Shown: one piece after another, positions 1 through 27,364 of the stretch
How positions within the stretch are numbered: position 1 is the stretch's first letter
Layout of the letters: each line of letters begins with the position of its first letter
Source: a virus
DNA length: 27,364 bases
Virus record (IMG/VR): IMGVR_UViG_3300031951_001001
Location: 1 to 27,364 of that record
Strand: one strand, 5' to 3'
Notes under the pieces: generated by a model
Seen by the model: the letters and a program-made list of their open reading frames with translations, nothing else
Told to the model about the DNA's origin: nothing
Databases searched by the model: none
Program-made: the position numbers and the translations under genes

Positions 1-16
1 GTGATATAGTTCAAAT

Positions 17-93
17 GCGCAGTAGCTCAAAGGAAGAGACACCCACGCTATCTAGTGGGAGGTTCCAGGGTTCGACTCCCAGGCTGCGCTCCA
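17..93 (+). tRNA. tRNA with unusual 8-nt anticodon loop
   Basis: A cloverleaf can be folded. The acceptor stem pairs 17-23 with 83-89, the last pair being T-G. The D stem is short (26-28 with 36-38). The anticodon stem CCCAC/GTGGG pairs 42-46 with 55-59. The T arm has a TTCGACT loop and one A-A mismatch. CCA is encoded at 91-93. The anticodon loop, GCTATCTA (47-54), has eight bases instead of seven, so the anticodon cannot be assigned safely (ATC, TAT and CTA readings are all possible). It is followed one base later by a tRNA-Thr gene. It may be functional with an expanded loop or a decaying gene. Confidence 0.7.
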
Positions 94-94
94 C

Positions 95-169
95 GCCCCT
101 TTAGCTCAGTGGTAGAGCACCTCACTTGTAATGAGGTGGTCCTCGGTTCAATCCCGAGAGGGGGCTCCA
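95..169 (+). tRNA. tRNA-Thr (anticodon TGT)
   Basis: This is a canonical cloverleaf. The acceptor stem GCCCCTT (95-101) pairs with AGGGGGC (159-165). The anticodon stem CCTCA/TGAGG encloses the loop CTTGTAA, giving anticodon TGT, which reads ACA threonine codons. The T stem CTCGG/CCGAG carries loop TTCAATC. CCA is encoded at 167-169. Phage tRNAs of this kind usually supplement host decoding. Confidence 0.93.
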
Positions 170-175
170 ATACAC

Positions 176-251
176 GGTCCCATAGCTCATTTGTGCAATG
201 ATGTCTTGTCATGAAGGACGTTTTGTTGAAGGCTATTAACCCAAGGGGCTA
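176..251 (+). tRNA. tRNA-Met (CAT)-like gene, probably degenerate
   Basis: The acceptor strand GGTCCC (176-181) can pair with GGGGCT (245-250). An anticodon arm GTCTT-loop-AGGAC carries loop GTCATGA, giving anticodon CAT. The T arm is abnormal: the 5' strand TTG-AA-GG matches CCCAA only with a two-base bulge, and the T loop lacks the TTCRA consensus. CCA is not encoded. Its position directly after two better tRNA genes supports a tRNA origin, but it may be a pseudo-tRNA. Confidence 0.5.
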
Positions 252-339
252 CATCTAACAAGCGCCCCTAATTTCAACCATCCACGTTCCGTAGGTCCGG
301 TCAACCTAAACAGTAAGAGAGAAGAGAGAGACAAAGACC

Positions 340-993
340 GTGACAACGATAGTGGGAATACAGGGAGACAACTTCGCAATTGTCTGCACCGACTCAAGGA
401 TAGCCAGCGACGGGGGAAGCGGAACACTTACCACCCTCGGACAAGGAATGTCCAAAATAACCCAGAACGGACCATACCTACTGGGAGCCGCTGGAGATGT
501 ACGAGCAATCAATATCTTGCATCACGTCTTTGCCCCACCTACTCCTCCAGCCAATCTACGCGGAAAGAAACTAGACGCCTTCATCACAGCCAGATTCATA
601 CCAGCTCTACGGGAATGCCTAGAGAAGCAAGGATACGGCTACTTCGATAAAGACTCCTATTACACAGCCGGCTTCGACTCAGTCATCATCGCAGTAATTC
701 ACTCAACTATTTACATCATTGATGGTGACTACTCATGGGCATCAGACTCAAACGGAATCTACTCAATCGGCTCAGGAGCAGACTACGCAATAGGAGCAAT
801 GAACGCACTCCTACCAAAAAGCAAACTCTCCATACACAACGCAAAAAACATCTGCCTAAAAGCACTCGCAACAGCTAGCAAATATGATTCAGGTACAGGA
901 GCCCCATACCACACGTTCATACAAGAAAGCCTGCCACTAAGAAGCAAAACAAACAATACCCCCACAAAAGTAGCAGTAAAGAAAAAGAGATAA
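340..993 (+). CDS. Proteasome beta-subunit-like Ntn-hydrolase
   Basis: This 217-aa protein starts with GTG behind a purine-rich RBS (about 319-330). The N-terminus is M-TTIVGI. If Met is removed, Thr2 becomes the N-terminal nucleophile, as in HslV and proteasome beta subunits. A CTDSR segment places Asp18 at the usual catalytic Asp position, followed by MSKIT, whose Lys39 could be the catalytic lysine. GAAGD (about 50-54) and IGSGADYAIGAMNA (about 147-160) match the family's conserved glycine strands. The tail (about 200-217) is Lys/Arg rich. It is shorter than actinobacterial PrcB and has no propeptide, which is closer to HslV. A whiB gene starts 3 nt downstream. It may be a phage protease that complements or competes with the host proteasome; activity is inferred. 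Confidence 0.75.
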   Translation: MTTIVGIQGDNFAIVCTDSRIASDGGSGTLTTLGQGMSKITQNGPYLLGAAGDVRAINILHHVFAPPTPPANLRGKKLDAFITARFIPALRECLEKQGYGYFDKDSYYTAGFDSVIIAVIHSTIYIIDGDYSWASDSNGIYSIGSGADYAIGAMNALLPKSKLSIHNAKNICLKALATASKYDSGTGAPYHTFIQESLPLRSKTNNTPTKVAVKKKR

Positions 994-995
994 AA

Positions 996-1316
996 ATGAA
1001 CGAAAAAGAAGAACAACTACCCCCAACAGAACATGATATACAAACAAAAGGTTGGACAAATTACGCTAAATGCAAAGGCTTGACGCACAAGATGTTTCCC
1101 AAAGCCCATAAGGACATCAGCTACATCCCAGAAGCCAGAGCCCTATGCGAACAATGCCCAGTCAAAAAAGAATGCCTCGACTACGCACTCGAATTCCCAG
1201 TGGCAGACATGCACGGAATATGGGCCGGCATGACCTCCAGACAACTACAAACAGAACAAAAAAGACGAGGCATACAACCCATCAGACCAACACTTTCACA
1301 AATGTGGGGAGACTGA
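996..1316 (+). CDS. WhiB-family transcriptional regulator (first copy)
   Basis: This 106-aa protein has the four Fe-S cluster cysteines of WhiB proteins: Cys26, then Cys51-x2-Cys54-x5-Cys60. The beta-turn GIWAGM (74-79) follows, with a basic C-terminus (QKRRG) suited to DNA contact. WhiB proteins bind a 4Fe-4S cluster and act with the primary sigma factor region 4. Phage versions can alter host WhiB-dependent transcription. It follows the protease-like gene by 2 nt and is followed by a 25-codon ORF one base after its stop, so the three are probably one transcript. Confidence 0.93.
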   Translation: MNEKEEQLPPTEHDIQTKGWTNYAKCKGLTHKMFPKAHKDISYIPEARALCEQCPVKKECLDYALEFPVADMHGIWAGMTSRQLQTEQKRRGIQPIRPTLSQMWGD

Positions 1317-1317
1317 A

Positions 1318-1395
1318 ATGGTTATGCTCGGACAACCCTGCAGATGCCCATTCATCCCGATAACACTCTGCGGAGACAAAGAAGAAGACGACTAA
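1318..1395 (+). CDS. 25-codon cysteine-containing ORF
   Basis: An ATG lies one base after the whiB stop (TGA-A-ATG), and the frame stays open for 25 codons. The peptide begins MVMLGQPCRCPFIPITLCGD and ends in an acidic EEDD tail. A CxC pair plus a third Cys could bind metal. Spacing suggests translational coupling to the WhiB gene. No family is recognised and it may not be translated. It ends at a convergent junction with the minus-strand gene at 1404. Confidence 0.35.
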   Translation: MVMLGQPCRCPFIPITLCGDKEEDD

Positions 1396-1403
1396 AAAAG
1401 CCG

Positions 1404-1748
1404 TTATTTCCCCCGCACGCCACATTTTGTGCAAAATTTCATATTTTGTAATTGCTCGAATACGGGTTCGCAGTCTGTTTTGCCGCACGGTTGTATTAAT
1501 GTTTCGCCGCTTATGTACGCTCTGAGTTGTTCGAGGTGTGTTGGCAAAGGTTTCATTGGCGGTGGTGCCGGCGGTAGTCCTTTGTCTTCGCGTAATGCTG
1601 TCAACAGATTTGTTGTTGCCCAGTCGTTGATGCTGATTCCTTTTTTCTTGCAGTGTGCGATGATTTCGTTTTTTAGCCAGCCGGGTATTCGTAGGACGAT
1701 GTTGTAGTTCCCGTCGCGCAGTTTAGCTTTCTGTGGTTTGCGCGGCAT
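1404..1748 (-). CDS. Ribbon-helix-helix protein with C-terminal zinc ribbon
   Basis: This 114-aa protein has an N-terminal segment (about 12-50) with beta strand YNIVLRIP followed by two helices, LKNEIIAHCKKKG and INDWATTNLLTAL, the layout of Arc/CopG ribbon-helix-helix DNA-binding domains. A proline-rich linker (about 59-69) leads to a C-terminal region with CGKTDC and CTKCG, four cysteines that could form a zinc ribbon. It overlaps the 3' end of a second RHH gene by 26 nt, so the two are probably co-expressed and perhaps form homo- or heterodimers. Targets are unknown. Confidence 0.7.
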   Translation of the reverse strand: MPRKPQKAKLRDGNYNIVLRIPGWLKNEIIAHCKKKGISINDWATTNLLTALREDKGLPPAPPPMKPLPTHLEQLRAYISGETLIQPCGKTDCEPVFEQLQNMKFCTKCGVRGK

Positions 1749-1905
1749 CTCTACTCACTAGCGTCAATAGGTATTCTGTGATTGTCATGTCGTAGCCGTC
1801 GGCGAGTTCGGCTATCAGGTTTTTTGTGTTGCCGGGTATGCGCATTGTGATGGTGCTGTATTCGCTGTCAACAGTTTTGACTGGTCTCCCCATGCGTTTG
1901 CGCAT
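1723..1905 (-). CDS. Small ribbon-helix-helix protein
   Basis: This 60-aa protein has strand YSTITMRIP (about 16-24) followed by helices NTKNLIAELADGY and TITEYLLTLVSRD, matching the single-domain Arc/MetJ fold. A basic GRPVK arm precedes the strand. It resembles the N-terminal half of the gene it overlaps, suggesting duplication. The start is ATG at 1905; a TAGACT hexamer lies 6 nt before it, but no convincing -35 is seen. ATG at 1893 (MGRPVK) is an alternative start. Confidence 0.65.
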   Translation of the reverse strand: MRKRMGRPVKTVDSEYSTITMRIPGNTKNLIAELADGYDMTITEYLLTLVSRDAAQTTES

Positions 1906-1914
1906 GTGGCGAGT

Positions 1915-2391
1915 CTAGTCGCTGTCTGGTAGTTCGTAGGCGCGTATTTCCCAGTCGCGTACGATTGGTTCGTAGACGCCGGCGAAGAAGTTTCGGTCAC
2001 CGTTGGTTGACGCGGAGATTGCTGGTAGTCCTCCGAGTTGGGCGATTGCTTGCCGGATGCAGTCGTGTATTTCTGTCGCGTCTACGGAGCCTGTGTTGAC
2101 GTCTCCGATGAGTTTTTGGATGATGGCCCAGGCTTGAGCTGTCGTTGGTACGGCTGGGGATTTTCCTGCTAGCGCGAGGGCTTGTTTTCGTATTTGTGCT
2201 GGGCGTAGTTTAAAAGTTTCGACGAGGACTAATTGATTGATAGCTTTTTTGATGTCGTTGTATTCGAGGTCTTGTAGGGCGTGCCACCAGGCTAGGTATA
2301 CCTGTTTTTTGAGTGCTTCTGTCGTGGGCATGCGTTCTCCGTAGTGGGAGTGTACGAGGTCTACTACTTTTACGAGTTCATCTTTGGTCAT
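1915..2391 (-). CDS. G39P-like replicative helicase loader
   Basis: This 158-aa protein has an N-terminal part (about 1-75) with the helical pattern of the phage G39P helicase loader/inhibitor family: MTKDELVKVVDLV, a loop, then YLAWWHALQDLEYNDIKKAI and LVETFKLRPAQIRKQAL. Proteins of this family deliver the replicative DnaB-type helicase to the initiator. The C-terminal half (about 85-158) is not recognised. Its start overlaps the end of the next gene upstream (stop TGA shared with ATG region), and that junction coincides with a degenerate copy of the dispersed repeat. Assignment rests on pattern similarity. Confidence 0.6.
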   Translation of the reverse strand: MTKDELVKVVDLVHSHYGERMPTTEALKKQVYLAWWHALQDLEYNDIKKAINQLVLVETFKLRPAQIRKQALALAGKSPAVPTTAQAWAIIQKLIGDVNTGSVDATEIHDCIRQAIAQLGGLPAISASTNGDRNFFAGVYEPIVRDWEIRAYELPDSD

Positions 2392-2415
2392 CGGCCACCG
2401 TTGTCCTTTTGGTCT
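2388..2415 (+). repeat. Dispersed repeat, copy 0 (degenerate)
   Basis: TCATCGGCCACCGTTG followed by TCCTTTTGGTCTGC matches copy 2 (3874-3904) at most positions. It lies across the junction of two minus-strand genes and supplies the last codons of the upstream one (N-G-G-R-stop). It is the leftmost recognisable copy and belongs to the CCGTTG subtype. Confidence 0.6.
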
Positions 2416-2723
2416 GCAAGCTTACACAGGTTGCGTATCCTTCGCTCGTTGCGTGCCTGGTCTTCTGGTTTTTTGCTTACGCGTAATAGCAGTTCGATGC
2501 TTGTGTATTGTTTGCCGGCTGGGTTTCCTCCCATATGCCATTCGCTGTATTGGGACCCGATGATTGTTTTGATGCAGTTTTCTTTTCCGTAGCTAATTAT
2601 TGCAGCGTTAATAATTTGTAGTCGCTGGAGTGGCAGTGCTCGAATTTTACGATTTGGCCTATGTACCTGGTGCCAGGTCTCCCAGATATCTTGGGCGTCT
2701 GCTGCGAAGGGCTCGTTTGACAT
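2388..2723 (-). CDS. Phage replication-associated protein
   Basis: This 111-aa protein resembles the C-terminal region found in many phage replisome organisers: an initial DIWETWHQVH, a helix set ending IISYGKENCIKTIIGSQYSEW, then WHMGGNPAGKQYTSIELLLR. It sits directly upstream of the helicase-loader-like gene, which supports a replication role. The start ATG at 2723 lies 7 nt after a -10 box, so translation is probably leaderless. The last four codons are made from repeat copy 0. The exact function is unknown. Confidence 0.6.
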   Translation of the reverse strand: MSNEPFAADAQDIWETWHQVHRPNRKIRALPLQRLQIINAAIISYGKENCIKTIIGSQYSEWHMGGNPAGKQYTSIELLLRVSKKPEDQARNERRIRNLCKLADQKDNGGR

Positions 2724-2730
2724 TGGGTTT

Positions 2731-2759
2731 ACTTTACCGTGCAGATTTTATAAAAGCAA
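2731..2759 (-). promoter_or_regulatory. Promoter for the replication operon, leaderless type
   Basis: On the minus strand, TTGCTT, 17 bp, TAAAGT. The ATG at 2723 begins 7 nt after the -10 box, which places the start codon at or next to the transcription start. No ribosome-binding site is possible in that space. Confidence 0.75.
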
Positions 2760-3330
2760 TCTTTAGGCACCCTCGCGCAGCAACTCCAGCTTTGCTGGAT
2801 GCAAGCGACGGAAACTCTAAGTCACTGGTGTTAGAGGTTGTCCTTGGATTTCACCTCTTCGGTAACTCGTTCTCAGTTAATTGCGCGCTTTACTTCTATG
2901 CCCCCCCCACGCTTCGTGCTGATGCACCGGTGGCCGTGGCCTTTTTAGCCGACACCGTTGTGTTGCGTTGTAAGTGGTTCTCCCCCTCTGGCTGACAGAA
3001 CCGTCCGCCCGTGCGAGGGGCATGCTTTCATGCAGAGAAGTGATACCCATTTCTGGTGGCGAATCGCATTAATGCCGTTAAGCACTGTCTAGCGCGTGGG
3101 TGCCCCCTTCTCTGGAGGACTTGATGAAGTTGGGAAACAATATACACACATCCGCCACCGTTGTGCAACATCCAAGGATATTTTTTAGCCCCGGAGTTCC
3201 GCCATAGGGGATTAGCTATGGGCTACTCTTCTATTAGGCCATGAACGGGTTCCCCCTTCTCCCTGTTCAGGCTGTTATGAGGGTTGAGCCCTTCCGGAAG
3301 TTTTGTAGGTGGCTTGCCGGGAGGGCTCCC
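2760..3330. other. Structured intergenic region without a convincing gene
   Basis: About 570 bases hold no ORF with codon-like composition or an RBS. Short hairpins are frequent: TCCAGC/GCTGGA near 2788-2802, GGTTCT/AGAACC near 2974-3001, GCATG/CATGC near 3020-3034, CCATAG/CTATGG near 3203-3222. Runs of C (about 2900, 3105, 3252) are unlike the neighbouring genes. Repeat copy 1 lies inside. I could not fold a tmRNA, RNase P or group I intron from it by eye, but a structured RNA is possible. Confidence 0.45.
3149..3176 (+). repeat. Dispersed repeat, copy 1 (left half conserved)
   Basis: CATCCGCCACCGTTG is intact, but the second half (TGCAACATCCAAGG) has diverged from the AAATAGTGCC end. It lies in the structured gap, with no gene adjacent on its left. 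Confidence 0.6.
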
Positions 3331-3333
3331 CTT

Positions 3334-3855
3334 TTATTTCAGGGGAAGAAGAAACTGGTCCAGCTCCCACATCATTCCAATTGTTGAGTAGCCGGCCAAA
3401 TCCATCACAGTGTCCTGAATTGATTCGAAGTTAGGGGTCCCACTCGAGGCGAACTTCATCAAGTTCTCGAGACGCGCCACTTTGTCATGCACCCGGATGA
3501 GCAGCCCCTGGCGGCCAAAACGCGCAATGTTCTGATGCCCGTAGTCCCGTTGTTTACGGACGAGGGTTTCATGGAGCTCCTCGAGTGATATGAGGTTATG
3601 GCCCTGCCGTCCCCAGTTGATGGAAAGCATGCCGAGATGTTTCCAGTCTTGGTGGATTGCGTCCTTGGCGTTTGGTCTCGCTAGCACGGCTATGTCCGAG
3701 AACCAGCGGTCAACCATGAGGTCGAAATGATTACGTATATGAGATAAGTAAATATCTTCGTTGTTAAGTGATTTAAAGATAGCTGTTGCCTGAATTAAGG
3801 CTGAGTCATCCCATGTTGTTGGTGTTTGTTCTAAAGCAATGTCAAAAATGTGCAT
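3334..3855 (-). CDS. DUF1599 (nucleotide modification associated domain 1) protein
   Basis: In this 173-aa protein the C-terminal part (about 95-165) carries the family signature: VRKQRDYGHQNIARFG, GLLIRVHDKVARLENL, then ESIQDTVMDLAGYSTIGMMW. DUF1599 domains are all-helical relatives of MazG-type nucleotide pyrophosphatases and are common in phages that alter nucleotide pools or DNA bases. The N-terminal 90 residues are not recognised. ATG 3855 is the only usable start; other nearby ATGs hit stops. Repeat copy 2 lies 20-50 nt upstream and a GC-rich hairpin lies just after the stop. Confidence 0.8.
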   Translation of the reverse strand: MHIFDIALEQTPTTWDDSALIQATAIFKSLNNEDIYLSHIRNHFDLMVDRWFSDIAVLARPNAKDAIHQDWKHLGMLSINWGRQGHNLISLEELHETLVRKQRDYGHQNIARFGRQGLLIRVHDKVARLENLMKFASSGTPNFESIQDTVMDLAGYSTIGMMWELDQFLLPLK

Positions 3856-3873
3856 GCATCATGTTTAGCACAT

Positions 3874-3904
3874 CTCATCCACCACCGTTGTTCTTTTAGT
3901 ATGG
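3874..3904 (+). repeat. Dispersed repeat, copy 2
   Basis: CTCATCCACCACCGTTG followed by TTCTTTTAGTATGG. It sits between two minus-strand genes, 11 nt from the stop codon of the upstream one. CCGTTG subtype. Confidence 0.8.
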
Positions 3905-3914
3905 CTTTAAATGT

Positions 3915-4070
3915 TTAGCGCGATGCCTTAGCTCTAACCTTCTCGAGCATCTTGGCCGGAGCATGCTTAGCTTTGCTGCCGCTGCAGACCGGATTGTCAG
4001 AAAGTTTTACGTGCACTACAACTTCTTGGCCGCAGCTTTCACACTTCCAGGTTGACGTCTTAGAACTCAT
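3915..4070 (-). CDS. Small zinc-ribbon protein
   Basis: A 51-codon ORF from ATG 4070 encodes MSSKTSTWKCESCGQEVVVH, with a later VCSGS, so CxxC plus at least one further Cys could bind zinc. The C-terminal half is rich in Lys, Ala and Arg, suggesting nucleic-acid contact. There is no clear SD; a TAGTAT hexamer lies 8 nt before the start, so it may have its own promoter. No family beyond zinc ribbon is recognised. Confidence 0.6.
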   Translation of the reverse strand: MSSKTSTWKCESCGQEVVVHVKLSDNPVCSGSKAKHAPAKMLEKVRAKASR

Positions 4071-4108
4071 GGTTTTTCATACTACAACATGCCTATGCCG
4101 GCACGGTA

Positions 4109-4462
4109 TTAGATGTCTTCTTCCTCATCGAGGCCGGGGACGATATTGTCGCTAAGTACGCGGCGAACAACTTCTTGAATCTCGAGCTTCTTATCTTCTG
4201 ATTCGTTTTTATAAATTTCCTGGACGAGCATTCGGAAAACGCGCACACTCATCTCGAGCAAACTAAGCAGTGTTCCGCCTTCTTCGTTTATGAGATTGTT
4301 TATCTCATCGGTGTTTGTGCCGGCAATAATAAGTCGCTGCTCATGTGAGAGCTCGGATAAATCAATGCACATGATGTCGTCAGTTAGAGGGAAACCTTTT
4401 CCTTCTACGCGGTCCCATATGTAGAGAGACTCTGTTGCTTCTTCGAATTCTTGGGCTCCCAT
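4109..4462 (-). CDS. Acidic protein of unknown function
   Basis: This 117-aa protein starts at ATG 4462 behind AAAAGGA, which overlaps the end of the upstream gene. The composition is acidic throughout, ending GLDEEEDI. Predicted helices occupy about 60-105 (LLSLLEMSVRVFRMLVQEIY and KLEIQEVVRRVL). There are no cysteines in motif arrangement, no signal peptide and no membrane segment. It is the third gene of a run that starts with the ParA-like ATPase. I do not recognise a family. Confidence 0.65.
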   Translation of the reverse strand: MGAQEFEEATESLYIWDRVEGKGFPLTDDIMCIDLSELSHEQRLIIAGTNTDEINNLINEEGGTLLSLLEMSVRVFRMLVQEIYKNESEDKKLEIQEVVRRVLSDNIVPGLDEEEDI

Positions 4463-4469
4463 ATTGCTT

Positions 4470-4718
4470 TTATCCTTTTCGCCAGCGTTTGATTTGTTGA
4501 TTTAAACGGTATTCGTATAGCTCATCCGCCACCGTTGAAGGAATAGCAAGCTTATCACGTTGCTGTTGATGGGCTTTCTCATGTTTGTCAATCAAGATTT
4601 GATTCTTTTTTAAATCGCGCAGTTGCTGCTGAATCTCTTCATGCTGCTTTTTAATTATTCCTAAACGTATAATCAGCATGCTCAGCAGAAAGAATGTGAC
4701 CGGTATAAAGATGACCAT
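4470..4718 (-). CDS. Membrane-anchored coiled-coil protein
   Basis: This 82-aa protein has an N-terminal transmembrane helix (residues 1-20, MVIFIPVTFFLLSMLIIRLG) followed by a charged heptad-like helix (about 22-58, KKQHEEIQQQLRDLKKNQIL onward). The start overlaps the stop of the ParA-like gene by one base (TGATG), so the two are translationally coupled. The C-terminal STVADELYEY is encoded by repeat copy 3, so the repeat has been absorbed into the reading frame. It may anchor or localise the ATPase; that role is inferred from context. Confidence 0.65.
   Translation of the reverse strand: MVIFIPVTFFLLSMLIIRLGIIKKQHEEIQQQLRDLKKNQILIDKHEKAHQQQRDKLAIPSTVADELYEYRLNQQIKRWRKG
4521..4549 (+). repeat. 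Dispersed repeat, copy 3, inside a coding sequence
   Basis: CTCATCCGCCACCGTTG followed by AAGGAATAGCAA. It lies within the 3' part of the minus-strand membrane-protein gene and is read as residues of it. CCGTTG subtype. Confidence 0.75.
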
Positions 4719-5257
4719 CAGAATGGCACGTCCTGCTTGATGTGGTTATCGAGCGCCAGGACCAGGCGTTTCCAGTCTTCGCGCTCAAGCACGCGTCGTG
4801 CCAGGCCGGCGTCGAGCTTGCGTAACGTTTCGTGGTCCCATTTAACTTCTTGGATGGGCCCTACTTCGCCGAGTATTGCCCCTGCATCGCGCAGGTTTAT
4901 TGGCGCGTCATCGATGACATTGACGATTGCCATGTCCGCCTTGCAGTCCATTGTTTTGCGGAGGCACGCGTACGTTGTTTGCGTAATCAGGATGTTGATG
5001 TCGGCCGCCGGCATATGCGCGCGTGAGTCGACGAAGATGAAATCACAATCTGGAACTGGTTCGTTCGAGAGGGTTAGCCCATGGTTTATTTTGTATGGGA
5101 CCTCAAGGTCTCCAAACCCCAGCACTGCGCAATTGGCGTTGGTGTCCTTCGCGACGAGGCCAATGTAGTGATGCTTGCTGTAGTCGAGGGCTAGCAATGA
5201 GGCAATTGTTGTGGTGCCCACACCTCCCTTAGGGGAGTAAAAGTTGATTACCATCAT
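4718..5257 (-). CDS. ParA/MinD-like ATPase
   Basis: This 179-aa protein begins MMVINFYSPKGGVGTTTIAS. KGGVGTTT (10-17) is a deviant Walker A of the ParA/MinD/Soj group, with the signature lysine at 10. A Walker B-like DFIFVDSR lies near residues 72-79. It is shorter than typical ParA (about 250 aa) and lacks an N-terminal HTH. It could act in positioning or partition, or be a repurposed regulator. The first ATG of the ATGATG pair is chosen because of GGAAAG spacing. It is transcribed from a promoter abutting repeat copy 4 and coupled to a membrane coiled-coil gene. Confidence 0.82.
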   Translation of the reverse strand: MMVINFYSPKGGVGTTTIASLLALDYSKHHYIGLVAKDTNANCAVLGFGDLEVPYKINHGLTLSNEPVPDCDFIFVDSRAHMPAADINILITQTTYACLRKTMDCKADMAIVNVIDDAPINLRDAGAILGEVGPIQEVKWDHETLRKLDAGLARRVLEREDWKRLVLALDNHIKQDVPF

Positions 5258-5292
5258 GATTGTCTTTCCTTTTCTATTAGGTAATTGATTAA

Positions 5293-5321
5293 AAAGTACT
5301 ACGTTTAAACTGCTGCGTCAA
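5293..5321 (-). promoter_or_regulatory. Promoter of the ParA-like operon
   Basis: On the minus strand, TTGACG, 17 bp, TACTTT, about 35 nt before the ATG at 5257. The -35 box directly abuts repeat copy 4, so the repeat occupies the upstream-element position of this promoter. Confidence 0.75.
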
Positions 5322-5352
5322 GTCTTCCGCCACCGTTGAATATTTAGTATGC
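5322..5352 (+). repeat. Dispersed repeat, copy 4
   Basis: GTCTTCCGCCACCGTTG followed by AATATTTAGTATGC. The right end overlaps the stop codon and last codon of the minus-strand gene ending at 5344; the left end touches a -35 box. CCGTTG subtype. Confidence 0.85.
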
Positions 5353-5739
5353 ATTCGAGACGAAGTACCCACCCTCTTCGTCCCCTACAAAACTCATCAA
5401 GGTTTTCGACTCGAAGTAACTGATGACATCTTTCGCGAATAGCGCTTCTTGTGCTCCTTTAACCCAGCGCGACGCGGCCGATGAAAGTAAACGGTCCTGG
5501 AGGCGCGCGGAACCGTAGCCAGGTATGAGCGCATTGCGCCAGTTCAGTGGACAGTCAGTGAAGTTGCGCCAGTTCAACTTCTTGCCTAGGCGCGCTTCGA
5601 GGCAGCCAATACACAACATGCCATCATGCTTGCCGATTGCTGCACGTGCCCAACAGGCGTCAGTGACCATGTAGTACTCGCCGTTTTCCATACAGTTGAC
5701 TTTGCAGTCAACACACTGTTCGTCGATGTAACAGGTCAT
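5344..5739 (-). CDS. Cysteine-rich zinc-binding phage protein
   Basis: This 131-aa protein uses the ATG that overlaps the previous stop (ATGA at 5736-5739), giving MTCYIDEQCVDCKVNC. The pattern C-x2-C-x3-C, then GEYYMVTDACW, then MLCIGCLEARLGKKL, recurs in uncharacterised actinophage proteins and looks like a treble-clef or zinc-ribbon fold, possibly HNH-related. It is the last gene of a six-gene operon starting at 6757. I know no biochemical function. Confidence 0.7.
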   Translation of the reverse strand: MTCYIDEQCVDCKVNCMENGEYYMVTDACWARAAIGKHDGMLCIGCLEARLGKKLNWRNFTDCPLNWRNALIPGYGSARLQDRLLSSAASRWVKGAQEALFAKDVISYFESKTLMSFVGDEEGGYFVSNAY

Positions 5740-5924
5740 GCTTCGGCGATGTCCTGCATTATCGACAGCCAATTAAAACCCTCATTGAACTGCGCAGTCT
5801 CTGAATCAATCGCTGCTTGTTCTGCAGTGTAAGTGCCAGCAACAAGTTCTTCTTCAACTGCTTTAAGCCAGTGAATCTGGTGACGAATTGAGTTGAGAAG
5901 TTCTTCTTTCAGTTCTTCAGTCAC
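5736..5924 (-). CDS. Small helical protein of unknown function
   Basis: This 62-aa protein has a GTG start overlapping the upstream stop (GTGA). It is predicted almost entirely helical, with a charged N-terminus MTEELKEELLNSIRHQIHW and acidic surface. There are no cysteines, membrane segment or known motif. Tight coupling on both sides shows it is a genuine operon member. Confidence 0.65.
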   Translation of the reverse strand: MTEELKEELLNSIRHQIHWLKAVEEELVAGTYTAEQAAIDSETAQFNEGFNWLSIMQDIAEA

Positions 5925-6115
5925 TTAGGTACCCCCATGTAGTAGTTAATAACTGGTAGTAGGTCTGTTGCTTTGTCCAACACGGATTGTGGAACAAGAC
6001 CGTCGTTTAAAACCATATCTTCTTCTGGTGTAAGTTCTGTGTCTTGAACGATGCACACTCCGTCATGGGCGACGAAGAACGTGTCGGTACCCGGATGGAT
6101 TACGTAGAACGCCAT
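5921..6115 (-). CDS. Small protein of unknown function
   Basis: This 64-aa protein starts MAFYVIHPGTDTFFVAHDGV. The ATG shares a base with the upstream stop (TAATG), and GGAGG lies upstream. The N-terminal half looks beta-rich; the rest is helical with LTPEEDMVLNDGLVP. A longer in-frame extension upstream is rejected because it would run back through the preceding gene. No family is recognised. Confidence 0.65.
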   Translation of the reverse strand: MAFYVIHPGTDTFFVAHDGVCIVQDTELTPEEDMVLNDGLVPQSVLDKATDLLPVINYYMGVPK

Positions 6116-6333
6116 TACTCGTCCTCCAATGTGTAGTTGTATTCCGATGCGTTGTGAATGATGTCTTCCCACATTTCGAATGCGGTGTAGAGCGCTTCTT
6201 CCGTAGGGAACCACCACTCAATGTTGTTGTTGTCTTCACCGTTATCGAATGTGACGCGCAGTCCCCACGTCAACGGTTCTTCGCCTTGAATCTGTTGCAC
6301 GCGGCGCGGCGTGCTCATGATAGGTGTTTCCAT
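6115..6333 (-). CDS. Small acidic protein of unknown function
   Basis: This 72-aa protein starts METPIMSTPRRVQQIQGEEP and ends in a Glu/Asp-rich tail. It contains an aromatic stretch, IEWWFPTEEALYTAFEMWED. The start shares one base with the previous stop (TAATG). No motif is recognised. Confidence 0.65.
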   Translation of the reverse strand: METPIMSTPRRVQQIQGEEPLTWGLRVTFDNGEDNNNIEWWFPTEEALYTAFEMWEDIIHNASEYNYTLEDE

Positions 6334-6581
6334 TAGTACTTACTCCAATCAAATTTTTCGTTGTCGTGAATCACTTGGTCTGAACATTTGCCCACGATTT
6401 CAAGCGTGTGCATGTTGATGATGTTGCTGCACAATCCACACACATAATGGATTTCGTCCCAGTCGCCACCAACTAGCCCAACTGTGATGTGGCCATCGCT
6501 GTTGCACGAAAAGAAACCATCCGTGTGAGGCTCATTTCCGCACGGGCATATGAACCAATCTTTGTCGCCGCCGACTTTCAT
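6333..6581 (-). CDS. Zinc-ribbon-like small protein
   Basis: This 82-aa protein contains FICPCGNEP near residue 10 and VCGLCSNI near residue 48, two CxC/CxxC knuckles that could co-ordinate one zinc. The start ATG overlaps the upstream stop (ATGA). It is the second gene of the 6757-5344 operon. Function is unknown; the fold suggests nucleic-acid or protein binding. Confidence 0.65.
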   Translation of the reverse strand: MKVGGDKDWFICPCGNEPHTDGFFSCNSDGHITVGLVGGDWDEIHYVCGLCSNIINMHTLEIVGKCSDQVIHDNEKFDWSKY

Positions 6582-6757
6582 ACGACTATCGGCGTTTCAA
6601 TGCCGTCCTCAATGTAGGAAACTCGGATGTCGTCCATATGTGGGCCGAACTCCTCGGTTTCTCGGTTGCTGTAGTAGAAGTCATCGACCATGGATGAAAC
6701 CATGGACTCAACATCTACCTCATCTGGGCAAGTGATTTGAATGAGAACGCGTCTCAT
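6578..6757 (-). CDS. First gene of small-gene operon, unknown function
   Basis: A 59-codon ORF runs from ATG 6757 with a strong SD (AAGGGGG, 7 nt upstream). The product starts MRRVLIQITCPDEVDVESMV and continues DDFYYSNRETEEFG. It has a ferredoxin-like strand-helix-strand flavour but no identifiable family. It leads six genes joined by 1-4 nt overlaps and is transcribed from the promoter at 6794-6822. Confidence 0.65.
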   Translation of the reverse strand: MRRVLIQITCPDEVDVESMVSSMVDDFYYSNRETEEFGPHMDDIRVSYIEDGIETPIVV

Positions 6758-6793
6758 ATTTCCCCCTTAGGTATTTAGTTAGTAGGTATGTGT

Positions 6794-6822
6794 AATGTAC
6801 ACACTGCAGAATCAGTTTGCAA
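6794..6822 (-). promoter_or_regulatory. Promoter with ACCTACTAA leader
   Basis: On the minus strand, TTGCAA, 17 bp, TACATT. The -35 overlaps the end of the upstream gene. The transcript would start about 6 nt later at ACCTACTAA, the leader box shared with several other operons here, followed by AAGGGGG. Confidence 0.75.
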
Positions 6823-7021
6823 CTTTTACTCGATGTTTTTCCACCCATTGTTCTCCTGAGCCGTCAGCGGGTTCGACGAGTACGTCAACGTGGCCGAAGC
6901 GGCGGCGGGCGTCTGTGATGCGGACAGCGACCTCTAGGGCCTCAATACGCATATGACCCATCTTTCCCTTAAGGGATGCGATGGCTTGGTCTGTCTGTTC
7001 TTCCTTCGTATAGGTTTTCAT
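6812..7021 (-). CDS. Small basic protein of unknown function
   Basis: This 69-aa protein starts at ATG 7021 behind AGAAGGAG. An upstream in-frame extension to 7105 is rejected because it would begin inside repeat copy 5 and ignore the promoter. The sequence has MRIEALEVAVRITDARRRFG and VDVLVEPADGSGEQWVEKH, two strands around a basic helix. It is monocistronic: a terminal promoter for the next operon overlaps its stop. No family is recognised. Confidence 0.65.
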   Translation of the reverse strand: MKTYTKEEQTDQAIASLKGKMGHMRIEALEVAVRITDARRRFGHVDVLVEPADGSGEQWVEKHRVKVAN

Positions 7022-7041
7022 GTCTTCTCCTTCTGAGGTAC

Positions 7042-7070
7042 AAGGTATACATCTCACTCGAAGAAAACAA
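7042..7070 (-). promoter_or_regulatory. Promoter for gene 6812-7021
   Basis: On the minus strand, TTGTTT, 17 bp, TACCTT, 20 nt before ATG 7021. Repeat copy 5 lies about 24 bp upstream of the -35. Confidence 0.75.
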
Positions 7071-7093
7071 CCTGTGCTCGAAAGATTTCTAGG

Positions 7094-7147
7094 CTCTTCC
7101 GCCACCGTCGAATAGGTAGTCCTTAGCGGGCCGGCCCAGAAGCCCCG
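7094..7147 (+). repeat. Dispersed repeat, copy 5, with AGCCCCG box
   Basis: CTCTTCCGCCACCGTCG followed by AATAGGTAGTCC. After 17 variable bases (which include GCGGGCCGGCCC) comes AGCCCCG at 7141-7147. It is the first copy from the left that shows the second box. It lies between divergent units. CCGTCG subtype. Confidence 0.85.
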
Positions 7148-7230
7148 TAGATAACCAGGCGAACCGGATGCTGCGCAGCTCGAGCTGAGACTTCCGCCAG
7201 AAAAAGTTTATTTGTATTAGCCTCTTGACT

Positions 7231-7620
7231 ATGAAGACATCAGAAAAATGGGCAAGAAACATAAAGGCATTAGAAATCTACGTAGAAGCAAATGGCCACG
7301 CTCGAGTGCCGGCCGCTGCTCGAGTGGACGTTGATGGAGTCCCGGTTTCTTTGGGTTCATGGGTTAGTTACCTTCGAGTGAAACACAAGATGGGGACGCT
7401 TACTCAGGACAAGAAGGAAGTGCTGGAAAAGTTCCCTTCATGGTCTTGGGGGCCGTGTAAGCCGGGACCTCTGGGCGACGCACAGAGAGATGAAGCCATG
7501 CGACAAGCGCGGGCGACTGGGAGAAGCCTTCAGTCAATAGCAGATGAGTACGGCTTGTCAAGACAGAGAGTTCATCAAATCTTGGAACGCATAAACAAGA
7601 AGGAACGACAGGTTGCCTAA
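7231..7620 (+). CDS. Helicase-associated-domain plus HTH DNA-binding protein
   Basis: This 129-aa protein has two parts. Residues about 5-65 match the helicase-associated (HA) domain: W-x2-NIKALEIYVEANGHARVP, SLGSWVSYLRVKHKMG, then LEKFPSWSW. Residues about 90-125 (GRSLQSIADEYGLSRQRVHQ) form a sigma-70 region-4-like HTH. The mix suggests a DNA-binding regulator. ATG 7231 is preferred to TTG 7225. A TATTAG hexamer lies about 10 nt upstream, so the leader is very short and no SD is seen. The next gene overlaps its end by 8 nt. Confidence 0.75.
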   Translation: MKTSEKWARNIKALEIYVEANGHARVPAAARVDVDGVPVSLGSWVSYLRVKHKMGTLTQDKKEVLEKFPSWSWGPCKPGPLGDAQRDEAMRQARATGRSLQSIADEYGLSRQRVHQILERINKKERQVA

Positions 7621-7855
7621 CTACAAGAACATCAACGACAAGCCCCACAGAAGTCTCTTGTCTATTGTTCTATCAGCGATAGGTGGCTTCATAATCTCAG
7701 GCTCTATTTATGGGGCTGGACTATGGGGTGCGCTTTTAGTGCTTCGTGAAGCAGACGCAATAGACAACATTGTTGCGTATCGCTACTGTCTGCTAATCGG
7801 TCTTATCTACTTCGCTGTTCGTGGATACGACAAGCAGATGTTCAGTAAGAAGTAA
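7613..7855 (+). CDS. Small membrane protein with two predicted helices
   Basis: This 80-aa protein starts at TTG 7613 inside the preceding gene, behind AAGGA. Predicted membrane helices lie at about 15-45 (SLLSIVLSAIGGFIISGSIY) and 58-70 (YCLLIGLIYFAVRG), with basic ends. It is co-transcribed with the HA/HTH gene. Its stop is directly followed by repeat copy 6. Small phage membrane proteins of this type often alter the host envelope, but no specific function can be assigned. Confidence 0.6.
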   Translation: MPNYKNINDKPHRSLLSIVLSAIGGFIISGSIYGAGLWGALLVLREADAIDNIVAYRYCLLIGLIYFAVRGYDKQMFSKK

Positions 7856-7856
7856 T

Positions 7857-7886
7857 CTCTTACGCCACCGTCGTTCTAATAGTATG
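7857..7886 (+). repeat. Dispersed repeat, copy 6
   Basis: CTCTTACGCCACCGTCG followed by TTCTAATAGTATGC. It lies between convergent genes; its right half contains the stop codon of the minus-strand gene ending at 7876. CCGTCG subtype, without a recognisable AGCCCCG box. Confidence 0.85.
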
Positions 7887-8037
7887 CGTCGGAGAGTAAC
7901 GACACATACTCAGGCTCGTCGTCCATTTTCTTGCGACGGATTTCTGCTCGTATCTTGTCGTGTTCAGAAAGTATGCGCTTCGTGAGTGGCTGTATGCCGA
8001 GTACGGCAACTGCCCAAAGAATAAATGCGAAAGTCAT
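7876..8037 (-). CDS. Small protein with N-terminal membrane helix
   Basis: A 53-codon ORF starts MTFAFILWAVAVLGIQPLTK, giving one membrane helix (about 2-16), followed by a charged cytoplasmic-type tail with KIRAEIRRKKMDDEPEYVS. The ATG overlaps the stop of the 22-codon gene upstream (ATGA), which supports translation. The stop codon lies within repeat copy 6. Confidence 0.6.
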   Translation of the reverse strand: MTFAFILWAVAVLGIQPLTKRILSEHDKIRAEIRRKKMDDEPEYVSLLSDAYY

Positions 8038-8102
8038 TGTGTGAGTATCCAAATGAATAGAACGATAGCCACTACATACATTGTTTTTGCCCCTAGTGCC
8101 AT
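8034..8102 (-). CDS. 22-residue transmembrane micropeptide
   Basis: The ORF starts at ATG 8102; the product begins MALGAKTMYVVAIVLFIWIL and ends TQ. Apart from one Lys it is a single hydrophobic helix. It overlaps the next gene by 4 nt (ATGA). Similar micro-ORFs occur at 15739, 16811, 18571 and 19788. AAAGATG upstream is a weak SD. Confidence 0.5.
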   Translation of the reverse strand: MALGAKTMYVVAIVLFIWILTQ

Positions 8103-8148
8103 GTCACATCTTTCGGTAACTCGGCTGTAATCGCTTCCTAATGAGTGT

Positions 8149-8196
8149 TTTCGGACTGGTCAGGGAAGGAAGCACCAAACCCCAACCAGTCCGAAA
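8149..8196 (-). terminator. Terminator of the AAA+/VWA operon
   Basis: A 12-bp perfect stem, TTTCGGACTGGT/ACCAGTCCGAAA, has a 24-nt loop. It begins 4 nt after the stop codon at 8200 on the minus strand. The tract after it (AAAACACTC on minus) is not T-rich, so termination may be weak or factor-assisted. Confidence 0.65.
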
Positions 8197-8199
8197 CTT

Positions 8200-9747
8200 T
8201 CAGCGTAGGACGAGTTCCTGTCCTGTTTTGTATTTGTAAGCCGTAGCGAGTTGGTCGGGAACAACGCTCGTCACCTTCTCACGGGCTTTCAGTTTTTTCA
8301 GTAGTTTGATAGCCGTAGGTGCGTCAGGCACGACATAGACACCGTGTTGCTTACACAACTTGATACAGTCCATAGCCAAGTCATCATCAAATGCGTCACG
8401 CTTGCCAGTCACACCCCCGTCCGATACCCAAATGACGGGCGAGTTCGGGCGTTGGCGTTGCTTGATAGCCCAACGGAGTGCTTCGCCGTCCACCTCGTTG
8501 CTTCCGTGTGGGCGTGGCAACTTGGAACACATACGACCCTTGTTGGCGATTACCCACAAGTTCGGCTTTGGCTTGTACGCACCACCCGAATACATGGCTA
8601 CGAGTGCGCTCGGTGCGTTCAGCACCATTTCGCTCACCTCTTGCTCGGAGAGAGACATAGAGCCACTCGTGTCAATGAGTACGACACCACCAGCACCTTT
8701 CACCGAACGGTCAAAGATACGGCGTTCAGGGTCGGAGAGCAAGCGAGAGATACGGCGTGGATTTTTGCCTGTCTGACTTGCTACCTTTTTGCGTCCGATA
8801 GCACCCATTACAGACTTGTCCAACATTGGCTTGGCAACACGGAGTTCGCCCCACAAGTCGCCAACGCCTTTCTTGGGTATGTTTCCACGACCCCACTCAC
8901 TTTGTTCACGCTCGTTCTTGCCTGTCTCCTCAATGCTTTCCATGAGTTTTTTCAGGCGTTCTGCGTCACTCTTTGACTTGCCTTCGCCCTCAACGCCTTC
9001 ACCGTTATCGCCTTCGGGCTTGCTCTCTTGGTGAGCGTCCACGAGTGTCTCCACCCACTTCGCAAGTTTTTCGGTGTACCCGAAACCATTTTGCTGTGCC
9101 TTCGCACCTGTGGCGTGAAGTGGTGTCGGCTTGCGCCAACGATTTTCCTCGTTCTTGCCCTGAGCAATAATGTTGTCCAAGAACGCACACGCTTCATCTG
9201 TGAACTTTGTGAGTGCTTGCGTCCATTGTGGGGCGAGTTCTGTAATGCCGTCAATGAAGTCAGACCAGTCACCTGTACGGCGATAAGCCATAGCCGTCAT
9301 TACGGCGTTCGGGAAGTCATTGTGTTTGGCGAGTGTCTCACCAACGAAACGACCTTGACCTGATTTCAGGTGTGTCTCAGGGTCAAACCCTGCCTCTTTC
9401 ATCAGAGTATTCACACGGAGTTCCTCACACACGACAAGAGTACGGTCTTTTGCGAAACCACGCTTGCGCCATGTCTTTTCCATTTGCGTTCCTGTTGGCG
9501 AGATTTTCGCATGGAACATCTCGTGCGCTCGTATGTGACGAGAAAGTTCATCATCATAGAGTGGTGCGAGCATGGCACGACTGCCGACATTGGTGGCAGG
9601 GATACCTGCGACTGCCTCGCACCCACGCACTTCCCAACGCCCGTAGTCAATGTCGTCACGGGTGAGAAACTCAGGTTCGGGAACGACAAGAGTGGGGGTC
9701 GTAACCCCCACTAACTCGCCGTCAGTAGTTTCTACTGAGCGTGACAT
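8200..9747 (-). CDS. Putative metallopeptidase with C-terminal VWA domain
   Basis: This is a 515-aa protein. The N-terminal region contains HEMFH (75-79), a HExxH zinc site, followed by VVCEELRVNTL (about 105-115), which could supply a third glutamate ligand. The linker (about 240-290) is rich in Gly, Glu and Lys. Residues 353-445 form a von Willebrand A domain with MIDAS residues DTSGS (359-363) and WVSDGG (440-445). The layout resembles DUF2201-type proteins and the VWA partners of MoxR ATPases (ViaA, CobT, NorD). It is coupled to the AAA+ gene by a TGATG overlap. It probably acts as one complex with that ATPase; substrates are unknown. Confidence 0.82.
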   Translation of the reverse strand: MSRSVETTDGELVGVTTPTLVVPEPEFLTRDDIDYGRWEVRGCEAVAGIPATNVGSRAMLAPLYDDELSRHIRAHEMFHAKISPTGTQMEKTWRKRGFAKDRTLVVCEELRVNTLMKEAGFDPETHLKSGQGRFVGETLAKHNDFPNAVMTAMAYRRTGDWSDFIDGITELAPQWTQALTKFTDEACAFLDNIIAQGKNEENRWRKPTPLHATGAKAQQNGFGYTEKLAKWVETLVDAHQESKPEGDNGEGVEGEGKSKSDAERLKKLMESIEETGKNEREQSEWGRGNIPKKGVGDLWGELRVAKPMLDKSVMGAIGRKKVASQTGKNPRRISRLLSDPERRIFDRSVKGAGGVVLIDTSGSMSLSEQEVSEMVLNAPSALVAMYSGGAYKPKPNLWVIANKGRMCSKLPRPHGSNEVDGEALRWAIKQRQRPNSPVIWVSDGGVTGKRDAFDDDLAMDCIKLCKQHGVYVVPDAPTAIKLLKKLKAREKVTSVVPDQLATAYKYKTGQELVLR

Positions 9748-10547
9748 CAGGCTTCCTGTTCTGCGAGAGCCTGTGCGATTTCTGCCAACTTGCCGTCCGT
9801 GTCGCTGACTGGCTTCACCTTGTCAATGGCAATAGCGTCCAAGATAGACTTGGCTCGCTTGCCAAAGACCATTTCGGCAGAACGCTTCGCACCAACAGAC
9901 GAGCGCAACTTGTCAAATGCCATGAACGAGCGCAACGAGATACGGCGTTCACCTGCGTCACACATCTGACGGGCGTAGTCACGCAAGTCAGGCGACAAAC
10001 GCAAGAGAGCGTTCGGGTGTGGCTCGTTGATACGGATACAGACGGGGAAACGGTCTTTGAGAGCCATTGGGAGTTCGTTCATGTCCTCAATGTTCGTGGT
10101 CATTACAACCGTGAAGCCGTCCAAAGGCTTGACGATTTCTTTCGTGGCAGGGTGTTCCCATTGTGCGCTGTCAGGGGTGTCTGTGATAGCGAGAAGCGTG
10201 GCGAACACATCTCCACCAGCCTTGTCTATCTCGTCAATGACAAGACGACCACCAGTTGAGCCGTTGCCTTTCCATGCTCGGATACCTGCGCCTTCCAACC
10301 ATGACCACGAGCCGTTCGCTGACGGTTGCCAGCAACCAGTCACATCTGCGTTTGTCATGTCGTCCGTACAAATGAGACGGTACGCACCACCTTCGGTATT
10401 TCCGTAGTTCAGACCTGCGTAGGTCTTGCCGATACCTGCCGTACCGAATAGAACGATACGGTCAATGCCAGCGTCCAATGCGTCTTTCACATCTTGCCAG
10501 CACTTCGGGAGTTCCCCTTGTGTTTTCTTTTTCGTGGCTGTTGCCAT
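9747..10547 (-). CDS. MoxR/CobS-like AAA+ ATPase
   Basis: This 266-aa protein has Walker A GTAGIGKT at 35-42, Walker B RLVIDEIDKA at 101-110, a sensor-1 region VVMTTN at 147-152 and a candidate arginine finger in LKDRFP near 166. The order and spacing fit the AAA_5/MoxR branch. These ATPases work with VWA proteins to remodel or load metals into target complexes, and the next gene is exactly such a VWA protein, joined by a one-base stop/start overlap. The start ATG 10547 is preceded by GAAGGAAG and the shared ACCTACTAA leader. Confidence 0.9.
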   Translation of the reverse strand: MATATKKKTQGELPKCWQDVKDALDAGIDRIVLFGTAGIGKTYAGLNYGNTEGGAYRLICTDDMTNADVTGCWQPSANGSWSWLEGAGIRAWKGNGSTGGRLVIDEIDKAGGDVFATLLAITDTPDSAQWEHPATKEIVKPLDGFTVVMTTNIEDMNELPMALKDRFPVCIRINEPHPNALLRLSPDLRDYARQMCDAGERRISLRSFMAFDKLRSSVGAKRSAEMVFGKRAKSILDAIAIDKVKPVSDTDGKLAEIAQALAEQEA

Positions 10548-10580
10548 GAGTGCTTCCTTCTTTCTTTAGTAGGTACTTTG

Positions 10581-10609
10581 ATAATAGCGACTGTCATTGA
10601 CAGACGCAA
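10581..10609 (-). promoter_or_regulatory. Promoter of the AAA+/VWA operon
   Basis: On the minus strand, TTGCGT, 17 bp, TATTAT. The predicted start falls at the ACCTACTAA box, which then runs into AGAAAGAAGGA before ATG 10547. Confidence 0.8.
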
Positions 10610-10644
10610 GTGGGGTGAAGGCTCTCAGGAAGCCCCCACCCCAC
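10610..10644 (-). terminator. Hairpin after gene 10653-11057
   Basis: GTGGGGT pairs with ACCCCAC (10610-10616 with 10638-10644) just downstream of a minus-strand stop. There is no T tract, since the next promoter starts immediately. It probably insulates the two units. Confidence 0.55.
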
Positions 10645-10652
10645 AACTGTTG

Positions 10653-11057
10653 CTATGACGCTTTAGTAGCGAGCGTCTGCGACTTTGCTTTTGCCTCAAC
10701 CGAGACTGGATAAACACGCACCTGCGAATAGGGCGTGACGGTGGTGACGGTATCTGCCGTCATTTGGTCAATGACACCGACTGCGAGAGCCGACTTCATC
10801 AGGTCGTTGTCCACGACAAGTTTCGTGACCTTTTTCAGAACTTTTGGCGAAACTACCTGCGCCAACTTTTCTGCGTCATAGGCAACTCGCTGTGCCTCAA
10901 CAATGGTGACGGAAACGCCGTCCACCGTCATTTCGTCCACGCCGAGTTTTGCGAACGCCTTACGGAGTTCTGCTTCTGCTTGCTTCTTTGCTTTGGTGGC
11001 TTCTGCTTCTGCTTGTTTCAGAGCGAGAAACTCACGGATAATGCTTTCTGTCGTCAT
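10653..11057 (-). CDS. Coiled-coil protein of unknown function
   Basis: This 134-aa protein starts at ATG 11057 behind GAAAGAAGGAAAC; the longer in-frame start at 11111 is rejected because it lies upstream of the -10. The N-terminal half (about 5-35) is a Glu/Ala/Lys helix, ALKQAEAEATKAKKQAEAEL. It is followed by a beta segment, MTVDGVSVTIVEAQRVAYDA, and then a C-terminal beta-rich VTTVTPYSQVRVYPVSVEAK. It is monocistronic with its own promoter and terminator. I do not recognise the family. Confidence 0.7.
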   Translation of the reverse strand: MTTESIIREFLALKQAEAEATKAKKQAEAELRKAFAKLGVDEMTVDGVSVTIVEAQRVAYDAEKLAQVVSPKVLKKVTKLVVDNDLMKSALAVGVIDQMTADTVTTVTPYSQVRVYPVSVEAKAKSQTLATKAS

Positions 11058-11095
11058 GTTTCCTTCTTTCGTTAGTGGGTGTGACTGACACCTAC

Positions 11096-11124
11096 AAGGT
11101 ACACACCCCACACAAAGAAAGCAA
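11096..11124 (-). promoter_or_regulatory. Promoter for gene 10653-11057
   Basis: On the minus strand, TTGCTT, 17 bp, TACCTT. The leader contains ACCCACTAACGAAAGAAGGA, a variant of the shared leader box with its RBS. Confidence 0.8.
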
Positions 11125-11144
11125 CTATTTCTGAGTGACTTTTT

Positions 11145-11309
11145 TCACTCGTCCGACTGGCGATACAGCCGTTCCGACTGCCTACGGCAGAAGTATTTGG
11201 CATTTTGCTTCTGACGGTCAATGAAGCGCACCGAGCGTAGGCGAAAGCCGTCAGCGAACGCTTGCCTGTCTGCGTCTGACCATGTTGCTCGGATTTTGCG
11301 CTTGCTCAT
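11145..11309 (-). CDS. Small basic protein
   Basis: A 54-codon ORF starts at ATG 11309. The product begins MSKRKIRATWSDADRQAFAD and is strongly basic (many Arg/Lys/Gln), ending RQSERLYRQSDE. It may bind nucleic acid. A longer frame back to 11477 would cross repeat copy 7 and is rejected. A GAGTGA/TCACTC hairpin with a T-rich loop overlaps the stop and may terminate it. No family is recognised. Confidence 0.5.
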   Translation of the reverse strand: MSKRKIRATWSDADRQAFADGFRLRSVRFIDRQKQNAKYFCRRQSERLYRQSDE

Positions 11310-11342
11310 GCCACCCAGTATGCCACCCCGAAAGCCGAGAAA

Positions 11343-11379
11343 CTCATACGCCACCGTCACGAAAGTAGTGCCAGTCCCG
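11343..11379 (+). repeat. Dispersed repeat, copy 7, fused to AGTCCCG
   Basis: CTCATACGCCACCGTCA followed by CGAAAGTAGTGCC, with AGTCCCG immediately after (no spacer). It lies between a minus-strand and a plus-strand unit, and is the first copy of the CCGTCA subtype. Confidence 0.8.
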
Positions 11380-11485
11380 TTCGGCGAAGACACGCGGCGG
11401 GGCTTCTGGGCAGTTCTTCTGGTTTGCCGTCGTCGCCTGAGTTGCCACCACCCCTGAGTTGGAGTTGTCCCCACCACCCGACCTT

Positions 11486-11559
11486 GTGACGGACTTCATA
11501 GTGACGGATTTCATAGAAACTTTGGTTTGATAGCACGACCTTTGGTTTGCTATCACGCC
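11486..11559 (+). promoter_or_regulatory. Two sets of tandem direct repeats upstream of gene 11608
   Basis: Two 15-bp units GTGACGGAYTTCATA lie end to end (11486-11500, 11501-11515). Then two 20-bp units CTTTGGTTTGATAGCACGAC and CTTTGGTTTGCTATCACGCC lie end to end (11520-11539, 11540-11559). The last unit overlaps the -35 box, as expected for operators of a repressor or activator. Confidence 0.65.
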
Positions 11560-11575
11560 TTGTACCGTGTACCCT
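11547..11575 (+). promoter_or_regulatory. Promoter of gene 11608
   Basis: TTGCTA, 17 bp, TACCCT. ACCTACTAG (the shared leader box) starts 7 nt after the -10, followed by GAAGGGGG as RBS. Confidence 0.75.
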
Positions 11576-11607
11576 ACAAGTACCTACTAGACCCGAAGGG
11601 GGTACTA

Positions 11608-12060
11608 ATGAGTAAGACAATGGTGGAAATGGCAGAAGCCGTATTCCGCAAACTAGGGGCACAAGCAGAAAACCCATACAACCTGCCAAATGCCCACATC
11701 TTTGCGGTACAAGGGAACGGAGAAATCCGAACCATTATTACCGCAGGAGACATTTACGAAGCACTAGACGAAGTCGCAAGCAAGCCGTTGGCAAGTGGAG
11801 ACTTGGTGCTTGGTTGTGAAACGACTGGTTGGGCTTCACCTATCACAGACGACGACGACGGCGAAGAAATCGCACCGTCACAGCACCCACAGCGTCGCCG
11901 TGTTCGCCTCGTCGCACTTGTTTCACGCAAGTACGAAATGGCAAGCGCACTCGGTTTCGCTGACGACGACGAAGTAATCACCGACGACGGTCAGGCTCGT
12001 GGAACGCTTGCTGACGCACTCGCTGACGCTATGCGCTCAATGGTTGCTCGTAACAACTAG
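11608..12060 (+). CDS. Protein of unknown function, single-gene unit
   Basis: This 150-aa protein starts MSKTMVEMAEAVFRKLGAQA. The middle (about 32-80) has beta character with VQGNGEIRTIITAGDIYEAL and LASGDLVLGCETTGWASP. An acidic DDDDGEE patch precedes a basic RRRVRLVALVSRK strand, and a helical C-terminus ends SMVARNN. It occupies a complete unit of its own: tandem operators, promoter, leader box, gene, strong terminator and then repeat copy 8. No family is recognised; JAB/MPN-like or sensor roles cannot be supported. Confidence 0.7.
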   Translation: MSKTMVEMAEAVFRKLGAQAENPYNLPNAHIFAVQGNGEIRTIITAGDIYEALDEVASKPLASGDLVLGCETTGWASPITDDDDGEEIAPSQHPQRRRVRLVALVSRKYEMASALGFADDDEVITDDGQARGTLADALADAMRSMVARNN

Positions 12061-12084
12061 CCACAACTACAAGCAAGTCGGTCA

Positions 12085-12114
12085 AGACCCCTCTGCGGAA
12101 ACGCAGGGGGGTCT
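12085..12114 (+). terminator. Intrinsic terminator
   Basis: AGACCCCTCTGCG pairs with CGCAGGGGGGTCT around a 4-nt GAAA-type loop, followed by TTGCTTT. Repeat copy 8 begins 20 nt later. Confidence 0.85.
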
Positions 12115-12133
12115 TTGCTTTGCCCGTGAACTT

Positions 12134-12186
12134 GTCTTACGCCACCGTCATACAAATAGTGCTTCCCCCCGACCCCAGCAGCCCCG
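12134..12186 (+). repeat. Dispersed repeat, copy 8, with AGCCCCG box
   Basis: GTCTTACGCCACCGTCA followed by TACAAATAGTGCT, then 16 bases and AGCCCCG (12180-12186). It sits between the terminator at 12085 and a promoter at 12226. CCGTCA subtype. Confidence 0.88.
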
Positions 12187-12225
12187 GGATGTCCGAGATG
12201 TCCCAGTCTGAGGTGTCTGTGGTGT

Positions 12226-12254
12226 TTGACTTTGCCACACCCTCGCCGTACAAT
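12226..12254 (+). promoter_or_regulatory. Leaderless promoter of gene 12262
   Basis: TTGACT, 17 bp, TACAAT; the ATG follows after 7 nt. GATGTCC is repeated just upstream (about 12186-12200) and may be an operator. Confidence 0.8.
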
Positions 12255-12261
12255 ACTTGGA

Positions 12262-12462
12262 ATGAGCGACAACTGGGTTGAGAATGAATGGTCAGCGAGC
12301 GACCACCGCCTGTACGCAGAGTGGATGGAATACAGCAAGCGAAATGACGACAGTTGGTATTGTCGTATGGCTGAACACCACATTGACATTGTGTGGGATT
12401 TGCGTATCCTGCCAACGAATGTGGATGAGTGGGCGCACGAGCGAAGCCTCTCCAACCAATAA
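12262..12462 (+). CDS. Small Trp-rich protein
   Basis: This 66-aa protein starts at ATG 12262, 7 nt after the -10 box, so it is leaderless; an earlier ATG at 12226 lies in the promoter and is rejected. The protein is acidic and aromatic: MSDNWVENEWSASDHRLYAE, then WMEYSKRNDDSWYCRM and HIDIVWDLRILP. No family is recognised. It converges with a minus-strand operon across two hairpins. Confidence 0.65.
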   Translation: MSDNWVENEWSASDHRLYAEWMEYSKRNDDSWYCRMAEHHIDIVWDLRILPTNVDEWAHERSLSNQ

Positions 12463-12464
12463 GA

Positions 12465-12498
12465 AAAGCCCCCACCCGAATAAACGGATGGGGGCTTT
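12465..12498. terminator. Bidirectional terminator between convergent genes
   Basis: AAAGCCCCCA pairs with TGGGGGCTTT, with an inner CCG/CGG extension. A-rich and T-rich flanks on both sides let it work in both directions, for gene 12262 on plus and the operon ending at 12525 on minus. Confidence 0.8.
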
Positions 12499-12528
12499 CT
12501 AGCGGTTAGAAAGGGGTAAGACCGCTAG
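12499..12528 (-). terminator. Second hairpin at the convergent junction
   Basis: CTAGCGGT pairs with ACCGCTAG; the hairpin includes the stop codon of the minus-strand gene ending at 12525. It may protect the 3' end or add to termination. Confidence 0.5.
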
Positions 12529-12953
12529 ACCTTTACGGGTAGGTATGGCTCAACAGAAAGAACCTTCCAGCACTTTGTGTCCCATTCACAGACGATTACA
12601 GCCTCGTCATCAAGAATGTAGAGATACTCAGACCACGCAAACTCTTTGTCGTTATGGTGGAACATCCAGTTCCCGAACTCTTTGGGCAGAATGTCGGTGT
12701 GGACTATCCCGTAGCCCTCAACTGGGGACACACGCGAAGGGTCGTCATACTCGCCCAGCCCTTTCTGTGTGTCGCAGAGAGATGACCACGAAATGCGGTT
12801 ATGGATGAGTGTCTTACGAGCCTTTTCCACACCATCACGGATGACAATGCGCTGAAGTATCGGCAGACGGGTTTGGGGTGAACCGTCCCAATGGACATAG
12901 CGACCACGCCAGCCATCTTTCCACGGTTCGGCAACGATAGAACGAGTTGCCAT
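12525..12953 (-). CDS. MATRS/HWDG-type phage protein
   Basis: This 142-aa protein has N-terminus MATRSIVAEPWKDGWRGRYV followed by HWDGSP, a combination I recognise from uncharacterised proteins in actinophages and bacteria. The centre contains LPKEFGNWMFHHNDKEFAWS and the C-terminus is beta-rich (YLYILDDEAVIVCEWDTKCW). It is the last gene of a three-gene run with the XRE regulator and a DUF4314-like gene, joined by TAATG overlaps. Biochemical function is unknown. Confidence 0.7.
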   Translation of the reverse strand: MATRSIVAEPWKDGWRGRYVHWDGSPQTRLPILQRIVIRDGVEKARKTLIHNRISWSSLCDTQKGLGEYDDPSRVSPVEGYGIVHTDILPKEFGNWMFHHNDKEFAWSEYLYILDDEAVIVCEWDTKCWKVLSVEPYLPVKV

Positions 12954-13144
12954 TAGTTTCCTTCCTCTTGGATGATTTCGTATTGGTCTATTCCCTCAAT
13001 GAGAGAAAGGGTAGAACCGTCATCCCATTTGACTGAGATGACGGTATCTCCCCACGGGTCTTTTCGCTGTCCTGTCACAGTTCCGAGCGCACCATCCTCT
13101 AGGTCGGTGTATTCGTCGGGTGTGTGGATGAGGCGAACTCGCAT
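12953..13144 (-). CDS. DUF4314-like small beta protein
   Basis: This 63-aa protein fits the DUF4314 pattern: MRVRLIHTPDEYTDLEDGAL, GTVTGQR, then VISVKWDDGSTLSLIEGID. The fold is a small SH3-like barrel. Members are common in phages and mobile elements, but their role is undefined. The start shares a base with the stop of the XRE gene (TAATG). Confidence 0.75.
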   Translation of the reverse strand: MRVRLIHTPDEYTDLEDGALGTVTGQRKDPWGDTVISVKWDDGSTLSLIEGIDQYEIIQEEGN

Positions 13145-13356
13145 TACAGACCTTGGAATAGGTCTGACGGTGTGAAGCCCATTGCTTTTGACAGACGCAG
13201 AAGCGTGTCAATGTTTGGTGAGAAGTGGAAGTTCTCAATACGGTTCACCGTCTTGCGGTCAATACCCGCAAATGTGGCAACCTCTTGCTGTGTCATACCA
13301 GCGTCAATGCGGTATTGCTTTAGACGCTTGGCAACTTTCTTTGTTTGTGTCTCCAT
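13144..13356 (-). CDS. XRE/Cro-type HTH regulator
   Basis: This 70-aa protein is a single helix-turn-helix domain: AKRLKQYRIDAGMTQQEVAT, FAGIDRKTVNRIEN, FSPNIDTLLRLSKAMGFTPS. There is no extra ligand domain. It heads a three-gene operon and may autoregulate from the promoter at 13384-13412. It could be a moron-type repressor or the antitoxin of a pair, although the neighbours do not resemble toxins. RBS GAAAGGA lies 6 nt before the ATG. Confidence 0.88.
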   Translation of the reverse strand: METQTKKVAKRLKQYRIDAGMTQQEVATFAGIDRKTVNRIENFHFSPNIDTLLRLSKAMGFTPSDLFQGL

Positions 13357-13383
13357 TGGTTTCCTTTCGTTTGGAGTGACTAG

Positions 13384-13412
13384 AGAGTACCTCTTGTGGA
13401 ATAGAAACGCAA
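13384..13412 (-). promoter_or_regulatory. Promoter of the XRE operon
   Basis: On the minus strand, TTGCGT, 17 bp, TACTCT. The -35 begins 1 nt after the stop codon of the gene at 13414. Confidence 0.8.
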
Positions 13413-13413
13413 C

Positions 13414-13947
13414 TCAGTAGATGTGAAACCCGCCACAGTAGCGAAGGAAGGTTGCGAACTCTTTGACGAACTCTGCCTCAAAGTAGTATTCGGCTATCCA
13501 AGGCTTGCGCTCGCCCTTGCCACCGCACCCATTACATTCACGGGTCGTGACATTGACATAGATTTCCATTTGCTCAGGGGTCAGCAACTCACCTGCGAAG
13601 TCCTGTTCCTTCTTACCTGTCTTGTCGGAGTGCCATACACGGTGTCCTGTTCCCTTACACCATTCACAGGTTTCCATAGGGATTTCGTCTAACTCGGCTT
13701 GACGGGCTTCCTCGTATTGCTTGGTGCGACCTGACTTGTATTCATCCAAGAGAATGGTGGCAAGAGCCTTGCTGTTTTCGTCATCCAGCCCGTCTCCGTC
13801 ATTGGAGTAGGCGAACTCCACCTCATCACAAATGTCCTCGGCAACTGAACGGCAGTAATCCCATAGTGGCGACCACCACCACACATTTGCTCGGAAATAC
13901 TCGCCACACTTTTTGCTTGGCGAAGCCCCCATTACATCCATACCCAT
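13414..13947 (-). CDS. DnaJ-type zinc-finger-containing phage protein
   Basis: This 177-aa protein starts at ATG 13947, behind GAAAGGA; longer in-frame starts lie in the promoter or the RBS. Two CxxCxGxG motifs, CEWCKGTGH (about 93-101) and CNGCGGKGE (about 138-146), form a DnaJ-like zinc finger that is split by about 40 residues including DFAGELLTPEQMEIYVN. The N-terminal part contains YFRANVWWWSPLWDYCRSVA and the C-terminus is aromatic. Such proteins are frequent in actinophages; the function is unknown. Confidence 0.72.
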   Translation of the reverse strand: MGMDVMGASPSKKCGEYFRANVWWWSPLWDYCRSVAEDICDEVEFAYSNDGDGLDDENSKALATILLDEYKSGRTKQYEEARQAELDEIPMETCEWCKGTGHRVWHSDKTGKKEQDFAGELLTPEQMEIYVNVTTRECNGCGGKGERKPWIAEYYFEAEFVKEFATFLRYCGGFHIY

Positions 13948-13979
13948 AGTAGGTAGTCCTTTCATTAGTAGGTGTGAGC

Positions 13980-14008
13980 AGAGTACCAGCATACGGACAG
14001 GAAAGCAA
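13980..14008 (-). promoter_or_regulatory. Promoter for gene 13414-13947
   Basis: On the minus strand, TTGCTT, 17 bp, TACTCT, then ACCTACTAATGAAAGGA, the shared leader box and RBS. Repeat copy 9 lies about 46 bp upstream of the -35. Confidence 0.8.
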
Positions 14009-14053
14009 CTCTCCTCGGAACTTCCCTCGTTTTCGGACTGACAGTCAGAAACT

Positions 14054-14124
14054 CTCATCCGCCACCGTCAAAGCAATAGTGCCATCAGCCCCGTCTCGCT
14101 CGAATGGGTCGCGGGACTGATGGC
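14054..14124 (+). repeat. Dispersed repeat, copy 9, with hairpin
   Basis: CTCATCCGCCACCGTCA followed by AAGCAATAGTGCC, then ATC and AGCCCCG. GCCATCAG (14081-14088) pairs with CTGATGGC (14117-14124), enclosing most of the AGCCCCG box. It lies between divergent promoters. Confidence 0.85.
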
Positions 14125-14162
14125 TCAGTTGCCATCGGTTTCCCGTTCCACCCCCCCTGAGC

Positions 14163-14200
14163 CTCTCGTGTCACCCCTTCTCTCGTGTTGCCCTCTCGTG
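14163..14200 (+). promoter_or_regulatory. Three CTCTCGTG repeats upstream of gene 14283
   Basis: CTCTCGTG occurs at 14163-14170, 14180-14187 and 14193-14200, all in the same orientation and 25-62 bp before the -35 box. The spacing and position suggest a regulator-binding array; no known regulator is implied. Confidence 0.5.
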
Positions 14201-14224
14201 GACGGTGTGTGACGAAAAATACAC

Positions 14225-14253
14225 TTGACACAAGTGGTATCACCCCCTATGAT
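14225..14253 (+). promoter_or_regulatory. Promoter of gene 14283
   Basis: TTGACA, 17 bp, TATGAT, followed by ACCTACTAACGAAAGG, the shared leader with RBS. This is the closest to the sigma-70 consensus among the leadered promoters here. Confidence 0.85.
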
Positions 14254-14282
14254 GTGTACCACCTACTAACGAAAGGGAAGAA

Positions 14283-14858
14283 ATGGCAATAACCGAAGAA
14301 GTGGCTCACGAAGTCATTACGAACGCTCTTGCGCTCGCCCGTGACCTGAAAGCCGACTTGGTGAAGGAAGCAGAGAACCCAATAATCGGTATCAACCCGA
14401 TACTGATTATCGGCAACGGAGACAGCGTGAAAGACGGTGGTGGTATCGCACAAATGGTTTGTGAGGACTTACACCCAACTGACGCACTTCCAATAATGTT
14501 GAGTGACCTTCACAAAGAAGGACACCTCAATAACTGGTCGTGGATTTGTATGGTCACGGAAGCGTTTATCAACCCCTCGCAGGGCGAAGATTTGGACGGC
14601 TATGAGCGTGGCTCGGCGCAGAAGGACTACGAAGAAAACCCGTTCACAAAAGTCCGTGAGGCTATGTGTGCCTCGCTCTTTACCTTTGACAAAGATGTGT
14701 GGGGTGGCTATCAGACTTTCGCACTCGGAGACAACGGCGAACCGAAGTTTGACGAAGTGGAACTACAAGAGAAGAACGCTCTCGCAGAAGGAAACATACC
14801 GTTTATCTTCTTCTCGTTCGCAGACTTCTGCCGTATGAAGAAGGCTGAAAACAACTGA
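14283..14858 (+). CDS. Protein of unknown function, single-gene unit
   Basis: This 191-aa protein starts MAITEEVAHEVITNALALAR. It has an N-terminal helix, a strand region PIIGINPILIIGNGDSVKDG, then a helical core and an acidic aromatic C-terminal half (NPFTKVREAMCASLFTFD, AEGNIPFIFFSFADFCRMKK). No signal peptide, membrane segment or known catalytic motif is evident. It has its own promoter and terminator between repeat copies 9 and 10. I do not recognise a family. Confidence 0.7.
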   Translation: MAITEEVAHEVITNALALARDLKADLVKEAENPIIGINPILIIGNGDSVKDGGGIAQMVCEDLHPTDALPIMLSDLHKEGHLNNWSWICMVTEAFINPSQGEDLDGYERGSAQKDYEENPFTKVREAMCASLFTFDKDVWGGYQTFALGDNGEPKFDEVELQEKNALAEGNIPFIFFSFADFCRMKKAENN

Positions 14859-14886
14859 TGAGCCTTGCGCTCACCCTCGCTACGGC

Positions 14887-14921
14887 GAAAGCGACTGAAC
14901 AGAAACCTGTCAGTCGCTTTC
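14887..14921 (+). terminator. Terminator after gene 14283
   Basis: A 12-bp perfect stem, GAAAGCGACTGA/TCAGTCGCTTTC, has an 11-nt loop and begins 28 nt after the stop codon. Confidence 0.75.
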
Positions 14922-15092
14922 GCTTTGGCTCGCCCTGTCGCTTTGTGCGCTCGCTTGACCTTCTCGTTCACATACTTATTCCTCACGCTCTTGGCACTCG
15001 CTTGCCACGCTTGACTACTTACTTGCGAAGCACCTCGCCTCGCTGGGGGCGCACTTGGCGTAACTGGTAAGTCCAACGCACTTCCGTTTAGG
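14922..15092. other. Gap without a supported gene
   Basis: The stretch is rich in CTCGC/CGCTC/TTGC words and contains one frame open from 14858, which runs through the terminator and shows low-complexity Ser/Arg/Leu composition. No promoter with a following start codon is visible. It may be the remains of a gene, since a second terminator follows at 15093. Confidence 0.4.
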
Positions 15093-15118
15093 GCGCACTT
15101 GCTTTCGGGCAGGTGCGC
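15093..15118 (+). terminator. Second terminator before repeat copy 10
   Basis: GCGCACTTGC pairs with GCAGGTGCGC (one mismatch) around TTTCGG, followed by TCTTTCGTT. It ends 17 nt before copy 10. Confidence 0.7.
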
Positions 15119-15134
15119 TCTTTCGTTATCCCCC

Positions 15135-15195
15135 TTCTTCCACCACCGTCAAACAAATAGTCCATTACGACGACCCCAACAGCCCCGCGCCGTCG
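15135..15195 (+). repeat. Dispersed repeat, copy 10, with AGCCCCG box and hairpin
   Basis: CTTCTTCCACCACCGTC followed by AAACAAATAGTCCA, 16 bases, then AGCCCCG at 15181-15187. CGACG (15168-15172) can pair with CGTCG (15191-15195) so that the box lies in the loop. Confidence 0.85.
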
Positions 15196-15215
15196 GCGTG
15201 AAGGGCGCATCCGGT

Positions 15216-15269
15216 TTGCCGGCAGTTAGAACTTTTCCGGCTGTGAATGTCTTGCCGGCTGTGACGAAC
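15216..15269 (+). promoter_or_regulatory. Three 18-bp iterons upstream of gene 15341
   Basis: Units starting TTGCCGGCAGTTA, TTTCCGGCTGTGA and TTGCCGGCTGTGA begin at 15216, 15234 and 15252, an exact 18-bp period (about 1.7 helical turns). They end 16 bp before the -35 box. An operator or activator-binding array is likely. A coding explanation (LPAVRT-FPAVNV-LPAVTN) is less likely because that frame crosses a terminator and the repeat. Confidence 0.65.
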
Positions 15270-15284
15270 GACCTATCAGATAAC

Positions 15285-15313
15285 TTGACTTCGTACCTGA
15301 ACTGCCCTATCAT
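15285..15313 (+). promoter_or_regulatory. Promoter of gene 15341
   Basis: TTGACT, 17 bp, TATCAT, with a leader ACCTACAAGAAAGGA that combines a variant of the shared box with the RBS. Confidence 0.8.
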
Positions 15314-15340
15314 TACCTCACCTACAAGAAAGGAATGACC

Positions 15341-15742
15341 ATGACCGAATGGTACGACCGAGCAGAATGGAAGGGTTGGACTGAAATCTCCAACTCTTGC
15401 ACCTGCACCACACTCAACGAGAAAGACGAGGAAGTCCCATTGGACTACTGCGACGGCTCATGCTGGGAATCCAACATGGACTACTTCGCTGAAGTCACAC
15501 AAGGCTTGTTCGCCAAGAATGACCACAACCTATGGCAAGTGAATGGACTGCCATTGTGGAATCGTGCCATTGACGGCGTGTTTGAGGCTGAAACGCCCGA
15601 CAACTTGTTGCGTGGAATCACTGTGAACGGCGAATGGAAGTTGCGATTCAAGATTATTGCTACGACCATGCGTTGCTGGCTGGCACACCATGATGTCCCT
15701 ATGGGGGCTCATTACTCCGTCACTATCGGTAACCACGAGTGA
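15341..15742 (+). CDS. Trp/Cys-rich protein of unknown function
   Basis: This 133-aa protein uses ATG 15341, 7 nt after AAAGGA; ATG 15335 is only 1 nt from the RBS and is rejected. The N-terminal region has four cysteines (SCTCTT, YCDGSC). The rest is aromatic with NLWQVNGLPLWNRAIDGVFE, and the C-terminus ends YSVTIGNHE. It may bind metal. The stop overlaps the start of a membrane micropeptide (GTGA). No family is recognised. Confidence 0.68.
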   Translation: MTEWYDRAEWKGWTEISNSCTCTTLNEKDEEVPLDYCDGSCWESNMDYFAEVTQGLFAKNDHNLWQVNGLPLWNRAIDGVFEAETPDNLLRGITVNGEWKLRFKIIATTMRCWLAHHDVPMGAHYSVTIGNHE

Positions 15743-15795
15743 TAGTCGCTGTCGTCGTTATCGTTGCGCTTATCTTGCTAGTGGGCTCAAACTAA
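15739..15795 (+). CDS. 18-residue transmembrane micropeptide
   Basis: The GTG start overlaps the previous stop by 4 nt (GTGA). The product MIVAVVVIVALILLVGSN is one uninterrupted hydrophobic helix with a short polar end. The overlap gives it a translation route by termination-reinitiation. It resembles the micropeptides at 8034, 16811, 18571 and 19788 in size, composition and position. Confidence 0.6.
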   Translation: MIVAVVVIVALILLVGSN

Positions 15796-15811
15796 CAACA
15801 GACAACAACCG

Positions 15812-15845
15812 AGCGCCATGTCTCCGAGTGTGGGGGCATGGCGCT
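15812..15845 (+). terminator. Intrinsic terminator before copy 11
   Basis: AGCGCCATG pairs with CATGGCGCT, followed by TTTTGT. It ends 16 nt before repeat copy 11. Confidence 0.8.
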
Positions 15846-15860
15846 TTTGTCGTTCATGGG

Positions 15861-15922
15861 CTCATCCACCACCGTCAAAGAGTTAGTCCCTTACCTGAGC
15901 CCCAGCAGCCCCGCCGCTGGGG
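15861..15922 (+). repeat. Dispersed repeat, copy 11, with AGCCCCG in a hairpin loop
   Basis: CTCATCCACCACCGTCA followed by AAGAGTTAGTCCC, 16 bases, AGCCCCG at 15907-15913. CCCCAGC (15900-15906) pairs with GCTGGGG (15916-15922), leaving AGCCCCGCC as the loop. Confidence 0.88.
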
Positions 15923-16023
15923 TGTCCCTGAGCGTCGCGGCCAAGCCCCAGTCATCGGCCAGTCGCGCGTGGGTGGGTGGCCAACGGGTGCGCCCCCGTG
16001 TGACGCATGACCAGTTGAAATAC
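15923..16023. other. GC-rich spacer between copy 11 and its promoter
   Basis: About 100 bases are richer in GC than the surroundings, with CGGCCA repeated (near 15938 and 15956) and GGTGGGTGG and CGCCCCCG tracts. No ORF with an RBS is seen. Regulatory binding sites are possible but no precise repeat is found. Confidence 0.35.
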
Positions 16024-16053
16024 TTGACGGCCTGATACCTAAGCAGGTACACT
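16024..16053 (+). promoter_or_regulatory. Promoter of gene 16082
   Basis: TTGACG, 18 bp, TACACT, then ACCTACTAGCAAAGGAGAG, the shared leader box with RBS. Confidence 0.8.
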
Positions 16054-16081
16054 GAACGCACCTACTAGCAAAGGAGAGCAA

Positions 16082-16474
16082 GTGATAGCAGTAATCCCAC
16101 TCGCTAAGCGCCGTGAGCGTGACCGCGAAGTTACCTACATCTGGCAGTCGTCAGACCTAAACATACAGCGCATGGGTGAGACAGACCTATGGGGCGAGCA
16201 GGTGGAACTGGAGTTCAGCCACAACGCCAAGCGCAAGAAATACGAAGCGACCATACGCCGTGTCGTGTGGCAACCGAGCGCAGGGTTCACCGTCACATCG
16301 TTTGAAGTATTCAGCCCTGACTACCCATCAGCCGTAATCTATGACCGACAGGTAGGGCGCTACTCGGACAAGTCGTTCACCGAGTTTGAACGTCACGTCA
16401 TTGACAACATCGGCTCATGGATTGAAAGCCACGCGCTAGTGCGTGACCTTCTCACTCGCACGCTGTCGTACTGA
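16082..16474 (+). CDS. Protein of unknown function, single-gene unit
   Basis: This 130-aa protein uses a GTG start 7 nt after AAAGGAG. The sequence begins MIAVIPLAKRRERDREVTYI and looks mainly beta up to about residue 90 (YEATIRRVVWQPSAGFTVTS), followed by a helical C-terminus SFTEFERHVIDNIGSWIESH. There are no cysteines or membrane segments. It has its own promoter and terminator between copies 11 and 12. No family is recognised. Confidence 0.68.
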   Translation: MIAVIPLAKRRERDREVTYIWQSSDLNIQRMGETDLWGEQVELEFSHNAKRKKYEATIRRVVWQPSAGFTVTSFEVFSPDYPSAVIYDRQVGRYSDKSFTEFERHVIDNIGSWIESHALVRDLLTRTLSY

Positions 16475-16493
16475 CAGACCCGACCCGACCCCA

Positions 16494-16530
16494 AAGGGGC
16501 GCACTCGCCGTCATGGTGGGTGCGCCCCTT
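16494..16530 (+). terminator. Intrinsic terminator before copy 12
   Basis: AAGGGGCGCAC pairs with GTGCGCCCCTT (11 bp) followed by ATTTG. It ends 14 nt before repeat copy 12. Confidence 0.8.
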
Positions 16531-16543
16531 ATTTGCGTACCCG

Positions 16544-16597
16544 CTCATACGCCACCGTCAAAGAGTTAGTGCCTATTGCCTCAGCCCGACAGCCCCG
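16544..16597 (+). repeat. Dispersed repeat, copy 12, with AGCCCCG box
   Basis: CTCATACGCCACCGTCA followed by AAGAGTTAGTGCC, 17 bases, AGCCCCG at 16591-16597. Here the second box lies inside the spacer of the next gene's promoter (16576-16604), so repeat and promoter overlap. Confidence 0.88.
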
Positions 16598-16604
16598 CTA
16601 TTAT
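16576..16604 (+). promoter_or_regulatory. Leaderless promoter overlapping repeat copy 12
   Basis: TTGCCT, 17 bp containing AGCCCCG, TATTAT; ATG 16611 follows after 6 nt. Confidence 0.72.
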
Positions 16605-16610
16605 GAAGTC

Positions 16611-16814
16611 ATGTCCGATTACGCAATGTTCAGGTGTCAGTTCTGTCAAAATCCAGTAGACCCAACAGCAGGTGGAACAATGCACCTCATCACAGGGTGG
16701 GTGAATGTCGGAACAAACAACAACCTAAAGGTCGTAGAAAAGAACTGGAAGTACGCCCACAAGGTATGCGTGGAGACAAAACCAGTCAAAGAGCAGGTAG
16801 AGACTTTGTTCTAG
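16611..16814 (+). CDS. Small CxxC protein
   Basis: This 67-aa protein has N-terminal MSDYAMFRCQFCQNPVDPTA with a CxxC knuckle, then MHLITGWVNVGTNNNLKVVE and a late AHKVCVET, giving three cysteines and a histidine that could bind zinc. The start is fixed by the leaderless promoter 6 nt upstream. The gene converges with a minus-strand micropeptide gene whose stop overlaps its own by three bases. Confidence 0.65.
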   Translation: MSDYAMFRCQFCQNPVDPTAGGTMHLITGWVNVGTNNNLKVVEKNWKYAHKVCVETKPVKEQVETLF

Positions 16815-16864
16815 GAAGCGAAACAGAACAAAGCGATAGCGCAAATCAAAGCCACGACAATCAT
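16811..16864 (-). CDS. 17-residue transmembrane micropeptide
   Basis: The ATG overlaps the upstream stop (ATGA at 16861-16864). The product MIVVALICAIALFCFAS is one hydrophobic helix with two cysteines. It ends the five-gene minus operon from 17991, and its TAG overlaps the convergent gene's TAG. It belongs with the micropeptides at 8034, 15739, 18571 and 19788. Confidence 0.58.
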   Translation of the reverse strand: MIVVALICAIALFCFAS

Positions 16865-17055
16865 TCAGTGACCTTGCATGGGTTTTGGACATGGAAAGTG
16901 CCTTTACCCCGTATCCACACCAAAGGCGTGTTGGAAGGAATAATCTCTCCACAACGACGGCACTCGCAATCGTTTGGGAAACTCCGTAACCCAGCCTGAG
17001 TGCTATGCGCACGACGAATGTTTTCTATCTTTTTAGTCTCAGAATAGAAACTCAC
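16861..17055 (-). CDS. Small zinc-finger-like protein
   Basis: This 64-aa protein has a GTG start overlapping the previous stop (GTGA). It has CECRRCGEIIPSNTPLVWIR, a CxCxxC group, and a later HVQNPC, so Cys/His metal binding is plausible. The N-terminus MSFYSETKKIENIRRAHSTQ is basic. The pattern of a zinc knuckle followed by GKGTFHV resembles small phage proteins whose role is unknown; the gene at 18399 has a comparable layout. Confidence 0.65.
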   Translation of the reverse strand: MSFYSETKKIENIRRAHSTQAGLRSFPNDCECRRCGEIIPSNTPLVWIRGKGTFHVQNPCKVTE

Positions 17056-17429
17056 AGCACTCCGTCTTGTTGTGTAAGGCGTTCGCCGACAACCCAGTTG
17101 CCGTTTTCGTCAGAGAAGTAAATGTCGTTCTCACCAACCCATTTGTAACACCACTTACAACAAGGTTTTTCAGGAGTTGGGCTTGGGTGCGCCCCTTGAC
17201 CAACACGCTTACCGAGTTCAGGTAGCGCAGTCAGCACCTTCGCAACGCAATCGTGACAGACGAACACCGAAAGTGGTTCATCACTACCGAGATAGTCCGT
17301 GAAGCCAGCGTAGTAACCTAACCACTCCAGCGAGAATGACCAGCCATTATCGGGAAGCCCGTTTGGGTCGTTCGCAAACTTGCCTTGTACGCCAGCAGGG
17401 AAATCCTCACCGCAACCGTTGCAAATCAT
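17052..17429 (-). CDS. Multi-CxxC zinc-binding protein
   Basis: This 125-aa protein uses ATG 17429, which overlaps the upstream stop (ATGA); ATG 17447 is rejected. It has MICNGCGEDFPAG at the N-terminus, VCHDCVAKVL in the middle and PCCKWCYKW near residue 90, giving three CxxC pairs. Likely one or two zinc sites. There is no catalytic motif. It is the third gene of the operon from 17991. Confidence 0.68.
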   Translation of the reverse strand: MICNGCGEDFPAGVQGKFANDPNGLPDNGWSFSLEWLGYYAGFTDYLGSDEPLSVFVCHDCVAKVLTALPELGKRVGQGAHPSPTPEKPCCKWCYKWVGENDIYFSDENGNWVVGERLTQQDGVL

Positions 17430-17650
17430 TGAGACATCACATTCCACTTGCCCGTCACAAATAGTGTGTGAGCAAGACGGTTGATGATGTCAAATAGTTT
17501 TGGGAACTCAATACCCCACTCAACAAGTTGGTCGTCAAAGTACCCAGCAGAAATCTCAAACCAAATGGAAGCGATTGCTTGCTTACCCGTAGTTCCGATT
17601 GAGTAATAGTTTTCCTCAAGTATTTCGTAAATGTCGTCGTCCGAATACAT
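17426..17650 (-). CDS. Small acidic protein of unknown function
   Basis: This 74-aa protein starts MYSDDDIYEILEENYYSIGT and continues with helices QAIASIWFEIS and PKLFDIINRLAHTLFVTG. The start overlaps the stop of the membrane/LysM gene (TGATG). There are no motifs and no family is recognised. Confidence 0.65.
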   Translation of the reverse strand: MYSDDDIYEILEENYYSIGTTGKQAIASIWFEISAGYFDDQLVEWGIEFPKLFDIINRLAHTLFVTGKWNVMSQ

Positions 17651-17991
17651 CAGCAGTCCTCAATAACTTGTCCACCGTCCGTGAAACGCAACTTGCACGG
17701 AAAGTGTGTAGGTAGATAAATAGTGTTGCCCACCTGAAGTGTAGTGCCGTAGAACGAAACTACCTCATCAAGAGCATTGACAAAGTTGCCGTCGCAATTA
17801 TTGCGAACAATCCAGTACAAAGTGTCGCCCTCTTTGATGTTGATTGGTGCGCCGTTGCAGAAGTATTGGTTGTCGCTCAGGCGTTGTGCGCTCAAATGGC
17901 TAGCGACAGTCACGAATAGAAAGAGAGCAACAATGGCGAGAGCGATAGACGCAAGCAGAGACTTGATGGTGCGGTAGGAGTTTTCGTTCAT
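17650..17991 (-). CDS. Membrane-anchored LysM-like protein
   Basis: In this 113-aa protein, residues about 9-35 (SLLASIALAIVALFLFVTVA) form a signal anchor. The exported part contains INIKEGDTLYWIVRNN and, after about 20 residues, TLQVGNTIYLPTH, the start and end of a LysM-like fold that normally binds peptidoglycan sugars. Two pairs of cysteines may form disulfides outside the cell. It heads a five-gene operon and is translated from a leaderless start. A role in the envelope (exclusion or wall binding) is inferred from topology. Confidence 0.7.
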   Translation of the reverse strand: MNENSYRTIKSLLASIALAIVALFLFVTVASHLSAQRLSDNQYFCNGAPINIKEGDTLYWIVRNNCDGNFVNALDEVVSFYGTTLQVGNTIYLPTHFPCKLRFTDGGQVIEDC

Positions 17992-17997
17992 GACATG

Positions 17998-18026
17998 AGT
18001 GTATCTAGGTACATCAGGAAATGCAA
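17998..18026 (-). promoter_or_regulatory. Leaderless promoter of the LysM operon
   Basis: On the minus strand, TTGCAT, 17 bp, TACACT; ATG 17991 follows after 6 nt. Repeat copy 13 ends 17 bp upstream of the -35. Confidence 0.8.
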
Positions 18027-18043
18027 CTCACCTCACGAGAAAC

Positions 18044-18110
18044 CTTCATACGCCACCGTCAAAGAAATAGTGCCAACGAAACCCCTCGGCAGCCCCGTCA
18101 CCGAGGGGTT
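18044..18110 (+). repeat. Dispersed repeat, copy 13, with strongest hairpin
   Basis: TTCATACGCCACCGTCA followed by AAGAAATAGTGCC, 16 bases, AGCCCCG at 18091-18097. AACCCCTCGG (18080-18089) pairs perfectly with CCGAGGGGTT (18101-18110), so AGCCCCG lies in an 11-nt loop. No T tract follows and no gene ends here in plus orientation, so a simple terminator role is unlikely. Confidence 0.9.
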
Positions 18111-18229
18111 GAAGAACTCAGGAAGTCCACGTGGAGTGTGTAAATGATGTCGCCGTCGGCAAATAAAGTAATTTGCGGTCGCAAGGGTCATGAAGTTTGA
18201 TTGTCTTGATGGCCACGAATGAGTTTCAT
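18098..18229 (-). pseudogene. Possible small gene broken by in-frame TGA
   Basis: From ATG 18229 the frame reads MKLIRGHQDNQTS, then TGA, then continues open for 29 codons including ITLFADGDIIYTLHVDFL to a second TGA at 18098. The second half looks protein-like. There is no SD, and the only upstream feature is a GC-rich GGCCGGCCGG tract. It may be a decayed gene or chance. Confidence 0.25.
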
Positions 18230-18362
18230 CCCGCCGCAGCGGCCGGCCGGCCCGCCTTCTGGTTGCGCGGTTAGCAAATACGCGGAAGTCCCGTAAGCTG
18301 ACCTCTGCTCCTCGAGGAAGCTGTCGAACAAAACGCCTGGTCGAGGAGAATTTTCGAAATCC
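18230..18362. other. Spacer with GC-rich palindromic tract
   Basis: It contains a CGGCCGGCCGGCCCGCC run near 18239-18255; GCGGGCCGGCC recurs in the opposite strand at copy 5 (about 7127). CTCGAGGA and TCGAGGAG form an imperfect inverted pair near 18312-18350. No gene is supported. Confidence 0.4.
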
Positions 18363-18391
18363 TTGACATCTTGTCTTAGTTTACATACTCT
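18363..18391 (+). promoter_or_regulatory. Leaderless promoter of gene 18399
   Basis: TTGACA, 17 bp, TACTCT; the ATG follows after 7 nt. Confidence 0.85.
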
Positions 18392-18398
18392 TACTTAC

Positions 18399-18566
18399 AT
18401 GAAAATAATTACAAACAAGTTTGAACGAACATGTGTTCGCTGTAAGATGAACACAGAAGTCGGTGAGAAGGTCGCTATAGAAGGTTTCGGAGTAGCGCAT
18501 CTTGACAGTGACTGTACTTATAAATTAAAAATATCTAAACAGGCACACCCTGCCTACAAAGGTTGA
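18399..18566 (+). CDS. Small zinc-knuckle protein
   Basis: A 55-codon ORF starts MKIITNKFERTCVRCKMNTE; CVRC plus a later HLDSDC could bind one zinc. KFERTCVRCKMNTEVGEKVA resembles short phage proteins with a treble-clef-like beginning. Three further in-frame ATG/TTG options upstream lie within the promoter and are rejected. It is followed by a micropeptide gene 4 nt after its stop. Confidence 0.65.
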   Translation: MKIITNKFERTCVRCKMNTEVGEKVAIEGFGVAHLDSDCTYKLKISKQAHPAYKG

Positions 18567-18570
18567 GCAC

Positions 18571-18624
18571 ATGGTCTATCTAGGAGTTCTAGTTGTAATT
18601 TTTTTAATTCTTGGAAGTTGCTGA
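18571..18624 (+). CDS. 17-residue transmembrane micropeptide
   Basis: ATG 18571 lies 7 nt after AAAGG, which overlaps the end of the upstream gene. The product MVYLGVLVVIFLILGSC is a single hydrophobic helix ending in Gly-Ser-Cys, reminiscent of the GSN end of the 15739 peptide. Confidence 0.6.
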   Translation: MVYLGVLVVIFLILGSC

Positions 18625-18691
18625 ATTCCTATTTAGCCGATAACTTTCATTTCGTAGGTCATTAACACGAACACCCCATGTCGTGTTGATG

Positions 18692-18727
18692 AAGAAGCCC
18701 ACCTGACAAGTATCAGGTGGGCTTCTT
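18692..18727 (+). terminator. Strong intrinsic terminator before copy 14
   Basis: A 15-bp perfect stem, AAGAAGCCCACCTGA/TCAGGTGGGCTTCTT, has a 6-nt loop, followed by GCTTTTT. It ends 15 nt before repeat copy 14. Confidence 0.9.
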
Positions 18728-18742
18728 GCTTTTTCGGTCTTC

Positions 18743-18772
18743 GTCATCCGCCACCGTCAAACAAATAGTTGT
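18743..18772 (+). repeat. Dispersed repeat, copy 14
   Basis: CGTCATCCGCCACCGTC followed by AAACAAATAGTTG. There is no AGCCCCG box at the usual distance; CAGAAGCCCCGTTG occurs about 185 nt further on (18959-18972) and resembles the box context of copy 5, as if material had been inserted between. Confidence 0.85.
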
Positions 18773-19075
18773 TGAGTGGTCTCTCGCAGACATCGGGACT
18801 GCTGGGTTGGGACGGCTCAGAAGGGGGCGGAGTTCTTCCGCAAACGCGTTCCGTGTCTGCAACCAACTGCACTCGTACGGTGGGGCGACCAAGTTTATTG
18901 GTTTAGTTTTCGTGACTCTGAGTCATCAAACCCGTCGCAACCTGTTTCTTGATGGGAACCAGAAGCCCCGTTGTTCGGCGACGCTTCGTCCCAACGCCCG
19001 CTGCGGGGTGTGGAACTGACGGCAAGTAAAAATCATTGGCTCGCCCACGTGTGCCAAAGTTCACTTCGTAATAAC
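18773..19075. other. 300-base stretch without a supported gene
   Basis: A frame open from GTG 18776 for about 52 codons (containing WVGTAQKGAEFFRKRVP and LVRWGDQVYWFSFRD) looks partly protein-like but has no RBS or promoter. A displaced CAGAAGCCCCG lies near 18959. GTGACTCTGAGTCAT near 18911 is a small inverted repeat. It may be a decayed gene inserted within a repeat element. Confidence 0.35.
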
Positions 19076-19104
19076 TTGACATACCATTTGCGTCTCTCTA
19101 TACT
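19076..19104 (+). promoter_or_regulatory. Promoter of gene 19125
   Basis: TTGACA, 17 bp, TATACT, near consensus, followed by AAGGAGG 7 nt before the ATG. Confidence 0.88.
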
Positions 19105-19124
19105 TATTGGCAAGGAGGTAACCT

Positions 19125-19310
19125 ATGAGTCACAATGATTCAGTGGTCACACTCAAAGAGGTGGCACTCTTAGCACATAAGTTCGCCAACCTTCTTGAGG
19201 ACATCGGGCATCAAAACCCCGATGTTGTGACCGAGGAACTCCGTGAGTTGCACGCCAAAGCGTTCAAGTTTTGGTGGACAACTCTCGGAATCCAAACACA
19301 GCCTGAGTAG
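19125..19310 (+). CDS. Small helical protein of unknown function
   Basis: This 61-aa protein has one of the best ribosome-binding sites in the window (AAGGAGG). The product starts MSHNDSVVTLKEVALLAHKF and is predicted helical throughout, with VVTEELRELHAKAFKFWWTT near the end. It is acidic and cytoplasmic. It is a single-gene unit between copies 14 and 15. No family is recognised. Confidence 0.7.
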   Translation: MSHNDSVVTLKEVALLAHKFANLLEDIGHQNPDVVTEELRELHAKAFKFWWTTLGIQTQPE

Positions 19311-19323
19311 CCACCTCAGAAAG

Positions 19324-19358
19324 AAAGCCCCACTAGCGCCCTCCGCTGGTGGGGCTTT
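19324..19358 (+). terminator. Intrinsic terminator after gene 19125
   Basis: AAAGCCCCACTAGC pairs with GCTGGTGGGGCTTT (one mismatch), followed by TT and GCG. It ends 46 nt before repeat copy 15. Confidence 0.85.
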
Positions 19359-19403
19359 TTGCGTTACGGGCTCGGTTCGCCTCAGGTCAGCCTCGTCACG
19401 GCT

Positions 19404-19457
19404 CGTCTTCCGCCACCGTCAAATAAATAGTGCCAAACCCCAGCATCGCCAGTCCCG
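19404..19457 (+). repeat. Dispersed repeat, copy 15, with AGTCCCG box
   Basis: CGTCTTCCGCCACCGTC followed by AAATAAATAGTGCC, 16 bases, AGTCCCG at 19451-19457. CCCG can pair with CGGG just downstream. It is the rightmost full copy; none is found from here to 27.4 kb. Confidence 0.88.
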
Positions 19458-19629
19458 CAAAATCGGGTTGGTGGTGACATCACCCAGTCCTGTCGTTCGT
19501 CAAGAATTGCGCCTCGTGTTACTCGCACAAATCTTGCCTCAGTCCAAAGTTGTACTCAGTCCAGAACTCCACTCATCAAAACTCTGTTACACCCCTGCGT
19601 CATACTTCTACCCATGCGAGCGACAATGC
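19458..19629. other. Spacer before gene 19666
   Basis: No gene is supported. It contains the palindrome GGTGACATCACC (near 19472) and CTCAGTCCA twice (near 19531 and 19547), 16 bp apart, which may be regulatory. Confidence 0.4.
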
Positions 19630-19659
19630 TTGACATACTGTTAGTGGGTCATGTAAGGT
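19630..19659 (+). promoter_or_regulatory. Leaderless promoter of gene 19666
   Basis: TTGACA, 18 bp, TAAGGT; the ATG follows after 6 nt. Confidence 0.7.
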
Positions 19660-19665
19660 AGTGCC

Positions 19666-19791
19666 ATGTCAAACCTACTCATTTACGCAACAGCAATAAT
19701 GTTCGGGATAGTGGCAACACCACACGCCGAGCGTCTCATCAAAAAATACAAAGACACAAAAGACGAATACAAGAAAATGTGGTCGGAATGA
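19666..19791 (+). CDS. 41-residue membrane-anchored protein
   Basis: The ORF starts MSNLLIYATAIMFGIVATPH, giving one membrane helix (about 3-17), followed by a highly charged tail with LIKKYKDTKDEYKKMW. The stop overlaps the start of the next micropeptide (ATGA). The start is set by the promoter 6 nt upstream. The layout (one helix and a charged tail, paired with a pure-helix micropeptide) mirrors the 7876/8034 pair on the other strand. Confidence 0.6.
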   Translation: MSNLLIYATAIMFGIVATPHAERLIKKYKDTKDEYKKMWSE

Positions 19792-19841
19792 CGACCGTAA
19801 GCGTGATAGTGATACTGCTTATCATTATCGGCGCACTCTAA
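19788..19841 (+). CDS. 17-residue transmembrane micropeptide
   Basis: ATGA overlap with the upstream gene. The product MTTVSVIVILLIIIGAL is a single hydrophobic helix with no charged residues. A terminator follows 12 nt later. Confidence 0.6.
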   Translation: MTTVSVIVILLIIIGAL

Positions 19842-19852
19842 GACCCCCTGAG

Positions 19853-19880
19853 AGAGCCCCTGCCTAACGGTGGGGGCTCT
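19853..19880 (+). terminator. Intrinsic terminator
   Basis: AGAGCCCC pairs with GGGGCTCT around a 12-nt loop, followed by TTTTT. It is a textbook terminator for the 19666-19841 unit. Confidence 0.88.
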
Positions 19881-19913
19881 TTTTTATGCCCGTGTGACGA
19901 CTTTCACGCCAAA

Positions 19914-20156
19914 ATGTCTGACCAAGCGCACTCTAGGTGTGTCTACCTATGTATGAAACAACACACCAAGACACTCATCAACGGGATAGAAACATCTCGC
20001 AAGGTTGGTTGGGCAAAGTACTACGCCCTTCGCACAGAGAACGACCACCTCAAATGGTTGATACGGTTACTCGTTAGCCGAATACTCCACTCCACCCGTC
20101 TGCCCGTAGATGACGAACTTGTGGTGCTAGCCAAAGAACTTGCGAAAGCCATCTGA
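19914..20156 (+). CDS. Small basic protein of unknown function
   Basis: This 80-aa protein starts from ATG 19914, or 67 aa from ATG 19953. It begins MSDQAHSRCVYLCMKQHTKT and continues with VGWAKYYALRTENDHLKWLI and an amphipathic leucine-rich helix LLVSRILHSTRL. No SD or good promoter is found for either start. It may be a leucine-zipper-like protein. It ends 46 nt before the SNF2 gene. Confidence 0.55.
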   Translation: MSDQAHSRCVYLCMKQHTKTLINGIETSRKVGWAKYYALRTENDHLKWLIRLLVSRILHSTRLPVDDELVVLAKELAKAI

Positions 20157-20165
20157 GAAGACCCG

Positions 20166-20195
20166 TTGCTCAACGCCACAGCCCCGCTGTAGCAT
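20166..20195 (+). promoter_or_regulatory. Possible promoter of the SNF2 gene, with repeat-like relic
   Basis: TTGCTC, 18 bp, TAGCAT, 6 nt before GTG 20202. The spacer reads CAACGCCACAGCCCCGC, which looks like CTCATACGCCAC joined directly to AGCCCCG, as if a repeat had lost its middle. CTCAACGCCACAG can pair with CTGTAGCATTGAG (imperfect) around CCCCG. Confidence 0.45.
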
Positions 20196-20201
20196 TGAGG
20201 T

Positions 20202-22166
20202 GTGCTACAAGACCGGATGTACCTGCCGTCGGCAGCAAAGCGAATGGAACTCGCTGATGACCATTTAGTGCTAAGTTTCCCGTACGACCCGCAAGAAGTA
20301 GACAACGTGAAACTCATCCCGGGGGCGAAGTGGGACAAAGTTGCTCGTGTCTGGCGCGTTCCGATGTCCAGCATCGGGTTTGCACGGGACTTCGGTTATA
20401 AGCACGACTTCACCATTGACCCTGAAGTACTAAAGTTTGACCTCCCAGCCCCAGTCACGAAGAACTCAGGTGTCTACCGAGAAGGTGAATGGATTTTTCT
20501 TGGCTTTCAGTACGACCCTGTAAAAGTCCGTGCCGTCAAGTTGCTTCCAGGCGTCACGTGGCATCCCGATTCCAAAGCCTGGAAAGTCCCGGCTACAGCA
20601 ATCCGTGAAGCTATCAGGTGGGGCGAGACGTTCGGCGAAAAGATACAAGAAGGACTTATGGAGGAAGCCGATGAACTAGATGCCGCACGCAGCGCAGCAA
20701 TCGCATCATCAAAAGCACAGGATGCCGAACTTGAAATCCCTACACTTAAAGGAAGTTTGTTGTCGTACCAGAAAGCGGGTATCGTTTACGCCTCAAAGGC
20801 AAAGCGGTGTTTTATCGCAGACGACATGGGTCTTGGAAAGACCATGCAAGCAATCGGAACACTGGAACACACTGAGAGTTTCCCAGCAGTTGTTGTCTGC
20901 CCACCGAGTTTGGTGCTGAACTGGCGAGACGAAATCAATAAATGGCTCCCGCACCGCAAAGTTGCGTATGTGACCAACCGTTCAGAGTTTCCTGAACCAC
21001 TTTCTTACGATGTCCTTATCATCGGGTACAGCAACATTGACCATTGGGGAAAACTCCTAACTGGTCATACTGGCTACGTCTTTGACGAGTCGCACTATGC
21101 AAAGACACCGACGGCGAAGCGAACAAAATCTGCCATCAAGATGGCAAGGTCAGCCCCGGATGATGGACTTGTTTTGTGTCTTACGGGGACACCAATTACG
21201 AACCGTCCTGCTGAATATGCCGCACAGCTCGATATTCTCGGCGTACTCAATAAGTTCGGCGGTCTATGGGGTTTCTACCGGCGCTATTGCGGTGCGTTTC
21301 GTGACCGATTCGGACAATGGCATGTTGATGGCGCGACAAACCTGGAAGAACTCAACGACACCCTTCGCTCTCTCTGTTATATCCGCCGCACCAAGGAACA
21401 GGTGTTATCGGAACTTCCACCCGTACGACATTCGCGCATGATTGTTGCCGGCTCTTCTGCTGCAATGAAAGAGTATGCGGAAGCCCGTGCCGACATCGTG
21501 CAGTACCTTGTTGACCGTGCGCGAGAAATTGCTTTAGAAATAGGTGCATCTCCATACTCGGCAGCAGTTCGTACGCGTATCCGTGCTGAATCCCATGAGC
21601 ACCTTATGCGCATGTCTATTCTCCGTCGTCTCGCTGCTACAGCGAAACTGGAGGCAGCCTTCGAATGGGTTGATGAAAAGATTGGTGCCGGAGAAAAAGT
21701 TGTAGTTGCCGCACACCACCGAGACATCGTCGACACAATCGCTAATCATTATTGCGGGCTGAAGATTCAGGGCGGAATGAGCGTGGAGGATGTACAGGCG
21801 GCTAAAGCTGCGTTTCAGAACGGCAATATCGATGAAGCCCCAGTGATTGTGTTGTCAATCCAAGCCGCAAAGACAGGACACACGCTTACTGCTGCACAAG
21901 AGGTGCTCTTCGTTGAGCTTCCGTGGACCCCGGCAGACGTTGACCAAACATATAGCCGCTGTCATCGAATTGGGCAAAAGGGCTCAGTTATGGCGACGTA
22001 CCTATTGGCTGCTGGAACCATCGACGAAGAGATGTACGCACTCATCGAGTCCAAGCGTGGAGTTGTAAATGCCGCAACTGATGGCTCTGACATGGTGGAG
22101 CGCGCCGTAGCTGAAGATATCGTGATGGACCTATTGCAATTGGGTCTTGACTACGGCAAGGAGTAA
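20202..22166 (+). CDS. SNF2-family DNA translocase with HARP-like repeats
   Basis: This is a 654-aa protein. The N-terminal region holds two related segments, LSFPYDPQEVDNVKLIPGAK (about 24-43) and LGFQYDPVKVRAVKLLPGVT (about 100-119), each ending W-x-V-P, like HARP/RPEL-type DNA-binding repeats of SMARCAL1. The motor follows: motif I ADDMGLGKT (206-214), motif II DESH (295-298), motif III CLTGTP, then the C-terminal lobe with SIQAAKTGHTLTAAQE and QTYSRCHRIGQKGS. Such enzymes anneal DNA or remodel forks. GTG 20202 is chosen from a leaderless promoter; ATG 20217 is an alternative. The promoter of the next gene lies inside its 3' end. Confidence 0.92.
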   Translation: MLQDRMYLPSAAKRMELADDHLVLSFPYDPQEVDNVKLIPGAKWDKVARVWRVPMSSIGFARDFGYKHDFTIDPEVLKFDLPAPVTKNSGVYREGEWIFLGFQYDPVKVRAVKLLPGVTWHPDSKAWKVPATAIREAIRWGETFGEKIQEGLMEEADELDAARSAAIASSKAQDAELEIPTLKGSLLSYQKAGIVYASKAKRCFIADDMGLGKTMQAIGTLEHTESFPAVVVCPPSLVLNWRDEINKWLPHRKVAYVTNRSEFPEPLSYDVLIIGYSNIDHWGKLLTGHTGYVFDESHYAKTPTAKRTKSAIKMARSAPDDGLVLCLTGTPITNRPAEYAAQLDILGVLNKFGGLWGFYRRYCGAFRDRFGQWHVDGATNLEELNDTLRSLCYIRRTKEQVLSELPPVRHSRMIVAGSSAAMKEYAEARADIVQYLVDRAREIALEIGASPYSAAVRTRIRAESHEHLMRMSILRRLAATAKLEAAFEWVDEKIGAGEKVVVAAHHRDIVDTIANHYCGLKIQGGMSVEDVQAAKAAFQNGNIDEAPVIVLSIQAAKTGHTLTAAQEVLFVELPWTPADVDQTYSRCHRIGQKGSVMATYLLAAGTIDEEMYALIESKRGVVNAATDGSDMVERAVAEDIVMDLLQLGLDYGKE

Positions 22167-22175
22167 CGGTAAGAT
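22147..22175 (+). promoter_or_regulatory. Promoter inside the end of the SNF2 gene
   Basis: TTGACT, 17 bp, TAAGAT. It serves the downstream two-gene unit and allows expression independent of the helicase. Confidence 0.65.
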
Positions 22176-22199
22176 ATGGGTATGCGAAAGGAAATAAAA

Positions 22200-22382
22200 A
22201 TGAGCGTTCCGACAACAGAAGAAGGCTGGCAACTCGAGATGGAGATTCTCCAGATGCTGGAAGATGGTCTGATTGAGATTTGCGGAGATAACAATAAGGG
22301 CGAGCCACTGTTGCGTATCACTGAAAAGGGTCGCCGCATGTATGAGGCTTTGGAGACAGACCAGAACAATGGAGATAAATAA
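22200..22382 (+). CDS. Small winged-helix-like protein
   Basis: This 60-aa protein starts from ATG 22200, 8 nt after AAAGGA. ATG 22182 lies 6 nt after the -10 box and would give a leaderless 66-aa form, so the start is ambiguous. The body, EEGWQLEMEILQMLEDGLIE followed by PLLRITEKGRRMYEAL, has helix-helix-strand-wing character typical of small winged HTH domains. It overlaps the next gene by 14 nt. Confidence 0.6.
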   Translation: MSVPTTEEGWQLEMEILQMLEDGLIEICGDNNKGEPLLRITEKGRRMYEALETDQNNGDK

Positions 22383-22815
22383 GAAAGCTGCGCCGCAACG
22401 CGCTGTTTTAGAAATCTCCCGTACGGGTGGCTGGGGCAAAGTCGTATATGCCCATCGGCTAGAGTGCCGGCATACCGAGTATCGCAAGAGAGCGCTCACG
22501 ACCAAAAAGATTGCTTGCACTCTTTGTGCAAAGGCAGAAGTCGCCGAGCAGATGGTTAGGGAGTTGATTGCATCTGGTCCAGCTGAGTACGCAGAGCCGG
22601 TATGGACAGACGAAATGTTCTCCGACATCGCAACACTGGAAACAGATATAGGCAATCTGCGCGCATCGATGGCCTCTGCGTTACAAGTCAGCGCTGATGC
22701 CGTTGACGTTGTTTCTACTCAAACAGACGAGGGAATGGCAATATCGTACGTGGTTGTGTTCTTTGATGCCGAGCAGGCAGGCAGAATCGCAAGGGGCTCA
22801 CTCGGGCCCGAGTAA
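22369..22815 (+). CDS. Protein of unknown function with Cys/His group
   Basis: This 148-aa protein starts at ATG 22369, within the end of the previous gene. ECRHTEYRKR and IACTLCAKAE (about 26-52) contain Cys, His and a CxxC that could bind zinc. The C-terminal half is acidic and helical, ending in a strand-rich ISYVVVFFDAEQAG. Its 3' end overlaps the convergent PAPS-reductase-like gene by 18 nt. The start in the longer frame (22273) is rejected because it is a frame shadow of the upstream gene. Confidence 0.6.
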   Translation: MEINKKAAPQRAVLEISRTGGWGKVVYAHRLECRHTEYRKRALTTKKIACTLCAKAEVAEQMVRELIASGPAEYAEPVWTDEMFSDIATLETDIGNLRASMASALQVSADAVDVVSTQTDEGMAISYVVVFFDAEQAGRIARGSLGPE

Positions 22816-23928
22816 ATCCTGTTCTTGCTGGATTGTGTATGCGCGCGTTCCTGGTCCGATTGGATTAACCGAAGTGATGTTGATTTCGTGGATGAGCAGA
22901 TTGCGAATCAACCAGTGAAGAGGGTATGAACGCGGGTCTTTAACATGTTTTTTGCGGAACTCTGCGCAGTAAGCCCGTGCACGAGTTTTGAGGCCTGGAG
23001 TAGCCATATTGTCCTCAATGCATCGCTTGACTCCATCCCACCCGTCTTGCGCATATTGCATGATTTGTTTTTCAAGGTCAAACTCAGTCCATAGCCGGCG
23101 TTGAGCGTCGATATGTGGGAAGCATTCGTATAGGCGGTCGTAGAACTCTGGCTCAGTTGCGATGACATCACCAATACGTCGAATGGCGACAGCATGGAGA
23201 GGAATACCAACCCGTGTATTGCTGCCCGTAAGTGCGGCAAGGTCGTAATACTTGCAGTACTCTGCTCCGTGTTCTTCCGAGATGAACTTCAGCACGTCGT
23301 CTGTTGTCCAGTCGTAGATAACTTTGGCGAACCGCAACGGAATATTCTTTTTCATGCGGAAAGGAATAACAATGTAATTCTCATGTAGCTTCTGCACGCA
23401 AGAGCGATAACGAATCATCGACTCGTTTGCACGAACACCGGTGATGAACGCGACACGGCCTTTTTTCCCTTGCATTGTGTAGTAGTCGACCGATTCAGGT
23501 ATTGATTTTGATGGGTCTAATCCGAAATGTTCAGCACGGATTGCCCACGACGGCATTGGTCGTATGAGTCGGTCGTTCTCTTCGCGGAACTTGGACCAAA
23601 GCAGACAATACTCACGCCGGCCAAGAACCCAAACCTCAGCGCCGTATGGAAGGCAATACCATTCCATGTCAACCCAGTCGTAGTTGCGAACTTTTTCTAC
23701 GAACTCGATGACGGCAGGGCTAACCATCTCTTCATCACGGAAGATGACTTTGACTGGCCCTAGTCCGCGCTCTTCATGAATCTCTTTTGCAAGATAAAGA
23801 ACAGCGGTTGAGTCTTTACCGCCTGAGAACTGGACACAAACAGTGTCGAATGTGTCATAGACATGACGCATTCTTTCACGTGCAGCATCGACGCAGTTCA
23901 TATCGAGAAAGAGACGCTGACGTGTCAA
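22798..23928 (-). CDS. PAPS-reductase-like PP-loop ATPase (IbrA-like)
   Basis: This 376-aa protein has the PP-loop SGGKDS (35-40) after VCVQF. VKVIFRDEEMVSP follows, and YLAKEIHEERG matches the adenylate-binding core of PAPS-reductase-family enzymes. It also has KGRVAFITGVRANESMIRYR (about 157-176), typical of the DndC/IbrA-like branch. The C-terminal 100 residues contain a helical YPLHWLIRNLL segment. No ParB-like IbrB partner, dnd or ssp genes are seen nearby. It may modify nucleic acid or a cofactor by adenylation or sulfur transfer; the actual reaction is unknown. It overlaps the next gene upstream by 4 nt. Confidence 0.85.
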   Translation of the reverse strand: MTRQRLFLDMNCVDAARERMRHVYDTFDTVCVQFSGGKDSTAVLYLAKEIHEERGLGPVKVIFRDEEMVSPAVIEFVEKVRNYDWVDMEWYCLPYGAEVWVLGRREYCLLWSKFREENDRLIRPMPSWAIRAEHFGLDPSKSIPESVDYYTMQGKKGRVAFITGVRANESMIRYRSCVQKLHENYIVIPFRMKKNIPLRFAKVIYDWTTDDVLKFISEEHGAEYCKYYDLAALTGSNTRVGIPLHAVAIRRIGDVIATEPEFYDRLYECFPHIDAQRRLWTEFDLEKQIMQYAQDGWDGVKRCIEDNMATPGLKTRARAYCAEFRKKHVKDPRSYPLHWLIRNLLIHEINITSVNPIGPGTRAYTIQQEQDLLGPE

Positions 23929-24119
23929 ATGCGATTCTCCAAATCATTTACACGGGCAGTAAGTTCGTTCATAAATTCTGCCGTTAGAACTGAGCCATAC
24001 TCAAGTTCTGGAATTGGTTCCTTTTTGTCGCGTGCAAAGTCCATAATTGCTTTGGTGGCAAATAACGGTGCGGCTGCAGCAAGAATCGAGCCCTTTGAAA
24101 GGAAGTTGCGTCGGTTCAT
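23925..24119 (-). CDS. Small protein with twin-arginine signal
   Basis: This 64-aa protein uses ATG 24119, which overlaps the upstream stop (ATGA). It begins MNRRNFLSKGSILAAAAPLF, matching the Tat pattern RRxFL followed by a hydrophobic stretch and ATKA as a possible cleavage region. The remainder (about 28-64) is a helical NELTARVNDLENRI end. Tat signals are rare on phage proteins and suggest export of a folded small protein. It lies between the UV-repair and PP-loop genes. Confidence 0.65.
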   Translation of the reverse strand: MNRRNFLSKGSILAAAAPLFATKAIMDFARDKKEPIPELEYGSVLTAEFMNELTARVNDLENRI

Positions 24120-24538
24120 GATGCAACAATAGGCCAAACGTATTCAGCGGCAGGGTTATCTACCCAGCCGAATTGCGAATAGTGTTCAGGGAACTTGCGA
24201 AGCAGGTTTGAACGGTGGCTTGAGTGCACGCGGTCGTCTCCCCACCATGATGGTAAGTCTGTGTCGTCTGCGCAGCCAAGAGCAGAAATCTTTTCGCGGC
24301 ACGTGTCTTTGTATCCAAGAGCAATCCATGCATCGCACATCGCGATACCATAGGCAATCAACCCGCTCTCATGACCAGCCCACATCTTTGTAGCTGGATG
24401 ATTCTTCCAACCCGCTTTACCGAGACCGGTGAGTGAGTTGAGAATTTGCAATGTCTCGACACGTTGTTTGCCTAAACGGCGATAGTCAAGAACGTTTGCG
24501 CTTTGATGGAAGTCTGGATACGGAACGAATGTTTGCAT
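24116..24538 (-). CDS. Pyrimidine-dimer DNA glycosylase
   Basis: This 140-aa protein matches the Pyr_excise family (MSMEG_6728-type, related in function to T4 DenV). Motifs are MQTFVPYPDFHQSANVLDYR, RLGKQRVETLQIL, then NHPATKMWAGHESGLIAYG and a C-terminal EHYSQFGWVDNPAAEYVWP. Such enzymes cleave UV-induced pyrimidine dimers, protecting phage DNA. It heads a three-gene minus-strand run (24538-22798) joined by 4-nt overlaps. It is divergent from gene 24568, and its start region contains that gene's -35. Confidence 0.85.
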   Translation of the reverse strand: MQTFVPYPDFHQSANVLDYRRLGKQRVETLQILNSLTGLGKAGWKNHPATKMWAGHESGLIAYGIAMCDAWIALGYKDTCREKISALGCADDTDLPSWWGDDRVHSSHRSNLLRKFPEHYSQFGWVDNPAAEYVWPIVAS

Positions 24539-24560
24539 TTCCCCAGCATACCCGTACTGT
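24533..24560 (+). promoter_or_regulatory. Leaderless promoter of gene 24568
   Basis: TTGCAT, 16 bp, TACTGT; the ATG follows after 7 nt. The -35 overlaps the divergent gene's start codon. Confidence 0.65.
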
Positions 24561-24567
24561 GTAGACT

Positions 24568-24828
24568 ATGCAAATGAAGAAAAAGCATTACGAGGTTTAC
24601 GAATTTGACGCTTCCGGAGACGGTACTGATGTTTGGCAGGCTATTTGGGATAAGTCTGAAACAGTAACCATTTACAGAGGTACAAAGTCAGATGAACAAA
24701 TTTGTGTCACCCGTATGCAAACAATTCACATTGTGCGCGGGAAGAAACGATTCACCGTTAATGAATTCTTGCAACTAGTAGATGACTACATTTCTGAAAC
24801 TGCACATCTCGAACAGAAGTACAAATAA
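24568..24828 (+). CDS. Small protein of unknown function
   Basis: This 86-aa protein starts at ATG 24568, set by the leaderless promoter. It begins MQMKKKHYEVYEFDASGDGT and looks beta-rich up to about residue 60 (TVTIYRGTKSDEQICVTRMQ), then helical FTVNEFLQLVDDYISE. A long palindrome follows its stop. No family is recognised. Confidence 0.65.
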   Translation: MQMKKKHYEVYEFDASGDGTDVWQAIWDKSETVTIYRGTKSDEQICVTRMQTIHIVRGKKRFTVNEFLQLVDDYISETAHLEQKYK

Positions 24829-24834
24829 ATAAAT

Positions 24835-24880
24835 TGGGGTGACCCGGGTAAGAAAGGAAAAAAGAACCCGGGTCACCCCA
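24835..24880. terminator. Long perfect inverted repeat, possible terminator
   Basis: TGGGGTGACCCGGGT pairs perfectly with ACCCGGGTCACCCCA (15 bp) around a purine-only loop AAGAAAGGAAAAAAGA. There is no T tract on the plus side. It may terminate transcription from 24568 or be a protein-binding site. Confidence 0.6.
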
Positions 24881-24924
24881 GATTGCGGAGCCGCTCCTAG
24901 GTCCGGTCGGAGTAGGAAACGTTC

Positions 24925-24953
24925 TTGCACAACCTGACAGCATTCTATACACA
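24925..24953 (+). promoter_or_regulatory. Promoter of the DUF932 gene
   Basis: TTGCAC, 17 bp, TACACA, 38 nt before ATG 24992; AAGGAG serves as RBS. Confidence 0.7.
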
Positions 24954-24991
24954 GGTTGCCCGGTGATAGAGTAAGGGTAAGGAGATTTTTT

Positions 24992-26017
24992 ATGGCACAC
25001 GAACTTGAAGTAGTTGGCGATAAGGCCAAAATGGCCTACGCCACAGGGGACGGAAGAATGCCCCCATGGCACAGGCTCGGAACGCCGATGTCTGGCCTCC
25101 AGACGATGGAAGCAATGCTCGAAGCGGCGGAAGCTGATTACGACGTGATTCTCACCCGTGTCGCAGCCGTTGATGACAATGGGGATTTGATTCGCAACGC
25201 AGACGGTTCGGTAGTGATTATTGAGGACAGTCGCGCAACAGTTCGCCAGAACATTGATGGGTCGTTCAACCCACTTGCGACTGTTGGAACGAGATACGAA
25301 GTCAGACAAAACCGTGAAGTTCTTGAGCGAGCTCTTGCAGTCGTTGGCGCATCAGAAGGCGATGCTGTAATGGATACTGTTGGTGTTCTTCGGAACGGAG
25401 CGCGCTTCTTCGCAACTATCGAGCTTGGTGGTCTCGTGATTGACCCAGCTGGGGTTAATGACAAAATTGCCCGATACCTAGTTGTATCTGCTGGCCACGA
25501 TGGCATATGGCCAATTCGTTATGCGAATACAGATATCCGTGCTGTTTGCAATAACACCGTTGTCCTTGGTTTGAAGCACGCCCAGCGAGTGTTCACGGCA
25601 CGCCACACAAGGAATGTCGATGGCGCAATTGAAGACGCACGACGCGTTCTTGATATCTCCGTGCAGTGGGCTGAGTCATTTGCTCGGGAAGCAGAACGAA
25701 TGCTGTCGATTGGTGCTCCGCTTGGAGGAAAGAAGATTGACGCAGTGATTTCTGCGGTATTCCCTAAGGAACCGACAGAAACGGATAGACAAAGAAATAA
25801 TCGTGAACAGATGTACGAAATGATTCGCAATATCTACTTGAATGACAGAAACGCTGGTAAGTACGGCTTTAATGGCTGGTCTTTGTACAATGCCATTGTT
25901 GAATACATTGATTTTTATCGTTCAAGCGACCCGGTAGCTGGTGCGATAGCAGCTATGGATGAAAATTCATCTGGAACACAAAAAAAGATGATTGCTCACC
26001 GCGCGGTGGTATCATAG
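24992..26017 (+). CDS. DUF932 (TIGR03299-type) phage/plasmid protein
   Basis: This 341-aa protein is recognisable as the DUF932 family by MPPWHRLGTPMSGLQTMEAM near the N-terminus, then VGTRYEVRQNREVLERAL, an ARFFATIELGG strand, and DIRAVCNNTVVLGLKHAQRV with a conserved CNN and the following HTRNVDGAIEDARRVL. The family is widespread on phages and plasmids and has no settled function. ATG 24992 is chosen because of AAGGAG 8 nt upstream; the GTG at 24956 overlaps the promoter. Confidence 0.9.
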   Translation: MAHELEVVGDKAKMAYATGDGRMPPWHRLGTPMSGLQTMEAMLEAAEADYDVILTRVAAVDDNGDLIRNADGSVVIIEDSRATVRQNIDGSFNPLATVGTRYEVRQNREVLERALAVVGASEGDAVMDTVGVLRNGARFFATIELGGLVIDPAGVNDKIARYLVVSAGHDGIWPIRYANTDIRAVCNNTVVLGLKHAQRVFTARHTRNVDGAIEDARRVLDISVQWAESFAREAERMLSIGAPLGGKKIDAVISAVFPKEPTETDRQRNNREQMYEMIRNIYLNDRNAGKYGFNGWSLYNAIVEYIDFYRSSDPVAGAIAAMDENSSGTQKKMIAHRAVVS

Positions 26018-26021
26018 AATT

Positions 26022-26501
26022 ATGTCGGACGCAGGCGGCCCATTCGAGTGGGATGAAGAAAACGAGCCTGTATTTATTAGCGACGAAGATTTTGACGACC
26101 AGCCCGAAGCGATGGCAATAGAAGAGTTCCGCCGGATGATGCTGCATGACAGAATCATTTCTGATTTCGTGAACGAGGCGTGGGAAGTTGGTGGTATAGA
26201 TACAATCACTGAAGTTCTTAGCCACATTGAGCGCAAAGTTGGATGGCGAACAGAAATACTTGCAACATCAGGCGCTCTAGACGACATAATGCTTTATGAG
26301 CACGAAACATTCAACCCGTTGGTCTGGGATTTTTACACTAATTCCGACGAGCATGAACAGCTCATTTATGATGTTGTATATGAATCTGAAATAGCCATGA
26401 GAAAGTTTGCACGTCGTCTTGCCGGCAAGGAAACGACAAAGGACCGCTTTAAAGAAGTAGGCCGCAAGCTCGCCAAGAAATTGATGAGATTTTTCGACTA
26501 A
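26022..26501 (+). CDS. Acidic protein of unknown function
   Basis: This 159-aa protein starts MSDAGGPFEWDEENEPVFIS. The N-terminal third is very acidic; the rest is helical with HDRIISDFVNEAWEVGGID and a basic C-terminus FKEVGRKLAKKLMRFFD. A TATCAT hexamer 6 nt before the ATG suggests a leaderless start, but its -35 is poor; read-through from the DUF932 gene (4 nt away) is also possible. No family is recognised. Confidence 0.65.
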   Translation: MSDAGGPFEWDEENEPVFISDEDFDDQPEAMAIEEFRRMMLHDRIISDFVNEAWEVGGIDTITEVLSHIERKVGWRTEILATSGALDDIMLYEHETFNPLVWDFYTNSDEHEQLIYDVVYESEIAMRKFARRLAGKETTKDRFKEVGRKLAKKLMRFFD

Positions 26502-26505
26502 ACCC

Positions 26506-26534
26506 TTGCATTCTGTTCTCGGTCCTTGTATCTT
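26506..26534 (+). promoter_or_regulatory. Leaderless promoter of the second whiB
   Basis: TTGCAT, 17 bp, TATCTT; ATG 26541 follows after 6 nt. Confidence 0.8.
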
Positions 26535-26540
26535 GATTGC

Positions 26541-26885
26541 ATGAACTCGGGGAACACAAAGAAAAGTAAAGTAAGTCAAGGTAAGCTGGATGTATATTCC
26601 GAATTAGAGCTGTTCTTTCCGAAAATCCCTGTTCCGGATTTTCGTGGTGACTGCAAAGGAATGCCAACTGACTGGTGGTTCCCGGAACACGCCCCATCGG
26701 GTAACGAAAACGAAAAGTATGAAAGCGCGCGAGCTATCTGCGCTGGGTGCGCGGTTAAGAGTGAATGTTTGGATTTCGCCATCTCGTTTCCGAACTTGCA
26801 GGGAATGTGGGGAGGAATGTCTCCACGGCAACGAGTTGCAGAACGTCGCCGACGCTACCGAGCAAGCTTGCGAGTTAAGAAGTAA
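26541..26885 (+). CDS. WhiB-family transcriptional regulator (second copy)
   Basis: This 114-aa protein has Fe-S ligands Cys38, then Cys67-x2-Cys70-x5-Cys76. The turn GMWGGM and a basic tail (RQRVAERRRRYRASLRVKK) follow. It has a longer N-terminal extension than the copy at 996 and shares little outside the core, so the two are not a recent duplication. The start is fixed by the leaderless promoter. The stop overlaps the primase start (TAATG), so the two are co-translated. Confidence 0.93.
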   Translation: MNSGNTKKSKVSQGKLDVYSELELFFPKIPVPDFRGDCKGMPTDWWFPEHAPSGNENEKYESARAICAGCAVKSECLDFAISFPNLQGMWGGMSPRQRVAERRRRYRASLRVKK

Positions 26886-27364
26886 TGCCTTCACAGCAGG
26901 TACAAGAAGCGCTTGACCGCTTGGATGGGGTTCATCAATCGTCCCCAACGCAGTGGTATGCGCGCTGCCCATGTCGAACTGATGATGAAAACCCGTCCCT
27001 AAGTATTGGTGAGGGCTCTGGTGGTGAACTGTTGATGACCTGTCACTATGGAGACCCGTGCAACTACCAAGAGATTCTCGATTCGCTTGGTGTGAGCGGG
27101 AAACAGGTAAGCGTCCGCAAGAAAGAAGTTGATTTAAATAAGTCTGCGTCAAAGAAGCGAACATTGAAAAAGGTGTATCGCTATGAGGACGAACAAGGAA
27201 ACCTGCTTTACGAAAAGTTGCGTTACGTAACAGAAGATGGAAAGAAGTCATTTAGCCATCGTCGTCCTGACCCGGATAATCCTGGTGAATACATATGGAG
27301 CGCAACCGGTGTTCGCAAGGTCCTTTATCGCTTGCCTGAAGTTGTTAGCGCATTAGTTAACGAC
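26885..27364 (+). CDS. DNA primase, CHC2-type zinc-binding N-terminus (partial)
   Basis: 160 codons are seen before the window ends. Residues about 8-62 (YARCPCRTDDENPSLSIG, then LLMTCHYGDPCNYQEILDSL) give a Cys/His set arranged like the zinc ribbon of phage primase or primase-helicase proteins. A charged linker with KVYRYEDEQGNLLYEKLRYV follows, a common element of bifunctional phage and plasmid primases. The TOPRIM domain would lie beyond the window. It starts at ATG 26885, overlapping the whiB stop by one base. Confidence 0.82.
   Translation, partial: MPSQQVQEALDRLDGVHQSSPTQWYARCPCRTDDENPSLSIGEGSGGELLMTCHYGDPCNYQEILDSLGVSGKQVSVRKKEVDLNKSASKKRTLKKVYRYEDEQGNLLYEKLRYVTEDGKKSFSHRRPDPDNPGEYIWSATGVRKVLYRLPEVVSALVND

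Follow-up and report, generated by a model that had tools for sequence, protein, structure and literature searches.

The window, which is the whole 27,364-base stretch of an IMG/VR virus record, encodes a proteasome/HslV-family Ntn hydrolase (positions 340-993, + strand; 217 amino acids, GTG start), identified through profiles, a predicted model and fold searches. The gene lies downstream of a tRNA-Thr(tgt) (95-169, +), detected by ARAGORN and scoring 70.2 bits with Rfam, and is followed by a gene for a WhiB-like regulator (996-1316, +; Pfam Whib, 1.2e-14) that starts 2 bases past the hydrolase stop codon. Since an M-T-T start is common to all relatives in the alignment, the start site is called correctly; upstream in-frame codons are few and not conserved, and HslV from Escherichia coli likewise starts with a GTG codon followed by TTIV. 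A scan of the hydrolase strand for promoter and terminator signals gave nothing above chance.

Several other features of the window were recorded. A second WhiB gene is present in the same record (26526-26885, +; Pfam Whib, 1.3e-14). A tRNA-like sequence at 17-93 (+) ends in CCA and has a 7-bp acceptor stem and an anticodon loop of 8 bases (GCUAUCUA); it was missed by ARAGORN, scores only 16 bits with the Rfam tRNA model, and is either degenerate or a tRNA of the frameshift type. Between the tRNA-Thr and the hydrolase, positions 176-262 (+) resemble a decayed tRNA, with a fold z-score of only -1.4. On the opposite strand, a gene for an AAA_5 (MoxR/CobS-like) ATPase adjoins one for a 515-residue protein with a DTSGSMS motif (8200-10547, -), comparable to the adjoining genes annotated as an AAA family ATPase and a cobalamin biosynthesis protein in phage DSL-LC01. 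That strand also encodes a PAPS-reductase-domain protein (22798-23928, -) and a pyrimidine dimer DNA glycosylase (24116-24538, -).

The hydrolase matches the Pfam Proteasome family (PF00227) with 31.3 bits (E = 1.9e-7), against a curated cut-off of 22.4 bits, and the same family is matched by all 33 aligned relatives (E ≤ 0.1). A match to PHROG 1040 ('peptidase HslV family'; E = 1.8e-21) spans residues 1-212, and the resemblance as a whole greatly exceeds what chance would give. Assignment as either a PrcB or an HslV equivalog was rejected, as the scores are below the respective cut-offs: 21.2 versus 191.9 bits for the PrcB profile (20S_bact_beta, TIGR03690) and 25.5 versus 157.75 bits for the HslV profile (TIGR03692). 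With the window family itself as the profile, HslV and BPH came up at roughly 1e-5 but PrcB at no better than 0.02, and no PrcB-type N-terminal propeptide is present in the hydrolase (its conserved start being M-T-T). An alphaRep protein (4ZV6) that appeared as the top profile match was an artefact of summed repeats, with no single stretch passing. An anti-phage defence role was rejected, as PADLOC gave no match.

Conservation was assessed in 52 sequences, comprising the query and 51 representatives at 90% identity drawn from 162 loci. Residues M1, T2, T3, D18, K39, G49, G52, D53, G144, G146, D183, T186 and G187 are invariant in all 52. The M-TTIVGI start, Asp18, Lys39 and GSGxxYAxGA strand noted in the preliminary description are all present, the last as GSGADYAIGA at residues 144-153. 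Thr2 (343-345, +), which is predicted to become the N-terminal nucleophile once Met is cleaved off, aligns with Thr1 of HslV and of a plasmid-borne family (vide infra). Asp18 (391-393, +) is the counterpart of Asp17 of the proteasome and BPH, and Lys39 (454-456, +) of Lys33 of the proteasome and Lys37 of BPH; hhalign places Lys39 against the invariant lysine of the Rhizobium/Streptomyces plasmid family. The GAAGD segment (residues 49-53; 484-498, +), an oxyanion-hole segment corresponding to Gly45-Gly48 of HslV, is invariant throughout in alignment A1. Within the GSG motif (residues 144-146; 769-777, +), residue 145 corresponds to Ser129 of the proteasome and Ser139 of BPH, and is always serine (31 of 52) or threonine (21 of 52). 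Asp183 and Thr186 (886-897, +) are, by position, candidate equivalents of proteasome Asp166/Ser169. In mature numbering, with Met removed, the hydrolase set becomes Thr1, Asp17, Lys38 and Ser144, and the catalytic residues of Td-BPH are Thr1, Asp17, Lys37 and Ser139 (PMC5777263).

Lys39 and the oxyanion Gly49 are 10 residues apart, versus 12 in HslV, giving a shorter hairpin turn, and Lys39 sits just before a strand in the AlphaFold model. In a plain MAFFT alignment, Lys33 of E. coli HslV falls two columns away from the hydrolase lysine, so the mapping between the two is drawn from the model and the order of the motifs. The family is clearly under purifying selection: by the Nei-Gojobori method, four pairs gave dN of 0.04-0.32 versus dS of 1.1-1.6 and a fifth was saturated. 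For pairs with computable dS, dN/dS is about 0.03-0.25, a rough ratio because synonymous sites are near saturation.

An AlphaFold2 model, run on an alignment of 33 sequences, is confident, with a pLDDT of 84 and a pTM of 0.80. It contains N-terminal strands at residues 3-8 and 12-17 and helices at 54-63, 75-96, 147-157 and 165-182, and is weakest at the S2/S3 hairpin (21-30), in the loop after helix H2 and in the tail. That loop, a putative pore loop at about residues 98-113 (631-678, +), is long, as also seen in the alignment, and of low confidence (pLDDT 54 at residues 101-110). The Lys-rich C-terminal tail, about residues 201-217 (940-990, +), is predicted to be disordered (pLDDT 44-49) and in the alignment is largely restricted to DSL-LC01 and the clade of the window. 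A Foldseek search of the PDB returned Td-BPH (5OVS) as the best match (E = 2.4e-12, TM 0.79 by target length), with HslV and then proteasome beta chains ranking behind it. Against viral models, many phage proteins were matched, the first of them named HslV and others proteasome subunit beta or Ntn hydrolase. The model and these matches predict an Ntn beta-sandwich flanked by helices. The invariant Lys39 and the predicted fold together argue that the lysine is usable and the fold Ntn, and on sequence and model the protein is a proteasome-family Ntn hydrolase with predicted threonine peptidase activity. The initial reading as a proteasome beta-like Ntn hydrolase, for which structure prediction, fold comparison and a usable lysine had been proposed as checks, is thus borne out by the profile matches, the model, the Foldseek results and the conserved residues; neither outcome named as refuting it arose, the Ntn sandwich being predicted and the lysine invariant.

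In IMG/VR, a scan with the single protein detected 88 relatives, and a profile scan detected at least 452 stretches encoding relatives. One locus (L002) carries an identical copy of the gene (100%) and extends 6 kb further upstream. A close host gene was sought, and the only genome-contig match, in a Gammaproteobacteria MAG, was discarded as probably phage because whiB adjoins the homologue there. The nearest cellular relatives are from Rhizobiales, Paraburkholderia and Streptomyces plasmids. More distant relatives in named isolates include Arthrobacter phage Pitbull gp77 and Microbacterium phage Pumpernickel gp135, both annotated only as 'protease'. These two and DSL-LC01 WJZ48484.1 are members of PHROG 1040 and belong to the same family by profile, with the Thr, Asp, Lys and GxG positions in common, although members of this PHROG are only 27-46% identical to the hydrolase. 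In DSL-LC01, whiB is the next gene downstream, as in the window; compared with Pitbull and Pumpernickel, the S2/S3 hairpin and pore loop of the window family are longer.

Fuchs et al. (2021) reported two kinds of phage proteasome homologues, PPH and AAH (PMC8665760). PPH is likewise a viral member of the proteasome family, but has about 140 residues and is without helix H2 (PMC8665760), whereas proteins of the hydrolase family have about 200-220 residues and retain that helix (75-96). AAH belongs to group I, is compact, is without a propeptide and is found in phages, and its plasmid distribution resembles that of the nearest cellular relatives of the hydrolase (PMC8665760); by this distribution, and not by comparison with the published alignment, we infer that the plasmid proteins are AAH. 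The window family and the Rhizobium/Streptomyces plasmid family align over their full length by hhalign (E = 7.4e-25). However, the plasmid proteins mostly have GCG and FTSSFR where the window family has G[S/T]G and GAAGDVR, and in the tree they form, with two phage proteins, a well-supported branch of their own, apart from the window family. From the distribution of the plasmid relatives, the hhalign match and the separate branch, the window family is AAH-like and falls in group I (the HslV/BPH/AAH side), possibly as a sister branch; long branches make its deep position in the tree uncertain. BPH, the best solved fold match, shares the long pore loop and, as reported, has neither a propeptide nor a known unfoldase (PMC5777263); it differs in being cellular, in having a highly acidic pore loop and in being only 18-20% identical to the hydrolase. 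BPH is a tetradecameric double ring, and the pore loop of the hydrolase fits that of BPH in length. HslV shares the TTIV start, the catalytic set and a similar C-terminal half, but it depends on HslU and its pore loop is short, whereas that of the hydrolase and BPH is long. Rings of HslV and of BPH are homo-oligomeric and work without alpha subunits.

The surroundings of the gene vary. Reading towards the hydrolase in L002, a metallophosphoesterase gene is followed by tRNA-Arg, ThyX, tRNA-Asn, a glycosyltransferase-like ORF and tRNA-Thr; whiB then follows the hydrolase as in the window. A phosphoesterase is found within 2.6 kb upstream of the homologue in 33 of 51 representatives. At some other loci an endolysin-like gene and a small membrane protein gene lie further upstream, and at others an unrelated ORF overlaps the start of the homologue and ThyX is 4 kb upstream; in Pumpernickel, ThyX overlaps the homologue inside a tRNA array. 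The close link to whiB, from which early host takeover had been suggested, is real in the window but partial across the family, as 25 of 45 representatives have whiB no more than 1.5 kb downstream. The takeover role itself finds no backing in gene position, as the homologue follows metallophosphoesterase, ThyX and tRNA genes in L002 and precedes portal and capsid genes elsewhere; this variable neighbourhood gives no clear sign of early expression and no evident early operon. As whiB is a marker of actinobacterial phages in the literature (PMC6802176, PMC10202952), the host of the window phage is probably an actinobacterium. The description of the contigs as mostly freshwater follows the whiB literature and the source of DSL-LC01.

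The reading that we favour, with reasonable though far from complete confidence, is a threonine peptidase of the BPH/AAH kind that assembles its own ring, needs no unfoldase and is auxiliary and non-structural. Cleavage of Met by the methionine aminopeptidase of the host would leave Thr2 as the nucleophile, and Asp18 and Lys39 would complete the triad; judged from sequence and model, the protein is probably a catalytically competent threonine hydrolase. Since the four flanking helices are kept, it most likely self-assembles into a double ring. The long pore loop and the lack of an HslU gene suggest that it may work, like BPH, without a dedicated unfoldase. A search for AAA_2 (HslU-type) proteins in 13 phage records found none over the Pfam cut-off in 12, and in the remaining record (G005) a ClpA/B-like protein far from both of its proteasome homologues; an HslUV-like pair was rejected, as no HslU was found among these 13 records. 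Because G005 carries this AAA+ protein, an unfoldase partner of phage or host origin is possible. During infection the putative ring may cleave proteins of the host or the phage, whether unfolded or specific ones, and its range of substrates would be narrow. A bolder proposal is that these proteins form an undescribed, large, phage-only branch in freshwater actinobacterial phages, whose own unfoldase-independent compartment, a viral proteasome-like machine, removes specific host proteins; we regard this as possible but unlikely.

A rival reading is that the protein is not degradative. Connectase is a protein ligase on the proteasome-family fold (PMC8665760), and this precedent, which shows the fold to be capable of such chemistry, keeps open a connectase-like ligase or another highly specific acyl-transfer enzyme with one phage or host protein as its target. 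Purified BPH is inert on standard peptides and casein, and epoxomicin binds it at Thr1 (PMC5777263); the epoxomicin binding speaks for the peptidase reading, the inertness on general substrates and the existence of non-proteases in the family speak against it, the inertness is in keeping with such an enzyme, and the strong conservation in the family of two non-catalytic segments, GAAGDVRAINILHH and IYIIDGDYSW, fits a specific partner. However, the hallmarks of connectase are absent. Connectase has lost helices H1/H2 and carries a two-helix insertion between S3 and S4; in the hydrolase, helices are predicted at 54-63 and 75-96, there is no insertion, and only 10 residues separate K39 from G49. 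A ligase therefore appears unlikely.

A protease role in capsid assembly, with the scaffold being trimmed or removed, is suggested by two loci (L075 and L007), where the homologue stands immediately ahead of genes for SPP1-type portal, coiled-coil and capsid proteins, and where no S78 protease was found in the records. At most loci, however, the homologue is away from the head genes, and a separate S78 prohead protease was matched in 12 of 24 records (11 over the cut-off), including that of the complete DSL-LC01. Because half of the records carry their own prohead protease, head maturation is disfavoured and quite improbable for the family, and was rejected as a general role, though it may hold for the L075/L007 clade. 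In four records (G001:129700, G003:114140, G004:63979 and G002:65682, the records of L054, L063, L039 and L038) the S78 domain is inside open frames of about 3,000-4,000 amino acids, which points to a giant polyprotein or a fusion of structural proteins. Next to the portal region of DSL-LC01 there is an ORF of 9,870 bases.

Finally, the protein could be a PrcB-like subunit, entering or poisoning the 20S proteasome of the host. This reading draws on the common superfamily and would suit a probably actinobacterial host, but with 21 bits against the 20S_bact_beta cut-off of 191.9, a closer relationship to HslV/BPH and no propeptide, it is very improbable. The earlier suggestion of a phage copy joining, poisoning or replacing the host particle finds no support, given scores far below both equivalog cut-offs, the missing propeptide and nearest folds that are homo-oligomeric with no alpha partner; joining of host PrcA is, on sequence and model, unlikely.

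The peptidase-ring reading concerns a gene that is real but not the first of its kind, as phage relatives are already known and the DSL-LC01 copy is already annotated as HslV. A literature search found no paper on such a gene in actinophages, and neither how large the branch is nor its occurrence in whiB-carrying phages seems to have been reported in the literature searched. Fuchs et al. (2021) could find AAH in no phage specific to actinobacteria (PMC8665760), whereas the present family is widespread in phage contigs, many of them with whiB. With the Arthrobacter and Microbacterium phage isolates, the role of phage proteasome homologues can be tested directly in laboratory strains by deleting the gene. 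Two further records were observed. G005 (267,766 bp) is of jumbo size and contains the two proteasome homologues and the single ClpA/B-like AAA+ protein (L088, 3570-4991; L089, 4097-4705; L090, 4443-5060). On plasmid B of Sinorhizobium americanum (L086, 4902-5447), an AAH-like proteasome homologue annotated as hypothetical lies among nifQ, rpoN, nifS and nifW.
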